Positions 1-64,000 of a stretch of 64,000 nucleotides of DNA are shown in pieces. Source of the stretch: Rufibacter tibetensis (lineage in GTDB: Bacteria > Bacteroidota > Bacteroidia > Cytophagales > Hymenobacteraceae); NCBI RefSeq assembly GCF_001310085.1, contig NZ_CP012643.1:4346001-4410000 (forward strand), written 5' to 3'. The position numbers and the translations under genes are program-made. Numbering within the stretch: the first letter of the stretch is position 1; each line of letters begins with the position of its first letter. The notes under the pieces were generated by a model. The model searched no databases and was not told the origin of the DNA. It saw only the letters and a program-made list of their open reading frames with translations.

Positions 1-299
1 GCGATCTCGTTCAGAATCTGGCTGTACTGCGCATCAGAGATAGACTGGTAGCTGATGCCTCGCACCACCAATTCGTTCTCCAACTCATTGGCCTGCTTGA
101 GGCCAAAAGCCCCACCCTTGTAATTCAGTAACCAGTCAACCTCTACTTGCCGTTGCAGGGCCCAATAGGCTACTCCATAAGCTTTTAAGTGGTTCTTCTG
201 GCTTTGGTCCATGGGAAGCAGCAGGTAAGACGCCCAACTGGCCGGTGCCACTGCCAAAAAGGCCAGCAAAAGAAAAAATATCCTGGACAAAGTCTTCAT
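1..299 (-). CDS. Exported protein of the Bacteroidota 'asparagine synthetase B'-labelled family, partial
   Basis: Only the first 99 codons are present; the gene runs off the left edge of the window. The reading starts at an ATG on the minus strand (MKTLSRIFFLLL) with a clear signal peptide ending near SWA-SYLL. The mature start (LLLPMDQSQKNHLKAYGVAYW, then WLLNYKGGAFGL) resembles a Bacteroidota family of about 400 residues often labelled asparagine synthetase B. An exported location and the lack of an N-terminal Cys nucleophile argue against true glutamine amidotransferase activity, so I treat the label as a name and not a function. It diverges from the ABC permease to its right. Confidence 0.55.
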   Translation of the reverse strand, partial: MKTLSRIFFLLLAFLAVAPASWASYLLLPMDQSQKNHLKAYGVAYWALQRQVEVDWLLNYKGGAFGLKQANELENELVVRGISYQSISDAQYSQILNEI

Positions 300-427
300 C
301 ACGAATCTGTTTGGAACGAATTTAAGAAAAACGGGCAATAAACAGGAAAACCATTACTTTTATAACAGTAAGAAAGAGATCAATTTAGCGACAGATAGTC
401 TGTTCCGGTACTTGCTCTTCAGTCAAC

Positions 428-1660
428 ATGAATCTTTTAGAAAACACGAAAGAAGGTTTCCGCTCCATAAAGAGCAATCTGCTCCGCACCGTGCTTACGG
501 CCCTCATTATCTCCATCGGGATCATGTCACTGGTAGGTATTCTAACGGCAATTGAGGGGATCAAGTATTCCGTTTCCAGCACATTCTCTACGTTAGGGGC
601 CAATTCTTTTGATATTGAGAAAAAATGGGAAAGCAGGCAGCAGGGCGGCCGCCAAAGCAAGGTGTACCCCAACATCACGGAGTTCCAGGCCAAGCAATTC
701 AAACAACTGATGACTGATAAGGCCCGGGTAAGTTTATCTGCCTGGGTAAGCGGCAATGTCTCAGTTAAAGCCGGAAGTATTAAAACTAACCCCAACATGA
801 GTGTGATTGGCGGCGATGAAAATTACCTAGTCAATGAAAATTATGACCTGGAAATTGGACGTCCTTTCTCCAACCTGGAGATTGAAAGCGGTGCCCCAGT
901 AGCCATCATTGGCGAGGAGGTTGCTAATAAACTGTTCCCCAAGCAGAGCCCCGAAGGAAAGAGCATGATCATGCTGGGCCGTCGATTTAAGGTGATTGGC
1001 AAAATCAAGAGTGCGGGCGGCGGACTTGGCGGGGGTGGAAGTAACCGCAGAATCATCATCCCCTTGGAGGCGGCTACCCAGATCCCAACCCAATCTCCGC
1101 TTACCTTTGAAATTAAGTCTGCCATCCTGAACGGGACCAGCCTGGCCTTTGCCATGGAAGAAGCCACGGGCATTATGCGGAAAGTTAGACAGGATAGGCT
1201 GGGGCAGGAAGACTCTTTTGAGATTACCAGAAGCGACTCGGTGGAACAAACCCTGAACGAGATTACCGGCTACTTAAAAACCGGTGGTTTTCTGGTGGGG
1301 TTCATTACCTTGTTGGGCGCTTCCATTGGCCTGATGAACATCATGATGGTGAGTGTAACCGAGCGCACCCGCGAGATTGGGATCAGAAAAGCTTTGGGTG
1401 CTACCATCAAACAAATCAGGTTGCAGTTCCTGATTGAAGCCATTGTGATCTGTGTACTGGGTGGTATAGTAGGTATTGTGTTAGGTATTTTGATGGGTAA
1501 CGGCATCGCCATTCTCATAGGCAAGGGAGATTTCTTTGTTCCTTGGTTGTGGATGATTGTGGGCATGGCCATTTGTATCACTGTAGGTTTGATTTCCGGC
1601 TACTATCCCGCCTATAAAGCCTCTAAACTCGATCCCATTGAGTCACTTCGGTATGAGTAA
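428..1660 (+). CDS. ABC transporter permease, MacB/FtsX type
   Basis: A 410-residue inner-membrane permease of the MacB/LolC type. One transmembrane segment lies at about residues 18-42, followed by a periplasmic MacB-PCD-like domain (about 45-270) and three C-terminal helices forming the FtsX domain (about 285-405). The short motif [15 protein letters not shown] at the start of the FtsX domain is the usual coupling element of the family. The ATG start gives a normal N-terminus ([17 protein letters not shown]). No ATPase or membrane-fusion gene is beside it in the window, so its partners must be elsewhere. Such permeases serve in drug, peptide or lipoprotein export; the substrate cannot be read from sequence. 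Confidence 0.9.
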
Positions 1661-1771
1661 CCCTTTAGGGTGTTAGCCTTTCTTTTAGCTCTTTTTCCAA
1701 AAACTGGCTCTAAACAACCTCTGCTTTGGGAAGCTACTATAGAACCCAGAGTTCTGCCTGACAGGAGTAAT

Positions 1772-3094
1772 ATGACCATTTTCAAAAAAAAAGTTTCCCC
1801 CTTCACTGTTCTGAAAGGAGGCTTCTCCTTAGAGTTTTTCTTAAATGCAAAGTACCTGCTGCGTTGGCTTCTCCTGGCAATAATAGTAGGGGTTCTGGCC
1901 GGAACCGCCTCTGCTTTGTTTTTGGTTTTGTTGGAATGGGCAACCACCTACCGTGAATCTCACCTGTGGGTTATTTACTTTCTACCCGTAGCAGGTTTTG
2001 TAATTGGCTGGGTGTATTATCAATGGGGAAAGGAGTCAGAAAAGGGCAACAACCTTCTATTGCAGTCTGTCCAGAAACCTTCTTCTAAGCAAATTCCCCT
2101 GATAATGGCGCCGCTGGTTTTAGTCACTACTGTGCTGACGCATTTGGTAGGAGGCTCTGCTGGAAGGGAAGGAACGGCAGCCCAGATGGGTGGAGCCCTT
2201 GCTGACCAGCTCACTCACGTCTTTAAAATACGCCCTCGGGACCGGCAACTGATCTTGATCTGCGGAATTAGTGCGGGTTTTTCCTCTGTTTTTGGTACAC
2301 CCATGGCCGGAGCCATATTTGGGTTAGAGGTATTTTTGTTGGGCCAACTCCGGTACAATGCCTTAGTACCAAGTTTACTAGCCGCCGTTGTGGCAGATGC
2401 CGTCACCACTGCCTGGGGAGTTGGACACACCATTTACCCCATAGTGGAAGTACCAGAACTGAATTTTTGGACCTTTGGAGCAGTCCTGTTAGCTGGTGTT
2501 TTATTTGGGTTAACGGCCCGTGTTTTTTCCTGGGCTTCACATGCGGTAGGCTCCTCATTCAAACAAAAGATTGTTTACCCACCTTTAAGACCAGTAATTG
2601 GCGGAGTTATGCTGGCCGCAATTATCTGGACGTTAGGAACCACAAAGTACATTGGCTTGGGCATTCCTACCATTGAAGCTTCCTTTGTCACTTCCCTGCC
2701 ACCTTATGATTTTATAGTGAAGCTGGCCTTAACGGCACTCACCTTGGGTTGCGGCTTTAAAGGAGGAGAGGTTACTCCCTTATTTTTTATTGGAGCCACC
2801 TTGGGGAATGCGCTGTTTCCTTGGTTGCCCTTGCCCCTGGAAGTGCTGGCAGCCATCGGGTTTGTGGCTGTTTTTGCAGGTGCGTCTAACACTCCATTAG
2901 CCTGCACCTTAATGGCCATTGAGTTGTTTGGAGCGGAATGTGGGGTGTATGCTTTTATGGCGTGCGTGGTGGCATATCTGTTTTCTGGACATTCAGGTAT
3001 TTATGGGGCGCAAGTAGTGGCAAATAGCAAAAACCCTTTCTATACCCGTGAGACAGGAGCATCCTTAGCGGAAGTCAAAAGACGATTCTTTTAA
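1772..3094 (+). CDS. CLC-family anion/proton antiporter, probable fluoride-type (CLC-F)
   Basis: A 440-residue polytopic CLC protein. The gating glutamate is in GSAGREGTAAQMG (Glu133). The motif GFKGGEVTPLFFIGATLG (residues 328-345) carries a Glu-Val-Thr where chloride-type CLCs have GIFAP. A GNN tripeptide sits at 92-94, where chloride types have GSGIP. These features match the CLC-F clade, which exports fluoride in exchange for protons and is often mislabelled voltage-gated chloride channel. I chose the ATG at 1772, preceded by an AGGAG, over an upstream GTG at 1670 that would add 34 residues atypical of the family. I saw no fluoride riboswitch upstream. Confidence 0.85.
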   Translation: MTIFKKKVSPFTVLKGGFSLEFFLNAKYLLRWLLLAIIVGVLAGTASALFLVLLEWATTYRESHLWVIYFLPVAGFVIGWVYYQWGKESEKGNNLLLQSVQKPSSKQIPLIMAPLVLVTTVLTHLVGGSAGREGTAAQMGGALADQLTHVFKIRPRDRQLILICGISAGFSSVFGTPMAGAIFGLEVFLLGQLRYNALVPSLLAAVVADAVTTAWGVGHTIYPIVEVPELNFWTFGAVLLAGVLFGLTARVFSWASHAVGSSFKQKIVYPPLRPVIGGVMLAAIIWTLGTTKYIGLGIPTIEASFVTSLPPYDFIVKLALTALTLGCGFKGGEVTPLFFIGATLGNALFPWLPLPLEVLAAIGFVAVFAGASNTPLACTLMAIELFGAECGVYAFMACVVAYLFSGHSGIYGAQVVANSKNPFYTRETGASLAEVKRRFF

Positions 3095-3116
3095 AATCCA
3101 GCACCTTGCCGCATAA

Positions 3117-3142
3117 AAAAGCCTGACGTTTGCCAGGCTTTT
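3117..3142. terminator. Bidirectional intrinsic terminator between CLC and OmpH-like genes
   Basis: The stem AAAAGCCTG pairs with CAGGCTTTT across a short loop, with an A-run on the left and a T-run on the right. It lies between two convergent genes and can serve both. Confidence 0.8.
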
Positions 3143-3162
3143 GATTGTAACGGATCTGCAGG

Positions 3163-3819
3163 TTATTTTTTGGTAGCGGCTTTGCTCGCTTTGTATTCTT
3201 CATTCAAGCCTCTTACCGCATCTTCGGTGATATCCAAGGCTTTATCACCGTACAAGATGGCGCTGTTACCCCGGGTATAAGTTAAAACCATTTTGTAGCC
3301 TTTCTCCTGGCTGATTTTCTTAAGTTGAGCTTCTACTTTTTCGTAGATCTTTTTCATCTCATCGCTCTCGTCTTTCGCTAACTGATTACCAGAGCTCTGT
3401 TGCTGGGCAGCCAGTTGTTGTTCTCTTTGGGCAAGGCGTTGCTCTGTGGCGGCACGTTGTTCCTGTGTCATGCCGGCGCCGGCTTGTCTGTATTGCTCTA
3501 CTTCTTTCTGGAAGCTGGTGGCTTTCCCTCTAAGGTCGTTCTCCATTCTTTTGCCTTTAGCTTCCAGTCTGGCTTTCACATCTTTGAAGTACTGGTATCT
3601 GTTCAACAGGGAATCTGAGTTCACAAATACAATCTCAGGAGCTTCGGCAGGAGCGGCAGTGACGGTTTCATTCTCGTCAGCATCTGTGCTGTCAGAGGAA
3701 GTAGCTGTCTTGGTATTAGCCGTGGTGGCTTGTTTGGGAGCCTGGTCATTTTTACAGGCGGCAAAGGAAGCTGATAATACAGCCAGGAAGATAAGCTTTT
3801 TAGAGATGCTCACAGTCAA
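3163..3819 (-). CDS. OmpH/Skp-family periplasmic chaperone-like lipoprotein
   Basis: About 218 residues. The N-terminus is a signal sequence with a possible lipobox (LSASFAAC), so the mature protein probably starts at a lipidated Cys. A Thr/Ser/Ala-rich linker follows, then an OmpH/Skp domain beginning EIVFVNSDSLLNRYQYF. A long charged coiled coil (about residues 85-180, with many Gln and Glu) forms the tentacle region and is followed by VLTYTRGNSAILYGD. Skp-like proteins hold unfolded outer-membrane proteins in the periplasm. The start is TTG at 3819 or, two codons further in, GTG at 3813; both give the same signal peptide. It is convergent with the CLC gene. Confidence 0.85.
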   Translation of the reverse strand: MTVSISKKLIFLAVLSASFAACKNDQAPKQATTANTKTATSSDSTDADENETVTAAPAEAPEIVFVNSDSLLNRYQYFKDVKARLEAKGKRMENDLRGKATSFQKEVEQYRQAGAGMTQEQRAATEQRLAQREQQLAAQQQSSGNQLAKDESDEMKKIYEKVEAQLKKISQEKGYKMVLTYTRGNSAILYGDKALDITEDAVRGLNEEYKASKAATKK

Positions 3820-3842
3820 TTAATAAAAGATGGTTTAAATAG

Positions 3843-3880
3843 AATCAGGGGCCGCGACCATCGTTTCGCGGCCCCTGATT
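3843..3880. terminator. Long GC-rich hairpin downstream of the TonB receptor
   Basis: A perfect 15-bp stem (AATCAGGGGCCGCGA with its complement) and an 8-base loop sit between the receptor gene and the OmpH-like gene, both on the minus strand. The T-tract after it on the minus strand is poor, so it may also act as an mRNA-stabilising hairpin. Confidence 0.7.
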
Positions 3881-3941
3881 TTCTGTTAGGGGTTCAATTT
3901 AAGAAAATTAATCTTAAGGGAAGTACCTGCGGGGAGGAAGA

Positions 3942-6386
3942 TTAATTTCCGCCGGCCCGGTTTACCTCATCCAGGCTGGAGTTGCGGCGCTTCATTTCAA
4001 ATTTTTCACCTTTGTTGAAGCGGTACCGCAGGTTGAAACGCGCACCCTGTCCAAACTGGTACATATCAATCACATTGATGTTGCCGTTTACTTCTGAGGT
4101 GCCGCGCATTCTCTGGGTCCGGAAAATATCTGTCAGCGCTAGGCTCACATCCAGTTGGTCTTTCAGGAAGGAACGTTTCACCGCCACATCCACCCAACCG
4201 GCAGGCTGGGTTTTGTAGACGTTGAACACTCCTTTGCTTCGGTAAGTACCGTTTACTTCCACTTTGAAGTTTTTAGGCAGTAAAAGGTTGTGGTTCATTT
4301 GCGCGGTGAACATGGTCTGGGCATTCTGGATCGTTCTTTCGTCCACAAGGGTATTGAAATTCTGGTAAGCCACGGTTAGGTTGTTGTTCATGTTCCATTT
4401 AGGAGTGACGGTTACCGGGGCCACCAGGGTAGCGTTAATAGTTTCACTTTCCACGTTACGCTGCTGGAAGATCATAGAGTTGGTTTCTGGGTAGAAGGCC
4501 GGTACCTCAGAAATGTCATCTTTGGTGTGGGCATAGCCGAAGATAAGGTTGTAGTTTTTTCTGAACGTTTGGGTAATCTGGAATGAGTTGGTGTATTCTG
4601 GTTTCAGGTATGGGTTGCCCTGGGCGTAGGTGTTGGCGTCAATGTAGAACCTGAAAGGGTTTAAGTTGCTGTAGCGCGGACGGAAGATGCGGCGGCTGTA
4701 GTTGTACCCAATCATGTAGTTCTCGGAGATTTTCTGCTGCACAAACACACTAGGGAACAAGTCAAGGTAGGAGCGAGGGGTTACTTTCTGCTCTGGAATA
4801 GAGTTCCCTTTAGAATCTGTGTACTCCGCCCGCAGGCCGGCTTGCAAGGTGAACTTGGAACTAAGGCTGGCACTGAAGTTAGAGTAAGCGGCATAGATGT
4901 TTTCATCATAAATAAAGTGGTCGCCCCGACGTTTTGGGTCTAGTACGCGCTGGGTACCTTCGTTGGTGAAGAAATCTATCTTGTTGTCTGACTCTACGTA
5001 GCTTGCCTTTGCGCCTACTTCCAGTTTGCCTTTGATGCCTGGGAAAGGTCTGGCATAATCTACCTTGGCGGAATAGATCTGGTACGAAGTAGGGTTATCA
5101 TTTTCAAAGTACTCTTCCTCCACAGAACTGTTAGCTTCTCTGGTCCTGTAGTTCAGGAAATCACTCAGACCATTGTCGTTGATTCTGGCTACGTCAATGT
5201 CTGCTGAAAGCGTAGTGCCAAGGGTATCTAGCTTGCCTACATAGTGGGCGTTCACTGAGGCGCTGGTGAACTTTCTGTTATTGTGGGTAGACGTTTTATT
5301 AAAGATGGTTCCTGTTTCTCTAGGGTCAAACAAAGTGGAGTTGGTGTTCACACCAGATTTAGCGCGGGAGTGTGACAAACTCAGGGAGGCGCCAAGACTA
5401 TGGTTTTTATTCAGATCATAATCTGTACCGAAGCGGGCAGAGGGGGCGAAGGTATAGGCTTCTTCCTTTCCTTTTTGTGAAAGGGTGGCGTTTTCGCCTT
5501 CGGCATTAAAGAAGGTGCGGTTCATGGTGAAGGTCCTTTTGTGTGGGCGATGGGCTACATCAACCGTGGCAAAAGAACTCCACTTGCTTTGTTTCAGGTT
5601 CAGGTTTAAGCCTCCGTTTCCGCCGCTTTTAGTGTTATTGAGGTACCCACCGTACACGCTGCCGTTTAAACCATTTAGGGTGTTTTTCTTCAGGTTGATG
5701 TTGATGATCCCGGCGGTTCCCTCGGCGTCAAACTTAGCCGATGGGTTGGCGATGATCTCCAGGTTTTTCAGATTATCGGCTGGCATTCCCTGTAGCATGG
5801 TTTGCAGTTGTTTTCCGTCCAGGTATGTTAATTTGCCGTCAATCATCACCCGAACCCCTTGCTTTCCGTTTAGCTGGATGTTGCCGTCCTGGTCTACCCA
5901 AATGCCTGGCGATTTGGCCAAAACTTCATATGCCGTGTTACCAGCAGCCATGGCGGTACCTTCTACACTTACCACCATTTTGTCGGCCTGTACATCTACC
6001 AGGGGTCTCAGGTTCTGCACGGTTACCTCTTTCAGCACCTTGGCATCTTGTTTCAGGGCTATTTTCCCGAAATCACGCGAAAAGTCTGCGGAAGTGACCT
6101 CTACCACCGGCAGGTCCTGGTCTGCAAAGCCCATGGCGCTGATGCGCAGAAGGTACTTGCCAGGGGCTGGTGTTTTCATTTTGAACGTGCCGTTTAGTTC
6201 AATGGCAGTGCCGGTTAAAAGGGAAGCATCTGAGGCTTTCAGGAGGGAAACCGTTCCGTAAGGAAGTGGTTCTCCTTTGTCGTCTACTACCAAACCGGTG
6301 AGTGAACCCGTCGTTTGGCCTATGGCAGCCTGGGTTAAGAAAGCCAGTGCGGCCAGCAAAAGGAGGAAGTGATTAATCTTTTTCAT
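3942..6386 (-). CDS. TonB-dependent outer-membrane receptor (OMP_b-brl_3 type)
   Basis: An 814-residue outer-membrane protein. The signal peptide (MKKINHFLLLLAALAFLTQAAIGQ) is followed by a CarboxypepD_reg-like beta-sandwich (about 27-110), a plug domain (about 120-235) and a long beta-barrel rich in alternating aromatic residues. The C-terminal part resembles the outer membrane beta-barrel family 3 (RPRYSNLNPFRFYIDANTY; QGNPYLKPEYTNSFQI). No SusD-like partner is adjacent, and the substrate is unknown. A 21-bp palindrome about 40 bp upstream of the start, repeated ahead of the next gene upstream, suggests specific transcriptional control. Confidence 0.92.
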   Translation of the reverse strand: MKKINHFLLLLAALAFLTQAAIGQTTGSLTGLVVDDKGEPLPYGTVSLLKASDASLLTGTAIELNGTFKMKTPAPGKYLLRISAMGFADQDLPVVEVTSADFSRDFGKIALKQDAKVLKEVTVQNLRPLVDVQADKMVVSVEGTAMAAGNTAYEVLAKSPGIWVDQDGNIQLNGKQGVRVMIDGKLTYLDGKQLQTMLQGMPADNLKNLEIIANPSAKFDAEGTAGIININLKKNTLNGLNGSVYGGYLNNTKSGGNGGLNLNLKQSKWSSFATVDVAHRPHKRTFTMNRTFFNAEGENATLSQKGKEEAYTFAPSARFGTDYDLNKNHSLGASLSLSHSRAKSGVNTNSTLFDPRETGTIFNKTSTHNNRKFTSASVNAHYVGKLDTLGTTLSADIDVARINDNGLSDFLNYRTREANSSVEEEYFENDNPTSYQIYSAKVDYARPFPGIKGKLEVGAKASYVESDNKIDFFTNEGTQRVLDPKRRGDHFIYDENIYAAYSNFSASLSSKFTLQAGLRAEYTDSKGNSIPEQKVTPRSYLDLFPSVFVQQKISENYMIGYNYSRRIFRPRYSNLNPFRFYIDANTYAQGNPYLKPEYTNSFQITQTFRKNYNLIFGYAHTKDDISEVPAFYPETNSMIFQQRNVESETINATLVAPVTVTPKWNMNNNLTVAYQNFNTLVDERTIQNAQTMFTAQMNHNLLLPKNFKVEVNGTYRSKGVFNVYKTQPAGWVDVAVKRSFLKDQLDVSLALTDIFRTQRMRGTSEVNGNINVIDMYQFGQGARFNLRYRFNKGEKFEMKRRNSSLDEVNRAGGN

Positions 6387-6425
6387 GATGTTTAGGATTT
6401 CTTAAGAGCAGAGATATTTAATATA

Positions 6426-6446
6426 GTACTATGTAATGCAAGGTAC
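6426..6446. promoter_or_regulatory. 21-bp palindromic operator, copy 1 (upstream of TonB receptor)
   Basis: On the minus strand it reads GTACCTTG, five bases, CATAGTAC. The two arms are an imperfect inverted repeat (GTACcTTG / GTACtATG). It lies 40 bp upstream of the receptor ATG. The layout resembles operators I associate with PadR-family repressors in Bacteroidota; that link is inference and no PadR gene is in the window. Confidence 0.6.
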
Positions 6447-6471
6447 ATGTAGAAAAAAAAAGCCTCATCAG

Positions 6472-6627
6472 CTACAAAGGGAAACGCTCTGAGGAAGAAA
6501 CAGCTTTTTCTACGGCGGCGGCACCATGGTTTGAAGTCAGGAAAACATAGCCAAAAACAAGCGCGGTAAATGAGCAAAAGAAGAGCATTACCTGAAGGAG
6601 CAACTGGAGGATGGTTAGATTTTCCAT
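6472..6627 (-). CDS. Small single-pass membrane protein
   Basis: A 51-residue ORF starting at an ATG (MENLTILQLLLQVMLFFCSF), with one strong hydrophobic segment (about residues 5-32) and a short polar tail (AAAVEKAVSSSERFPL). I do not recognise the family. Two things support it as a real gene: the membrane-protein-like composition, and its own copy of the 21-bp operator 60 bp upstream, matching the one before the TonB receptor just downstream. An upstream start would add 25 residues but crosses the operator, so I reject it. Confidence 0.5.
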   Translation of the reverse strand: MENLTILQLLLQVMLFFCSFTALVFGYVFLTSNHGAAAVEKAVSSSERFPL

Positions 6628-6686
6628 GGCTTTGAAAATGGTTAAATGGTGTTTTGTCTCTAAGGATGGAACAAATATATCATAAG

Positions 6687-6707
6687 GTACTATGCAAAAC
6701 AAGGTAC
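6687..6707. promoter_or_regulatory. 21-bp palindromic operator, copy 2
   Basis: On the minus strand it reads GTACCTTG, five bases, CATAGTAC. Both 8-base arms are identical to copy 1, with only three of 21 positions differing, all in the centre. It lies 60 bp upstream of the small membrane protein, so the two genes probably answer to the same regulator. Confidence 0.6.
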
Positions 6708-6968
6708 TATTGCGAAATTATTTAAATATTTTTTCAGCTAGAAATAAGAATAGAAAACAAGAGGGTTTAAAAACAACTTTTAGCAGAAGAGTTAAGGGTA
6801 TAAAAGAGTACCTATAAAGAGAGTTGATCCTTTTTGAGAAACGGGGAACAAGTAGTAGGGGTGACAAATTGATTTTCCGTTACTCCTTAAAATTTTTTGT
6901 TTGGGTTACGTACTCCTAGTTTTGGGTACTTATTTCAATAACAAGCTGTAAACGATAGAACTGAATAC

Positions 6969-8051
6969 TTGGGCTATCCTTCAGCAAGACCAACTGCTTT
7001 GGAGACAAAAGAAACAGGAGTAGCACTTGTGCCCGTACAAGAGCGGGTAAGTAAATTTACCAAACGCCTGGGGTTAGATAATTTCCTGCTTGCGCTATTG
7101 GCAATGATCCTGCTGGCCTATGCATGGCCGCACATGGGAGAGGAAAACGGACCACTACCGTTGGAAGAGATCACTACCTATGGGGTGTCGCTGATCTTCT
7201 TTTTTTATGGGCTGCGGTTAAGTCCCGCCAAGTTGAAAGCAGGCTTGAGCGACTGGCGCCTTCATTTAGTGGTACAGCTGAGCACCTTTTTGTTGTTTCC
7301 GGCGCTGGTGTTCGTCGCCAGTTTGTTTTTAGCTCATCAAGAAAACCAATTGCTTTGGCTGGGGGTGTTTTACGTGGCAGCGCTGCCCTCCACAGTTTCT
7401 TCCTCGGTGGTGATGGTGTCTATAGCGGGTGGGAACATTCCTTCGGCCATTTTCAATGCGAGTATCTCCAGCTTGATCGGGGTATTTATGACGCCGCTCT
7501 GGATGGGCTTGTTCATGAGCACCAGTTCTACCGCTGAGATGGATTTAGGCAGTATAATCATGAAACTAATGTTGCAAGTGCTCCTTCCGGTTACCATGGG
7601 AGTGTTGCTGAACAAGCGGTTCGGGACTTTTGCGGAACAGCAAAAAGGGAGACTCCGGTTGTTTGACCAAACCATTATCCTGCTGATTGTCTATTCTTCT
7701 TTCTGTGATTCTTTCGCTCGCGAGATGTTCAAAGGCTACAGCGCAGCCGAACTGCTTTTGCTGGGAGCCTCTATGGTCGCCTTGTTCTTTCTGGTGTTTG
7801 GGCTGATTCACTTGCTTTGTAATGCCATGGGCTTCTCTCGGGAAAACAGGATTACCGCCATCTTCTGTGGTTCCAAGAAGTCATTGGTTCACGGTACGGT
7901 AATGTCAAAGGTGATTTTCCCCGATGCCAATATTGTCGGGATCATCCTTTTGCCACTCATGTTGTACCACGCCCTGCAATTGATTGCCGCCAGTGTGTTG
8001 GCGCAGCGCATGGCGCAAACTACTGGTAAGACCCAAGAAGTTGTAGGCTAA
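6969..8051 (+). CDS. Bile acid:sodium symporter family (SBF-like) carrier
   Basis: About 340-360 residues and roughly ten hydrophobic segments, starting with LGLDNFLLALLAMILLAYAWP. The segment SLIFFFYGLRLSP and the conserved core ALPSTVSSSVVMVSIAGGN place it in the SBF-like (YfeH/PF13593) branch of the bile acid/sodium symporter family. Its natural substrate is unknown and probably not a bile acid. No ATG lies near the N-terminus. The longest reading begins at TTG 6969, just after an in-frame stop; a GTG at 7029 would give an N-terminus more typical of the family. It is divergent from the operator-controlled genes to its left. Confidence 0.88.
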   Translation: MGYPSARPTALETKETGVALVPVQERVSKFTKRLGLDNFLLALLAMILLAYAWPHMGEENGPLPLEEITTYGVSLIFFFYGLRLSPAKLKAGLSDWRLHLVVQLSTFLLFPALVFVASLFLAHQENQLLWLGVFYVAALPSTVSSSVVMVSIAGGNIPSAIFNASISSLIGVFMTPLWMGLFMSTSSTAEMDLGSIIMKLMLQVLLPVTMGVLLNKRFGTFAEQQKGRLRLFDQTIILLIVYSSFCDSFAREMFKGYSAAELLLLGASMVALFFLVFGLIHLLCNAMGFSRENRITAIFCGSKKSLVHGTVMSKVIFPDANIVGIILLPLMLYHALQLIAASVLAQRMAQTTGKTQEVVG

Positions 8052-8058
8052 TGGAAGG

Positions 8059-8097
8059 TGTTTGCAAGCCGTTTTCCGGAAAACAGCCTGCAAACAC
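8059..8097. terminator. Symmetric two-part hairpin after the SBF-like carrier
   Basis: GTGTTTGCA pairs with TGCAAACAC, and inside it GTTTTCC pairs with GGAAAAC. The two stems are separated on both sides by the same AGCC. There is no T-tract, so it is a terminator only by position; it may be an RNA-stabilising or protein-binding structure. Confidence 0.5.
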
Positions 8098-8195
8098 ATT
8101 GTAAAGTTAGGAGCAATATTCAACGGGTAAGCATTGCAGCAACAGCAGCTTAAGGTTCTAGGGGTGCGAAATACTCTAATTATTTCGGTGAAGAG

Positions 8196-8396
8196 TTAAT
8201 CGTCCTCCTCCAAAATAAAAAGCTCTTCAACTTTTTTGTTTAAGAGTAGTGCCACTTTCAAAGCCAAGACTGTGGAAGGAATGTATTTATTTGTTTCCAT
8301 GGCATTAATGGTCTGTCGGCTTACTCCAATTTTCTTGGCAAGTTCATCCTGAGTAAGTTTTTGGGCAACGCGTTCGTTTCGCACGTTATTCTTCAT
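8196..8396 (-). CDS. Small XRE-family HTH transcriptional regulator
   Basis: A 66-residue Cro/C1-type helix-turn-helix protein (LTQDELAKKIGVSRQTINAMETNKYIPS) with nothing beyond the DNA-binding domain except an acidic tail. It overlaps the end of the upstream membrane-protein gene by 11 bp, so the two are translationally coupled. Pairs of a small XRE regulator and a multi-pass membrane protein are common in bacteria, where the regulator often controls its own pair. Its target is not visible here. Confidence 0.9.
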   Translation of the reverse strand: MKNNVRNERVAQKLTQDELAKKIGVSRQTINAMETNKYIPSTVLALKVALLLNKKVEELFILEEDD

Positions 8397-8865
8397 ACGC
8401 GGGTACTTTAGAGATACGGTAAAGCTCCAGGTGAAATTTTACTAAGAAGAGCAGCATCAAGGTAAAGAGATGGTACACCATGGCCTTGTAAAAACCTAAA
8501 CCATAAATAAACAGGATAGCGAACAAGAGCAGGGCAGCATTTACATACAAGGCCCAAAGAAGCGACTCAAAGCGTAGTTTTCCTATAAACTCGTCTTCCT
8601 GTTTTACCTCTGAACAGGCCACTAACAGGGTTCCTACTATCAAAAGGCACGCAAGAATTTCATCGGCTATATTGTTTTCTGTTATACCAAAGGACTGCTC
8701 TGTCTCCCCAAGAAAGGGTGGATTATACATGGCGAATACCTTAACGTCTAACCAGGAAAATGCCACTACATCCTTCATGAGCAGGAGAGCCAATACCAAA
8801 GAAGGAAGTAAAATGATCCAGCCAAGTTTCTTAAACTGGTGGGGAAACAAGAAACGTGTTTTCAT
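8386..8865 (-). CDS. Four-helix membrane protein paired with XRE regulator
   Basis: A 159-residue protein of unknown function with four hydrophobic segments (LGWIILLPSLVLALLLM; ILACLLIVGTLLVAC; LWALYVNAALLLFAILFIYGL; MVYHLFTLMLLFLVKF). I chose the ATG giving MKTRFLFPHQFKKLGW; eight extra residues are possible from an upstream ATG. Its stop overlaps the start of the XRE gene. The layout suggests a membrane sensor or efflux-like component co-expressed with its regulator, but no motif supports a specific job. Confidence 0.75.
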   Translation of the reverse strand: MKTRFLFPHQFKKLGWIILLPSLVLALLLMKDVVAFSWLDVKVFAMYNPPFLGETEQSFGITENNIADEILACLLIVGTLLVACSEVKQEDEFIGKLRFESLLWALYVNAALLLFAILFIYGLGFYKAMVYHLFTLMLLFLVKFHLELYRISKVPAYEE

Positions 8866-8930
8866 GACTATGTATAGTTTACATAACAAAAGACAAGTGA
8901 ACTTTACATTAATTTACTTACAACAGCCTC

Positions 8931-8976
8931 TAAAGCAGAAGCCCGCTTCTTGTTCAAAAGAGCGGGCTTCTGCTTT
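8931..8976. terminator. Intrinsic terminator downstream of mtaB
   Basis: A 16-bp stem (AAAGCAGAAGCCCGCT with its complement) and a 13-base loop, with T-rich sequence on the far side, lie immediately after the mtaB stop and before the divergent membrane-protein gene. Confidence 0.8.
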
Positions 8977-8998
8977 TACATTAAATAACAAGCAAGGA

Positions 8999-10318
8999 TT
9001 AGTGCGTCAACAACTCGTGGTAAGTCTCCTCAGCCTCCATCAATCCGGAGGTGGTGATATTGGTCAGCCGCACGTGTTTCTGCTCATTTACCAGTACCGG
9101 GTCATATTTGGCTACCACGCGCACGTAGTTTTCGGTGAAGCCTTCCATGTACCCGTCGGTAATGTCTGCTTCAAATAGCACACGACCTTCATAGCCAATC
9201 TGGCTTTCATAGAAGGCCCGCTTTTTCTTTTCTGAGAGAATGCGCAGCATGTCGGCGCGGCGGTTACGCTCTTTCTGTGGTACTACGCCCGGCAACTCCA
9301 ATGCCAGGGTGTTGGCCCGTTCAGAATACGGGAACACGTGCAGGTAGCTTATGTCTAAGTTGTTCAGGAAGTTATACGTCTCCAGAAAGTCTTCCTCCGT
9401 TTCACCGGGGAAACCCACAATCACGTCAACCCCAATACAGGCATGCGGCATAGCAGCCTTGATCCATTCCACGCGTTGGGCGTACAACTCGCGCAGGTAC
9501 CGGCGGCGCATCAGCTTCAGAATCTTGTTGCTACCTGATTGCAACGGTACGTGGAAGTGCGGCATAAACCGTTGAGAGGTAGCCACAAACCCGATGATCT
9601 CTTCACTTAAAAGATTAGGCTCAATGGAGGAAATCCGGAAACGGTTTACGTTCTCCACCTCATCTAAAGCCTGTACCAACTGGAAGAAATTCTCTTGGCG
9701 TACGCCTTCCTGCAACCCAAAGTCGCCGGTGTTCACGCCTGTTAATACAATCTCCTTCACGCCCGATTCACCAATGCTGCGGGCCTCGGCCACCACTTTC
9801 TCAATGGTATTGCTCCGGCTTTTGCCGCGGGCCTGCGGAATGGTGCAGAAGGTGCAGGAATAATCACAGCCGTCCTGCACTTTCAGGAAGGTGCGGGTAC
9901 GGTCCCCGAAAGAGTAAGCATTTACGAAGGTATTGGCCTCAGACACCGGACTGGCGTGCACCTGCGGCGCGTCTTTCTTCTCAAACGTCTCCAGGATGTC
10001 TACCAACTGGAACTTCTCTGCGGCACCCAATACAGCATCAACGCCAGGGATCTCAGAGATCTCTTTCGGCTTTAACTGGGCGTAGCAACCTACTATGGTA
10101 ATGAAGGCGTTGGGTGAATGCTTCAATGCCTCTTTCACTACCTTCCGGCATTTCTTGTCCGCATTATCAGTCACGGAGCAAGTGTTAATCACATATATAT
10201 CAGGCGTGTCAGTAAACTCCACCTTTTCAAAGCCTCGTTCCTGAAAGATACGGGACAGGGTAGAAGTCTCAGAGAAATTGAGTTTACAACCTAGTGTATA
10301 GAAAGCTACCTTTTTCAT
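8999..10318 (-). CDS. mtaB: tRNA t6A37 methylthiotransferase MtaB
   Basis: A 439-residue radical-SAM methylthiotransferase that converts t6A37 to ms2t6A37 in tRNAs reading ANN codons. The N-terminal UPF0004 domain has the three cluster cysteines (Cys11, Cys47, Cys78). The radical SAM core has CDYSCTFC (Cys151, 155, 158), and a C-terminal TRAM-like region begins around residue 375 (YEGRVLFEADITDGYMEGFTENYVRV). The subfamily start KKVAFYTLGCKLNFSET is typical of MtaB, not MiaB or RimO. Length is normal for the family. It appears to be a single-gene unit with its own terminator. Confidence 0.95.
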   Translation of the reverse strand: MKKVAFYTLGCKLNFSETSTLSRIFQERGFEKVEFTDTPDIYVINTCSVTDNADKKCRKVVKEALKHSPNAFITIVGCYAQLKPKEISEIPGVDAVLGAAEKFQLVDILETFEKKDAPQVHASPVSEANTFVNAYSFGDRTRTFLKVQDGCDYSCTFCTIPQARGKSRSNTIEKVVAEARSIGESGVKEIVLTGVNTGDFGLQEGVRQENFFQLVQALDEVENVNRFRISSIEPNLLSEEIIGFVATSQRFMPHFHVPLQSGSNKILKLMRRRYLRELYAQRVEWIKAAMPHACIGVDVIVGFPGETEEDFLETYNFLNNLDISYLHVFPYSERANTLALELPGVVPQKERNRRADMLRILSEKKKRAFYESQIGYEGRVLFEADITDGYMEGFTENYVRVVAKYDPVLVNEQKHVRLTNITTSGLMEAEETYHELLTH

Positions 10319-10444
10319 AATTAAGGCACAAAGGTACGGAGAATCGGAAATAGTTGCGCTTTATAGAGAGGTTGTTCTTCGTTTTATAGCTGTTTTTAGA
10401 ATATCAGCTTCAAAATACATCTATCCTCAGCAACATAAACAAAC

Positions 10445-12292
10445 TTATTTCTTCAGGAAATCCCCAAAACTTGTTTGCATGTAGGCTTTGCCTTGTTCCA
10501 CCTGTTGATCGGTTACCCCAGGCTCGCGCAGAATAGGACGTTGCGCTACGTTGTCAAAGGTCACTACCCCCTGCGGCGAAACCATCCCGAAGCCATCATT
10601 GAAAACGTAAAAAGCGAAAGGAGTAGCTTTGGCATCAAGCAGGTTTTTGCTCCAGGCAAAGTGATGGGTGGGCAGTCCTAGCTGCTGCAACAGAGTAGGC
10701 ACTACATCTGTTTGAGAACCAATAGTGGTAATGACAGTGTCTTTCACTGCCAAAGCGCCGCCAGCAATCAAAAGCGGAATCCGGAACTTGCTGGGCGCAT
10801 CGTTTTGGTCCCTGCCAGGGAAATGGTGCCCGTGGTCGGCTACCAGTACCACCAGTGTATTCTGCCACCAAGGCATTTTTTTCGCGGCAGAGATGAAGCG
10901 ACCCAATGCCCAGTCGGTGTAGTAAAAGGAGTTCTTGAATTGCGTTTCCTCATCTGTTCCCGGAAACTTAGCCGGAATGGGAACGTCATACGGTTCGTGG
11001 CTGCTGAGGGTGAAAACAGTTGTTAGGAACGGTTCCTTAGGGTTCTGGTGGTCGGCGAGTACTTTGTCAAATAAGATGTGGTCGTGCACGCCCCACTTGG
11101 AGTTGTAGTTCTCACTGCCAAAATCTGATTTCTCCAGTAGCTTGTCATACTGGCCGTTGATGAGGTAAGACTTGATGTTTGCAAATGCTAATTCACCGCC
11201 GTAGTAATAGTAGGTGCCGTAACCCAGTTTTTTCAGTTCCGCCGCCAATTGGGGCAGTCGTTCAGTCTTTTTAGGCGTTTTGATGATGGAGGTGGTGGTC
11301 TGTACCGGGTATCCGCTGAGCAATGCCACCATGCCTTTTTCGCTTCGGTCACCGGCGGCGTAGATGTTCTGGAACAGGATTCCCTCTTTGGCCAGAGCGT
11401 TGAAATTTGGGGTCACCTCAGAGGGGCCACCCAGCGCACCAATTAATTTAGCCGTGTAGCTTTCCAGGATGATAAACAACACATTAGGCTTCTTCACCCG
11501 AAGCACAGTTGGAATGGTGTCACTCTTTGGCTGATACAGTTCCTGCACCAGGGTTTGGGCCTTTTGTTCGTCTAAATACTGGTAAGGATTCTTGGTGTTG
11601 TGGTTCTTTTTGATAACCGAATGCATTACGTTCCAAGGCACGTTTACTCCGGCATGGTTCGCGAAATTTTTTTGGGAAAAGTAAACGTCACTTTGGTTTA
11701 AAGGAATCTGCTGCCAACCTCCCCGGATGGGCAGCACCAACAAAGCCAGAAGGAAAAAACTAAGTAAAAGGTCTGCCGCTAATTGTTTTGAGCTTCTTTT
11801 TGGAGAAACACCCCATTTATGCTTAAGGAAAGTATACCCAACTACTCCAATCACCAGCAATACTATGTAAAACAACACCAATAGCCACACCGGGGCCGAG
11901 GCGGTGGAGGCCAGCATTTCGGCGGGGGTATTGAGGTACTGCAATGGGGTAGAATCTAACCTAAACCCCCAAGCCGAATACAGTTCAAGGTCTATGGTCA
12001 CCAATAACACCAACAGCGGGAGCAGGGCATAGGTAAAGACATGAACCAACTTCAGAAGTACCTTTTTTCTGAAAGCAACTTCATTTAAGAAGAGCAGAAA
12101 CGGGATCACACTTAAGTAAGCGGCAAAGGAAAGGTCCATCCGGAGGCCGTACCAAAGCACCTTGCCAATTTCAGAGGCAGTAAGTGTAGCTGTTTTGGAA
12201 TGCTGGTACAGAAGGAAAAAAGTCCGGCACACCTCAAAAAAGAGAGTCCAGAACAGAAAATAGGAGATGGATCTGGTAAGTATTCTTTTCAC
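10445..12292 (-). CDS. LTA synthase-family sulfatase-fold membrane enzyme, Ser in nucleophile position
   Basis: A 615-residue protein with about five N-terminal transmembrane helices (through about residue 190) and a C-terminal alkaline-phosphatase/sulfatase-fold domain facing the periplasm. Metal-site features include NVLFIILESY (Glu277) and VADHGHHFPG. At the expected nucleophile, where related Bacteroidota proteins as I recall them have RTDKG, this one reads DRSEKG (Ser317). Gram-negatives lack lipoteichoic acid, so the likely role is transfer of phosphoglycerol or phosphoethanolamine to a glycan or lipid; the substrate is unknown. It stands alone and is divergent from glnN. Confidence 0.85.
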   Translation of the reverse strand: MKRILTRSISYFLFWTLFFEVCRTFFLLYQHSKTATLTASEIGKVLWYGLRMDLSFAAYLSVIPFLLFLNEVAFRKKVLLKLVHVFTYALLPLLVLLVTIDLELYSAWGFRLDSTPLQYLNTPAEMLASTASAPVWLLVLFYIVLLVIGVVGYTFLKHKWGVSPKRSSKQLAADLLLSFFLLALLVLPIRGGWQQIPLNQSDVYFSQKNFANHAGVNVPWNVMHSVIKKNHNTKNPYQYLDEQKAQTLVQELYQPKSDTIPTVLRVKKPNVLFIILESYTAKLIGALGGPSEVTPNFNALAKEGILFQNIYAAGDRSEKGMVALLSGYPVQTTTSIIKTPKKTERLPQLAAELKKLGYGTYYYYGGELAFANIKSYLINGQYDKLLEKSDFGSENYNSKWGVHDHILFDKVLADHQNPKEPFLTTVFTLSSHEPYDVPIPAKFPGTDEETQFKNSFYYTDWALGRFISAAKKMPWWQNTLVVLVADHGHHFPGRDQNDAPSKFRIPLLIAGGALAVKDTVITTIGSQTDVVPTLLQQLGLPTHHFAWSKNLLDAKATPFAFYVFNDGFGMVSPQGVVTFDNVAQRPILREPGVTDQQVEQGKAYMQTSFGDFLKK

Positions 12293-12472
12293 AAGTCAAA
12301 TATACCGCTAATAGGGCATCTGCAAAAAGCAGGTAATTCTGATAGGGGTGTTATTTTGGAGGTATATACTTGTAGAAATTACCTTGTTTTTATAAAATGG
12401 TATTAAAAATAAGGGTGCTTTGGTTTGAAAATAGGGAGTCAAGAAAAAAATAGCTCTAAAAAATATAGGGTG

Positions 12473-12506
12473 TTGCTTGTAAGTAAATTTTTCTGCCCTA
12501 CATTTG
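12473..12506 (+). promoter_or_regulatory. Bacteroidota-type promoter for glnN
   Basis: TTGCTTG (12473-12479) lies about 19 bp before TACATTTG (12499-12506), matching the Bacteroidota -33 TTTG / -7 TAnnTTTG pattern. The -7 box ends 28 bp before the glnN ATG. Confidence 0.55.
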
Positions 12507-12534
12507 ATGCAGATTTTACAAACAAACAAAATTC

Positions 12535-14727
12535 ATGGCCATTCTTCGTTTTAAGGCGCTGGAGTTGGTAAACCAACGAACGCCAGTAGAGGTGAAGCTA
12601 CCTTCTGACAAAATCTCTGATTACTATGGAAGCAACGTTTTTGGCATTGAAGCCATGCGTTCTACCTTAGCCGGCGATTATTTTAAACGCCTGCAGTTCG
12701 CCATTAGAACCGGTAGTAAAGTTGACCGCAACCTAGCCGATGCCGTGGCGGGTGCCATGAAAACCTGGGCCTTGAGCCGCGGAGCTACTCACTACACCCA
12801 CTGGTTCCAGCCGCTTACTGGTGAAACAGCTGAAAAACACGACTCTTTCTTTGACTTGAGCTCAGACGGTCGCGCCATTGAAGTGTTTAAGGGAAGTGCC
12901 CTGGTACAACAAGAGCCAGATGCCTCTTCTTTCCCTAGTGGTGGTATCCGGAACACGTTTGAGGCCCGCGGATATACTGCCTGGGACCCAACCTCCCCAG
13001 CTTTCATCATTGAGAACGCTGGTGCCAAAACTCTTTGTATTCCTACCATCTTTGTTTCTTATACCGGTGAGGCGCTTGATTACAAAGCTCCTTTGCTGAA
13101 AAGTTTAACTCAGGTAGAGAAAGCCGCGGTAGATGTGTGCCAATACTTTGACAAAGATGTCACCAAAGTGACCACTACCTTGGGTATTGAGCAGGAGTAT
13201 TTTCTGGTGGACCGTGCGTTGTTTGATGCCCGTCCGGACCTGGTGATGACGGGTAGAACCGTATTTGGCCATGAGCCCGCCAAAGGTCAGCAGTTAGAAG
13301 ACCACTACTTTGGTGCCATTCCTTCCCGCGTGCACGCGTTCATGATTGACTTTGAGGCGGAGTCCCATAAACTGGGTATTCCGTTGAGAACCCGTCACAA
13401 CGAGGTGGCTCCAAACCAGTTTGAGTGCGCTCCTACCTTTGAAGAAGCGAACCTGGCTGTGGATCATAATCAGTTGTTAATGGATATCTTAGAAAGGGTG
13501 GCTGAAAAGCATCACTTTAAGGTATTGTTGCACGAAAAACCTTTCAAAGGCGTAAACGGAAGCGGCAAGCACAACAACTGGGCCCTTAGCACAGACACCG
13601 GTGTTAACCTGTTAGGGCCTGGCCGTCGTCCTAAAGAAAACCTTCAGTTCCTTACCTTCTTTATCACCACGGTGAAAGCCGTTCACCGCTATGCGGATTT
13701 GCTGCGCGCCAGCATCGCCTCAGCTAGCAATGACCACCGTCTTGGTGCGAACGAAGCACCACCAGCCATCATGTCTGTGTTCATCGGGAAGAAATTAACC
13801 GAGGTTTTAGATGAACTGGAGCGTACTGCAAAGTTACCGTTAGACAAAGGCGATAACGTGTACCTGAAACTGGGTATTGACAAAATCCCTGAAATCTTAC
13901 TTGACAACACAGACCGTAACCGTACCTCACCGTTCGCTTTCACCGGAAATAAGTTTGAGTTCAGAGCCGTAGGTTCTTCTGCCAACAGCTCAAATGCCAT
14001 GACCACGCTCAACGCTATCGTTGCGGACCAGTTAATCGACTTCAAAAACAGCGTGGACGAGATGATGGCCCAAGGCAAGAAAAAAGAAGTAGCCATTATT
14101 GATGTGCTGCGCGAGTATGTGATTTCTTCCAAAGCCATCCGGTTTGAGGGAAATGGCTATTCTAAAGAGTGGGAAGAAGAAGCGGAGCGTCGCGGTCTGA
14201 GCAATATTCGCAAGACACCACAAGCTTTGGATAAACTGGTGGATGAAACGGCTATGGAACTCTTTACCAAGCATAACATTTTCAACGCCCGAGAGTTACA
14301 CGCCCGCCACGAAATTTTGCTTGAAGACTACATCAAACGTGTGCAGATTGAGTCGCGGGTGATGGGTGACCTGGCCATGAACCACATCATTCCTACGGCT
14401 ATTGCTTACCAGACCAAATTGGTACAAAACATCAAAGGTCTGCGTGAAATTGGGTTAGATAACGATGAGTACATCAACACCACTCTGGAAACTATCAAAG
14501 ACATTTCCGGCCACTTGACCACCATCAAGAACACCGTAGATGCCATGATTGAGCAGCGGAAAGTAGCCAACAAAATTGAAGACACGCGTGAGCGCGCCAT
14601 CATGTACACCGACGAGGTGTTGGGCTTCTTTGATACTCTTCGCTACAGCGTAGACAAACTAGAGCTGATTGTGGAAGACGAACAGTGGCCTCTGGTGAAA
14701 TACCGTGAGATGTTATTCCGTCATTAA
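12535..14727 (+). CDS. glnN: Type III glutamine synthetase GlnN
   Basis: A 730-residue glutamine synthetase of the GSIII class, common in Bacteroidota and much longer than GSI (about 470 residues). It makes glutamine from glutamate, ammonia and ATP in the cytoplasm. The N-terminal GSIII domain includes ATHYTHWFQPLTGETAEKHDSF. The catalytic core includes LGIEQEYFLVD, PFKGVNGSGKHNNWAL and RLGANEAPPAI. The C-terminal helical region (about 560-730) is GSIII-specific. A good promoter and a strong terminator bracket it, so it is monocistronic. No PII or ammonium transporter gene is adjacent. Confidence 0.97.
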   Translation: MAILRFKALELVNQRTPVEVKLPSDKISDYYGSNVFGIEAMRSTLAGDYFKRLQFAIRTGSKVDRNLADAVAGAMKTWALSRGATHYTHWFQPLTGETAEKHDSFFDLSSDGRAIEVFKGSALVQQEPDASSFPSGGIRNTFEARGYTAWDPTSPAFIIENAGAKTLCIPTIFVSYTGEALDYKAPLLKSLTQVEKAAVDVCQYFDKDVTKVTTTLGIEQEYFLVDRALFDARPDLVMTGRTVFGHEPAKGQQLEDHYFGAIPSRVHAFMIDFEAESHKLGIPLRTRHNEVAPNQFECAPTFEEANLAVDHNQLLMDILERVAEKHHFKVLLHEKPFKGVNGSGKHNNWALSTDTGVNLLGPGRRPKENLQFLTFFITTVKAVHRYADLLRASIASASNDHRLGANEAPPAIMSVFIGKKLTEVLDELERTAKLPLDKGDNVYLKLGIDKIPEILLDNTDRNRTSPFAFTGNKFEFRAVGSSANSSNAMTTLNAIVADQLIDFKNSVDEMMAQGKKKEVAIIDVLREYVISSKAIRFEGNGYSKEWEEEAERRGLSNIRKTPQALDKLVDETAMELFTKHNIFNARELHARHEILLEDYIKRVQIESRVMGDLAMNHIIPTAIAYQTKLVQNIKGLREIGLDNDEYINTTLETIKDISGHLTTIKNTVDAMIEQRKVANKIEDTRERAIMYTDEVLGFFDTLRYSVDKLELIVEDEQWPLVKYREMLFRH

Positions 14728-14748
14728 TCCCTAGCAATTTCCAAATAC

Positions 14749-14781
14749 AAAAGCCTCTGCAGTTTGCAGAGGCTTTTTTTA
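14749..14781 (+). terminator. Intrinsic terminator of glnN
   Basis: AAAAGCCTCTGCA pairs with its perfect complement over a 3-base loop (GTT) and is followed by a T-run. Confidence 0.9.
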
Positions 14782-14836
14782 TGCTTGGTTTTACTGCGAA
14801 TTCTGATAATTAACCCCTGATCAGGTTCACAAACAC

Positions 14837-15328
14837 CTAAATAAATATGTTCGGGTCATCTGAAGGTTTGAAGCGACTCGGCGTTAATCTGGTTCCGGCT
14901 TCTTTTATTCTTGACCTGATCTTTTCAATAGTAGGTATACGCCGGCTCCATTCCTGTTCCCGCCACCAAGCCTGCATTTTAGGGTTCTGCCTGGCCAGGT
15001 CATACACTCTCTTTAAAACGAAAGGCAAAATCAAGGTAGCAATATTGGTTGCAAGGGCGCCTCTTATTCCTAAATGAAGCACGAGCCTGACTAACAACAT
15101 ATCTTGCAGTTTGCCTAATAACAACTTAGGTCCTTTTTCCTGCACATGTCCTTTCAATACCAGTAGTACCTGTTGGGCATTGCCGCTTTCCAATTCCTTT
15201 TGCAACCAGTGCTCCACGGTCTCGCGGGTGACTTGTACAGCCTGCGGAATTTGGCTTACGGTCAAGCCTGCCTTGTGCAGCAATTGAGCGGCAAATACAT
15301 GGCTTCTCTGTAAAAAAGGAACCGGCAT
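14837..15328 (-). CDS. HTH-containing protein of an unrecognised family, paralogue A
   Basis: A 163-residue protein that I do not recognise. Residues 14-45 look like a resolvase- or Hin-type helix-turn-helix (LLHKAGLTVSQIPQAVQVTR, then ETVEHWLQKEL). The rest is mostly helical, with a conserved stretch NIATLILPFVLKRV and NPKMQAWW. The gene at 15908 encodes a clear paralogue that aligns end to end almost without gaps, shares the HTH, ILPF(V/I)LKR and NP..(Q/K)(A/M)WW motifs, and also ends in FI. Both lie on the minus strand, flanking a small acidic-protein gene on the opposite strand. A DNA-binding role is inference. Confidence 0.7.
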   Translation of the reverse strand: MPVPFLQRSHVFAAQLLHKAGLTVSQIPQAVQVTRETVEHWLQKELESGNAQQVLLVLKGHVQEKGPKLLLGKLQDMLLVRLVLHLGIRGALATNIATLILPFVLKRVYDLARQNPKMQAWWREQEWSRRIPTIEKIRSRIKEAGTRLTPSRFKPSDDPNIFI

Positions 15329-15453
15329 AGGGGGTAAAATAAGATTCTTTAGGGGCTACGATTCTAGATACATAAGGTTTAAAGATGCTGCTTAACCTCA
15401 TGGACTTCAAACCCGTACCGATAGCAATCACTGTAAGTAGAAAAAGAAACCAA

Positions 15454-15825
15454 ATGAACTTTGACGTACCAGAATTCAAAAAGCGCTTAAAAACAGAACG
15501 GGCCATGGGTATTGAGCCTGCGCAACTCATTCAGCAGGAGATACGCAAAGCAGAGGAAGTAAAGGAAGGCCTTTCAGAAGAGAATGATCACGCAACTGAA
15601 TTTGTTTCTGAAGCCATTAACCGGATTGATACCTATATCTTCCAGTTACATGAAATAGCGAGGGATTTCAACCCAAAAGACTTTGACCTGGACCAGCAGA
15701 CCTACCTCAAAGACAGAGGGGTTCACAGCCGTATTGGAAATAGAATTGAAAGATTAAAGGAACAAGGGGAAGCCAATGCCTCAACGGAAGACCCTATGTT
15801 AAGAGAAGGTGAGGAGGAGCAATAA
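15454..15825 (+). CDS. Small charged helical protein between the HTH paralogues
   Basis: A 123-residue soluble protein of unknown function from the ATG giving MNFDVPEFKKRLKTERAMG; the longer reading from 15385 adds 23 residues with no coding character. It is strongly charged, mainly helical, and ends in a very acidic tail (EDPMLREGEEEQ). No motif is recognisable. It lies between two minus-strand paralogues and is divergent from paralogue A. The conserved-looking spacing invites testing whether the three genes stay together in relatives. Confidence 0.6.
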   Translation: MNFDVPEFKKRLKTERAMGIEPAQLIQQEIRKAEEVKEGLSEENDHATEFVSEAINRIDTYIFQLHEIARDFNPKDFDLDQQTYLKDRGVHSRIGNRIERLKEQGEANASTEDPMLREGEEEQ

Positions 15826-15907
15826 TCCTGTTCTCTCCTCACTGTTTAAACTTTTTGTCTAAGACGTTTTTGAACGTTTAAAAACCTGGTTTCAACAAAG
15901 GCATAGA

Positions 15908-16390
15908 CTAAATAAAAGCCCCGCTTTCTGAGGCCTGGTTTCCAGACAGGCTTTGGCCTACGTTCCTAAGTTTAGTTTTGATTCCTTCGCGGCTAGGTAG
16001 ATGTTTGCGCAGTTCCATGTTGTCCCACCACATTTTAAACTGCGGGTTCTTGTGCATCAGTTCTACCATTCTTTTCAGGATGAAAGGTAAAATGATGGTG
16101 GCGGTTTTAGAAGCTATTTCATATTCCATGCCCATCCGGACAATGTATTTGGCAACTACCAAATCCTTCAGCTCATCAAACAACAACTGTGAATCCTTTT
16201 CCAGGCAATCGCTTTTCACCATTTGGAAAACCAGCGGCAAATTTCCCTGCTCCATTTCCTGATGGAGCCAGATTTCGGCGGTTTCACGGGTTAGCTGTAT
16301 TGTATTTGGAATATGCACCTGGTCCATGCCTGCTTTCCTGAGCAAAGCGGCTGCCTGACGTTGGCTTTGGGATAAAAACAGTAGAGACAT
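15908..16390 (-). CDS. HTH-containing protein of an unrecognised family, paralogue B
   Basis: A 160-residue protein paralogous to the product at 14837. The N-terminal helix-turn-helix-like segment is LLRKAGMDQVHIPNTIQLTR followed by ETAEIWLHQEM. The middle has KTATIILPFILKRM and NPQFKMWW, at the same spacing as in paralogue A. About a third or more of positions match by eye. The start MSLLFLSQSQRQ also parallels MPVPFLQRSHVF. Function is unknown. The pair most likely arose by local duplication, with the charged-protein gene in between. Confidence 0.7.
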   Translation of the reverse strand: MSLLFLSQSQRQAAALLRKAGMDQVHIPNTIQLTRETAEIWLHQEMEQGNLPLVFQMVKSDCLEKDSQLLFDELKDLVVAKYIVRMGMEYEIASKTATIILPFILKRMVELMHKNPQFKMWWDNMELRKHLPSREGIKTKLRNVGQSLSGNQASESGAFI

Positions 16391-16753
16391 AATGGTAGAA
16401 CGTTTAGGTTTATATTGTACGCCCCAGAACCAAGTGGTGTTTCCTTCTTTAACATAATAACCGGGTAGAGGTTAGGCCCAATGCTTTCTGAGGGTGTTTT
16501 TATAAAAGGAAAGCTAAAATAGAACTCTAATCTACCTCTTGAGAATTAAGGCTTTATAGAAAAGGCTTCCTTGTAAATTGCTCTTTTTTTCTTTCCTGAA
16601 AATCCCTATGAAAATATTTGAGACATACAGGCGAAAGACAAAAAAGGCCCCGTTCTATACATACACCTTCAGGTAGCTGTACAGCTCAGAAAAACCTCGT
16701 ACTTTTACAAGAACTACGCTGAACAAACTGTTTTAGCGAAGGGTTAAAGAAGT
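16391..16753. other. Intergenic region upstream of ispG
   Basis: This 363-bp non-coding stretch is AT-rich. It separates the divergent HTH paralogue B and ispG, so it must hold both promoters. A sequence GTACTTTTA about 55 bp before the ispG ATG is only a weak match to TAnnTTTG. I see no RNA element or repeat. Confidence 0.5.
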
Positions 16754-18760
16754 ATGGAAACATCATTTCCCATGAACAATGAATCTCTTACGCTGGGCGG
16801 AATCTATTGCCCAAGCTTAATCAACTATACCCGCCGAGTTTCCCGAGAAGTACGTATTGGGGACCTCGCCATGGGCGGAAACAATCCCATCAGGGTACAG
16901 TCTATGACTACCGTAGACACCATGGACACCTTGGGGTCTGTGGAGCAGGTGATCAGGATGGTGGAGGCTGGTTGCGAATACGTGCGCATTACGGCTCCCA
17001 GCGTGAAAGAAGCCGAAAACCTTGGCGTAATCAAGAAAGAGTTACGTGCCAGAGGCTACAACGTGCCTTTGATAGCTGATATCCATTTCACGCCCAATGC
17101 CGCCGAGCTGGCCGCCCGCTTGGTGGAGAAGGTGCGCGTGAACCCAGGTAATTACGCTGATAAAAAGAAATTTCAGGTCATTGAATACACAGACGCTACC
17201 TACCAGGCAGAACTGGATAGAATCAGGGAGCGGTTTACACCGCTGGTGAACATCTGCAAAGAGTACGGTACCGCCATGCGCATCGGCACGAACCACGGTT
17301 CATTGTCTGACCGTATTTTAAGCCGCTACGGAGACACCCCGCTGGGCATGGTGGAAAGTGCGTTAGAGTTCCTCCGTATTTGCGAAGACCTGAACTACTA
17401 TGACGTAGTGCTTTCCATGAAAGCGAGCAATACGCAGGTCATGGTGCAAGCTTACCGGTTGCTGGTGCAGAAACTGGAGGAAGAAAGATTACAGCCGTAC
17501 CCGCTTCATTTAGGCGTCACCGAAGCTGGTGAAGGCGAAGATGGTCGAATAAAATCTGCCGTGGGCATTGGTACCCTGTTAGAGGACGGCCTGGGCGACA
17601 CAGTGCGGGTTTCCCTAACGGAGGCTCCTGAACTGGAAGCCCCGGTGGCTAAAATGCTGATTGACCGCTACGCTACTCGTGCTGGTCATACGCCCATCAA
17701 ACCGATATGCAATCTGCCGTATATTCCCTTCCAATACCATAGACGCGAAACCCGGGAGGTGCTGAACCTGGGTGGCCATAATGTGCCCAGGGTAGTGGCA
17801 GATTTAAGCCGTTTTGAGGAAATCACCTATGAAGACCTTCGGCCAGTAGGACATATTTATTCGCCTTCTCTGGACAAATTCCACATGACTGACCAGGGCG
17901 CTGACTACGTGTATACCGGCAGCACGCCCATCACGTTTATGCTCCCCAACGGTTTGAAGGAAATAGTAGATTACACTGTCTGGTTAGAAGCCGAACAACG
18001 TGAGGAGCGGTTTCCTTTGTACACGGCAGTCCAGTTTGAAACGGCTGGTTCGTATCATCCGCAGCTTAATTTTGTGCAGGTGTCACTTGGTCAGTTAACG
18101 AATGATTTCATAGAAACACTGCATAATCGTCCGGATGTGGTACTGATTCTGGAAACGGAAAACGAGCACGCCATGCCTGAACAGCGCAAAGCCTTCATCA
18201 GGCTTATGAACCAGGGGCAACCAGTACCAGTAATTATCAAGCGGTCCTATGAAGAGTTGACGGATGAACAGGTACAACTCTACGCGGCTACTGACGTGGG
18301 GGGCCTTTTGATTGACGGTTTTGGCGATGGGGTTTTGTTAAGCACCCAGGATCTCAGCTACCGGTCTAAAGAGGAGTGGGGCTACACATTAGAAGGGCTG
18401 AACAAACTAGCCTTTGGGATTCTGCAGGCTGCCCGCACCCGCATGAGTAAAACTGAGTACATCAGCTGCCCTAGTTGTGGACGTACCTTGTTTGACCTAC
18501 AGGAAACCACCGCCATGATCAGAAAACGCACTGACCATTTAAAGGGCGTGAAGATTGGCATTATGGGCTGTATTGTGAACGGGCCGGGAGAGATGGCCGA
18601 TGCTGATTACGGGTACGTGGGGGTAGGTAAAGGAAAGATTGCCTTGTACCGCGGGCAACAGGTGATAAAGAAGTCTGTGCCAGAGGAACGTGCTGTAGAT
18701 GAGTTGATTGAGTTGATCAAAGAAGACGGAAACTGGAACGATCCGGTAGGTTTAGAGTAA
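16754..18760 (+). CDS. ispG: 4-hydroxy-3-methylbut-2-en-1-yl diphosphate synthase IspG (long form)
   Basis: A 668-residue [4Fe-4S] enzyme of the MEP isoprenoid pathway that reductively converts MEcPP to HMBPP. The N-terminal TIM-barrel starts TRRVSREVRIGDLAMGGNNP. The C-terminal reductase-like domain holds the three cluster cysteines: Cys572 and Cys575 (SCPSCGRTLFDL) and Cys606 (GIMGCIVNGPGE). It is much longer than the roughly 370-residue E. coli enzyme because of an inserted domain (about residues 290-530), as in plants, chlamydiae and Bacteroidota. It is followed closely by an acyltransferase gene on the same strand, though a functional tie is unlikely. Confidence 0.96.
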   Translation: METSFPMNNESLTLGGIYCPSLINYTRRVSREVRIGDLAMGGNNPIRVQSMTTVDTMDTLGSVEQVIRMVEAGCEYVRITAPSVKEAENLGVIKKELRARGYNVPLIADIHFTPNAAELAARLVEKVRVNPGNYADKKKFQVIEYTDATYQAELDRIRERFTPLVNICKEYGTAMRIGTNHGSLSDRILSRYGDTPLGMVESALEFLRICEDLNYYDVVLSMKASNTQVMVQAYRLLVQKLEEERLQPYPLHLGVTEAGEGEDGRIKSAVGIGTLLEDGLGDTVRVSLTEAPELEAPVAKMLIDRYATRAGHTPIKPICNLPYIPFQYHRRETREVLNLGGHNVPRVVADLSRFEEITYEDLRPVGHIYSPSLDKFHMTDQGADYVYTGSTPITFMLPNGLKEIVDYTVWLEAEQREERFPLYTAVQFETAGSYHPQLNFVQVSLGQLTNDFIETLHNRPDVVLILETENEHAMPEQRKAFIRLMNQGQPVPVIIKRSYEELTDEQVQLYAATDVGGLLIDGFGDGVLLSTQDLSYRSKEEWGYTLEGLNKLAFGILQAARTRMSKTEYISCPSCGRTLFDLQETTAMIRKRTDHLKGVKIGIMGCIVNGPGEMADADYGYVGVGKGKIALYRGQQVIKKSVPEERAVDELIELIKEDGNWNDPVGLE

Positions 18761-18835
18761 CTATAGACCTTGAATACCCAGAAGGTACCTTTACCGTTAA
18801 TTTCGTCAATAAATAAAGTCCACCAAAAACAAGAA

Positions 18836-19825
18836 ATGGTTGGGCTGCACCTACTCCGCATTTTTGGGGCCTTCTCTGTTGTGGTGATTCACTCTTCCGT
18901 TCCTATCACCTTTGGGTTTGGTAAAGTAAGTGATCATTTTTGGTTCATGAGTAATGCGCTCGAGTCTTTTTTTAGGTCAGGAGTAGGGATTTTCCTGCTG
19001 CTTTCCGGAGTTTTGCTTATTCCTAAAATAACAAATCGCGGGGAGTTCCTTAAGAAAAGACTTATGAGGGTTGTACCTCCTTTTCTATTCTGGTCTTTTG
19101 CTTACTGCTATCAAGCTAGAGCGCATTTTCCGCTTACACCGATAGAGATATTCCAAAAGATAGTTCATGGGGCTTCAACTCATTTATGGTTTGTACAAAC
19201 CATTATCTTGCTTTACATTGGCTGTACTTTTTTTGGCCCTTTAATTTCAAAGCTAGAGAAGAGACATTTACTTTTTTTGTTGATTATAAGTGAAATGTTG
19301 CTGTTAGCGAGCCTGTATTATGAGGAATACCCATGGCTTAATGAGGTAAGAACATTGTGGGCAGGCTTTGTATTTATGCTTATGGGTTTTTACTTCAGTA
19401 AGTTAAAAATAGGTCTGAGAAAAAGGAGAATATATGGACTAATGATGTTCTTTGGCGGAACAATTTCCACCTTTGTAGGTACGTATCTTTATTCTAAAAT
19501 TGAAGGCAGCTTTCAAGATTATTTCTATAGTATATTATCTCCAATCATTCTGTTCAAAACTTCCGGAACATATCTATTCTTTACCTCCATATCTCTTAAA
19601 GAAGGATTGTTGTTAAATTTCATAAGAGGAATTGCCAAAACCACTTTTGGGGTGTACCTCATTCACCCCCTTATTCTAGACGCGGTTTTATTCAAGCTTG
19701 GTATCTCGTATCAATTGGTAAATCCCTTAGTTGGGGTAACAGTAACGTCCATGTTGTGTTTTGCTATTTCTTCTCTGTTTTTTTATTTTCTCTCAAAATT
19801 TAGATACAGTAACTATTTGATGTAG
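18836..19825 (+). CDS. Acyltransferase family 3 membrane protein, AT-rich
   Basis: A polytopic membrane protein of about 329 residues of the acyltransferase-3 (OafA/WecH-like) family, with about ten hydrophobic segments. The family signature at the N-terminus is LHLLRIFGAFSVVVIHSS, including the catalytic-type His, and VYLIHPLILD lies near the C-terminus. I prefer ATG 18836 (MVGLHLLRIFG); a TTG at 18770 would add 22 polar residues. These enzymes O-acetylate or succinylate sugars or lipids at the membrane. Base composition is visibly more AT-rich than ispG and other neighbours, which suggests later acquisition. No sugar-biosynthesis genes accompany it. Confidence 0.85.
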   Translation: MVGLHLLRIFGAFSVVVIHSSVPITFGFGKVSDHFWFMSNALESFFRSGVGIFLLLSGVLLIPKITNRGEFLKKRLMRVVPPFLFWSFAYCYQARAHFPLTPIEIFQKIVHGASTHLWFVQTIILLYIGCTFFGPLISKLEKRHLLFLLIISEMLLLASLYYEEYPWLNEVRTLWAGFVFMLMGFYFSKLKIGLRKRRIYGLMMFFGGTISTFVGTYLYSKIEGSFQDYFYSILSPIILFKTSGTYLFFTSISLKEGLLLNFIRGIAKTTFGVYLIHPLILDAVLFKLGISYQLVNPLVGVTVTSMLCFAISSLFFYFLSKFRYSNYLM

Positions 19826-19861
19826 TTTATTGTTGTTTATATGAACATTATAATTTTAAAG

Positions 19862-20032
19862 ATGAAAGGCCTCTTTGATTTCTCAGAAGTTGCAACGTAC
19901 TTCTTCCGTAAGAAGGACCCTAACCGTAAAACTAACTTCAACCTTCGCACCATGCACACCATAAATAAGGTGTCTATGCTCATGTTCCTATTCGGGTTGA
20001 TCTATTTGATTTTTAAATGGGTGGCTCACTAA
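19862..20032 (+). CDS. DUF6728 family small membrane protein
   Basis: A 56-residue protein reading MKGLFDFSEVATYFFRKKDP, then NFNLRTMHTINKVSM and a C-terminal transmembrane helix (MLMFLFGLIYLIFKW). This matches the small Bacteroidota family DUF6728 as I remember it, which has no known function. An in-frame ATG seven codons upstream is possible but gives a hydrophobic N-terminus unlike the family. A strong terminator follows about 25 bp after the stop. Confidence 0.8.
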   Translation: MKGLFDFSEVATYFFRKKDPNRKTNFNLRTMHTINKVSMLMFLFGLIYLIFKWVAH

Positions 20033-20056
20033 GGGCTACTATTTTTATACATACAG

Positions 20057-20090
20057 AACCACTTGTTCCCAGAGCAAGTGGTTTTTTATT
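20057..20090 (+). terminator. Intrinsic terminator after the DUF6728 gene
   Basis: AACCACTTG pairs with CAAGTGGTT over a 9-base loop, followed by TTTTATTT. It lies just upstream of the next plus-strand gene and insulates it. Confidence 0.85.
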
Positions 20091-20103
20091 TATCTTCCCT
20101 GCC

Positions 20104-20457
20104 ATGAACATTGAACAATTCAGAGAGCACTGCCTCAGTAAACCTCAGGTAGAGGAGACTCTTCCTTTTGACCAGGACACATTGGTCTTCAAAGTGGCAG
20201 GCAAGATGTTCGCCTTGTGCAGCATGTCACATTACGCTGAAGGAGTGGCCCTGAAATGTGATCCGGAGCGGGCAGTAGACCTAAGAGAACAATACCCAGC
20301 TATTCAACCGGGGTACCATATGAACAAAAAGCACTGGAATACCATTTCCCCCGAAGCGTTTCTGCCGATGGGCCTTTTACCAGAATTGATTGACCATTCC
20401 TACAACCTGGTGGTTCAGGGATTGCCAAAGAAACTAAGAGGAGAGTTGGGCTTGTAA
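20104..20457 (+). CDS. MmcQ/YjbR family protein
   Basis: A 117-residue protein of the YjbR/MmcQ fold, a small DNA-binding-like domain of the CyaY type. Typical features are the start MNIEQFREHCLSKPQVEETL, then FDQDTLVFKVAGKMFAL, KCDPERAVDLREQYP, and PGYHMNKKHWNTI. The ATG at 20104 gives the family's usual N-terminus; the longer open frame runs through the preceding terminator and is rejected. The biological role is unclear. It is a single gene between a terminator and a convergent small gene. Confidence 0.9.
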   Translation: MNIEQFREHCLSKPQVEETLPFDQDTLVFKVAGKMFALCSMSHYAEGVALKCDPERAVDLREQYPAIQPGYHMNKKHWNTISPEAFLPMGLLPELIDHSYNLVVQGLPKKLRGELGL

Positions 20458-20572
20458 ATAGGTTGAAGAAAGTACCCCTGGGTTTTCTGATGAGCTTTGG
20501 AAAACACCAGGTAAAAGCCTCCTGTACTTGAATCTATTCCGATAAGAATACCAGAAGCAAAGTCACAACCCT

Positions 20573-20869
20573 TTAGGAGAACCGCTTTTGAGTGAGGTTT
20601 GATTTTGCAAAACCTATTCGTTTCCGGCTTATCAATCCTGTGAAGATCAGCCCTATCCCTAAAGTGCTTAGCCCGGCAGTGAACCCAGCATCATAGTTGT
20701 AGTGCCATTCTACCCGCCAGTCATTCTTTGATTCCAGTGCCTCATAGACTGTCCTGGTTATTTCTTCTCCTGCGGTGCGGTGAAAATACCTGTTGTGGTT
20801 AAAATAATAACCTGCTCCTACTGCAACCAGTAAGGCTAGGCCGAGGATGATATTGTACCGTTTCACCAT
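20573..20869 (-). CDS. Small two-helix membrane protein, unknown
   Basis: A 98-residue protein that I do not recognise, with two hydrophobic segments (IILGLALLVAVGAGYYF and AGFTAGLSTLGIGLIFTGLI). A polar stretch between them (HRTAGEEITRTVYEALESKNDWRVEW) is predicted to face the periplasm, and the tail is basic. The coding-like composition and ATG start support a real gene. It lies on the same strand as leuS, downstream of it and beyond the leuS terminator. Confidence 0.55.
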   Translation of the reverse strand: MVKRYNIILGLALLVAVGAGYYFNHNRYFHRTAGEEITRTVYEALESKNDWRVEWHYNYDAGFTAGLSTLGIGLIFTGLISRKRIGFAKSNLTQKRFS

Positions 20870-20950
20870 GTAATGAAGATATAAAATATTTCAGCGTATA
20901 CGTATAGCGAAAGTAAATAAATGGTTCTGGTGGTACCACTTAGCTATAAA

Positions 20951-20985
20951 ACAAAAGCCTGATCTACTAAAGATCAGGCTTTTGT
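20951..20985. terminator. Intrinsic terminator downstream of leuS
   Basis: A perfect 15-bp stem (ACAAAAGCCTGATCT with its complement) with a 5-base loop lies just after the minus-strand leuS gene, with T-runs on both strands. Confidence 0.9.
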
Positions 20986-21032
20986 TTTAATTGGTGTTTT
21001 AGGCTTATCTCCTTAAAAAGAGCGTTAAAATT

Positions 21033-23804
21033 TTAGATCACTACGTTGACAATTTTACCGGGCACTACAATTACCTTCTTCACCGGTTTACCTTCTAACA
21101 GTTTCTGAACCTGCTCTGATGCCAGTACTTCTTTCTCCACGTCTTCTTTAGACATTTTCAGGTCAAAGGTGAGTTTAGATTTCACTTTGCCGTTAATGGA
21201 GATAGGGTAGTCAAAGGTGCTCTCCGTTAAGAATTCCTCTTTCCACTCAGGAAAAGCAGCGTAGGCGATGCTTTCTGTATGGCCAAGGCGGCTCCACAGT
21301 TCTTCCGTGATGTGTGGCGCGTAAGGTGCTAGCACAATGGTAAGCGGCTCCAGAATGGCGCGTTTTTTGGTTTTAAGAGCAGTTAACTCGTTCACGCAGA
21401 TCATGAACTGGCTCACGCTGGTCCCGAAGGAGAAGCGCTCAACGTCTTCCTCTATCTTCTTGATGGTCTTGTGCAAAGACTTCAACTCAGCCGGAGTAGG
21501 TTGCTCGTCTGTCAAAGCCAGATTTCCCTGCTCGTCAAAAAACAACTTCCAGAAGCGGCGCAGGAACTTGTACACGCCGTCCATGCCGTTGGTGTTCCAG
21601 GGCTTGAACTGCTCTAAAGGTCCTAAAAACATTTCGTACATGCGCAGGGTATCGGCACCGTATTCTTCTACCAGCACATCTGGGTTCACCACGTTGTGCT
21701 TGGATTTAGACATCTTCTCAATTTCAACCCCCACCACGTATTTACCGTCTTCCAGTATGAACTCGGCATCAGCAAAGTCAGGTCTCCAGGCTTTGAATTT
21801 CTCCAGATCCAGCACATCATTCTCTACAATGTTTACGTCAACGTGCAGCGCTGTAACCTCGTGTTGGTCTTTCAGGCCATGGGAGACAAAGGTGTTGGAA
21901 TCTTTGATGCGATACACAAAGTTTGACCGGCCCTGGATCATGCCCTGATTTATGAGTTTCTTGAACGGCTCTTCCTGGTTCACCAACCCGAGGTCAAAAA
22001 GGAACTTGTTCCAGAAGCGGGAGTAGAGAAGGTGGCCAGTCGCGTGCTCAGAACCACCAATGTACAAGTCCACGTTCTGCCAGTAATCAATGGCTTCTTT
22101 ACCAGCGAAAGCCTTGTTGTTTTTAGGGTCCATGTAGCGGTACCAGTACCAGCTGGAGCCTGCCCAACCGGGCATAGTGCTCAGCTCGTACTCGTATTCG
22201 CCCCGGTATTTCCAGTTCTGCGCCCGGCCCAATGGTGGCTCACCTGTTTCTGTAGGAAGGTAAGCATCTACCTCTGGTAGCACCAATGGCAGTTCGTCTT
22301 CTTCCAGCAACGCCGGAATATCTTCTTTGTAATACACCGGAACCGGCTCACCCCAGTAGCGCTGACGACCAAACACGGCATCGCGCATTCTATAGTTGAT
22401 GCGGGCTTTGCCTACGCCCAGTTCCTCAGCGCGCTGAATACCGGCTATAATGGCTTCTTTCACATCAAGGCCGTTGAGGAAACCGGAGTTAATGATTTTT
22501 CCTTCTTTGGCGACAAAGGCCTCTTTGTTTAAATCACCACCAGCTACTACTTCCGGGATTGGTAAGTTGAATTTCTTGGCGAAAGCGTAGTCACGGGTGT
22601 CATGACCGGGAACGGCCATCACGGCACCGGTACCATAACCCGCCAACACGTAATCAGCAATCCAAACGGGGATTTTCTCCCCAGAAATAGGGTTGATGGC
22701 GTAAGAACCGGTGAAGGTTCCGGTGACGGTTTTCACGTCAGACATACGGTCGCGCTCTGAGCGGTTTTTGGCCCAGGTCACATATTCTTCTACTTCGGCG
22801 CGCTGCTCTGGCGTGGTGAGTTCTTCCACGTATTCGTGTTCCGGGGCCAAAACCACGAAACTAGCGCCAAAGATGGTGTCAATACGGGTGGTGAACACAG
22901 TGATGTGCTTGTGCTCGTGCCCATACAGTTGAAAGCGCAGTTCAGCCCCCACAGATTTCCCGATCCAGTTACGCTGCATTTCTTTTACCGGCTCTGGCCA
23001 ATCAATGGTATCCAAACCCTGCAACAGGCGCTCAGCATAGGCCGTGATGCGCATCATCCACTGCTTCATGAGTTTGCGCTCTACCGGGTAGCCGCCACGC
23101 TCAGAAACGCCATCTTTTACCTCGTCATTCGCCAAAACAGTTCCTAATTGCGGGCACCAGTTTACCACAGCTTCCGACAAGAAGGTTAAGCGATATTTCA
23201 ATAAGAGGTCTTGCTGTTCCTTTTCAGAAAGTCTGGCCCAGGCATCGGCGGTCACGTGCGGGGTGTCTTCGTCGCAGGCGGCGTTTACGTGGGTGTTGCC
23301 CCGCATCTTGAACTCGGCTACCAGAGTGTCAATCGGCTCGGCTTTGTCAGTGGCGTAGTTGTACCAGCTGTTGAACAACTGCATGAAGATCCACTGCGTC
23401 CACTTGTAGTAATCAGGGTCTGAGGTGCGCACTTCGCGGTCCCAGTCAAAGGAGAAGCCCAGGTTGTTCAGCTGCTCAATGTAGCGCTCAATGTTCTGCT
23501 TGGTGGTCACAGCCGGGTGCTGCCCTGTCTGAATGGCGTACTGCTCAGCGGGTAACCCGAAGGAGTCAAAACCCATTGGGTGCAGCACGTTAAAACCTTT
23601 CAGGCGCTTGTAACGGCTCACAATGTCAGAGGCGATGTACCCGAGCGGGTGCCCTACGTGCAGACCAGCTCCTGATGGGTAAGGGAACATGTCCAGCGAA
23701 TAGAACTTCGGTTTGCTTGTATCTATTTCTGTCTTGAAGGTTTTGTTTTCGCTCCAGAAGCGCTGCCACTTCTGCTCAATGGATCGGTAGTCGTACTCAG
23801 ACAT
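21033..23804 (-). CDS. leuS: Leucyl-tRNA synthetase
   Basis: A class I aminoacyl-tRNA synthetase of about 923 residues that charges tRNA-Leu. The HIGH-type motif is HVGHPLGY (residues 49-56) and the KMSKS loop is [19 protein letters not shown]1 editing domain with the expected [20 protein letters not shown] is present, as are the catalytic-domain motif [15 protein letters not shown] and an anticodon-binding C-terminus. I start it at ATG 23804 ([17 protein letters not shown]), which is the family's usual beginning; an upstream start would add 11 residues. It appears monocistronic. Confidence 0.97.
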
Positions 23805-23956
23805 GGGTATGGTTTCAGGTATTGCGTACAAGTTCAAAGGTCCTAATAAAGGCCTATGACAAAAGTAAGGGAATTTAGGTTAAGGTCAGAAGGCTTGCTT
23901 TTGGTTGTAAGTTAAAATTGCCAATTTGCTTTCTCCCAAACAGCCTACTTTACTTC

Positions 23957-24460
23957 ATGAACGTGCTCCTTTTTCTAGAAGACCACAGAAATTACCAAAA
24001 ACTTAAATATTTAATGGTTTTGCCTCTTTTGTTTGCGGTTCTTCTGTTGGTAGATGGCTTCCTTCCGGAAAAAAGTGCCGAGCACAAAGAATATTATATT
24101 TATGGCAACACTGGAGGTGGACGCTATTCTGATTCCGGAAAATATTTAAAAACGCTTTTAAGGAAAATTACGATAACAAACGAGGTTTACTATGATCTTG
24201 ATCATTTACAACCAGTGCAGTTTATCCATACACCTCTTTTTGAAACCTTTAAATTATTGGTCTACAAGAGTAGGGAACAGCCAGATACCTCGTATGAGTA
24301 CCAGCCACTGTTTTCTGTGTATAGTTTTCACTCATTGTGGGTTTGGCTACTGGTAGCAGTATCGTGTGTAGCCCTGCTTGCGAAACATCCTGAAATAATT
24401 TCCTATGCCTCAATTTTATCTTGGGCTTTAGCTATACTTCTCTTGTTGGCGATTATCTAA
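23957..24460 (+). CDS. Membrane protein of unknown function
   Basis: A 167-residue protein starting at ATG 23957 (MNVLLFLEDHRNYQKLKYLM). A first transmembrane helix (VLPLLFAVLLLVDGFL), an extracytoplasmic polar domain of about 90 residues (YYIYGNTGGGRYSDSGKYLKT onward) and two C-terminal helices (LWVWLLVAVSCVALL; SILSWALAILLLLAII) give it a three-helix layout. I do not recognise the family. It is AT-rich compared with leuS. It stands alone with a terminator downstream. Confidence 0.6.
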   Translation: MNVLLFLEDHRNYQKLKYLMVLPLLFAVLLLVDGFLPEKSAEHKEYYIYGNTGGGRYSDSGKYLKTLLRKITITNEVYYDLDHLQPVQFIHTPLFETFKLLVYKSREQPDTSYEYQPLFSVYSFHSLWVWLLVAVSCVALLAKHPEIISYASILSWALAILLLLAII

Positions 24461-24510
24461 TCAAACAAGCAGGTGTGGATTTTAAGGATAACTTTAAAAA
24501 AAAAACTTTG

Positions 24511-24550
24511 AGCAGGTTTGATTCCTTTTATAGGAATTAAACCTGTTTTA
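24511..24550 (+). terminator. Intrinsic terminator
   Basis: AGCAGGTTTGATTCC pairs with GGAATTAAACCTGTT, allowing G-T pairs, over a 7-base loop and runs into TTTT. It follows the membrane-protein gene. Confidence 0.7.
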
Positions 24551-24607
24551 AGACCATTTTGATGAAACAACCCTCACCCCCAGAAGTCCTTCCCTAGCCA
24601 TAAAATC

Positions 24608-25333
24608 TTACAGCAAACCCGCCAAAGGGTCAACCCCGTTCCAGGTTCCTTTGCTGGAAAGAGGCGTAAAACGGGCGAACATTTCTTCTGAATACCACCC
24701 TTGGGTGCGAGTACGTTTGATTACTTCTCGGTGAGTGGCTTGTTTATAGGCGAAGGCTTTCATGCTGGCTTCATCGCGCCAAAGGCTGAAGGTGGCTTGC
24801 CGTATCAAAGGTGCTTCCCCTAACCCAATAGAGGCCAGTAGCCCCTCGGCGTGGTCTAAACTTTGGCTGGTTTTGGGCACGTTTCGCCAAAAATCAATGG
24901 CTTTGGTAACCCTAATGGAGGCGCGGGTAAGTACGGCAATGGGAGCACCTTCGGGTGCCTTAAGGGTTTGCTGCGTAAACGGATTCTGCCCGTTCCATAA
25001 GCCATGGGCTTGTAATGGCTGTAAGGCCAACGTGTACTGCTCAAAGGTGTGTTGCCGGTATTCCTCCAGCAGTGGATGAGACCCATAAAAGTCTTCGGCG
25101 GCTGAGGGGCTGTCCCAAGTGGCCATGAACCCATAACGGTACCAATTGGGCTTCAAACTAAAACCACGGCCCTGACCGCTGCCCAGTAATTTGAAGAAGT
25201 TCAGGCCTTTTATTTTCTGAAGCACGGGTACCGAGGTTCCCATCTGAGCCAGGCCCCAACGCCAGTGACCAGGTTTTATCCCGAATAAGGTAAGGGTAGT
25301 ATGCGCAGGTTGAGAAGGAGCCAGAGGTGCCAA
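24608..25333 (-). CDS. Spheroidene monooxygenase (CrtA)-like protein
   Basis: A 241-residue protein similar to the CrtA family of carotenoid oxygenases: LTLFGIKPGHWRWGLAQMG, then FFKLLGSGQGRGFSLKPNWY, RYGFMATWDS, and a C-terminal half with AVLTRASIRVTKAIDFWRNVP and RQATFSLWRDEASMKAFAY. In purple bacteria CrtA adds a keto group to acyclic carotenoids. Bacteroidota homologues are common, but many lack a carotenoid cluster next to them, as here, so the substrate is open. No ATG is available after the upstream stop; the best start is TTG at 25333. Confidence 0.8.
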   Translation of the reverse strand: MAPLAPSQPAHTTLTLFGIKPGHWRWGLAQMGTSVPVLQKIKGLNFFKLLGSGQGRGFSLKPNWYRYGFMATWDSPSAAEDFYGSHPLLEEYRQHTFEQYTLALQPLQAHGLWNGQNPFTQQTLKAPEGAPIAVLTRASIRVTKAIDFWRNVPKTSQSLDHAEGLLASIGLGEAPLIRQATFSLWRDEASMKAFAYKQATHREVIKRTRTQGWYSEEMFARFTPLSSKGTWNGVDPLAGLL

Positions 25334-25420
25334 GCAGAAAGTTTTGATTGAATGTTTTACGCCGGTTTTCTTAAAAGTAGCCTTAAATCAGGAGCGGAAC
25401 AAACCCCTGCAGGGCATAAA

Positions 25421-25449
25421 AAAAGGGAGCCGAAACTCCCTTTCTTTAC
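25421..25449 (-). terminator. Intrinsic terminator of the PNPOx-like gene
   Basis: AAAGGGAG pairs with CTCCCTTT over a 6-base loop, flanked by an A-run that becomes a T-tract on the minus strand. It lies immediately after the stop of the minus-strand gene. Confidence 0.75.
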
Positions 25450-25455
25450 TCATAA

Positions 25456-25959
25456 CTACAAATTGATCTTTTTGTTTTCTCCCGGGTGGGCTGGCTCCCC
25501 GGTTATAGCCGCTTTGACCATTCCGTAGAGGTGCACTACGGCACTGTTAGGAGAATCCCAGTACTCAGCCTGGTCTATGGTCACTTTGATTAAGCCGATG
25601 TTCGGATCATCTTTTCCTTCGGGGAACCAGGCCTTCATGGCAGGGTTCCAGAGTTCGTTTATCTTTTGCTGATCGCGCAGCACCTGTGCATGGCCAGAAA
25701 CTGACACATACAGGTTGTTACTTGGCTGGGCGTAACTCAGGTTTACGTGGCTGTCTTGTTTTATCTCATGGGTTTTGCCAGACTGGTACCCGGTAAAGAA
25801 CCAAATGGTGCCGTCTTCCTCAACGGTCATGTGCCGCATTGGGCGGGAGCGGATGGTACCATCGGGCTCCACGGTGCTGAACATGGCCGTGTCTATGTCT
25901 TTGATTTTACTTATAAAGGCTTGCAATTCGCCTTGTTTTTGGCTTTGTTGATTTTCCAT
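25456..25959 (-). CDS. Pyridoxamine 5'-phosphate oxidase-fold general stress protein
   Basis: A 167-residue split-barrel flavin-binding protein of the general stress protein 26 type. Signature parts are MFSTVEPDGTIRSRPMRHM, TIWFFTGYQSGKTHEI, VNLSYAQPSNNLYVSVSG and NPAMKAWFPEGKDDP. It probably binds FMN or F420-like cofactors and reduces small molecules, though its substrate is unknown. True PdxH function is unlikely because the protein is shorter and lacks the PNPOx C-terminal dimerisation region. It is transcribed towards the crtA-like gene, with a terminator between. Confidence 0.9.
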   Translation of the reverse strand: MENQQSQKQGELQAFISKIKDIDTAMFSTVEPDGTIRSRPMRHMTVEEDGTIWFFTGYQSGKTHEIKQDSHVNLSYAQPSNNLYVSVSGHAQVLRDQQKINELWNPAMKAWFPEGKDDPNIGLIKVTIDQAEYWDSPNSAVVHLYGMVKAAITGEPAHPGENKKINL

Positions 25960-26089
25960 AGTAAGATTAGGTCAATTATCGCTTTAAAGAAATACGGGCA
26001 GCCGCCTTTAAGGGTTCCTTTTAGGGCAGGCAAGGGTACGCACGTACCTTCATAACCAGAATCCGTACCTATGGTTTAAACATTAACCC

Positions 26090-26689
26090 TTGAACTACCT
26101 TGCCCATTTATTTCTTTCTGGTGACGATGAAGACCTGCGCCTGGGAAACTTCATTGCCGACAGTGTGCGAGGGGCCCAGATTCTGGTCTTTCCGGCAAGG
26201 GTGCAGCAGGGTATAAAACTGCACCGCCTCATTGACGCCTACACAGACACGCACCCCATTGTACATCAGACGAAAGAACGCTTACGTCCTAAATTCAGAA
26301 AATACGCCGGTGTAGTAGCCGATGTGTATTATGACCATTTTCTGGCTTCCAACTTTCACCTCTACAGTCCGCAGCCCTTGAAAACATTTGCTGCCGAGGC
26401 ATACAGCCAAATACAGCGGGACCCTAAACTTCTTCCGGAACGTGTGATGCATTTTCTCCCCTACATGGTGAACCAGAACTGGCTTGTATCTTATGCCCAA
26501 ATCTCTGGGATTACAAGAGCCTTAACCGGACTCAGTAGACGCACTACATTTGATTCTGGAATGGAAAGAGCAGGGGAGGAATTGGAGTTGAACTATCCTT
26601 TTTACCAAAAAGAGTTTGAGCAGTTCTTCCCGGAATTGCAGGCGTATGTGACCCAGCAGATTAGTTTGATCACCTTTTCAGAAAAGTAG
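26090..26689 (+). CDS. ACP phosphodiesterase (AcpH-like)
   Basis: A 199-residue protein of the ACP phosphodiesterase family, which removes 4'-phosphopantetheine from holo-acyl carrier protein. Typical elements are NYLAHLFLSG, LRLGNFIADSVRG, GIKLHRLIDAYTDTHP and VVADVYYDHFLA, with the conserved metal-binding His and Asp residues. The conserved N-terminus NYLAHL directly follows a TTG codon, and an in-frame TAA lies two codons before it, so TTG 26090 is almost certainly the start. The gene stands alone. Confidence 0.88.
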   Translation: MNYLAHLFLSGDDEDLRLGNFIADSVRGAQILVFPARVQQGIKLHRLIDAYTDTHPIVHQTKERLRPKFRKYAGVVADVYYDHFLASNFHLYSPQPLKTFAAEAYSQIQRDPKLLPERVMHFLPYMVNQNWLVSYAQISGITRALTGLSRRTTFDSGMERAGEELELNYPFYQKEFEQFFPELQAYVTQQISLITFSEK

Positions 26690-27013
26690 CCACTAAATTA
26701 CCCAGTGACGTTCTTCTGAATTAAAGTATGTAAGAAGGATGAAGTTATTGGCTCATGGAGGTTACCAACTTTCTTCTTCATAGGTTTTAGCTTAATACTT
26801 GAACCATGAATCTAATGTGAATGGATTAGGCCTGCTCTAGAATAGTGATGTTCGTTAGAGTAAACTCTGTTGGCCTTCTGAATACAAGTGGTTTGGATAC
26901 ATTTTTTAAAATAGTGCTCCAAAATAGCAAAGGCCGTCTTTCACAAGACGGCCTTTGCTTGTTATAACTGGGCATGATGGAGTGAATTCCCAATGTCCCG
27001 TATCTTAACTCTC
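26690..27013. other. Intergenic region between acpH-like and FKBP genes
   Basis: These 324 bp between convergent genes hold the FKBP terminator (26928-26958) and AT-rich sequence. I see no ORF, repeat or RNA element in the remainder. Confidence 0.5.
26928..26958. terminator. Intrinsic terminator downstream of the FKBP gene
   Basis: GCAAAGGCCGTCTT pairs with AAGACGGCCTTTGC over a TCAC loop. It serves the minus-strand FKBP gene and possibly the plus-strand gene to the left. Confidence 0.85.
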
Positions 27014-27526
27014 TTAGTGGTGGTGTCCGCCGGCACCGTGTACGTGGCCGTGGGAGATTTCTTCCTGGGTGGCTTCGCGTACGTCAATCACTTTGCCTTC
27101 AAAGTGCATGTCCATACCGGCAAGCGGGTGGTTGAAGTCCATTAGTACGTGGTCTTCCTCTACGCTCACAATTCGGCCTTGCATGTGGTTGCCTTCATTG
27201 TCTGACATAGGTATGTAGTTACCCACCTGTACCATTTCCTCGTCAATTTTACCTTCTACCTCAAAAACGGTTTTAGGTACCGGTACAATGGCAGATTCGT
27301 CCAGGTCGCCATAGCCTTCATCAGAAGCCACAGTGAACTTGAATGACTCACCGGCCGATTTGCCTTCCAGTTCCTGCTCAAACTTCTCAGGCAAACCGCT
27401 CACACCAAACAAAAAGACCATTGGGTTTTCCTCGTCTGCGGTCTCAACCAGCGTGTTTTCGCCTTCTTCGTCGGTAACGCGTAGCTCGTAGGTGAGCGAC
27501 ACCACTTTGTTCTCTTCGATTTTCAT
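27014..27526 (-). CDS. FKBP-type peptidyl-prolyl isomerase, SlyD-like
   Basis: A 170-residue cytoplasmic prolyl isomerase and chaperone. The FKBP core is split by an insert-in-flap domain as in SlyD: MVFLFGVSGLPEKFEQELEG, then the acidic insert (VASDEGYGDLDESAIVPVPK onward) and DFNHPLAGMDMHFEGKVIDV. A short His-rich C-terminus (SHGHVHGAGGHHH) could bind nickel, as in SlyD, though it is much shorter than the E. coli tail. The length and the NHPLAG motif are typical. Confidence 0.93.
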   Translation of the reverse strand: MKIEENKVVSLTYELRVTDEEGENTLVETADEENPMVFLFGVSGLPEKFEQELEGKSAGESFKFTVASDEGYGDLDESAIVPVPKTVFEVEGKIDEEMVQVGNYIPMSDNEGNHMQGRIVSVEEDHVLMDFNHPLAGMDMHFEGKVIDVREATQEEISHGHVHGAGGHHH

Positions 27527-27712
27527 TTGGTGATATCTTTATGAGGTTGATAATGTAAAGGTATAGATTCATTGGGAAGTACCATGCCTTCTCTGAAGAT
27601 ACCGTAGAAGTACCTGCCCGTGTAGGTCCAGGAGCGGTAAAAGAAAGAGGCATTATAGACAAAGCAACAGCTGGTCTATAATGCCTCTAACGAAGCTCAG
27701 GGGGCAAAGGAT

Positions 27713-29674
27713 TTATTCAGCCTCTGGCGAGAGTAGCTCCCAGGCACTTCTATAAGATCCAATGCTCTCAGCATAAGCCAGAAATTGGCTGTAAAAGGTG
27801 TGCTGGCCCAGGGTGGCGCTGTCGCCCACAATCACCATCTTTTTCTTCGCACGGGTCATGGCTACGTTCATTCTTCTCACGTCAGACAGGAAACCAATTT
27901 CTCCCTCAGGGTTGCTTCGCACCATACTGATGTACATGATGTCGCGTTCCTGCCCCTGGAAAGAATCTACCGTACCCACTGAAAGCTGACGCTTTGCATG
28001 TAGGGCCGCTAACTTAGGCTCATGCTCTATTTGGTCATTAAGATAGTTAATCTGGGCCCGGTACGGGGCAATGATTCCAATTCGGAGAGGTCTTTCCTGA
28101 TCACCTTCTGATTCTTCCGGTTCATACGGCGTGAGCAGGTTAACCAAATGCTTGATAAGCACATCGGCTTCCTCAGGGTTGGCGGTACTGCTGCCTTCGC
28201 CCATGGTCTGGTCATTGAAACCGCAGCCGGCCGTGTCAATGAACTCTACCACCAAACCTGGTTCAAACGCCGGAAAAGCATCAGACAAAGTAGCCGTACG
28301 CACACTTTCATCGGCCTGCAGTTCACCCCTGTAGAACTGCCCGTTAGAGAAGCCCATGATGTGCTCGTGCATGCGGTATTGGGTGGTGAGCATTACCGCA
28401 CTCTCAGGTTGGCGCTCAATGCATTTTTCAAATAAGGTGCGGGACAGACCTCCGCGCTCCGCGGCAATGGATTTCACTGTTGGCGGCAGTTGGCAATGGT
28501 CACCGGCCAGCACCACCCGGTTGGCCCGGGTGATTGGAATCCAGCAGGCAGGTTCCAGGGCTTGGGCGGCTTCGTCGATGAACACCGTATCATACAACAT
28601 GTGCCGGATAGCCCGGTTAGCAGAGCCTACCAGCGTACAGGTAATCACCTGAACATGATCCAGCAGATCTTCAGTGATATAATCCTCAATATCGTCAGCT
28701 TGGGAGAGAATGCGCTTGCTTTCTTCTTTCATGAATTGTCGCTGCTGGCGTTCTTCATGACCAAAGTTTCGCTTGTACTGGCCTGCCATGGCTTTGTATT
28801 CCTGGGCCGTTTTCCGAAGCTTTTTCAGTTGCTTGTAATCACGGTGGTGCATAATTTGGGAATCAAGGGTGTGCTCCAGCAACACCTCAGAAACCCTAGA
28901 CGGATTACCAATCCGGATCACGTTTACGCCCTGCTCGGCAAGTTTCTCAGTAAGTAAGTCTACGGCCGTGTTGCTGGGTGCAGTGACCAACAGCTTTTTC
29001 TCACCTAATTTCAAGGTCTGCAGAATAGCCTGTACCAGCGTGGTGGTTTTTCCGGTGCCCGGAGGTCCGTGTATGATGGCCACGTCTTTGGCTTGTACTA
29101 TGTTTTTGACCGCCGCATTTTGAGAGTCGTTCAAGGAAGCGATAGGAGAGAACTCCTTCTCCCGTCTAAAGATGGCAGGTTCTGCTCCCAGGATGATGTT
29201 GCGCAGTTGGGCCAGGCGGCTTTTCTCTGCTTCCATCACTTTCATGAGGGCAAACTCCATTTCGCGGTAGCTTACCTCGTCAAAGGTAAGTTCTACGCCG
29301 AGGCGCGAGCCACCTTCAATCCAGTCAGGCAGGTCTTCTTTGGAGGTGGCCAACCGTAGTTTGTTGCGTTTCACTTCCAGTACTACGCCGTTCAACGTGC
29401 CGCCTTCCCCGTTGGTAAACAAAGCCGCCGAGGAACCAGCTTGGAACATGTGCAGTTGGTCTCTTCCGGAGGTACGCTCCAGCTCCACCACCACTTTGTT
29501 CCCGAAGCCTACTTCCTGCTTGATCACGTTCACCGGGTACCAGCAAATACCCAAACGCTTGCGCTCAGTGATGCTGGTCTGGGCGTTTTTAAGTTGATAT
29601 TGTTTGCGGTCTTCGTCCTGCTCCAGTTTAAGCAGGGCCCGCACGTCTAAGAGTTCGTTTAAGATTTTGTCCAT
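27713..29674 (-). CDS. IGHMBP2/Upf1-like superfamily 1 helicase
   Basis: A 653-residue SF1B DNA/RNA helicase. An N-terminal SMUBP-2/Hcs1-like beta-barrel region (about 1-180) precedes the Walker A motif GPPGTGKTT (203-211), then motif II (FIDEAAQALEPACW), VVLAGDHCQLPPTV, LTTQYRMHEHIM, IGIIAPYRAQ, and motifs V and VI (VDSFQGQERDIMYIS; MTRAKKKMVIVGD). All helicase motifs look intact. Bacterial members are poorly characterised and are annotated as AAA-domain proteins or IGHMBP2-family helicases. It appears to be monocistronic. Confidence 0.93.
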   Translation of the reverse strand: MDKILNELLDVRALLKLEQDEDRKQYQLKNAQTSITERKRLGICWYPVNVIKQEVGFGNKVVVELERTSGRDQLHMFQAGSSAALFTNGEGGTLNGVVLEVKRNKLRLATSKEDLPDWIEGGSRLGVELTFDEVSYREMEFALMKVMEAEKSRLAQLRNIILGAEPAIFRREKEFSPIASLNDSQNAAVKNIVQAKDVAIIHGPPGTGKTTTLVQAILQTLKLGEKKLLVTAPSNTAVDLLTEKLAEQGVNVIRIGNPSRVSEVLLEHTLDSQIMHHRDYKQLKKLRKTAQEYKAMAGQYKRNFGHEERQQRQFMKEESKRILSQADDIEDYITEDLLDHVQVITCTLVGSANRAIRHMLYDTVFIDEAAQALEPACWIPITRANRVVLAGDHCQLPPTVKSIAAERGGLSRTLFEKCIERQPESAVMLTTQYRMHEHIMGFSNGQFYRGELQADESVRTATLSDAFPAFEPGLVVEFIDTAGCGFNDQTMGEGSSTANPEEADVLIKHLVNLLTPYEPEESEGDQERPLRIGIIAPYRAQINYLNDQIEHEPKLAALHAKRQLSVGTVDSFQGQERDIMYISMVRSNPEGEIGFLSDVRRMNVAMTRAKKKMVIVGDSATLGQHTFYSQFLAYAESIGSYRSAWELLSPEAE

Positions 29675-29776
29675 TTGTGTGGTAAGACGCTAGATACCGG
29701 AATTTAGATACTGGATTTTATGATAAACTTCTAGAATCAGTATCTCTAACTTGTAGCATCTATATACTAGAGTATT

Positions 29777-30142
29777 TTAAGCGAAAAAAGAATGTCCGCA
29801 GTCGCGGCATTTGAACACGGTAGTGCCAGCATAGATAACCTTTTTCCACCATGATAAATTCCCCTCCGGCCATACATAAACAGAGCCGCAAACCGGGCAG
29901 GTTTGGGGCTCTATACTGATTTTAGCTTGTTTTTGGGAAAACTCGTCCAAAACGGGTTGCGCGGTGGGCAGGTCTTGTTCCTGAACCTGCAACTGGTAAT
30001 ACAACCCGTCCCCGAAGGGGAGACTAGGGGGGCCGCAGGTCTTTACCAGTGATACCACGCCCACCTGGGTTAAGGCATGGTAAAGACCTATGGCTTCGGT
30101 GTAGGTAAGGTATTTTGCGGCGGGCACCAGTCGCTCGCTCAT
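29777..30142 (-). CDS. DUF2007-like domain plus zinc-ribbon protein
   Basis: A 121-residue protein with an N-terminal DUF2007-like alpha/beta domain (AIGLYHALTQVGVVSLVKTCG onward) and a C-terminal zinc ribbon formed by CPVCG (about 82-86) and CRDCG (about 113-117). It overlaps the preceding gene by four bases (ATGA), so the two are translationally coupled. Its role is unknown; zinc ribbons of this kind often mediate protein or nucleic-acid contacts. Confidence 0.75.
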   Translation of the reverse strand: MSERLVPAAKYLTYTEAIGLYHALTQVGVVSLVKTCGPPSLPFGDGLYYQLQVQEQDLPTAQPVLDEFSQKQAKISIEPQTCPVCGSVYVWPEGNLSWWKKVIYAGTTVFKCRDCGHSFFA

Positions 30143-30954
30143 GCTTTCACGCGGTTGCTGGTGCGGCCCTCAGATACCTTATTTCTAAGTTTAATGATAT
30201 AGCCTACCAGCACTAGGGAAAGCATAGCAAAGAAAGCGGCAATGGCGTCATGGTCAAACTTGGCATCTTTTGAGTCCTGCAATTGCTCCTCCAGATCTCT
30301 TATCTGGCGGTCTTTTTTCTTGAGCAGGTTCTGGGCGTTCGTCACCGAAGCCCTCATTTCATAGATGTTGTCTGTAATTACCCGTTTGTCACCTTTTACC
30401 TGGTTGTTCAGTCTTTTTGATTCAGCTTCCAGTTCTGCCGCACGTTTAGCCACGCTCCGGCGGGTTTCCAGGTTGGCCTGCTCAACCGCCTGGATGATCT
30501 GCTCATCTTTCTGCAAAACCTCTTTCAAGGCTTCCACTACCAGTAAAAGGTCTTCTTTAGAAGCTTTCCCCCAGAAGTTGTTGCCCTGGGTTTTAAGGTA
30601 ATCATACTTCAGTACCAACTGCTCCCGCTCCGTGATCAGGCGGTCAACCTTAGTAAGTCTTTGCGTGACCGCAGAAGGTTTGGCGGCTTTGGTGGTGTCT
30701 TTAACAGAAGGCTGAGATTTAGCCGGGGAAGGAGTAGTGGCCGTAGTGCTTTGCTTGGCGACTGGTGCCGTGGTCTGAGGAGTCTGCTTTTTGATGACCG
30801 CATTCACTTTGGCGCCCAGACTGTTGGGGTCCTGCTTCTTAGCAGGAGCCGTAGTGGAGCTACTGGCCGGGGGAGTTGCCAGTGTCTGGGCAGCCAACGT
30901 ACCAGCCGGCACTAACAAACTTATGGCGATCAGGGCGGAGTTTACAAACTTCAT
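30139..30954 (-). CDS. Exported coiled-coil protein with C-terminal membrane anchor
   Basis: A 271-residue protein from ATG 30954 (MKFVNSALIAISLLVPAGTLAAQ, a signal peptide); ATGs at 30969 and further upstream are possible. A Thr/Ala/Pro/Lys-rich linker (about 25-105) is followed by a long coiled coil (about 110-235, LTKVDRLITEREQLVLKYDY onward) and a C-terminal transmembrane helix (IAAFFAMLSLVLVGYIIKL). This suggests a periplasmic rod tethered to the inner membrane. I do not recognise the family. It is coupled to the zinc-ribbon gene by an ATGA overlap. Confidence 0.7.
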   Translation of the reverse strand: MKFVNSALIAISLLVPAGTLAAQTLATPPASSSTTAPAKKQDPNSLGAKVNAVIKKQTPQTTAPVAKQSTTATTPSPAKSQPSVKDTTKAAKPSAVTQRLTKVDRLITEREQLVLKYDYLKTQGNNFWGKASKEDLLLVVEALKEVLQKDEQIIQAVEQANLETRRSVAKRAAELEAESKRLNNQVKGDKRVITDNIYEMRASVTNAQNLLKKKDRQIRDLEEQLQDSKDAKFDHDAIAAFFAMLSLVLVGYIIKLRNKVSEGRTSNRVKA

Positions 30955-30993
30955 AAATAGGGTACTCATTTTAAAAACACATGCAAAGCTCAA

Positions 30994-31453
30994 TTAAGCA
31001 CTTGCCAAACATCTTGTTTTTGACACGGTACGGTAAAAATACGCCAAAAACAACAGATAGCTTACATCAATTCTTCTAGTTTCTTTAAATAAGCGATACG
31101 ATCAAATGCAAGCAGGAAACGCAACAGCCAGGAAACAGTTGCCAGCGCTCGCCCTTACTTTAAATTAAGCGTTGGTTTCTTCTTTACCACTATTTTACAT
31201 ATAAAAAATACCACAAGCAAGAGCAGTGTTTTGGTCCTCTTTTCCTGTAAGTACCTTGTAAAGAAGTCAATTAATCCGGTGCCTATACCATCTACTGCTT
31301 TAAGCATTCTAAAGGTTGCCGCCGGTATATCTTTACTTATTCATTTTTTAATATTCATGGGGCACTTAGTTAGACCTAAGCACCAGAATTCCGTAGACGG
31401 TACCCGAGGAAAATAAAACACTTATAACTCTACCTGTACCTGATATACTTACT
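30994..31453. other. Intergenic region upstream of glgX
   Basis: This 460-bp region between divergent genes must carry promoters for both. I see no convincing RNA element. A 61-codon frame at 31231-31416 has one hydrophobic stretch but an unusual composition; I do not call it. Confidence 0.45.
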
Positions 31454-33601
31454 ATGCACATTATTACCCATCCAGGTAAACCTTTCCCTTTAGGCGCCAC
31501 CTGGGACGGAACCGGCGTCAATTTTGCCCTTTATGCCCACAATGCCATTGGTGTAGAACTTTGTCTCTTTGATTCACCTGAGTCTGACGTGGAATCTGCC
31601 AGGTTCAAAATGGAAGAGCGAACCTATGAAGTCTGGCATACCTATGTGCCTGAACTAAAGCCGGGCCAACTTTACGGCTACCGCGTGTACGGTGAATACT
31701 CCCCGGAAGAAGGGCACCGCTTCAACCCGAATAAATTATTGATTGACCCCTACGCCAAAGCCATTGCCGGAACCATTAACTGGCATGAGTCTTTATTCGG
31801 GTACAAGTTTGGCCATGAAGGTGAAGACCTTAGCTTCAGTGATTTAGACAGTGCTCCCTATATTCCCAAATCTGTCGTGATTGATCCCAGCTTTGATTGG
31901 GGAGATGACAAGTCGCCTAATTTGCCGTACCATAAGTCTATTATCTATGAAGCGCACGTCAAAGGCTTCACAAAACAGCACCCAGACATTCCGGAAGAGA
32001 TAAGGGGAACTTACGCGGGTATCGCGCACCCAATCACCATACAGTACCTGTTGGATTTGGGTATCACTGCCATTGAACTTCTTCCCGTACACCATTTCAT
32101 CACCGATTGGCACCTGCAGGAGAAAGGCCTCACCAATTATTGGGGCTACAACACCATTGGGTTCTTTGCCCCAGACGTGCGGTACTCCAGCAGTGGGGTT
32201 CTGGGCCAGCAGGTAACAGAATTTAAAAACATGGTGAAAGCCCTGCACAAGGCTGGTATTGAAGTCATTCTGGATGTGGTGTACAACCATACCGGTGAAG
32301 GAAATGAAAAAGGGCCTACCTTGTCCTTCAAAGGGGTAGACAATGCCTCGTACTACCGCCTGGTGGAAGATAACAAACGGTATTATATGGACTATACCGG
32401 CACCGGGAACACCCTCAACGCTAACCTTCCCAGCGTACTCCGGCTCATCATGGACAGTTTGCGGTACTGGATCACCGAAATGCACGTGGATGGTTTCCGG
32501 TTTGACCTTGCTTCTGCGCTGGCCCGTGAACTGCACGGCGTTGATAAACTGAGTTCCTTCTTTGATATCATTCACCAGGACCCTATCATCTCCCAGGTAA
32601 AACTGATTGCCGAGCCATGGGACGTTGGTGAAGGAGGGTACCAGGTAGGAAACTTCCCGCCCGGCTGGACTGAGTGGAACGGCATGTACCGAGACTGTAT
32701 GCGTGATTTCTGGCGCGGAGAAGACAGCATGCTGGCCGAGTTCGCGAACCGTTTTACCGGTTCTTCAGACCTGTACTATGATGATTACCGCAGGCCTACC
32801 GCCAGTATCAACTTCATAACAGCGCATGACGGCTTTACCCTTAATGACCTGGTGTCTTACAACGAGAAGCACAACGAGGCAAACGGCGAAGACAGCAAAG
32901 ACGGAGATGACCACAACCGATCATGGAACTGCGGGGTGGAAGGCCCAACGGAGGACCGCTGGGTTATTGACCTTAGAAACCGGCAGAAGCGCAATTTCTT
33001 AACCACTATGTTTTTATCACAAGGAGTGCCTATGCTGGTGGCGGGTGATGAATTGAGCCGCACCCAGCACGGGAACAATAACGCCTATTGCCAAGACAAT
33101 GAAATCTCCTGGATTGATTGGGAGGGAGCAGATACAAGCTTGCAGGAATTCACCAAGAAGCTCATCCACTTCCGGAAAAACCACCCGGTTTTCCGCCGCC
33201 GCCGTTGGTTCCAGGGGCGGGCCATCAAAGGGCACGGCGTAGAAGATATTGCCTGGTTTTTACCTAACGGAGAAGAAATGTCTTACGAGCATTGGGAGCA
33301 GGACCACGCCAAATCCTTGGGCGTCTACTTAAACGGGCGGGGCGTGCATTCCCGTGGGCCGAAAGGTGAAGTGGTATTAGATGATTCTTTCTACGTGATC
33401 TTCAATGCCTACCATGACTCGCTTGTGTTTCATGCCCCTAATGGGAAATATGGCAAAGAATGGACAGTTGCCATAGACACCTTCCGTGATGTGGTGGAAC
33501 CAGAAGAACCCATCACGTATAAAGCGGGAGAAGCTTTCCATGTAGAAGGCCGGTCAGTGGTAGTATTAAAAAACCCTATTTTTCATAACCCAAATGAATA
33601 A
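31454..33601 (+). CDS. glgX: Glycogen debranching enzyme GlgX/TreX
   Basis: A 715-residue GH13 isoamylase-type enzyme that cleaves alpha-1,6 branches of glycogen. A CBM48 domain (HPGKPFPLGATWDGTGVNFA onward) precedes the catalytic barrel. The catalytic residues are Asp351 (DGFRFDLASA), Glu387 (IAEPWDVGEGGYQVG) and Asp459 (TAHDGFTLNDLVSYNEKHN). It is the first gene of a trehalose cluster; its stop overlaps the treZ start by 8 bp, so the two are coupled. Linear maltodextrins released here are the substrate for TreY. Confidence 0.95.
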   Translation: MHIITHPGKPFPLGATWDGTGVNFALYAHNAIGVELCLFDSPESDVESARFKMEERTYEVWHTYVPELKPGQLYGYRVYGEYSPEEGHRFNPNKLLIDPYAKAIAGTINWHESLFGYKFGHEGEDLSFSDLDSAPYIPKSVVIDPSFDWGDDKSPNLPYHKSIIYEAHVKGFTKQHPDIPEEIRGTYAGIAHPITIQYLLDLGITAIELLPVHHFITDWHLQEKGLTNYWGYNTIGFFAPDVRYSSSGVLGQQVTEFKNMVKALHKAGIEVILDVVYNHTGEGNEKGPTLSFKGVDNASYYRLVEDNKRYYMDYTGTGNTLNANLPSVLRLIMDSLRYWITEMHVDGFRFDLASALARELHGVDKLSSFFDIIHQDPIISQVKLIAEPWDVGEGGYQVGNFPPGWTEWNGMYRDCMRDFWRGEDSMLAEFANRFTGSSDLYYDDYRRPTASINFITAHDGFTLNDLVSYNEKHNEANGEDSKDGDDHNRSWNCGVEGPTEDRWVIDLRNRQKRNFLTTMFLSQGVPMLVAGDELSRTQHGNNNAYCQDNEISWIDWEGADTSLQEFTKKLIHFRKNHPVFRRRRWFQGRAIKGHGVEDIAWFLPNGEEMSYEHWEQDHAKSLGVYLNGRGVHSRGPKGEVVLDDSFYVIFNAYHDSLVFHAPNGKYGKEWTVAIDTFRDVVEPEEPITYKAGEAFHVEGRSVVVLKNPIFHNPNE

Positions 33602-35432
33602 AATAGATGTGACCAAAAGAACCCTAGGGGTATCCTTTACCACTACTGGCCATGCTGATGTGTTAGTATGGGCCCCTAAGGCAGATCAGGTGGAACTCTG
33701 CCTGAATGAAGGCAACACCATCATTCCTTTGCGCAAAGGCGAGTTTGGCTACTGGCACGAAACCACCGACCAGCTCGCCCCCGGTGATACCTATAAATTC
33801 CGGATAAACGAAGAGCAGGAATTCCCAGATCCGGCATCCATTTCCCAGCCTCAAAGCGTGCATGGCCCATCTCAGGCTCTGGATGTACTGAAGTTCAACT
33901 GGACCGATGATACCTGGAACAACCTGCCTTTAGAGGATTACGTGCTCTATGAACTGCACACTGGCACCTTCTCAGAAGACGGCACCTTCGCCGGACTGGA
34001 AGAAAAGCTGGATTACCTCAAAGAACTTGGGGTAAACGCCATTGAGATCATGCCCGTGGCGCAGTTTCCCGGAGACCGCAACTGGGGCTATGACTGTGTG
34101 TTCCCCTTCGCGGTACAAGATTCTTACGGCGGACCAAAAGCCCTACAGCACTTGGTCAACACCTGTCATCAGAAAGGCCTGGCCGTAGTGCTGGACGTAG
34201 TCTACAATCACTTAGGCCCTGAAGGAAATTACCTGGGCGTCTATGGCCATTACTTCACAGACAAGTACAACACCCCCTGGGGACCGGCCCTCAACTTTGA
34301 TGATGCTTGGTGCGATGGTGTGCGCCGCTATTTCACCGAGAACCTTTTGATGTGGTTCCGGGACTTCCACATTGATGCCGTCCGTATGGATGCCGTGCAC
34401 GCGATCAAAGACTTCAGCCCGGTGCATATACTGCGTGAGATGAAGCAGCACGTGAATGAACTAATGGAAGCCACCGGTCGCAAACATTACATGATTGTGG
34501 AACTGGACCTGAATGACACCCGCTTCATTAACCCGCTGGAGGAGCAGGGCTTCGGGATGGATGCCCAGTGGGTAGACGAGTTCCACCACGCCCTGCGCGT
34601 AACCATGACCGGCGAGAGCACCGGCTACTACTCAGACTTCAGCGGCATTGCGCACCTGTCCAAAGCCTATGAAGATGCCTATGTGTATGACGGGCAGTTC
34701 TCTCCGCACCGGAACAAAACCTTCGGCATCAAAGCTGAGCACAACCCAGGCAAACAGTTCATTGTCTTCACCCAAAACCACGACCAGGTAGGAAACCGCA
34801 TGCTGGGTGAGCGTCTGGGTGAACTTGTGAGTTTTGAAATGCAGAAACTAGCCGCGGCCAGCGTGATCTTCAGTCCGTACCTGCCCATGCTCTGGATGGG
34901 AGAAGAGTACGCTGAAACCAACCGCTTCCAGTACTTCGTGAGCCACACCGACCCAGATCTAGCAGAAGCCGTACGCAAGGGTCGCAAAGCCGAGTTCGCT
35001 GCCTTCCACGCTCAAGGCGAAGCGCCAGACCCGATGGACGAGGAAACTTTCCAGAACTCTAAGCTGCAGTGGGATCTGGTACAGCAAGGACAGCACCAAA
35101 CCATGTTCCGGTACTACCAGACACTTCTGCGCCTGCGCCGCGAATTGCCTGCTTTGAAGCACCTGGACCGCAACACCCTGGAAGTATCCTGTGACGAGGC
35201 CAGAAATACCTTGACCCTGCGCCGCTGGCACGGTGACCAGCAAATCATCTGCCTGATGAACTTCTCTGCCTCACCACAACCCATGAAGCTCCCCATCGGA
35301 GGCAAAACCTGGAACGTACTCCTTGATTCCGCCTCACCAGAATGGAATGGTCCTCAAGCCGCTGAAGCCTCGACAACAGGTGGAGCAGAAGTGACTGTAC
35401 AACCTGAAAGTGTAGTGGTTTACCAAGCATAA
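33594..35432 (+). CDS. treZ: Malto-oligosyltrehalose trehalohydrolase TreZ
   Basis: A 612-residue GH13 enzyme that releases trehalose from the malto-oligosyltrehalose made by TreY. An N-terminal beta-sandwich is followed by the barrel with catalytic Asp266 (FHIDAVRMDAVHAI), Glu303 (YMIVELDLND) and transition-state Asp397 (FTQNHDQVGNR). The last two motifs and PWGPALNFDDAWCDGVRRYF are characteristic of TreZ and exclude GlgB. It is translationally coupled to glgX and ends at a very strong hairpin. Confidence 0.95.
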   Translation: MNKIDVTKRTLGVSFTTTGHADVLVWAPKADQVELCLNEGNTIIPLRKGEFGYWHETTDQLAPGDTYKFRINEEQEFPDPASISQPQSVHGPSQALDVLKFNWTDDTWNNLPLEDYVLYELHTGTFSEDGTFAGLEEKLDYLKELGVNAIEIMPVAQFPGDRNWGYDCVFPFAVQDSYGGPKALQHLVNTCHQKGLAVVLDVVYNHLGPEGNYLGVYGHYFTDKYNTPWGPALNFDDAWCDGVRRYFTENLLMWFRDFHIDAVRMDAVHAIKDFSPVHILREMKQHVNELMEATGRKHYMIVELDLNDTRFINPLEEQGFGMDAQWVDEFHHALRVTMTGESTGYYSDFSGIAHLSKAYEDAYVYDGQFSPHRNKTFGIKAEHNPGKQFIVFTQNHDQVGNRMLGERLGELVSFEMQKLAAASVIFSPYLPMLWMGEEYAETNRFQYFVSHTDPDLAEAVRKGRKAEFAAFHAQGEAPDPMDEETFQNSKLQWDLVQQGQHQTMFRYYQTLLRLRRELPALKHLDRNTLEVSCDEARNTLTLRRWHGDQQIICLMNFSASPQPMKLPIGGKTWNVLLDSASPEWNGPQAAEASTTGGAEVTVQPESVVVYQA

Positions 35433-35442
35433 GTTAATTAGA

Positions 35443-35487
35443 AAAGCATTAGGGGGCTGTTTTATAAAAACAGCCCCCTAATGCTTT
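35443..35487 (+). terminator. Very strong intrinsic terminator after treZ
   Basis: A perfect 21-bp stem (35443-35463 with 35467-35487) closes a 3-base ATA loop; it contains AGGGGGCTG and is followed by TTCTTTT. It should separate glgX-treZ transcription from the treY-malQ gene downstream. Confidence 0.9.
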
Positions 35488-35529
35488 CTTCTTTTACCTT
35501 ACTTCAGGTTTGCTTCTAATACCATACTT

Positions 35530-35667
35530 CAAGTTTGAGCGAAGCGGTAACTTGGAGTAGAAATACGGCCAGTTTGTAACTGGCGAAACACAGTTTCTGA
35601 TTACGCTCCACGCCAGTTACAAACTGGCACCATAGCCAGCCACAAGTTACCGCTTCGCTCAAACTTG
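35530..35667. repeat. Nested perfect inverted repeats (cruciform-forming)
   Basis: The outer arms are 25 bp and perfectly complementary (35530-35554 and 35643-35667, containing GAGCGAAGCGGTAAC). Inside, an 18-bp perfect pair lies at 35568-35585 and 35611-35628, with core CAGTTTGTAACTGG. A small GAAAC/GTTTC hairpin lies in the centre. The whole can fold into one branched hairpin. It resembles non-autonomous palindromic elements mobilised by Y1 transposases (RAYTs), but no transposase is present. Confidence 0.7.
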
Positions 35668-35703
35668 CGGCATATATAGATTTTAGAATGGTATAACAGA
35701 ATC

Positions 35704-35737
35704 CGCTGGCGCGAGCTTCCAGCTCGTGTCCGCACGC
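35704..35737 (+). repeat. REP-like unit, copy 1
   Basis: A 34-bp GC-rich unit starting CGCTGGCGCGAG and ending CTCGTGTCCGCACGC, with an internal GAGC/GCTC palindrome. The second copy lies inverted 113 bp away and matches at 30 of 34 positions. GC-rich palindromic units in inverted pairs between genes are typical of REP/BIME elements. Confidence 0.65.
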
Positions 35738-35849
35738 ATATCTGAGTTAAAATTGGTTGAAGCATTTCATTTAAAGATTTTAGGTTAAAACCTTTACTCA
35801 CTCCAGTTTTGCAGAAGGCTCTGTATTCCAGCAACAGAAGATCAGCAAT

Positions 35850-35883
35850 GCGTCCGGACACGAGCCGGAGACTCGCGCCAGCG
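35850..35883 (-). repeat. REP-like unit, copy 2 (inverted)
   Basis: The reverse complement of this stretch aligns with copy 1 with four differences over 34 bp. Differences fall in the loop of the internal palindrome and at the distal end, so the foldable core is kept. Confidence 0.65.
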
Positions 35884-36170
35884 ATAAAAAAGATGTTGTG
35901 GTAATCCCATGTAGTTGCCTTTACAGTTAAGTTAGAAGCCCATCAACCATCACAATCTTAATTGGGTAAACATCCATCAAACCCACTTCTCAAGGGTAAA
36001 TCTTCTTCCAAAAGAAAGGAATAAACAAAGCCAGAAATTTATATAACATTTTCTAGGCTATTTTCCGTAAAACCGGCCAAAACCGACGTACACACAAGAA
36101 TCTAAAAATAGGAGGCAGCGGGAATCATTTCTGGAGTCTTTCCCCATCTTCATACCTACAAAATACAACT

Positions 36171-39100
36171 ATGCATAACCCTGTCGCGACGTATCGTTTG
36201 CAGTTTCACAAGGAGTTCACCTTTTCAGACTTCGAGCGCGTTATCACCTATCTACAGAAACTAGGGGTAAGCACCATCTACGCTTCGCCCATCTTTGAAG
36301 CCACACCGGGCAGTACCCACGGCTATGACGGGGTGAATCCGCACCGCGTGAACCCGGAGATAGGCACCGAGGAGCAGCTGAAAACCGTAAGCGGCAACCT
36401 GAAGGAGAACGGCATCAACTGGCTGCAGGACATTGTGCCCAATCACATGGCCTATCACCCCAACAACCCATGGCTCATGGATGTGCTGGAGAAAGGAAAA
36501 TTGAGCCAGTACCACAAGTTCTTTGACATTGGGTGGACCAGCACGCTCTACAACGGACGGGTGATGGTACCCTTTTTAGGGGCGAAATTGGAAGAAGTGG
36601 TGCAAAACGGCGAGTTGCAGATAGCCTTTGATGAGGAGCAGATGCGTCTGGTGCTGAAGTACTATAACAGTGCCTACCCGCTGAGTCCGCGCTCGTATGA
36701 GACGTTGCTACGGGAAGAAGGCGGCACCAACCAAGCGATTGAACAGCTGCTGGAGAAACTGGACGAAGTGCACAATGCCGAAGAGCCAATTTCCTACTCC
36801 CTCAAATGGGACGAGTTCCGGCAGCAGTTAACGGCTTTAATGAAGAATGACGTGGTAAAAGCTTCTGTAGAGAAGGATTTGCAGTCGTTCAACTCAGACA
36901 AAGACCGCTTGCTGCAGCTCGCACAGGAGCAGGTATATCAACTTTGCCACTGGCAGGAAACCGATTACCAGATCAACTTCCGGCGGTTCTTCACCGTGAA
37001 CGGACTGATCTGCCTCAAAATACAGGACCCTGAGGTGTTTGACACCTACCACCAATTCATTAAGCAACTGCAGGACGAGGGTGTGTTCCAGGGCCTCCGC
37101 ATTGACCACGTAGACGGCCTGTATGACCCTACCGGCTACCTGCAACAATTGCGCGAGTTGGCTGGGGAGGAGACCTACATTGTGGTTGAGAAAATTCTGG
37201 AGCCAGGTGAGGAACTGCCGCAGAACTGGCCTATTCAGGGTAGTAGCGGGTATGATTTCCTTTCTTTGGTGAACAACTTGTTTACTTATAAACCCGGCGA
37301 AGAAGGTTTTAACGCGCTGTACCATCAACTAGTAGGCGAAGGCGCCGAAGTACAGGAGCAGATCCACGAGAAGAAAGCCTACATCCTGAACGAGCACATG
37401 GGCGGCGAGCTGGAGAACCTGTACCAACTGTTCCTGCACCAGCGCCTGGTAGACGAGGAAGTGCTAAGCAGCGTGGAGCCGCAAACTTTGAAAGCTGCCA
37501 TTGGTGAGTTCCTGGTTCAGTGCCCGGTGTATCGCTACTACGGAAACCAGATGCCGCTGGACGGCGAAGAAGCCGAAGCGGTGCAGCTGATTTTCAACCG
37601 GATTCGGGAAAGTAAGCCCGAAATGGCCGGAGCCGTGGAGTTGCTGGAAAGAACCCTGTTAGGCGTTGCGCCGGAAGGAGAGGACGATACTTACCAGGAC
37701 CGCGCCCTTAAATTTTACCAACGCCTCATGCAGTTCAGTGGTCCGCTCATGGCCAAAGGGGTGGAAGACACCATCATGTACACCTATAACCGCTTCATCG
37801 GGCACAACGAGGTGGGCGATGCGCCGGAAGCCTTCGGGATGACCGCTGAGGAATTCCATAAGGCCATGCTGGAGCGTAAGGAGAAGTGGCCGCTGGCCAT
37901 CAACGGCACCTCCACGCATGACACTAAACGCGGTGAAGACGTGCGGGCGCGCCTGAATGTGCTCACCGAATTGCCGGAGGAATGGACCGCCGCCGTACAG
38001 GAGTGGCGCGAACTAAACAAAGACCTGAAGCAGAACGACGCCCCCAGCGTCAACGACGAATACCTCATCTATCAAACCTTGCTGGGTGCGTTCCCGATGC
38101 CGGGGCAAGACGAAGATGATTTTGAAAACCGCGTGCAGGAGTATTTGCAAAAAGCCTTACGCGAAGCCAAAGTAAACTCCAACTGGACCACGCCTAATGA
38201 AGCCTACGAATCTGCGACCAAAGCCTTTGCTTTGAAACTGCTGGACAAGAACCGTCCGTTTTGGGCCAGTTTTGAGAAATTCAGGGCCAAAACCACAGAC
38301 TTCGGAATTGTGAACTCCCTGAGCCAGGTGCTTTTGAAGTTTACCACGCCCGGCATTCCGGATGTGTACCAGGGCACCGAGCTGTGGGACTTCAGTTTGG
38401 TGGACCCAGACAACCGCCGTCCGGTAGACTACGAAAAGCGGCAAGCATGGCTGGAGGAACTCAACGATTATGACCTGAACAAGCAGGATGTCTTATGGGA
38501 GAACCTCTGGGAGAATCGCTACGACGCACGCATCAAATTGTGGCTCACCCGTACGCTCTTCACCGAACGCAAAAACAACGCGGACCTCTTCGCCAAAGGC
38601 GAGTACCTGCCGCTGACCGTAGAAGGCGAACACAAAGACCACGTGCTGGCTTTCGTACGGAAACACCTGCAAACCTGGTACGTAGTAGCCGTGCCGCTGC
38701 ACCTGGCCGCGCTGGCTAAAGCACAAGGTGTGGAAACGCTGCAGGACATCGACTGGAAAGACACCAAAGTTATTATTCCGGAAGAGGCGCCTAAAGACTG
38801 GCAGGACACGCTCATCCGGAGTACCGGCAACTATGCCCATGAACTCAGCGTAGCCGATCTGTTTGGGATTTTCCCGCTGGCTATGCTTAAGCTGCGAGCG
38901 CAGAACGAACGAGGAGCGGGTATTCTGTTGCATATTACGTCTTTGCCCTCGGCCTTTGGCATTGGCGACATGGGGCCAGAAGCCCGTAAATTCGCGGATT
39001 TCCTGCACGCCAGTAATCAAAAGTACTGGCAGTTGCTGCCGCTTAACCCTATTGAATCGGGGCAGGGCTACTCCCCGTACAGCTCCATCTCCAGCCGAGC

Positions 39101-40403
39101 CGGGAACCCGTTGCTCATCAGTCCGGTAGTGTTGGCCCGCGAAGGGTTGCTGGAAGAAGACGAACTGCAGCAGTACCATTTGCCGCAGACCGGGAACGTA
39201 GATTATGTGGAAGCCCAGCGTGTGAAAGACGAATTGCTGGAGAAGGCCTGGCAGACGTTTAAAACCGGCGATTTTCCTACGCTGCAGCAGCAGTTTATTG
39301 ATTACGTGGGCTCAGAGGCAAGTTGGCTCAATGACTTCGCGGTGTTTGTGCTGCTCAAAGAAAAGCACGAGGGCAGCGCCTGGTTCCAGTGGCCTGAGGA
39401 GTTCAAGCACCGCCACGCTGAGGGCATGGAACGACTGATAAGTCAAAACGCCGAGGCGCTGGAGAAAATTAAATGGGTGCAGTTCATCTTCAACAAACAG
39501 TGGAAGCGCCTGCGCACGTATTGCAACAACCGCGGCATCCAGATGTTCGGGGACATGCCGTTCTACATCAGCTATGACAGCGTAGATGTGTGGGCCAACC
39601 GCGACATCTTTGCCGTGGACTCTGAAGGCACCATGACCGGTGTGGCCGGCGTACCACCCGATGATTTCTCTGAAGACGGGCAGCTCTGGGGCATGCCGGT
39701 GTTCAAGTGGGACGTGCTCAAAGAACAGGATTACGCCTGGTGGATTGGCCGTCTGCGCAAGAACATGGAGCTGTATGACCTGGTGCGGCTGGACCACTTT
39801 AGGGCCTTTGCCGATTACTGGGAAGTACCCGCAGGGGAAACCACTGCCAAAAAGGGCGAATGGAAACTGGGGCCAGGCGCCGATTTCTTCACCTTCGTGG
39901 AGAAGGAAATGGGCAGCCTGCCGTTCATCGCCGAGGACCTGGGCGAGATCAACGACCTGGTGCTGAAACTGCGCGATGATTACAACCTGCCGGGCATGAA
40001 GATCCTGCAGTTTGCCTGGGGTGACGAGATGCCGCAGAATGCGTACATGCCGCACAACTACGCCCGAAACTTCATTGCCTACACCGGTACCCATGACAAC
40101 AATACCACCTTGGGTTGGTACCGCAATGAAGGCAAGGAGTTCCACCAGCAGATTGAGCATTACGTGGGCCGCTCCCTGGGAGAAGATGATATTTGGTGGG
40201 TTTTCGCCCGACTAGCTTATGCCTCGGTGGCGAAAACAGCCATCCTGCCGTTGCAAGACGTGCTGGGCATTGACGAACTCGGCCGCATGAACACCCCTGG
40301 TAAAGGCGAAGGCAACTGGGGCTGGCGCCTTATGCCCGGCCAGATCAACAAGGATACTGAGAACATATTGAGGGAATGGACTAAGTTATATAATAGAGAC
40401 TAA
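36171..40403 (+). CDS. Fusion of maltooligosyltrehalose synthase (TreY) and 4-alpha-glucanotransferase (MalQ)
   Basis: A 1410-residue two-enzyme protein. Residues 1 to about 905 are TreY, which isomerises the reducing-end linkage of maltodextrin to trehalose: ATYRLQFHKEFTF, GSTHGYDGVNPHRVNPEIG, Asp312 (LRIDHVDGL), Glu340 (IVVEKIL) and Asp584 (STHDTKRGED). Residues about 914-1410 are a full-length MalQ: GILLHITSLPSAFGIGDMGP, Asp1208 (VRLDHFRAF), Glu1255 (FIAEDLGEI) and Asp1309 (TGTHDNNTTLGW). The frame is open throughout, with no stop or frameshift at the junction. Both active sites look intact, so MalQ probably rebuilds chains too short for TreY. Confidence 0.95.
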   Translation: MHNPVATYRLQFHKEFTFSDFERVITYLQKLGVSTIYASPIFEATPGSTHGYDGVNPHRVNPEIGTEEQLKTVSGNLKENGINWLQDIVPNHMAYHPNNPWLMDVLEKGKLSQYHKFFDIGWTSTLYNGRVMVPFLGAKLEEVVQNGELQIAFDEEQMRLVLKYYNSAYPLSPRSYETLLREEGGTNQAIEQLLEKLDEVHNAEEPISYSLKWDEFRQQLTALMKNDVVKASVEKDLQSFNSDKDRLLQLAQEQVYQLCHWQETDYQINFRRFFTVNGLICLKIQDPEVFDTYHQFIKQLQDEGVFQGLRIDHVDGLYDPTGYLQQLRELAGEETYIVVEKILEPGEELPQNWPIQGSSGYDFLSLVNNLFTYKPGEEGFNALYHQLVGEGAEVQEQIHEKKAYILNEHMGGELENLYQLFLHQRLVDEEVLSSVEPQTLKAAIGEFLVQCPVYRYYGNQMPLDGEEAEAVQLIFNRIRESKPEMAGAVELLERTLLGVAPEGEDDTYQDRALKFYQRLMQFSGPLMAKGVEDTIMYTYNRFIGHNEVGDAPEAFGMTAEEFHKAMLERKEKWPLAINGTSTHDTKRGEDVRARLNVLTELPEEWTAAVQEWRELNKDLKQNDAPSVNDEYLIYQTLLGAFPMPGQDEDDFENRVQEYLQKALREAKVNSNWTTPNEAYESATKAFALKLLDKNRPFWASFEKFRAKTTDFGIVNSLSQVLLKFTTPGIPDVYQGTELWDFSLVDPDNRRPVDYEKRQAWLEELNDYDLNKQDVLWENLWENRYDARIKLWLTRTLFTERKNNADLFAKGEYLPLTVEGEHKDHVLAFVRKHLQTWYVVAVPLHLAALAKAQGVETLQDIDWKDTKVIIPEEAPKDWQDTLIRSTGNYAHELSVADLFGIFPLAMLKLRAQNERGAGILLHITSLPSAFGIGDMGPEARKFADFLHASNQKYWQLLPLNPIESGQGYSPYSSISSRAGNPLLISPVVLAREGLLEEDELQQYHLPQTGNVDYVEAQRVKDELLEKAWQTFKTGDFPTLQQQFIDYVGSEASWLNDFAVFVLLKEKHEGSAWFQWPEEFKHRHAEGMERLISQNAEALEKIKWVQFIFNKQWKRLRTYCNNRGIQMFGDMPFYISYDSVDVWANRDIFAVDSEGTMTGVAGVPPDDFSEDGQLWGMPVFKWDVLKEQDYAWWIGRLRKNMELYDLVRLDHFRAFADYWEVPAGETTAKKGEWKLGPGADFFTFVEKEMGSLPFIAEDLGEINDLVLKLRDDYNLPGMKILQFAWGDEMPQNAYMPHNYARNFIAYTGTHDNNTTLGWYRNEGKEFHQQIEHYVGRSLGEDDIWWVFARLAYASVAKTAILPLQDVLGIDELGRMNTPGKGEGNWGWRLMPGQINKDTENILREWTKLYNRD

Positions 40404-40424
40404 GCACTAGTCCTACTTAATAGG

Positions 40425-40467
40425 AAAGAGAAAGCCATGGGAGGTAAACTTATTTGGCTTTCTCTTT
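40425..40467 (+). terminator. Intrinsic terminator of the treY-malQ fusion
   Basis: AAAGAGAAAGCCA pairs with TGGCTTTCTCTTT, with a loop of 17 bases, shortly after the stop codon. Confidence 0.75.
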
Positions 40468-40552
40468 ATGGTGCAGATTGCAATAATCTTTAAACATTTC
40501 GTTTAGAAGTAAAAACCTGTAATTTTAGAGGTGTAACTAACAAAATTCAACT

Positions 40553-41089
40553 ATGAATTCTCAAAAGAAAAACTTCTTAGTACTAACAGTTCTTTTCCTG
40601 TTAGCCATGACATCTTCGGTGTTTGCCCAGGATGCTCCTAAACCGAAAGCGAGTCCGGCGCAAACGGCTACTGGGAAAGTGGGTGCCGCCAACATTTCTA
40701 TTGCTTACAGCAGCCCGTCGGTGAAAGGACGGAAGGTGTGGGGAGAGCTGGTGCCGTATGGCAAAGCCTGGAGAGCGGGTGCGAACGAAGCCACAACCTT
40801 CACCACAGACAAAGACATCATGGTACAAGGCAAAGCCCTGAAGGCGGGCAAGTACAGCTTGTTTATGGTACCAGGTGAGAAAGAATGGCAGATCATCTTC
40901 AACTCGCAAACGGGCCAATGGGGAACCAACCGCCAGGGAGCCAACTTTGATCCAGCCAACAACGTGTTAACGGTAAATGTGACGCCTAAGAAAGCAGCCA
41001 AAATGAATGAGGCTTTGGCTTACAACATAACCCCTAAAGGTTTCTCCTTACTATGGGAGAACCTGGAAGTTCCGGTTGCTATCAAATAG
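40553..41089 (+). CDS. DUF2911 domain-containing exported protein
   Basis: A 178-residue periplasmic protein. The signal peptide (MNSQKKNFLVLTVLFLLAMTSSVFAQ) is followed by a DUF2911 domain: KVGAANISIAYSSPSVKGRK, then VWGELVPYGKAWRAGANEAT, KALKAGKYSLFMVPG, and a C-terminal LLWENLEVPVAI. The family is abundant in Bacteroidota and has no known function. The gene stands alone between the trehalose cluster and a strong terminator. Confidence 0.93.
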   Translation: MNSQKKNFLVLTVLFLLAMTSSVFAQDAPKPKASPAQTATGKVGAANISIAYSSPSVKGRKVWGELVPYGKAWRAGANEATTFTTDKDIMVQGKALKAGKYSLFMVPGEKEWQIIFNSQTGQWGTNRQGANFDPANNVLTVNVTPKKAAKMNEALAYNITPKGFSLLWENLEVPVAIK

Positions 41090-41120
41090 TTAAAGATAGG
41101 AACCAGAACTGTTCCTGAAA

Positions 41121-41183
41121 AGAGAGAAGCTGTTTCAAGCTTGTTTTACAGAAAGCAAGCTTGAAACAGCCTCTCTTTTTTAT
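41121..41183 (+). terminator. Intrinsic terminator after the DUF2911 gene
   Basis: GAGAG plus AGCTGTTTCAAGCTTG pairs with CAAGCTTGAAACAGC plus CTCTC (one bulged A), followed by a T-run. Confidence 0.85.
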
Positions 41184-41272
41184 ATGTAATTACAGCAAGT
41201 CAGTTGTAAAGAATGTTTCGTAGCCATGCTCCTTTAGTAATCAACTACTGAAATGTGTCTAGTAACTTGCGC

Positions 41273-41314
41273 TAAAAGCAAAAGCCATAGAGTCATCTAT
41301 GGCTTTTGCTTTTA
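41273..41314. terminator. Intrinsic terminator downstream of the small acidic protein gene
   Basis: A 19-bp perfect stem (TAAAAGCAAAAGCCATAGA with its complement) over a 4-base loop lies just after the minus-strand gene that ends at 41336. Confidence 0.85.
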
Positions 41315-41335
41315 CTATCCTGTGCAGCCGGATGC

Positions 41336-41563
41336 CTACCTGTTCTCAGGCTCGTCTGTTCTGCTTTTCAAATCATCCTCATCCTTGCGGGAGAGGAACC
41401 CTTCATGGCCGGTATTCCCTGAAGAACCAGCATCATAAGTAGAAGAAGAAACGCTGTTTCTCAGTTCTTCGGAGTCTGGGTTGTAGGTGGCGTGCGGATC
41501 TGCTTCGCTTTTCTTACCCTGGGTTGGATTTGGGTCTTGCTCTTTTTTATTATTCTCTTCCAT
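41336..41563 (-). CDS. Small hydrophilic protein of low complexity
   Basis: A 75-residue protein, very polar and probably disordered (MEENNKKEQDPNPTQGKKSE at the start; DEDDLKSRTDEPENR at the end). No domain is recognisable. Short disordered proteins like this are common in Bacteroidota and are often stress-related, but nothing here shows that. The ATG start, the downstream terminator and the lack of a better frame support it as a gene. Confidence 0.6.
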   Translation of the reverse strand: MEENNKKEQDPNPTQGKKSEADPHATYNPDSEELRNSVSSSTYDAGSSGNTGHEGFLSRKDEDDLKSRTDEPENR

Positions 41564-41907
41564 GGTCTACGTCTGTTTAGTGGGTGTTCCCCTAAAAGGG
41601 TTCTCTTTTTACGTGGAGGCAAGACAGTAGTTGAGCAACTCATGGAATAACCATAGAAGCCGGAAAATAAAAGAGGTTAATAGAAGCCACCTTTTCTTAG
41701 TAGCTCTAACAACCTTTTTCTTGAATAATTGGAGTGGTATTTCTACATCACTCTACAAAGCAATTGTCTCTCCATCTAGAGGAATGATCAGTTTTGGGGA
41801 CTGATTTTCAACTCCTCCGTTTTCTGCCGAAGAGAGGTTCTAGTGTTGTGGTGTGGTAATAGGCCAAGGCATTCATATCGATGTAGACGGTGCTTTTTGA
41901 TGTATCC
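41564..41907. other. Intergenic region, nothing recognised
   Basis: This 344-bp AT-rich stretch lies between two minus-strand genes. It should contain the promoter of the small hydrophilic protein gene. I see no ORF, repeat or RNA signature. Confidence 0.4.
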
Positions 41908-42864
41908 TTATTCTTGGTTGATTAGGAGGATGAGATACGCTATGTACATTGAAAAGAGGATTGTGCCTTCCCAACGCACTAATTGACGGCCCCGTCCGGT
42001 GAAGATGAAAAGGAACAGCAGCATGCCAGCTCCAAGATTCACCGCGATGTCTAAAAACGTACCGGTTCTCACGGGCAGTGGGTTCGCCAGGGTAGATAAA
42101 CCCAATATGAAGAAGATGTTGAAGATATTGGAACCTACAATGTTCCCTATGGCAAGGTCTACGTTTCTTTTCCTGACGGCTACCAAAGAAGTAGCCAGTT
42201 CAGGCAGCGAAGTTCCCACCGATACCACGGTAAGGCCAATGATGCGTTCTGATAACCCGAAGAGCTGCGCAATATTAACTGCACTGGTTACAATCAGTCG
42301 GCCCCCAATAATAAGACCTGCCAAACCCAGCAACATAAACAAAGTGGCTTTCAGATATGTGTAGTTGTAGGTTTGAACATGTTCTTCCGGGGAGCTTTTC
42401 CTGGCAAGCTTTAGGTTGTACACCAAAAATATCGCGAAGAAGAGCAGCAGCATCAGCCCTTCAGACCGTGAAATGGAATTATAGGGAGCCCTGTCAAGCC
42501 AAACATCATTGGCCATAATGAGCATGGCCAGAGCCGCCAGCAAACTCAGGGGTATTTCAAGCCAGGTAGTGTTGGTTTTTACTTCTAACGGGTAGATGAT
42601 GGAACAAAGCCCCAACGTTGCCAGCACATTGAAGATGTTGCTTCCTAACACGTTTCCCAGCACCATCTCAGTGTTGTTATTGTAAGCGGCAAACAGGTTG
42701 ACCACTAATTCCGGTGCCGAAGACCCGAACGCCACAATGGTTAACCCGATCACGATGTTGGGAATACCCAGTTTACAAGCCAGCGCCGAGGCACCATCCA
42801 CCAGTTTGTCAGCGCCAATAATGAGCGTCACAAATCCCGCCAAAAGGATTAACATGTTGACCAT
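41908..42864 (-). CDS. Calcium/sodium antiporter of the CaCA family (YrbG-like)
   Basis: A 318-residue inner-membrane cation exchanger with about ten helices. The two inverted alpha-repeats are present: GLTIVAFGSSAPELVVNLFA with GNVLGSNIFNVLATLG, and GLTVVSVGTSLPELATSLVA with GNIVGSNIFNIFFILG. The acidic and Asn residues in these motifs bind Ca2+ and Na+ (or H+). The length and the motifs fit the prokaryotic K+-independent type. It seems to be a single gene. Confidence 0.95.
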   Translation of the reverse strand: MVNMLILLAGFVTLIIGADKLVDGASALACKLGIPNIVIGLTIVAFGSSAPELVVNLFAAYNNNTEMVLGNVLGSNIFNVLATLGLCSIIYPLEVKTNTTWLEIPLSLLAALAMLIMANDVWLDRAPYNSISRSEGLMLLLFFAIFLVYNLKLARKSSPEEHVQTYNYTYLKATLFMLLGLAGLIIGGRLIVTSAVNIAQLFGLSERIIGLTVVSVGTSLPELATSLVAVRKRNVDLAIGNIVGSNIFNIFFILGLSTLANPLPVRTGTFLDIAVNLGAGMLLFLFIFTGRGRQLVRWEGTILFSMYIAYLILLINQE

Positions 42865-43397
42865 CCTCAGCTGTTTTAATTCAACCTGCTACTGGATAAG
42901 AAGCTTACTGCTTGCTAGATGCATAAGGTACGTAGAAGTTCTGGTACATCCTTCTGATTACTAATTTATTGTACTCGCATGATAATGTGTTTTGCTCAAT
43001 ATTCAAGAAAGGTCTTTGTTCAACAGCTTATGAAAAGGCTTTATAAGGAGTTGAAGAAGGTGCCATGGAATTCAGGGGAGAGGATTACTTAATTTAAGAG
43101 AAAGCATTATCTCTGCCGTTCACAGTTTTAACGTGAGAAAGGTTTACCGCCTGTTTTTCAAAAAACACCTAAGATTCAGGTTGCCTTATAAGCCATCTCA
43201 AGCAGCAGTTTAAGACTGGTGGGGTAAATTTCTATTTGGGGCGTTGATGTAGATAACTTTAATGCGAGGGTATAAAAAAGAATCAGCCCTACACCAGAAG
43301 TATAAGGCTGATTAACAGGAAGTAGTTATGATTTCTTAATTCTGAAAATCCTTCACCTGTTTAAACAAGAGAAAGCTTGTACCAGGCAGCTATAGAA
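42865..43397. other. Intergenic region upstream of the CaCA gene
   Basis: These 533 bp contain the CaCA promoter region and, at 43271-43313, the terminator of the TonB receptor. I find no convincing ORF in the AT-rich remainder. Confidence 0.45.
43271..43313 (-). terminator. Intrinsic terminator of the DUF4331-TPR-TonB receptor set
   Basis: AATCAGCC pairs with GGCTGATT over a loop of about 17 bases; on the minus strand the hairpin is followed by CTTTTTTATA. Confidence 0.7.
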
Positions 43398-45671
43398 TTA
43401 CTTTCCAAATGTGTAAGCGACCCCGAACTTGAGAAAGAATGGAGTACCTGGGGTAAAATGGATTTCTGAGACAGGATCTATCTCTCCGGCTAAGCGGGAC
43501 TCGGTGTCAAATTGCGCTTCTTTCCAGTTGCTGTTCAACAGGTTTTCGCCACTTAGCTTAAACTCCAGATTCTTGTAGGTGTAACTGGCAACCGCGTCTA
43601 GCAGGAAGTAACCGCTGGCAGTCACGCTGTAGTCTTCATTGGCTGCCCGGTCTCCTACAAAGCGGTACCGCATACTGCCTTTAAATCCTTTTTTATTTTG
43701 GAAACTCAGACCACCGGTGCTGGTGATGGTAGGAGCGAGGGGAATGTAATCGTTGCCTCTTTCTTCATCGCGTGCCCGAGGGCGGGCTAGGTTCAAGTCG
43801 GTATCCAGGTACAAATAGTCGGTGATTTGGCCACGTACCGAAACATCCACTCCGTAGCGGCGAGATTTACCGGAGGGCTCCACAACCCCTTCATCCCCTA
43901 CATACACCAACTCCTGGTCCAAATCCAGGAACCACAGGGCTGTATTCAGGAACCAGCGGTTAGCGGGCTTAAAGGTAAGTCCCAGGTCAGTGCCCCGGGC
44001 AGCGGGTAAGGCTTCTCTTCCGCTGGTGCCTGCAGAAACGCGGGTGTCATTAGAGTGGTACCCCATGCCTGAGTTCAGGTAAACCTGCACCACCGGTGAC
44101 ACCGCATAGGTCAGGTTCAGTTTCGGACTGAAGCGGTTCTGCGCGTTCTTTTGCACGGCTGGTATGTCTTGTTCTGCCAGGGCATTCCGGTAAGTGAAGA
44201 AGATACGGTCGGCACGTAAAGCGGCATTCACGGTAAACCGCGGCGTCAGTTCCCAAGTTTCGCTTACATATGTAAAGGCGTTGAGCTCGTCAATGTCGCC
44301 TTTCTGCACCTGGGACAAAGTAGTAGACCGGTTCTTTGTGCGCGACAACTCTGAATCATGAATGTCATCGTACCGGAATCCTACCCCCATTTTGTGGCGC
44401 AGCGGAAAGCCCAGAAAGGTTAAATCCTGCTCGTAGCTGCTCTGGTACCCGTAGATCTCACGGTTTTCCTTTTGCCTTATCTGGTCACCGTTTTCAGGGT
44501 CGTTCAGGAAAAAGGTAAAGTTGGAATAAAGCTCAAAACCGTACTTCACGGCATACGCCTGGTTCTTTAGGAGGGCTCCGTTGCCAAGGGTTTTGTCTAA
44601 AGTGATGTTGGCGTTGTAGCGGGAGGTGTAGCCGCCTTCGGTGTCATCTATAGCGCCAAACCGACCAATGCTGCCGTCCATTACGGCCCGTTCCGGGATC
44701 TGCCCCGAGGCATCCCAGTTGCTCTTGAACGCCGACAGCGAAGCCGTTAAGATGGTGTTTTTGTTGAAGATGCCCTGGTAGCGGCCCAGCACATTAAACC
44801 GGTTCAGGCCCTGAGGCGATTCAAAATAGCCGTTGCTGAACAGGTACTCAGAGGCAATGTAGGCGTTCTGCTGATTGTTGCGGGCGTTCTGCCCCAGCAG
44901 ATTCACCATGCCCACAGCGCGGTACGTATCAAACTGGCCCGCTTCAAATTTAAGCATGCTTTGGTCCAGCACACTGCGGGTCCTGAAATCGGCGTAGCCT
45001 GCGGTGGCGAAGTTGCCTTTGTCCGCGTGGTAAGGTCCTTTCCCAAAATCAACGGCTTCAATGGTTTCCGGGATCAGGAAATGGAGATCAGAATAACCCT
45101 GGCCGTGCGCGTGCGAGACCATGTTCACCGGCATGCCGTCGGCGGTTAAGCTGATGTCGGTGCCGTGGTCAATGTCAAAGCCCCGCAGGAAGATCTGTTC
45201 GGCTTTGCCGCCACCCGCGTGCTGGGCAATGATCAGGCCCGGTACCATGCGTAGCATTTCCTGCGCATTATGGATAGGGCGTAACTGGGCATCTACGGCA
45301 CTGATCAGTTGCAGGGGGTTTTCCCGCTTAGCCACTACTGATACTTCCTGCAACTCAAGGTTACTGGTTTCCAGGTGCGTGGTAAGAACAGCCGGAATGC
45401 CACTGGTCACAGAAACGGTTTGTACTTCCTGCAGAAAGCCCAAGTAGGAGACTTTTACCTCGTACTCCCCGGCTTTCAGGTTATGGAAAGCATACTTCCC
45501 GAACCGGTCGGTCACCGAGGTTTTTTCCAGTTGAGTGATGGATACTATGGCTCCTTCAAGGGGGGTGTTGGTGATTTTGCTGTACACCACCCCCTTTATG
45601 GATACCTCATGCGCATACGTTACCTGGGCTATGGTTAGACACAGCAGCAGGAATAACCATCCCTTTCTCAT
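43398..45671 (-). CDS. TonB-dependent receptor with CarboxypepD_reg domain and His-rich plug
   Basis: A 757-residue outer-membrane receptor. After the signal peptide (MRKGWLFLLLCLTIAQVTYA), a CarboxypepD_reg-like domain (about 22-105) leads into a plug with QEMLRMVPGLIIAQHAGGGK, IFLRGFDIDHGTDI and VNMVSHAHGQGYSDLHF, notably rich in His. The barrel ends with the aromatic-terminated strand pattern expected (FFLKFGVAYTFGK). It starts 11 bp after the TPR gene, so the two are co-transcribed. The substrate is unknown; the His-rich plug allows, but does not prove, metal or metal-complex uptake. Confidence 0.93.
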   Translation of the reverse strand: MRKGWLFLLLCLTIAQVTYAHEVSIKGVVYSKITNTPLEGAIVSITQLEKTSVTDRFGKYAFHNLKAGEYEVKVSYLGFLQEVQTVSVTSGIPAVLTTHLETSNLELQEVSVVAKRENPLQLISAVDAQLRPIHNAQEMLRMVPGLIIAQHAGGGKAEQIFLRGFDIDHGTDISLTADGMPVNMVSHAHGQGYSDLHFLIPETIEAVDFGKGPYHADKGNFATAGYADFRTRSVLDQSMLKFEAGQFDTYRAVGMVNLLGQNARNNQQNAYIASEYLFSNGYFESPQGLNRFNVLGRYQGIFNKNTILTASLSAFKSNWDASGQIPERAVMDGSIGRFGAIDDTEGGYTSRYNANITLDKTLGNGALLKNQAYAVKYGFELYSNFTFFLNDPENGDQIRQKENREIYGYQSSYEQDLTFLGFPLRHKMGVGFRYDDIHDSELSRTKNRSTTLSQVQKGDIDELNAFTYVSETWELTPRFTVNAALRADRIFFTYRNALAEQDIPAVQKNAQNRFSPKLNLTYAVSPVVQVYLNSGMGYHSNDTRVSAGTSGREALPAARGTDLGLTFKPANRWFLNTALWFLDLDQELVYVGDEGVVEPSGKSRRYGVDVSVRGQITDYLYLDTDLNLARPRARDEERGNDYIPLAPTITSTGGLSFQNKKGFKGSMRYRFVGDRAANEDYSVTASGYFLLDAVASYTYKNLEFKLSGENLLNSNWKEAQFDTESRLAGEIDPVSEIHFTPGTPFFLKFGVAYTFGK

Positions 45672-45682
45672 ACCCCTGGTTT

Positions 45683-47026
45683 TTAGATTTTAGAGAGCGA
45701 TGAACTCAACAGTTTTTTTCCTTCTAAAGAAACCGGGGTAATCTGAAATGGATTAATGGTAAAAGATTTTCTGATCAGGTTCTGACCGGCGGCAAGTTTG
45801 CCTAATTTATAATCAATAAGGCCGTTCAGGCAAAGGAGCTCTGCATCCTGGCTGTTGGTGCGGGTTGCTTTCTTGATATGCGCAGAAGCCTTAGGATAAT
45901 TTTGCATGTGGTAATAGATGTTGGCCAGCGTCTTGTTTACGTCAATGTTGTCTGGTCTTCTCTCGTATTCTTTCAGGGCATACTCCAGCGCCTGCGGATA
46001 GTCTTTCTTCAATTCCATGTGAATATTGGCCAGCTCGAGGTCCACAATGTGACCGGCTTCCTGGTCTTCTTCCATGCCTTCAATTAATTCTTCTAAGGTA
46101 TCTTCTGCTTTTCCTTTTTGACCCTGTTTTTGGTAATACCGCACCAATTCTTCCTGGAAGGTAAACTCTGGTAGGGTGTTGGCTGCTTTTACAAAAAGGT
46201 CATGTCCTTCTTTAATCTGCCCTTTTTTCATGGCAATGCGTCCTAAACCACTTAAGGCAAAGGCGTATTGTTTGTAATCTACTAAAGCTATTTTGTAATG
46301 TATTTCAGCTTTGGCAAGGTCACCGGTCTTCTCATATAAATGACCCAGGTTTACCCGGCTCCAGGCGGTTTGCTCTAACCCTGGAAAACCTGCTTTTACA
46401 GCGGCTTCCATGGCTTCAATAGCACCAGGCAAATCGCCATGTATTTCCCGTAGGTATGACACTCTTGAATATGATTTAAGATCAGGGCGCAGTGAGGTCA
46501 TTTTGTCGGCCATAGCAATGGCTTCTTCGTACTGGCCTAGTTCCACATAGGCATCGCACATGACACCGTATACTGCCGCACCTCTGTCATTGATGGCTTG
46601 CGCTTCTTTGGCAGTTGCCAACGCTTTGTCAAACTGGTGCAATGAAAGTTGAATAGAGGCTTTGGCTACTGTGGCTTCATACACCATTACCGCCTCTTCA
46701 GGTTTGTCATCCAATACTTCATTTATCAGCTTAAGCGCGGCTGGGTAGTAGTAAGGGTGATCTCCGGTTACGCGGGCTTCCTGCATGTAAGCCAGGGCCA
46801 GCAATAATTTGCTTTTGTGGTCATTTGGCTTTTCACGCAAGGTTCTTTGAAGTCCGGCAATGGCCGCCTTGGTGTTCAACCATTCACTGGTGGTGGAGAT
46901 AGGTCCCTGCCTTTCTTTCAACTGCGGAACAGCCGGATCCTGTTTGCCTTTGTACAGGTAAAAGAATCCAAATGCCACCAAAAAGGAAGTAGCCAAAATA
47001 GTTAAGTATATGTAGCTTTTTTTCAT
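45683..47026 (-). CDS. Tetratricopeptide-repeat protein, membrane-anchored
   Basis: A 447-residue protein with an N-terminal helix (YIYLTILATSFLVAFGFFYLY) that acts as signal anchor or signal peptide, followed by many TPR units (about 55-430; for example FDKALATAKEAQAINDRGAA and YEEAIAMADKMTSLRP). It is probably a periplasmic scaffold. It lies between the DUF4331 gene and the TonB receptor gene on the same strand and is directly coupled to the latter. The specific partner is inferred only from neighbourhood. Confidence 0.88.
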   Translation of the reverse strand: MKKSYIYLTILATSFLVAFGFFYLYKGKQDPAVPQLKERQGPISTTSEWLNTKAAIAGLQRTLREKPNDHKSKLLLALAYMQEARVTGDHPYYYPAALKLINEVLDDKPEEAVMVYEATVAKASIQLSLHQFDKALATAKEAQAINDRGAAVYGVMCDAYVELGQYEEAIAMADKMTSLRPDLKSYSRVSYLREIHGDLPGAIEAMEAAVKAGFPGLEQTAWSRVNLGHLYEKTGDLAKAEIHYKIALVDYKQYAFALSGLGRIAMKKGQIKEGHDLFVKAANTLPEFTFQEELVRYYQKQGQKGKAEDTLEELIEGMEEDQEAGHIVDLELANIHMELKKDYPQALEYALKEYERRPDNIDVNKTLANIYYHMQNYPKASAHIKKATRTNSQDAELLCLNGLIDYKLGKLAAGQNLIRKSFTINPFQITPVSLEGKKLLSSSLSKI

Positions 47027-47061
47027 ATCAGAGGAAATAAAAGGTAGAAAAAGAAATGAAA

Positions 47062-47090
47062 GACCGGCACCAATGGTGCCGGTCTTTGCT
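47062..47090 (-). terminator. Hairpin between DUF4331 and TPR genes
   Basis: AAAGACCGGCACC pairs with GGTGCCGGTCTTT over AAT. It lies directly after the DUF4331 stop on the minus strand, so it may lower transcription into the TPR and receptor genes instead of ending the unit entirely. Confidence 0.7.
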
Positions 47091-47094
47091 TATT

Positions 47095-49182
47095 TTATTT
47101 GTTCACAATGAACTTAAGGGTCTGGAAGGTATCTGCTCCCGTCTGGATGCGGGCAAAGTAGATACCATTTTTTAGGTTCTTCACATTCACAACAGTCTCA
47201 TGAACACCTACGGCTCTCTTCGCCTTTTTCATTGGCGAGGCCACTAAAACACCGGTTTCATTGTAGATCTGCAGGGTTACTTCACTTGGCTGACCTATTT
47301 TGTAACGGAAGGTTGTTACATCTCTGGCCGGGTTAGGGAAGTTCTCTACCTGTTGCAGGGCCACCTCAGGAGCAGCAAGGTTCATTTTGGCACCTGGTGC
47401 AATAGAAGTCATAGGCATAGGGTTGCCGTTCACGTCGCAATTGATGGCGATATGTCCGTCAGAGAATCCTTCCCATGGTTTTGCCTCGTATGGGAACTGC
47501 GTCATGAACTCCTTGTCGTTTTTGTCAACTCCATCGGTGAAGCTTAACACATCTACTAAATCCTGAGTTACTGGGCTCTGACCTGGTACATAATCATCGT
47601 ACCACAAACCAATAGCGGCTAATACTACGCCACTTACCGCCTGTAATTCAATGCGGGTTACGTCATCCTCTAAACGACGTCCGTTCGGGAAACCGTCCAT
47701 GTTAGGAATAAACTCCAGGTCGGTATTGGTGTTATAGCGCGGATCTGTTAAACCAAGAACAGCTGCCTGTACTAACCCCAAGCTACTGAAATCTGGAGAA
47801 TTACGTGGAGTAACTGGTACCGCCATGTTGATCCGCAGCATATCGCCAAAAGTAGGCAGGAAGTTGTTGATGAACGGTTTGCCTTTGGCCAGCGGATTGC
47901 CGCCTTTTCCTGTTGCCAACTGGTATGGTGGCAGGTTTGGCACACCGGTCATGAAGATCGGAAGTAAATCGACGGAACGTGGTGCGTTAGGGCGAAGTAG
48001 ATAGTTACCGAATAAATTAGGATCTAGTGCGGTACCACGGGTAGCCGGATTACCAAGTAAAGGATACAAACCTGGAGCACCATTTCTGAAGTCATAGGTA
48101 CCTAAAGATTTGGTTTGGATTCTTAAAGGAGCAAAGCCTGGTACAGCTGAGCCAAATTTAGAATCATCCATGTACAAGGCAAGTTCTGGATTTACGAAAT
48201 ACTGCTCAAAATCCTTGTTATCCATAGAAGATGGCGTGGCATTCCACTCATCTTTACGGCCAATAGGAATGATTACTTCATTTGTAAGCGGCATACCTAA
48301 ACGGGAAACCTGTACATATGGTCCTGAGCTGGTCATGGTACCATCTGTATTTCTCACCGTCATTTGCTTACGGCTGGCAGAAGCCCAAACCCCAATGGTA
48401 AATCTAGGGTCAAGAATGTTGAAGGCCTGGTCAATTGGTCTGAAGAAATCAGTTACCCGGTAGATTGGAATCTCCATGGCAATGGTATGCACATTCAACT
48501 TGGCAAGTCCATCAGGCGCATTTTGTGGTCTGATATTGCCTAAGTCCATGATACCACCTAAATCAATAAAGAATGGATCGTCTACTGGACCGCAGAATAC
48601 TTTTGAATCATCAGACGTTCTCATAATGGCTGACTTCATCAAAGCATCATAGTTGGAGTTCAAGCCAACGGCTGATTCAATAGAACGAGGCCCTACATTA
48701 TAAGGAGCTACTTTACCGTCTTTCAGAATCATAGACCAGGTTTTACCGCCGTCTAAGCTTTTGTTGATGGTGTAAGTAGCTTTTTGATTTTCTTTACCCA
48801 GTCTTATTTTGAAGAAAGTGGTTGGGTCTTCGTTTACCTTTTTGAACTCAAAACGATAAATAACATCGTCGTAAGTGGTACGGGCATTGTTTTTTATTCT
48901 AATGTCATAGGCAATGTCCTCTCCAAAATTGTAATAATTTGGTCCGCCGTGTGGAAGCTGAAAAGGGATAAAGTTAGCGACAATCACCACGTTGTTAGGG
49001 TTGGTGGGACTCCGGAAAGCGTAAACGTCCGTATTATCCGCTAACGGGTCATTTGCAATAATGGGGGCTTCCCTGTGGCTTGAGGATTCCAGGTAGTTAC
49101 TGGTAACACCTGCGGTAAACAGGCCGGCTATCGCCAGTCCCGTTACCCAAATCTTGGGTTTGACTCCCGTAAAAATTTTCAT
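47095..49182 (-). CDS. DUF4331 protein with type IX secretion C-terminal tail
   Basis: A 695-residue exported protein. The N-terminus (MKIFTGVKPKIWVTGLAIAG) is a signal peptide. The DUF4331 domain starts SSSHREAPIIANDPLADNTD and covers most of the chain. The last 80 or so residues (NFPNPARDVTTFRYKIGQPS, then TLQIYNETGVLV and GIYFARIQTG) form a Por-secretion-system C-terminal sorting domain, so the protein should reach the cell surface or medium by the type IX system. DUF4331 has no known function. It heads a unit with a TPR protein and a TonB receptor. Confidence 0.92.
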   Translation of the reverse strand: MKIFTGVKPKIWVTGLAIAGLFTAGVTSNYLESSSHREAPIIANDPLADNTDVYAFRSPTNPNNVVIVANFIPFQLPHGGPNYYNFGEDIAYDIRIKNNARTTYDDVIYRFEFKKVNEDPTTFFKIRLGKENQKATYTINKSLDGGKTWSMILKDGKVAPYNVGPRSIESAVGLNSNYDALMKSAIMRTSDDSKVFCGPVDDPFFIDLGGIMDLGNIRPQNAPDGLAKLNVHTIAMEIPIYRVTDFFRPIDQAFNILDPRFTIGVWASASRKQMTVRNTDGTMTSSGPYVQVSRLGMPLTNEVIIPIGRKDEWNATPSSMDNKDFEQYFVNPELALYMDDSKFGSAVPGFAPLRIQTKSLGTYDFRNGAPGLYPLLGNPATRGTALDPNLFGNYLLRPNAPRSVDLLPIFMTGVPNLPPYQLATGKGGNPLAKGKPFINNFLPTFGDMLRINMAVPVTPRNSPDFSSLGLVQAAVLGLTDPRYNTNTDLEFIPNMDGFPNGRRLEDDVTRIELQAVSGVVLAAIGLWYDDYVPGQSPVTQDLVDVLSFTDGVDKNDKEFMTQFPYEAKPWEGFSDGHIAINCDVNGNPMPMTSIAPGAKMNLAAPEVALQQVENFPNPARDVTTFRYKIGQPSEVTLQIYNETGVLVASPMKKAKRAVGVHETVVNVKNLKNGIYFARIQTGADTFQTLKFIVNK

Positions 49183-49706
49183 AAGCTTTAATTGTTAGGT
49201 GATTAATAACCACTTACTACTTAGTAAGCTTTATGAACACATTTACGACGAAAAGTATAAAACCGGATTTTATTCTTATGTTAAATTTTATAATGAATAT
49301 GAATTGTCTAATAAAATAATAGAGCTGGAGATAGTTTTTTAAACAATCTGGTTAAAAGTTTATATAAAATATTTTTAAAGCCTTATTTTTTTAAATCATC
49401 ACAATAATTGCATTTAGGTGAGAAGCTGGTTTTTACAAACTGCTGTTTTAAATTGTATTCTTGTTTTTAGAATCTAATTGTAAATTTTGAAAGCAAACCA
49501 TATCAACTTATGCAGATATGTTAAATAAGGTGAAGTTGTTTTAGAAGAGCAACAAACGTTTTTCACCTAAAAAGCTGTTTGATGCTTAAGAAGTAGGGAT
49601 TCGAAATTGAGGTCTTTTTGAATTAATCCTATTCTGGGGTTGGCTGATGTTAGGTCTTGTGACGTAGAAGTAGTGTATAGTTTTAGGTCATTTTTCTAAA
49701 AATAAG
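49183..49706. other. AT-rich intergenic region upstream of the DUF4331 gene
   Basis: This 524-bp stretch is the most AT-rich long non-coding piece in the window. It separates divergent genes and should contain promoters for both. A short perfect palindrome (49213-49228) lies close to the DUF4331 start. I see no ORF or RNA gene. Confidence 0.5.
49213..49228. promoter_or_regulatory. Palindrome upstream of the DUF4331 start
   Basis: CTTACTA and TAGTAAG form 7-bp perfect arms around CT, about 30 bp before the DUF4331 ATG. It could be an operator; a single copy is weak evidence. Confidence 0.3.
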
Positions 49707-50255
49707 ATGAAAGACACTAACCGTTTATTTATAGCGGCCAAGTTGCCAGATGAAGTTATCACCTATCTGGTACAGGCCCGGCAGGCGTATGATGATCCAG
49801 CCATTAGGGCAGTGCCGGAGCAGAACCTTCACCTGACCTTGTACTTTCTAGGAAACGTACCTGCCATTGAAGATACTTTTATCAGGCAGACTCTGGCGCA
49901 GGTGGCACAGCGGCATTCCCCATTCAACCTTACCTTAGAACAACTGGAACCCGGTCCAAAACCCAGATCACCGCGTTTGATTTGGGCCCGTTTTACCCTA
50001 AACGAAACATTTTCAAACCTCAGCCAGGAGTTAACGCAAGCCCTTTCCTCAGCGCCACCCAAACAGGAAAAGTTTATTCCGCACGTGACGCTCTGCCGAT
50101 TTAAAAAGGAGGGAGTTGTACCACGCGATTTGCCCATCATTTCTCCTCCTGAAGATATTGTCTATCCAGTTTCTTCCATTGCGCTCTGGCAATCACAGTT
50201 AGCCTCGCCACACCCTGTTTATATTGTGTTGGAAGAATATCCGCTGTTTGGATGA
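49707..50255 (+). CDS. thpR: RNA 2',3'-cyclic phosphodiesterase ThpR
   Basis: A 182-residue 2H-phosphoesterase with both HxTx motifs, HLTL (in NLHLTLYFLG) and HVTL (in FIPHVTLCRF), at the usual spacing, and the ThpR-type start RLFIAAKLPDEV. The family hydrolyses 2',3'-cyclic phosphate ends of RNA and was first described as a 2'-5' RNA ligase. It is cytoplasmic. It is a single gene, divergent from the DUF4331 unit. Confidence 0.93.
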   Translation: MKDTNRLFIAAKLPDEVITYLVQARQAYDDPAIRAVPEQNLHLTLYFLGNVPAIEDTFIRQTLAQVAQRHSPFNLTLEQLEPGPKPRSPRLIWARFTLNETFSNLSQELTQALSSAPPKQEKFIPHVTLCRFKKEGVVPRDLPIISPPEDIVYPVSSIALWQSQLASPHPVYIVLEEYPLFG

Positions 50256-50451
50256 AGTAAGCACTGTAAATTGAGGGTTGAAAGACAGATAACCTGATTA
50301 CCTGCTTATAGGAATGCCTACGAAGGTGCATTGCACCAGCGCAATTTACTGTTCTTCCAGGTGAGTACTTTGTTTTTGGAAGAGTTAAGATTGTAGCTAA
50401 TTTCTGTTTCTGTCCTGTTTTCCCGAAATTAACGCCATAACGTTATGTCCT

Positions 50452-51036
50452 TTGCCTGAACCTGAGAATACCCATCGCCACTTCATCCTGCACAAACCCT
50501 TCGGCTACCTAAGCCAGTTCATCGGCAATCCCAAAAACAAGAAATTACTTGGAGACTTGTATGACTTTCCTGCGGGTACCATGGCCATTGGGCGGCTAGA
50601 CCAGGACAGTGAAGGCTTGCTGTTGCTGACCACCAATGGCAAAATGAGCGAATATGTACGGGGCCGGAAAGTAGAGAAAGAATATTATGCCCAGGTAGAT
50701 GGGATCATCACCCCGGAAGCCATTGTACAATTACAAAAAGGTGGCATAGAGATCTCGCACGAAAAACAGCCTTATTTCACGCTCCCGTGCGTAGCTACCC
50801 GGTTAGACCCGGCTCCTGATTCTCCGGAAAGATCTCGCCGGGTACGGGACGACCGGCATGGGCCCACCAGTTGGATTTCTATAACCCTAACTGAAGGTAA
50901 AAACCGCCAGGTAAGAAAAATGACCGCAGCAGTAGGATTTCCTACGCTTCGCCTTATCAGGGTTCGGATTGGAAGTATTATCTTAGGGAATCTTGCGCCA
51001 GGTCAGGTGCAGGAAGTAGAGGAGTTTGCCCTGTGA
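50452..51036 (+). CDS. RluE/RsuA-type pseudouridine synthase
   Basis: A 194-residue stand-alone pseudouridine synthase of the RsuA/RluE branch without an S4 domain. The catalytic Asp is in AIGRLDQDSEGLLLLT, preceded by ILHKPFGYLSQF and followed by the family motif LTEGKNRQVRKMTAAVGFPT, which is close to RluE (23S rRNA U2457). The usual linker between the two halves is replaced by a highly charged stretch, PERSRRVRDDRHGPTSW. The start appears to be TTG at 50452, since no ATG is in frame before the conserved region. Confidence 0.88.
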   Translation: MPEPENTHRHFILHKPFGYLSQFIGNPKNKKLLGDLYDFPAGTMAIGRLDQDSEGLLLLTTNGKMSEYVRGRKVEKEYYAQVDGIITPEAIVQLQKGGIEISHEKQPYFTLPCVATRLDPAPDSPERSRRVRDDRHGPTSWISITLTEGKNRQVRKMTAAVGFPTLRLIRVRIGSIILGNLAPGQVQEVEEFAL

Positions 51037-51102
51037 GAGGCGGCAACCAAAACGTAAGGAACAGGAGCACGCCAGGAGGATTATCTGAAAAGTTTATACC
51101 AC

Positions 51103-51795
51103 ATGGATTTATCGCTTACCCAATTAACAGCACTGGAGCAGCAGGTTAAGGAGTTGAAGGAGAAATGTGCTTTTCTGGAGAGAGTCATCCATGAAGTACC
51201 TGCTAACATCTATGTTTCTGACTTGCAGAAGGGGGTTGTCTGGTGCAACAAAACAAACGAAGAAACGCTGGGTTACACCTTAGAGGAAATCAAGAACATG
51301 GGCGCCCTGGAGTACATGCAGCAAATTGTGCACCCGGAAGACATGAACATACCCGAAGACAGCATTGGACACTACCAGGAGTTTTCAGGAGCTGAGTTTG
51401 GGGGAGTGTTCAGGGCCAAGCACAAAGAACAGAAAGAGTATAAATGGTTTATTGGTTGGGCAAAGGCTTTCAAAAAAAACCAGGAGGGACAGGTGAAGGA
51501 GATATTGTGCGTAGACGTAGACATGAGTCCGCGCATGAACACCGAAAAACAGCTAATCACGGCCCTGCAGGAAAACCTGAAACATAAAAATAAGCTTCTC
51601 TTTAAAACTTTAAGTAACCGGGAGATAGAGATCCTGGACCTGGTGTGCCACGGACTAAGCTCCAAAGTCATTGCCGACAAACTCTTCCTTAGCGTGCACA
51701 CCGTCAATACCCACCGCCGTAACATCCAGGCCAGGCTAGGCACCACCAACGTTGCAGATTTAGTGGCGCTGGCCAAAGAAGCAGGGTTAGGGTAG
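51103..51795 (+). CDS. PAS domain - LuxR-type HTH transcriptional regulator
   Basis: A 230-residue cytoplasmic regulator. A short coiled coil (about 6-25) leads into a PAS fold (about 25-150; IYVSDLQKGVVWCNKTNEET, then MQQIVHPEDM). A C-terminal GerE/LuxR helix-turn-helix follows (about 165-228; LSNREIEILDLVCHGLSSKV, VHTVNTHRRNIQARLG). There is no receiver domain, so it probably senses a ligand or redox state directly through PAS. It is transcribed alone and ends in a clear terminator; the target genes are unknown. Confidence 0.92.
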   Translation: MDLSLTQLTALEQQVKELKEKCAFLERVIHEVPANIYVSDLQKGVVWCNKTNEETLGYTLEEIKNMGALEYMQQIVHPEDMNIPEDSIGHYQEFSGAEFGGVFRAKHKEQKEYKWFIGWAKAFKKNQEGQVKEILCVDVDMSPRMNTEKQLITALQENLKHKNKLLFKTLSNREIEILDLVCHGLSSKVIADKLFLSVHTVNTHRRNIQARLGTTNVADLVALAKEAGLG

Positions 51796-51835
51796 ATTGA
51801 TTTTATTTCGGCTTTTACTTCTATAAATCTCCGTT

Positions 51836-51868
51836 GCCCCATTCCTATACAGGTGGGGCTTTTTTTTA
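51836..51868 (+). terminator. Intrinsic terminator of the PAS-LuxR gene
   Basis: GCCCCA pairs with TGGGGC over a 12-base loop and is followed by a run of eight T. Confidence 0.8.
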
Positions 51869-52179
51869 TGCTTTTTAATGGGATTCCATCCCCGAACCCT
51901 GCTGCCGCTTTCCTCGCCATTTCATAACAGAGTGGCGGTTAAACGATCAAAACCCTCTCCTAAAGGTTACGTTTCTAGAGAAGCCACCCGCACCTATTTT
52001 TCTTATACCTAAAGAGTTGTAACAAGAAATCTTGGTAGCGAGACAATCTGTTTCTTCATTGATTTTGCCAAAACAAGCCTTAAACCTATTTGATGATCAT
52101 AATCAAAGGAGAAGTCTAGGGTAAAAAGTCATGGAAAGGAACAGGAGGTTGAAACAAGTACTCACTAATTTAACAACTT

Positions 52180-53034
52180 ATGGATTCTAACTTACGGCAG
52201 AGCGAGGATAACAAATTTATCCCAATGACTTCCATCGCCTCAGGCAAGGCCTGGCAAGCACGACCAGATGTCTATTATTACACAAACCAGATCGTGAATT
52301 TTGTCATGATCGGTACTTCTTCTCATTGGGTATTGGTTGATGCCGGCATGCCTAAATGTTCAGAAGAAATACTAGAATTCGCCAGAAGCATTTTCGGGGG
52401 TACCGCTAAACCGGCTGCCATCATTTTAACGCATGGTCACTTTGACCACGTAGGCAGTTTAGTTTGGTTGCTGGAAGAATGGGATGTTCCGGTGTACGCG
52501 CACCCTCTGGAGTTCCCGTTCCTGACCGGACAGCAGGCTTATCCAGAACCAGACACTTCAGTAGAAGGAGGGATGCTCGCCAAGATTTCTTCCATTTACC
52601 CCAATGAACCCATTAACATAAGCCAGGCGAAGCTGCTTCCGTTGCCGGAAAATGGCACCGTACCTGAACTTCCCGAATGGCACTGGGTGTTCACGCCCGG
52701 TCATTCACCCGGACAAGTTGCCCTCTTCCGGGAAAGTGACAGAACCCTTATCTCAGCAGATGCGGTCATCACCGTCAAGCAGGATTCGTTCTACAAAGTA
52801 CTTATGCAAACCGAGGAGATACAAGGACCACCCCGTTACCTCACCACTGACTGGACCGCCGCCTGGGATTCCGTCAGAAAACTGGAAGCCCTGCACCCCC
52901 AAATGATTATTCCCGGTCACGGCAAACACATGGAAGGAGAAGCCCTTACCACCGGCTTAAGAAAACTAGTAGAAGAGTTTGACACCATCGCTATTCCCAA
53001 ACACGGGAAGTTTGTAGATGGAAATGAGTCTTAA
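52180..53034 (+). CDS. MBL-fold metallo-hydrolase
   Basis: A 284-residue metallo-beta-lactamase-fold protein. The HxHxDH motif is LTHGHFDHVGSL, and further metal ligands appear in FTPGHSPGQVALF, LISADAV and IIPGHGKHMEG. The fold covers hydrolases for thioesters, lactones and similar bonds; the substrate cannot be read from sequence. There is no signal peptide, so it is cytoplasmic. The gene follows a region of about 380 bp after the PAS-LuxR gene and looks monocistronic. Confidence 0.9.
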   Translation: MDSNLRQSEDNKFIPMTSIASGKAWQARPDVYYYTNQIVNFVMIGTSSHWVLVDAGMPKCSEEILEFARSIFGGTAKPAAIILTHGHFDHVGSLVWLLEEWDVPVYAHPLEFPFLTGQQAYPEPDTSVEGGMLAKISSIYPNEPINISQAKLLPLPENGTVPELPEWHWVFTPGHSPGQVALFRESDRTLISADAVITVKQDSFYKVLMQTEEIQGPPRYLTTDWTAAWDSVRKLEALHPQMIIPGHGKHMEGEALTTGLRKLVEEFDTIAIPKHGKFVDGNES

Positions 53035-53354
53035 CTAAATGGAACAAAAGAAAGGCTTATAAATCTCCTTTTAAAACTTTCCATTATTCCAGTCTTTCCA
53101 TCGAGCGCCTCGCTTTTGGCCATAGATAGGCAACCACTAAGTGAGACCAACAGCTCTGGCCGAAAGGGCAGTGCGAGAGGGTAAGACGAGGCCCCGCGGC
53201 CGTGAGCGCTTTTCGCCTAAGATGGAACAACCCTGCATAAGGACCTCCTATTCAATAGTCACTACGACAGTGAAAGCAAACCACATATTCAAAAAGCAGA
53301 AGGCTCCGGGATACAACATCCCAGAGCCTTCTGCTTATACTTCACAAATATGCC
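53035..53354. other. Intergenic region with a GC-rich island
   Basis: In this 320-bp region, 53101-53225 is unusually GC-rich for intergenic DNA, with partly complementary segments (CCTCGCTTTTGGCC at 53108-53121 against GGCCGAAAGGG and GCGAGAGG after 53158) and a nearby GGCCCCGCGGCC. It may be a structured RNA, a degenerate repeat or a relic gene. The DUF4126 terminator (53294-53336) follows it. Confidence 0.5.
53294..53336. terminator. Intrinsic terminator downstream of the DUF4126 gene
   Basis: AAGCAGAAGGCTC-GGGAT pairs with ATCCC-GAGCCTTCTGCTT with one internal mismatch over ACAAC, just after the minus-strand gene. Confidence 0.8.
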
Positions 53355-53837
53355 TTAGTCCTTCAATATAGAAGTCCCCACCTTCAACGCCAACGCATCC
53401 TCCATCAAAGCAAATGCCCCATCCGGAATCCCGCTGACTTTCACCAGGTTCTTCCGCAGGTAATAAAACACATAAGAAGCCGCCATAGCCCCTACCAATC
53501 CATACAAAGCACCGGTTATTCTGCTTTCGCCATTAGATTCTGCAATGGTGGCACCTACCAGCGCCCCTGAAAATGCCCTTGGCATTAATTGGAGAGGCTT
53601 GATACGCTTCGGAGTAAAGGGCAGTTTATCGCCAATTAACTCTGCCACGGCTAATACTTTCATGCCAGTAGCTACCCCTGATTTCTGAAGGTATCCCAGA
53701 GAGGAGCCATCCAGGAAAAAGGAATGGGAGTTTGCGAAATGGTTTGAGAGAATGGCCGGGGCCGTCATGGCTCGCATTCCGGCAATGGCACCTAAAGCCA
53801 TCGCTTTCTGATTGGTGGTGGAGGGAATCAGTTTCAT
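53355..53837 (-). CDS. DUF4126 family membrane protein
   Basis: A 160-residue protein rich in Ala and Gly, with several short hydrophobic stretches: ALGAIAGMRAMTAPAILSNH at the start, AVAELIGDKLPFTPKRIKPL in the middle, and GALYGLVGAMAASYVFYYL near the end. This matches DUF4126, a membrane family of unknown function. It stands alone, convergent with the MBL gene. Confidence 0.85.
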   Translation of the reverse strand: MKLIPSTTNQKAMALGAIAGMRAMTAPAILSNHFANSHSFFLDGSSLGYLQKSGVATGMKVLAVAELIGDKLPFTPKRIKPLQLMPRAFSGALVGATIAESNGESRITGALYGLVGAMAASYVFYYLRKNLVKVSGIPDGAFALMEDALALKVGTSILKD

Positions 53838-54060
53838 AGTAGGTCAGATTAGTTTTCTCCTCCTATACGGGCAGATGATACTTAAGTACTTATACCAGGA
53901 GAAAAGAAAACAAACAGACCCAGGTTAGGCAGGAGGAAGCTAATCCTTTGGGTCACCCGCAATAATTTTTAGTAATTTAACGATTTCAGTAAAGTATGAA
54001 GAAAGCCCCGCCGCCTGTAAACGGGTCAGGTGATTTCTTCCTGGGTTAACAACAAAGAGA

Positions 54061-55908
54061 ATGTATTCTATAGATTTTAGAAAAAGGGCCACGCAGTTTT
54101 GCCTGATCCTGGTGATTATGACTGGTTTTTCCTGCGGCTCGGTGGCGCAGAAAAACGAAAACAAGAAAAGCCAGACCTGGCTTCAACAACATCGCGAGGC
54201 AGAAAAGAACACGGTGTTGCTCAACAACCAGGCAGGGGTGGTGCCGCTCAGGAATCTGGAGCAGAAAATTGCCAGTGTCTCCATTAAAGTAAAACATGCC
54301 GCCCAGTTTGACAGCCTCTTAAACAAGTATACCAATGTGACGGCATTTCCGGCAGCAGCCTACGCGCAGGGTAACTCGTTTGCTTCTTTGACGAAGGATC
54401 TGGCTTCTTACCAAACTGTGATTGTACAGGCCGAGGCTTCTTCTCTGGGAGATCAACGTATTCTAAATTTCCTGAAAGAGCTACAGAACAGAAAACAACT
54501 GCTGCTGGCGCTGTTTGGGGAAGGTGAAAACCTGCAATTGGCAGAAACCCTATCGGCTCCGCTCATCTGGTCAGAGAAGGAAACAGCGGCTTCGGCTAGC
54601 TTTGCCGCTCAATTAATATTTGGCGGCGTTCCGGCCACAGCTACCTTAGAGAAAGATTTTTCTGAGAAGTATGCCAAAGGCAAGGGGTTCAAAACCTCAG
54701 CCATTCGGCTGAAGTACAGTGTGCCCGAAGAAGTGGGCATCAAATCCAGTAATCTCCAGGCGTCAGTGGATGCGATTGTAGCTGAGGCAATCAGGGAGCA
54801 GGCTACCCCGGGCGCGGTGGTGCTGGTGGCGAAAGGCGGAAAGGTGATTTTCCAGAAAGCGTACGGATCGCACACCTATGACAACACCCAAGCCACACAG
54901 ATCTCAGACATATTTGATGTGGCCTCCATCACCAAAGTCTCTGCCACCACCATGGCGGTCATGAACCTCTATGACCAGCAGAAAATCTCTCTGGATTCCT
55001 CGTTTGCGTTTTACGTGCCTTCTGCCAAAAACACGAACAAAGCGGGTATAAAAATACGGGAGTTGCTGCTGCACCAATCGGGTTTACCCGCCGGGGTACA
55101 CTTGCCGCTGCAGACGCAGGACTACAGCAAAGTGCCTACGGGGCAGTACACCGTCAAGGCCGGAGACAGTGCCTTTATCCGGAAGAGCTATTTTGACGAA
55201 GTGATCTGGCCCCGCATGTTGAATGCGAAAATGGGGGTAAAAGACAAATACGTGTACGCCGATGTAAGCATGTACTATCTCAAAGAGGCAGTAGAACGGC
55301 AGGCCAAAACTTCTCTGGACACGTTTGTGGCCGAACGGTTCTATAAGCCCCTGGGCATGCAAACTGCCGGTTACCTACCCTTAACCCGTTTCCCAGAGAG
55401 CCGCATTGTACCAACTGAGGTAGATGCCACTTTCCGGAAAGCCTTGCTGCGCGGGTATGTGCACGATGGGGGAGCTGCCAAAATGGGAGGTGTCTCAGGG
55501 CATGCCGGTTTATTCGCCACAGCAAACGACCTGGCCATTCTGTACCAAATGATGCTGAACGGCGGCACCTACGGAGGCAAGCAATACCTAAAACCCGAGA
55601 CGGTGCAACTGTTCACCAAAAGACATTCAAACCGAAGCCGCAGAGCATTGGGGTTTGATGGATGGGACCCTGATAGCAGCCAGGGATACCCGGCCAGGCA
55701 AGCCTCTCATGAAACGTACGGGCATACGGGCTATACCGGCACCTGCGTGTGGGTAGATCCTAAGAATGAATTAGTGTTTGTATTTCTTTCAAACCGGGTG
55801 CACCCAAAAGTATCCAATAAACTGATCTCCTTGAGAACGCGCCAACGGGTACTGGACGCTTTTTATACCGCTTTGCCAGATGCCATAGTCACTACGGTGG
55901 GCAAGTAA
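54061..55908 (+). CDS. Exported GH3 C-domain plus class C beta-lactamase-like serine hydrolase
   Basis: A 615-residue exported protein. The N-terminal signal (ATQFCLILVIMTGFSCGSVAQ) may be a lipoprotein signal. Residues about 40-215 resemble the C-terminal domain of family 3 glycoside hydrolases (EKNTVLLNNQAGVVPLRNLE). Residues about 225-605 are a class C beta-lactamase/esterase domain with Ser289-x-x-Lys292 (VASITKVSA), Tyr399 (YADVS) and His555-Thr-Gly (HTGYTGT). In many Bacteroidota a larger protein carries a full GH3 (NagZ-like) part before such a domain; here the GH3 catalytic barrel is absent. A role in peptidoglycan or muropeptide trimming is inference. msrA follows 60 bp later. Confidence 0.88.
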   Translation: MYSIDFRKRATQFCLILVIMTGFSCGSVAQKNENKKSQTWLQQHREAEKNTVLLNNQAGVVPLRNLEQKIASVSIKVKHAAQFDSLLNKYTNVTAFPAAAYAQGNSFASLTKDLASYQTVIVQAEASSLGDQRILNFLKELQNRKQLLLALFGEGENLQLAETLSAPLIWSEKETAASASFAAQLIFGGVPATATLEKDFSEKYAKGKGFKTSAIRLKYSVPEEVGIKSSNLQASVDAIVAEAIREQATPGAVVLVAKGGKVIFQKAYGSHTYDNTQATQISDIFDVASITKVSATTMAVMNLYDQQKISLDSSFAFYVPSAKNTNKAGIKIRELLLHQSGLPAGVHLPLQTQDYSKVPTGQYTVKAGDSAFIRKSYFDEVIWPRMLNAKMGVKDKYVYADVSMYYLKEAVERQAKTSLDTFVAERFYKPLGMQTAGYLPLTRFPESRIVPTEVDATFRKALLRGYVHDGGAAKMGGVSGHAGLFATANDLAILYQMMLNGGTYGGKQYLKPETVQLFTKRHSNRSRRALGFDGWDPDSSQGYPARQASHETYGHTGYTGTCVWVDPKNELVFVFLSNRVHPKVSNKLISLRTRQRVLDAFYTALPDAIVTTVGK

Positions 55909-55968
55909 ACCAAAGGAGAACCAGAATTCATCTTAGGGCCGCTGACCTGCGAAAACAAAAAACCAGAG

Positions 55969-56553
55969 ATGGAGTTTAATAGCACTATAGACCTTAAAAC
56001 CATGGAAGAAACTACCGGATCTGACAAGAAATATGAAACTGCCACGTTTGCGGGCGGTTGTTTTTGGTGTATGGTGAAACCATTTCACAAGTATGAAGGC
56101 GTCATAGAAGTGATTTCGGGGTATACGGGGGGGCACGTGCCTAACCCCACGTATGAGCAGGTGTGCTCTGAAACAACCGGGCACTATGAAGCTGTGCAGG
56201 TCATCTTTGCCCCTTCGGTTATTTCCTATCAGGAGATTCTGGAAATCTTCTGGCAGTCCATTGACCCTACTGATGCCGGCGGGCAATTTGGCGACCGGGG
56301 TTCTTCCTATAAAACGGCCATCTTCTACCATTCAGAGGAACAGAAAGCACTAGCCCAGGCCTCAAAAGAGAAAGTACAGCGGGAGGGACCCTTTGAAACG
56401 CCTATTGTAACACCCATCCTGCCAGCCGCTGCTTTTTACCGGGCCGAGGAGTACCATCAGGATTATTATAAGAAGAACCCAAGTCATTACGGCCGTTACT
56501 TTGTAGGTTCCGGGAGAGCAGGGTTCCTGGAACGCAATTGGGGAAATAAGTAA
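55969..56553 (+). CDS. msrA: Peptide-methionine (S)-S-oxide reductase MsrA
   Basis: A 194-residue enzyme that repairs oxidised methionine (S form). The catalytic motif GGCFWC is in [16 protein letters not shown], where most relatives have E in place of the K-P region. [22 protein letters not shown] and the C-terminal [17 protein letters not shown] complete the family pattern. The longest ATG start is used; a second ATG 11 codons later is equally possible. There is no signal peptide, so it is cytoplasmic. It lies 60 bp after the serine hydrolase gene and may share its transcript. Confidence 0.95.
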
Positions 56554-56591
56554 AAGTTTATAGGTGTAGTAGAGCTTATCAGAAAATAAGT

Positions 56592-56642
56592 AAGCCCATC
56601 AGAAAGGCGAGCCGGTTACCAGCTTCCTTTTTGATGGGCTTA
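56592..56642. terminator. Bidirectional terminator between msrA and aldo/keto reductase genes
   Basis: AAGCCCATCAGAAAGG pairs with CCTTTTTGATGGGCTT (one mismatch) over a 19-base loop, between two convergent genes. Confidence 0.7.
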
Positions 56643-56719
56643 CCTTTTGTGGTTTCCTCTTATAAGATCAATTTTACTCATTTTTTCGAAAGAGGGCTTC
56701 AAAACCTTTTCTCTCAAAT

Positions 56720-57595
56720 TTAAGAGGTGAAAGTAGAGGAGCCAGCTTGATTCAGTGCTTCATACTCCTCCTCTGAAAGAGCAATAGAAGCAGCTTTGTA
56801 ATTTTCTTCCAGGTGCTTCACTTTGGAGGTGCCCGGGATTAGCAGAATGTTGGGGGAGCGATGCAGAAGCCAACTAAGGGCGATCTGTTGGTTAGAGGCA
56901 TTGTGCTTCTGGCTTATCTGATCCAGCGTTTCCAGGGCTTTCAGGTTTCCTCCGCCCAGCGGGTACCACGGGATAAAGGCCATGGCGTTGTCTTCGCAGT
57001 ACATGAGTTCGGCTTCCCATTTGCGGTTGTCAAAGCTGTACATGTTCTGCACCGAGACAATCTCTACGTACTTCTGGGCCTGCTGAATCTGGTCAATGGT
57101 CACCTCAGACAATCCGATGTGCTTGATCATTCCCTGTTCCTGGGCATCCTGTAAAAACTCAAGCGTTTGCTCAAAAGGGATCTCCGGGTCAACACGGTGA
57201 AGCTGGTATAAATCAATGCGATCCAGCTTCAAACGTTGCAGGCTGCCTTCTAAGGCTTCTTTCAGGTGGTCTGGTTTGGCGTTGATGGGCCACTGGTTGG
57301 GTCCGGTCCGCAGCAGTCCGCCCTTAGTGCCAATCACTAAGTCTTTGGGGTACGGATAGAGCGCTTCGGCAATGAGTTCTTCAGACACGTTGGGGCCGTA
57401 AGAGTCAGCGGTGTCAATAAAGTTGATGCCTAACTCTACGGTTTTCTGTAACACCCTTATGGACTCTTCGTGGTCTTTGGGTGGTCCCCAGATGCCTTCG
57501 CCAGTGATGCGCATGGCGCCGAAGCCCATCCGGTTCACAGTTAAATCTCCGCCAATGGAGTAGGTGGGGTTGAAAGTGGTTGGTGTATCTGCCAT
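56720..57595 (-). CDS. Aldo/keto reductase
   Basis: A 291-residue NAD(P)H-dependent TIM-barrel oxidoreductase. The catalytic tetrad positions are visible: Asp and Tyr in FIDTADSYGPNVSEELIAEA, Lys in VIGTKGGLL and His in LYQLHRVDPE. The C-terminal NADP-binding motif LIPGTSKVKHLEENYKA is present. It resembles the oxidoreductase (YdbC-like) group. Substrate unknown. It is separated from the photolyase gene by about 135 bp on the same strand. Confidence 0.93.
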   Translation of the reverse strand: MADTPTTFNPTYSIGGDLTVNRMGFGAMRITGEGIWGPPKDHEESIRVLQKTVELGINFIDTADSYGPNVSEELIAEALYPYPKDLVIGTKGGLLRTGPNQWPINAKPDHLKEALEGSLQRLKLDRIDLYQLHRVDPEIPFEQTLEFLQDAQEQGMIKHIGLSEVTIDQIQQAQKYVEIVSVQNMYSFDNRKWEAELMYCEDNAMAFIPWYPLGGGNLKALETLDQISQKHNASNQQIALSWLLHRSPNILLIPGTSKVKHLEENYKAASIALSEEEYEALNQAGSSTFTS

Positions 57596-57729
57596 AATAA
57601 ATGGGGTTTCTTTACTTAAGAATGTACCCCATTGCCTAAAAGAAGTTGTAGAAAAGAGCTTACCTGAAAGAAACCAGCGGTTGAGTGGTTTAGAGGCTGA
57701 TTTCAGAAAACAAGCTCTAAATTGTGAGA

Positions 57730-59049
57730 TTACCTATTTCTGCCTTTGGCCAAGGCTTCTTTATACGCTTTCAAAACCCGTTCACGGACCATGGCTTGGT
57801 CTACCATAGTAGCGGGGTACGCTGGGGTGCCCAGTTCAGGGATCCATTTCTTAAGGTACTGCTGCTGCTTATCAAACTTCTTGGTTTGAGTTTCTGGGTT
57901 GAACACCCTGAAGTAAGGAGCCGCGTCACAGCCGGTTCCGGCGCACCATTGCCAGTTGCCGTTGTTCGCTGAAAGGTCAAAGTCCAGCAGGTGTTGGGCA
58001 AAGTAGGCTTCTCCCCAGCGATAGTCAATGAGCAGGTGTTTAACCAGAAAGCTGGCGGCAATCATGCGCACGCGGTTGTGCATGAACCCCGTGGCATTGA
58101 GCTCGCGCATGCCGGCATCTACAATAGGGTAGCCCGTGGTGCCCGTGCACCAGCGCTCAAATTGCTCCTCGTTGTTGAGCCATTCCATGTGCTCGTACTC
58201 CAGGTGAAAAGGACGTTGCACCACATGCGGGAAGTGGTAGAGAATCATCATAAAGAACTCGCGCCAGATAAGTTCTCCCAGCCACACCGCGTTCAAAGAC
58301 ATTCCCTGCCGGGCCAGTTTCCTGACACTAACTGTTCCAAAGCGCAGGTGCAAACCCAGGCGGGTGGTACCAGGTAGCGCGGGCAAGTTGCGGGTCTGGT
58401 CATAAGTACTGATGATGCTTTTCTGCACCGCCTCCGGCGGAAACTCATTATTGTCTGGCGCGGCAAACCCAATGTCTTCTAAACCAGGCAAAGGAAAAGA
58501 TTCTATTTTCAGAAAATGCGCAGAATCCTGCTCATTGGGGTAAGAGCGCAGGTGAAAATCTGAAAGGGTGGCCATCCACTTGTTTCGGTAAGCACCGAAT
58601 ACCCTGTACGGAGACCCGTCTGGCTTTACCACTTCGCTTTTCTCAAAGATGACCTGGTCTTTGAAGGTATGAAAGCCAACTCCCCTCGCTTCCAGCAGCG
58701 CGGCTACTTCCTGGTCCCTGGCCAAGGCATAGGGTTCATAGTCGTGGTTGGCATATACGGCCTTCACCTCAAACCGAATCAGCAATTGGGAGATAATCTC
58801 CAGGGGAGAACCGTGTTTCACCAGCAGGGAGGAACCGAAGGTTTGTAGTTGATCCTGCAAGCGGGTGATGGCGGCTTGGATAAAAGCCACTCTTCGGTCC
58901 TGTTTTGACGAAAGTTGGTCTAAAATGTCCTGGTCAAAAATGAAGATTGGTAGAACCGGAAACCCGGAGGTAAACGCGTGATACAGGCCGGCGTTATCTG
59001 ACAAACGTAAATCGCGCCGAAACCAAAAAAGAACAACAGGAACTTGCAA
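57730..59049 (-). CDS. Deoxyribodipyrimidine photolyase (class I)
   Basis: A 439-residue flavoprotein that repairs UV-induced cyclobutane pyrimidine dimers with blue light. The N-terminal antenna domain begins VVLFWFRRDLRLSDNAGLYH. The FAD domain contains LGLHLRFGTVSVRKLA, LIWREFFMMIL, GYPIVDAGMRELNATGFMHN and NNGNWQWCAGTGCDAAPYFR. The NRVRM motif and Trp residues near the C-terminus fit CPD photolyases. It starts at ATG with no extension. Confidence 0.94.
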   Translation of the reverse strand: MQVPVVLFWFRRDLRLSDNAGLYHAFTSGFPVLPIFIFDQDILDQLSSKQDRRVAFIQAAITRLQDQLQTFGSSLLVKHGSPLEIISQLLIRFEVKAVYANHDYEPYALARDQEVAALLEARGVGFHTFKDQVIFEKSEVVKPDGSPYRVFGAYRNKWMATLSDFHLRSYPNEQDSAHFLKIESFPLPGLEDIGFAAPDNNEFPPEAVQKSIISTYDQTRNLPALPGTTRLGLHLRFGTVSVRKLARQGMSLNAVWLGELIWREFFMMILYHFPHVVQRPFHLEYEHMEWLNNEEQFERWCTGTTGYPIVDAGMRELNATGFMHNRVRMIAASFLVKHLLIDYRWGEAYFAQHLLDFDLSANNGNWQWCAGTGCDAAPYFRVFNPETQTKKFDKQQQYLKKWIPELGTPAYPATMVDQAMVRERVLKAYKEALAKGRNR

Positions 59050-59229
59050 AATGAAAGGGGCAGAGGTATTGTATAAAAAACTGCATTGGTAACAGAAGTT
59101 CTACGGTTTTGTTACCCATGTAAGAAGCCTCCTTTTAAAAGTGTTATAGAATGATAAACAAACCCATAGAGGATGTAAGGTTAAAATTTCTGCTTATCTT
59201 CTGGTATTCAATGGAAAGGCCCCCAATCT

Positions 59230-59976
59230 ATGGAACATACCGCCCACCTTCTTTTCCACGGTGCCCTCAACGACTTCCTCCCGAAGTATGATCGTGGGCA
59301 ATGGGTCACCTATAGGTTCACGGGAGCACCGGCAGTCAAAGATGTGGTGGAAGCCTGCAATGTGCCGCATCCGGAAATTGGTAGCATCGCCGTGAATGGG
59401 CGTAAGGTGCCGTTTTCCCAGCCGGTGCAGCCTAACGGAAAAGTAGAGGTGTACCCTGCTGTAGCAGAGGGAACAATAGATGTTCTGCCGCCTCTGCAAA
59501 TCTCCTCACCAGTACCCGCCCGTTTCGTACTGGATGTACATCTGGGTAAACTAGTCCGGTACCTGCGGTTGCTGGGTTTTGATACCTGCTATGAAAACCA
59601 CTATGATGACCAGACCATTGCCCAGATTGCCGCGCAGGAGCAGCGCATTGTGCTTACCAGAGACATCGGACTGCTAAAGATAAAGACAGTGCAATGTGGC
59701 TACTGGCTCAGGTCGCAGCAATGGGAAAAGCAGTTGCGGGAGGTGCTGCACCGGTTTCATCTCATGCCGCAGCTACAGCCCTTCACCCGCTGTATGGGCT
59801 GCAACGGCTTAATTAAGGAAGTCGAAAAAAAGGTGGTAATGTCCCTGCTGCCGCCTAAAACGAAGCAGTTCTTCCATACCTTCTACCAATGTACCCACTG
59901 TAAGCGGGTGTACTGGAAAGGCTCTCATTTTGACAAAATGCAACGTTTTCTGGACCGCCTTTCCATGGACGAATAA
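59230..59976 (+). CDS. Mut7-C RNase domain protein with ubiquitin-like N-terminus
   Basis: A 248-residue protein. Residues 1-85 form a Mut7-C-associated ubiquitin-like domain (FHGALNDFLPKYDRGQWVTY, then FSQPVQPNGKVEVYP). Residues about 95-245 are the Mut7-C PIN-like RNase fold: FVLDVHLGKLVRYLRLLGFD and IVLTRDIGLLK contain the acidic residues of the PIN site. The four cysteines of a zinc ribbon are CMGC and CTHC. It may act in RNA processing or be part of a toxin-like system, but no partner gene is beside it. Confidence 0.9.
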   Translation: MEHTAHLLFHGALNDFLPKYDRGQWVTYRFTGAPAVKDVVEACNVPHPEIGSIAVNGRKVPFSQPVQPNGKVEVYPAVAEGTIDVLPPLQISSPVPARFVLDVHLGKLVRYLRLLGFDTCYENHYDDQTIAQIAAQEQRIVLTRDIGLLKIKTVQCGYWLRSQQWEKQLREVLHRFHLMPQLQPFTRCMGCNGLIKEVEKKVVMSLLPPKTKQFFHTFYQCTHCKRVYWKGSHFDKMQRFLDRLSMDE

Positions 59977-59995
59977 TTAGGTTAAGCTTCCATTT

Positions 59996-60505
59996 TCATT
60001 CACTTAAAAAGGTAAATTGGTGGTATAACTTCCAAGGGCCACCCATGTACTCCCAAAGGGTGAATCCCGTGCCAATAATTCTAAATGGGTTAAAGGTTTG
60101 CCTTACTTCCTTTTCAGTTTCTTTGGCAACTTCTGGCTTCACCTTGTTTTGGATGGTAATATGTGGCCGAAGCTTTTGCTTGTCCTGTGGTATCAGAAAA
60201 GGCTCCCATTGACTTTGCAGGTGTTTGTACAATTCAAACAATTCCTGACTATCAATTTTAAAAGCTACCCCGTTCCCCAAAGACATCAGATCTGATACCT
60301 CCAAGTCCATTGCCTTTTGGTGTTTGCAGATTTCAGTAAGTGTATCTAAAACAGAATTTTCAGATGGCGGAAGATGATGAAACAAGGTAAGGTGCGCTTG
60401 TAGGTAATTTCTTTCCGGCGGAAAGTATTCTGTCCGAAGCTGGGTGAAGAAGTCGAATGCTTCTTGGTTTAAGGTGAGTGTCAGGATTAAAGGATTGGCT
60501 TCCAT
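59996..60505 (-). CDS. 2'-5' RNA ligase-family 2H phosphoesterase
   Basis: A 169-residue protein with two HxTx motifs (HLTL in QAHLTLFHHL; HITI in RPHITIQNKV) at the right spacing. It is distinct from thpR in the same window and is a different branch (YjcG/CthL-like), with the start PLILTLTLNQEAFDFFTQLR. The reaction is probably cyclic phosphodiester hydrolysis, but the substrate is unknown. It is convergent with the Mut7-C gene, leaving only 19 bp between them. Confidence 0.85.
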   Translation of the reverse strand: MEANPLILTLTLNQEAFDFFTQLRTEYFPPERNYLQAHLTLFHHLPPSENSVLDTLTEICKHQKAMDLEVSDLMSLGNGVAFKIDSQELFELYKHLQSQWEPFLIPQDKQKLRPHITIQNKVKPEVAKETEKEVRQTFNPFRIIGTGFTLWEYMGGPWKLYHQFTFLSE

Positions 60506-60630
60506 ATAGAGACACCGAGATTAAGGATGATGTAGAAAGTAATCAATAATGCTCTTTGCAGTTGCTTATTCCCAACGCAGTCAGCACCACTTTTGTTAAA
60601 GCTTATGTTATAGTTGTTAGTTGTTTACTT

Positions 60631-61068
60631 TTAATTATTCTTTTTTACAGCTTTGAAAGTATTTGTCATAAACCATTGATCGTTGTGAATAATCAATTTA
60701 GTTACTACTTCCAATGAATCTTTGAAAAGAAGCCCTTTAATGATACTTTCAGAGGTAGAAGGAGTGGTGCTTCTACTACTGAATGCCCCATCAATGATTT
60801 GAAAATCTTTAAGAATGGGTGACCCATTATCGCCTAACATGATTGTCCATGTGCCTTTGGTTTGCCCTTTCACCACTTTGAAATGTACATCTTTGTAAAC
60901 AGTATCAATCATTTCAACTGGTCCTGCATAATATCTTTTATTGCTTTTATATTCATTTATACCTACATACTCCCCAGAATAATCCTTTGGAACTTCTTCT
61001 TTTTCACAAGCAAAAAAAGATAAATTGATAACATATAAAGCAAAAGCTTTTTTTAAGTGGGCCATCAT
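60631..61068 (-). CDS. Putative lipoprotein, unknown
   Basis: A 145-residue exported protein. The N-terminus (LKKAFALYVINLSFFACEKE) is a lipoprotein signal with Cys at about 21. The mature part is beta-rich and begins DYSGEYVGINEYKSNKRYY, resembling lipocalin-like small Bacteroidota lipoproteins, but I cannot name a family. The gene is AT-rich and isolated, with a 277-bp AT-rich region before the next gene. Confidence 0.6.
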   Translation of the reverse strand: MMAHLKKAFALYVINLSFFACEKEEVPKDYSGEYVGINEYKSNKRYYAGPVEMIDTVYKDVHFKVVKGQTKGTWTIMLGDNGSPILKDFQIIDGAFSSRSTTPSTSESIIKGLLFKDSLEVVTKLIIHNDQWFMTNTFKAVKKNN

Positions 61069-61345
61069 TTACTTTAAATAAGTAAGATTTATTTCGTGTT
61101 CTTGGATAGTTCCCAATAACTAAATAGTTAAAATAACAAGAATGTGAGGGTAGTGATAATTCTTTTTAATACCTCTTCAAAGTATAGAAAATAATCCATA
61201 CCTAAAAAGCGAGCAGGTTAAATCTAAAAACTATTTGATGCCAGATAGAAGCATACACCCAGTAAGTAGTTCAAGTAAAGTGTAGGGTGCATATTTTAAT
61301 CATTTCAGCCTAACCAAAACTGGTCTATTCTGGTTAGGTGAAAGT

Positions 61346-62008
61346 ATGTTACAAGATCCGGTTCATATCAATGACGCTTTAAGCAAGTTCTTAATGATAG
61401 GAAGTGGGCTATTTTGGACCATAGCCTATATTCTCATTCTTCGGCGCGGCTACAAAGACAAGTACTACGGCATGCCCATGGCGGCGCTCTGTGCCAATGT
61501 TTCCTGGGAGTTTATCTTTGCTTTTGTGTACCCGCACCCACAGCCCCAGTTGTACATAGATTACCTGTGGCTTGTATTTGACGTGGGCATTCTGGTGCAG
61601 TACCTGGCTTATGGCCGGAGCGAGTTCCCGGAGCACCTTCCCAAAAAACTGTTCTACGTCACTTTCCTTTTTACCCTCGTCTATTGCGCGCTCACCATTA
61701 CGGCCATGGCACAGGAGTTCAATGACTACATTGGCATTTACGCAGCGTTCGCCCAGAACCTGATGATGTCGGTGCTCTTTATCCGGATGCTGCTGAAGCG
61801 GAACAGTTCTAGGGGGCAGTCGGGGTATATAGCCTTGAGCAAGATGGTGGGGACCATCTTTCCATCCATCCTGTTTTACCTGTATTTTCCCAACTCCAAT
61901 TTACTTCTTCTGCTCTTCTGCGGCATCTTCGTGCTGGACGTCGTGTACTTCCTTTTACTATATGCCAAAATGAAAACTGATGGAATCAATCCCTGGAAGC
62001 GGATTTGA
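61346..62008 (+). CDS. Putative transmembrane terpene cyclase (Pyr4/PaxB-like)
   Basis: A 220-residue membrane protein with about seven helices. It carries the pattern of the transmembrane terpene cyclase family known from fungal meroterpenoid clusters (Pyr4, PaxB) and a few bacterial sesquiterpenoid clusters: GLFWTIAYILILRRGYKDKY then YGMPMAALCANVSWEFIFAF with Glu55 after Trp, LWLVFDVGIL with Asp79, and VLDVVYFLLL with Asp198 in the last helix. An early Glu after Trp and a late Asp are the residues reported as essential in Pyr4. The substrate, if it is a cyclase, would be a polyprenyl or epoxy-prenyl chain. No prenyltransferase is adjacent. It is isolated. Confidence 0.7.
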   Translation: MLQDPVHINDALSKFLMIGSGLFWTIAYILILRRGYKDKYYGMPMAALCANVSWEFIFAFVYPHPQPQLYIDYLWLVFDVGILVQYLAYGRSEFPEHLPKKLFYVTFLFTLVYCALTITAMAQEFNDYIGIYAAFAQNLMMSVLFIRMLLKRNSSRGQSGYIALSKMVGTIFPSILFYLYFPNSNLLLLLFCGIFVLDVVYFLLLYAKMKTDGINPWKRI

Positions 62009-62258
62009 GGTTTTCTAAGCCAACTGTCCCTTTCGTTTAGGGGCCGTTTTGTTAATACCGATTTATACTTTGCTGCCCAGTGTTGAAATGAATTTCGCTG
62101 AGTAGTCTTTTCCTTACATCTTCTTGATAGGTTCCTCGTTTTTATAAGAAGGCTATTTTCTAGCTGAGAGGTTACTTTTAAGAAACCATGCTATAAATGC
62201 GTTTCCTATTACCTTTGGCTTTAAAGGCTTTCTTTAATTACATAAAGAGTATCCACAC

Positions 62259-63155
62259 ATGAAGTATAACCAACTTGGTACCTCCACCTTAACGGTAAGT
62301 GAAATAAGCTTCGGGTGCATGTCTTTACCCAATGACGAGTCTGAAAGCATTTCTCTTCTGCATCAGGCTTTAGGCGGCGGCATCACCTTATTTGATACCG
62401 CAGATTTGTATGAGAAGGGAAAGAACGAGGAGACTGTGGGCAAAGCCTTCAAAGGAAAACGGGACCAGGTGGTGCTGGCTACCAAGGTAGGAAATCAGTG
62501 GCGGCCCGATGGCAGCGGCTGGGACTGGAACCCCACCAAAGCTTATATTCTGGAGTCGGTGGAGAAAAGCCTGAGAAGCCTTCAAACCGACTATATAGAT
62601 CTCTACCAACTGCACGGTGGCACCATTGAAGACCCCATAGACGAAACCATTGAGGCGTTTGAGCTGCTGAAAGAGCAGGGCAAGATACGGGAGTATGGCA
62701 TGTCCTCCATCAGGCCCAACGTGATCAGGCAGTACGTGAAGAAGTCTAACCTGGTAAGTGTCATGATGCAGTACAGTCTTCTGGACCGCCGCCCCGAGGA
62801 ACAAATGCTGGATTTGCTGCACGACCATAAAATAGGCGTTCTGGCCCGGGGAAGCTTGGCGCAGGGCCTTTTATTGGGCAAAACCCCGAAGACGTACCTA
62901 AACCACACCCTAGAAGAAGTAACCCAAACTGCCGAAGCGTTGAAAGCCATTGCCGGTGCAGAGAACGTTCTAAACACGTCGGTGAAATATGTTCTGCACC
63001 ATCCGGCCGTGACTACCGCAGTGCTGGGCATCAGGACGGCCTCTCACCTGGAACAGGCTTTTGCCGTGGTCAAAGCACCTTCGCTATCAGAAGAAACCTT
63101 GCTTTATTTGCATAAACAAATTCCAGCAGAAGTGTATGAGCACCACCGAAATTAA
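62259..63155 (+). CDS. Aldo/keto reductase
   Basis: A 298-residue TIM-barrel oxidoreductase. Catalytic residues are Asp and Tyr in LFDTADLYEKGKNEETVG, Lys in VLATKVGNQW, and His in LYQLHGG. The C-terminal VTTAVLGIRTASHLEQAFAV fits the NADPH site. It belongs to a different subgroup from the gene at 56720. It is followed within about 210 bp by a third aldo/keto reductase on the same strand. Confidence 0.93.
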   Translation: MKYNQLGTSTLTVSEISFGCMSLPNDESESISLLHQALGGGITLFDTADLYEKGKNEETVGKAFKGKRDQVVLATKVGNQWRPDGSGWDWNPTKAYILESVEKSLRSLQTDYIDLYQLHGGTIEDPIDETIEAFELLKEQGKIREYGMSSIRPNVIRQYVKKSNLVSVMMQYSLLDRRPEEQMLDLLHDHKIGVLARGSLAQGLLLGKTPKTYLNHTLEEVTQTAEALKAIAGAENVLNTSVKYVLHHPAVTTAVLGIRTASHLEQAFAVVKAPSLSEETLLYLHKQIPAEVYEHHRN

Positions 63156-63291
63156 ACTTTCTGCAACAATGAAAGAGCAGAATGGAAGGAAAATAGATCT
63201 ACGGACTAGACCTTTGCAGGGTATTTTGTTTTAACCTTGTTTTGAGGAAAATGGCTAGAAACAAAATTAACCCTCTAGTAAGATCGAAAAA

Positions 63292-63333
63292 TTACCTCAA
63301 AAGCTTTTATCCTTTTAGAAGCTTCTGAGGTAA
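63292..63333. promoter_or_regulatory. Inverted repeat in the leader of the last aldo/keto reductase
   Basis: TTACCTCA and AAGCTT pair with AAGCTT and TGAGGTAA around a loop of 12 bases, ending 29 bp before the ATG. There is no T-run after it, so it may be a leader hairpin or operator instead of a terminator. Confidence 0.4.
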
Positions 63334-63362
63334 ACATCCATCACGTAACATATCACACAACT

Positions 63363-64000
63363 ATGAACTATAGAGTATTAGGAAAAACTGGATTTAACGT
63401 CTCTGAGATCTCTTTGGGCACCTGGCAGGTAGGTGGCCGCTGGGGCGAACCCTTCAATGAGCAAACAGCTGAAACCATCATCAATTCGGCCATTGACGCG
63501 GGCGTGAATTTCATTGATACTGCCGACGTCTACAGCGATGGGCTTAGTGAAGCAGCCGTTGCCCGCGTGGTGAAAAGCCGCTCAGAAGAAGTGTTCCTGG
63601 CCACCAAGTGCGGACGCCAGATACAGCCGCATGTGTCGCAAGGGTACACTCCGGAAAGCCTCACCAAATATGTGGAGCAAAGCCTCCAAAACATGAAGCT
63701 TGAAACCCTTGACCTGATTCAGCTGCACTGTCCGCCCACCGAAGTATATACCCGTCCCGAGATTTTTGAGACCTTTGACCGCCTGAAAGAACAAGGTAAA
63801 ATCCGCAATTTAGGTGTGAGCGTTGAATTAGTAGACGAGGCCCTGATGGCCATGAAGTACCCCAACGTGACCACGGTGCAAGTAATCTTCAACATGTTCC
63901 GCCTGAAGCCCAGCGAGCAGCTTTTCTCTGCCGCCAAAGAAAACAACATAGGCTTGATTGTGCGGGTACCTTTAGCCAGCGGATTACTGACCGGCAAAAT
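63363..64000 (+). CDS. Aldo/keto reductase, partial (cut by window end)
   Basis: The first 212 codons of an aldo/keto reductase: MNYRVLGKTGFNVSEISLGT, then FIDTADVYSDGLSEAAVARV (Asp and Tyr), FLATKCGRQ (Lys) and LIQLHCPP (His). The barrel is intact as far as the window reaches. It resembles the group with a C-terminal extension, but that part is outside the window. It lies in tandem after another aldo/keto reductase of different sequence, so recent duplication is unlikely. Confidence 0.93.
   Translation, partial: MNYRVLGKTGFNVSEISLGTWQVGGRWGEPFNEQTAETIINSAIDAGVNFIDTADVYSDGLSEAAVARVVKSRSEEVFLATKCGRQIQPHVSQGYTPESLTKYVEQSLQNMKLETLDLIQLHCPPTEVYTRPEIFETFDRLKEQGKIRNLGVSVELVDEALMAMKYPNVTTVQVIFNMFRLKPSEQLFSAAKENNIGLIVRVPLASGLLTGK

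Follow-up and report, generated by a model that had tools for sequence, protein, structure and literature searches.

A Pyr4-like gene in the Rufibacter tibetensis genome

The window analysed here, a stretch of 64,000 nucleotides, covers C1:4346001-4410000 of the 5.4 Mb genome of Rufibacter tibetensis. It holds an open reading frame on the + strand that starts with an ATG at position 61346, stops at 62008 and encodes a product of 220 residues. This gene and one gene of isoprenoid metabolism are the features of the window considered first.

61346..62008, + strand: Pyr4-like transmembrane terpene cyclase gene, orphan; PF25129, E = 6e-31; 220 aa, 7 TM helices
16754..18760, + strand: ispG (GcpE), MEP isoprenoid pathway; PF04551, E = 1.3e-122

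A Pfam search with the 220-residue protein returned PF25129 (Pyr4-TMTC) as the sole significant match. The score of 108.3 bits is fourfold the cut-off of 27, and residues 11-206 of 220 align with positions 15-222 of the 227 in the profile. The same profile is matched by all 52 aligned homologues (52/52) and by only one protein in the whole R. tibetensis genome, so the gene is single copy. NCBIfam has no model for the protein, sequence and profile searches of the PDB found no solved structure related to it by sequence, and its Pfam search gave no significant match to the PQ-loop/SWEET family profile. Orthologues in other Rufibacter are 69-81% identical to the window protein, and among them changes at third codon positions are about 3-6 times as frequent as those at second positions. 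This coding constraint, the PF25129 match and the orthologues across the genus together indicate that the reading frame is more than a chance one.

A first, sequence-only reading had tentatively placed the protein in the Pyr4-like family. The profile match, the helix layout and the correspondence to residues mutated in a characterised member, DmtA1, all bear this out, and the WE motif (Trp54-Glu55) and Asp198 were found at exactly the positions that reading had given. As judged from its sequence, the window protein is almost certainly a Pyr4-family transmembrane terpene cyclase. It is a new member of an established family and is of an orphan type, without terpenoid genes as neighbours.

Conservation of catalytic residues

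DmtA1 functions in drimentine biosynthesis, and mutation has shown its residues W29, Y33, N56, W59, E60, D214 and Y217 to be important (PMC6173783). The E60A and E60Q variants are dead, D214A is nearly so and D94 is essential; Y33A and Y33F are inactive, the hydroxyl of Y33 being essential, and N56 has been proposed to increase the acidity of the catalytic Glu (PMC6173783). We compared these positions with the window protein in an alignment of 63 homologues from which row L064 was left out. The codons concerned, all on the + strand, are as follows.

61415..61417, + strand: Trp24 codon (DmtA1 W29); kept in 60/64 rows
61427..61429, + strand: Tyr28 codon (DmtA1 Y33); kept in 63/63 homologues
61496..61498, + strand: Asn51 codon (DmtA1 N56); kept in 62/64 rows
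61505..61510, + strand: Trp54-Glu55 codons (DmtA1 W59-E60), putative Bronsted acid, helix 2; Glu in 58/63, Ala in 5/63
61580..61582, + strand: Asp79 codon, extra acid, helix 3; kept in 63/63
61937..61939, + strand: Asp198 codon (DmtA1 D214), helix 7; kept in 63/63
61946..61948, + strand: Tyr201 codon (DmtA1 Y217); Tyr in 54/63, Phe in 8/63

All seven DmtA1 residues tested by mutation have counterparts in the window protein with matched spacing. Trp24, Tyr28, Asn51, Trp54 and Glu55 correspond to their DmtA1 equivalents at a constant offset of 5, and Asp198 and Tyr201 at a constant offset of 16. The 27-residue spacing between Tyr28 and Glu55 is the same in DmtA1 and in every one of the 57 homologues in which it was measured (57/57). 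Of 62 Pyr4-like reading frames, 57 contain the pattern W-x3-Y-x22-N-x2-W-E, which is absent from all 1050 other reading frames of the same loci. In the separate 52-member alignment Tyr28, Pro44, Asp79, Gly169 and Asp198 are invariant, and Trp24, Asn51, Trp54, Glu55, Asn138 and Ser142 nearly so. The sequence-only reading had staked its case on the conservation of Glu55 and Asp198; the first is kept in 58 and the second in all 63 of the 63 homologues.

The invariant Asp79 may be a counterpart of DmtA1 D94, although its spacing from the catalytic Glu differs, 24 residues here versus 34 in DmtA1. An extra acid in DmtA1 and in the fungal MacJ has been tied to the protonation of a plain double bond.

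Five homologues (L062, L066, L069, L070 and L072) have Ala instead of Glu55 and keep the other residues. They form one family of relatives at the phylum level, and their gene neighbours resemble those of green sulfur bacteria. These five are possible natural pseudoenzymes or may use altered acids; with Ala at the place of the catalytic Glu, some relatives may thus not be cyclases.

Predicted fold

The structure of the protein was predicted with AlphaFold2 from the 52-sequence alignment. The model is a seven-helix bundle (mean pLDDT 93.2, pTM 0.87) with helices at residues 10-38, 45-61, 68-93, 101-125, 129-152, 160-180 and 185-211. About seven helices had been expected from the letters alone, with Glu55 in the second and Asp198 in the last; the model has exactly seven, and the two residues are in helices 2 and 7, respectively. 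The loops alternate cleanly in positive charge, which indicates an N-out/C-in topology. In terms of predicted depth only, Glu55, Asp79, Asn138 and Asp198 lie at 0.38-0.50 from the periplasmic helix end; Glu55 (0.38) and Asp198 (0.50) are thus at similar depths in the middle of the membrane, again as depth only.

When the model was compared with the PDB using Foldseek, ranks 1-15 were occupied by cystinosin, SWEET transporters and the KDEL receptor, with no other credible match. The probabilities of these fifteen matches reach 1.00, but their E-values of 1.8e-3 to 0.7 are borderline and their TM scores are 0.46-0.58. A search of a viral structure library likewise gave PQ-loop-type matches only. 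Since the PQ-loop superfamily, whose 7-TM fold is based on two three-helix bundles, tops the ranking, the Pyr4-like family seems to use a bundle of the PQ-loop/SWEET type, as far as a predicted model and borderline E-values can suggest. The PQ-loop, SWEET, cystinosin and KDEL-receptor proteins share with the model its seven helices and N-out, C-in orientation and are its best structural matches, whereas they are transporters and receptors rather than enzymes and have no sequence match to it. No paper clearly linking terpene cyclases to the PQ-loop/SWEET fold emerged from a literature term search.

Genomic locus and distribution

The gene is present in 14 of 16 Rufibacter genomes. In the genus it is usually flanked by a Mut7-C RNase gene on one side and by a conserved reading frame some 150 residues long on the other; the intervening genes vary. 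In the clade of the window protein it is monocistronic at all 19 loci (19/19), with gaps of 38-683 bp, and these loci have no partner gene in common and none in an operon with the cyclase gene. In one species (G003) the flanking genes are present and the cyclase gene is absent, a clean loss which indicates that the gene is dispensable. It is therefore a dispensable gene held at a conserved site in Rufibacter.

Tandem aldo/keto reductase genes lie at window positions 62259-63998, and such genes are found downstream of the cyclase gene in many Rufibacter. An operon with them was considered and rejected, the gaps being mostly 200-250 bp. A partnership was rejected as well, because the reductase genes are kept in G003 without the cyclase gene and because neither neighbour of the cyclase gene is an aldo/keto reductase in L086 and L087.

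Beyond the genus the distribution is patchy: PF25129 exceeds its cut-off in 54 of 391 Cytophagales genomes, in 33 of 205 genomes of the family and in 24 of 396 genomes of the phylum sample. The named relatives carrying the gene are Rufibacter and other Hymenobacteraceae. Homologues on Nostoc plasmids (NZ_CP040275 and NZ_CP040295) are 51-52% identical to the first three quarters of the window protein and have the same residues; they are annotated as hypothetical and are carried by cyanobacterial plasmids. Copies on Streptomyces plasmids are 36-40% identical. Most Cytophagales homologues from outside the family, at about 19-36% identity, fall below the Nostoc plasmid copy (52%). The patchy spread, together with plasmid homologues that are closer than most of those in Cytophagales, suggests lateral transfer of the gene, as far as sequence comparison goes, and argues against the ancestral function that the sequence-only reading had entertained. 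On the plasmid of Nostoc sp. C057 an annotated isopentenyl phosphate kinase gene adjoins the homologue (L150:10001-11821).

Operons with oxidising enzymes and signalling proteins in a related clade

A related clade of 34 members from Cytophagales and other Bacteroidota groups with the window clade, with modest support (83/80). Its proteins belong to the same family and have the same catalytic residues as the window protein, whereas they are only about 20-26% identical to it and their genes are operonic with those of an oxidising enzyme and a signalling protein. Gene context was available for 27 loci, which are related to each other and mostly from one order, so that the counts that follow are not counts of independent events. 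An oxidising enzyme is adjacent or one gene off in 24 of the 27; it is an MpaB/Lcp-type oxygenase in 13 loci (PF09995 shown for two representatives) and an FAD oxidoreductase in 11. The next gene downstream encodes a signalling protein in 22 of the 27, usually overlapping or within 65 bp. The signalling proteins comprise histidine kinases (one cluster of ten and others), 7TMR-DISM receptors with SpoIIE phosphatase domains, nucleotide cyclases and multidomain Ser/Thr kinase-AAA-GAF proteins. Such operons lie at L096:8202-12948, L133:7789-14491, L105:6819-12050, L111:7354-11596, L124:8341-11679, L109:7763-15584 and L126:8847-15725, among others. The arrangement occurs at none of the 19 loci of the window clade.

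These operons around relatives in neighbouring bacteria were unexpected, and a literature search found nothing on the combination of a cyclase, an oxidising enzyme and a sensor. The cyclase is constant and the output domain differs between loci, as expected if the sensors read a product of the cyclase. On gene order, the operons are possible terpenoid-based sensing modules. In a broader form of this idea, which we regard as speculative and probably wrong, the Pyr4-like cyclases of Bacteroidota would produce a lipophilic isoprenoid with a ring that acts as a signal or ligand; in the related clade the adjacent membrane sensor would read it, and in Rufibacter the standalone gene would give a related membrane compound without a linked sensor. 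If true, this would be a terpenoid signalling or membrane-sensing module and not secondary metabolism.

Proposed reaction and isoprenoid supply

From this analysis we predict that the window protein is active as a cyclase, which we hold to be very probable. We further predict, as the probable form of that activity, a proton-initiated cyclisation that acts either on a common isoprenoid of the membrane or on a prenylated product of unlinked genes. Glu55 in helix 2, tuned by Asn51, Trp54, Tyr28 and Asp198, would protonate the end of an isoprenoid chain held inside the helix bundle, and the cation would cyclise and be quenched by deprotonation or by water. As has been proposed for DmtA1 and MacJ, a C=C bond rather than an epoxide would be protonated directly, with the help of Asp79; the reasons are that no epoxidase is linked and that the third acid is invariant. 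With neither a prenyltransferase nor a tailoring gene linked to the cyclase gene, the substrate could be an isoprenoid common in membranes (menaquinone, for example, or some other polyprenyl compound) or else a prenylated metabolite from genes elsewhere in the genome. Direct alkene protonation combined with a generic substrate is a tentative specification, and the odds lean somewhat against it. The absence of terpenoid clustering is atypical among characterised members and speaks against this explanation.

Precursor supply is indicated by ispG, which the sequence-only reading had seen at a distance from the cyclase gene and which indeed lies about 43 kb away, in the window and unlinked. That reading had also described the gene as standing alone, and neither a prenyltransferase nor an epoxidase gene is near it. 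Elsewhere in the genome six UbiA-family genes score over the cut-off and there is one gene of the phytoene-synthase family, not near the cyclase gene, from which it follows that isoprenoid substrates are made. The squalene-epoxidase profile PF08491 had no match in six Rufibacter genomes; epoxidases of an unlike kind (FMO or P450) could be encoded elsewhere in the genome.

We considered that the cyclase may instead belong to a dispersed meroterpenoid pathway and cyclise a compound to which an unlinked UbiA enzyme such as EboC has attached the prenyl chain. The R. tibetensis genome does carry, near C1:5.05 Mb, an ebo-like cluster that includes a UbiA gene, and enzymes of the EboC type farnesylate quinoline acids (PMC9235831). 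Moreover, a Pyr4-like gene lies divergently beside eboABC-like genes in two other Cytophagales (L097:12129-15817 and L103:6835-10525). However, no EboC-like UbiA is among the matches listed for G006, G007 and G009, all of which have the Pyr4-like gene, so EboC is not required across the genus. Dependence on EboC is thus inconsistent across Rufibacter and was rejected, and a dispersed pathway of this kind is unlikely.

Two observations on other loci concern prenyltransferases. EboC is a UbiA prenyltransferase, and the Pyr4-like gene adjoining the eboABC-like genes in L097 and L103 is a candidate cyclase for the ebo product. At L104:9719-13101 the Pyr4-like gene is followed by genes for a thiamine-diphosphate enzyme and for a UbiA-looking membrane protein that has no Pfam match, in an arrangement reminiscent of the zig cluster.

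Alternative functions

The protein could also be a non-catalytic seven-helix relative, that is, a receptor, carrier or lipid-binding protein like the PQ-loop, SWEET and KDEL-receptor proteins. Its nearest solved folds are those of carriers and receptors, namely cystinosin, SWEET and KDELR, the genes of the related clade are coupled to sensor proteins, and the Glu is lost in some relatives. However, the fold matches are weak, with a best E-value of 1.8e-3 and a TM score of 0.58, and both the window protein and its clade retain the full set of DmtA1 catalytic residues, which is unexpected for a carrier or receptor. We regard a non-catalytic role as distinctly unlikely.

The lycopene cyclases CrtYcd and CrtY carry out a proton-initiated cyclisation of an isoprenoid end. 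The possibility that the Pyr4-like protein is a lycopene cyclase, or a carotenoid end-group cyclase, that replaces the usual enzyme would fit this type of reaction, a proton-initiated polyene cyclisation, as well as the lack of CrtYcd in R. tibetensis and ten other Rufibacter that keep the carotenoid cluster (five others have CrtYcd), but it is highly improbable: R. tibetensis has an ordinary CrtY (PF05834, E = 3.3e-57, C1:2547083-2548150), CrtY is found in 11/11 genomes without CrtYcd (E about 1e-55 or better), including G003, which has no Pyr4-like gene, and the role is therefore already filled. Furthermore, CrtYcd and the Pyr4-like gene occur together in four Rufibacter and in several Pontibacter- and Adhaeribacter-type genomes; CrtYcd (PF18916), like CrtY, has no sequence similarity to the Pyr4-like protein, with no Pfam match and an hhalign probability of 0.1% for CrtYcd, and a Foldseek search with the CrtYcd model gave no PQ-loop match. 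Displacement of CrtY or CrtYcd by the Pyr4-like gene was thus rejected, as every Rufibacter tested has one or the other.

As a separate matter, each of the 16 Rufibacter-type genomes has exactly one of the two lycopene cyclases: CrtYcd, within the carotenoid cluster, in 5 of them and CrtY, encoded separately at another place, in 11. L140:7332-12906 and L142:6506-12459 illustrate a clean swap of lycopene cyclases within one genus.

An orphan among the bacterial Pyr4-like cyclases

XiaE/XiaH, DmtA1-3, TylF, GroF and ZigF are established bacterial Pyr4-like cyclases. The sequence-only reading had called the family sparsely described in bacteria, a view that is out of date: a survey from 2026 lists 1107 bacterial candidates, of which 264 were kept for nearby terpenoid genes, 69% of these 264 being actinobacterial (PMC13307353). 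The Rufibacter gene belongs to the orphan kind that this survey filtered out.

The Rufibacter protein resembles DmtA1, XiaE/XiaH, ZigF, TylF and GroF in its profile match, its size (about 220-250 aa among them), its seven TM helices, the catalytic Glu in helix 2 and the Asp in helix 7, and it has the further Trp, Tyr and Asn residues as in DmtA1. It differs from the characterised members in the invariant extra Asp79 in helix 3. The characterised members are encoded in biosynthetic clusters with prenyltransferases, whereas the Rufibacter gene is monocistronic and has no terpenoid gene nearby.

The family is known almost wholly from clusters for secondary metabolites. An orphan that is single copy, occurs in almost the whole genus and retains all the catalytic residues suggests that the family also acts outside these clusters, on a common isoprenoid. 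Pairs of Rufibacter genomes with and without the gene provide a natural comparison. Should the sensor-coupled operons of the related clade prove real, they would suggest signalling by terpenoids.
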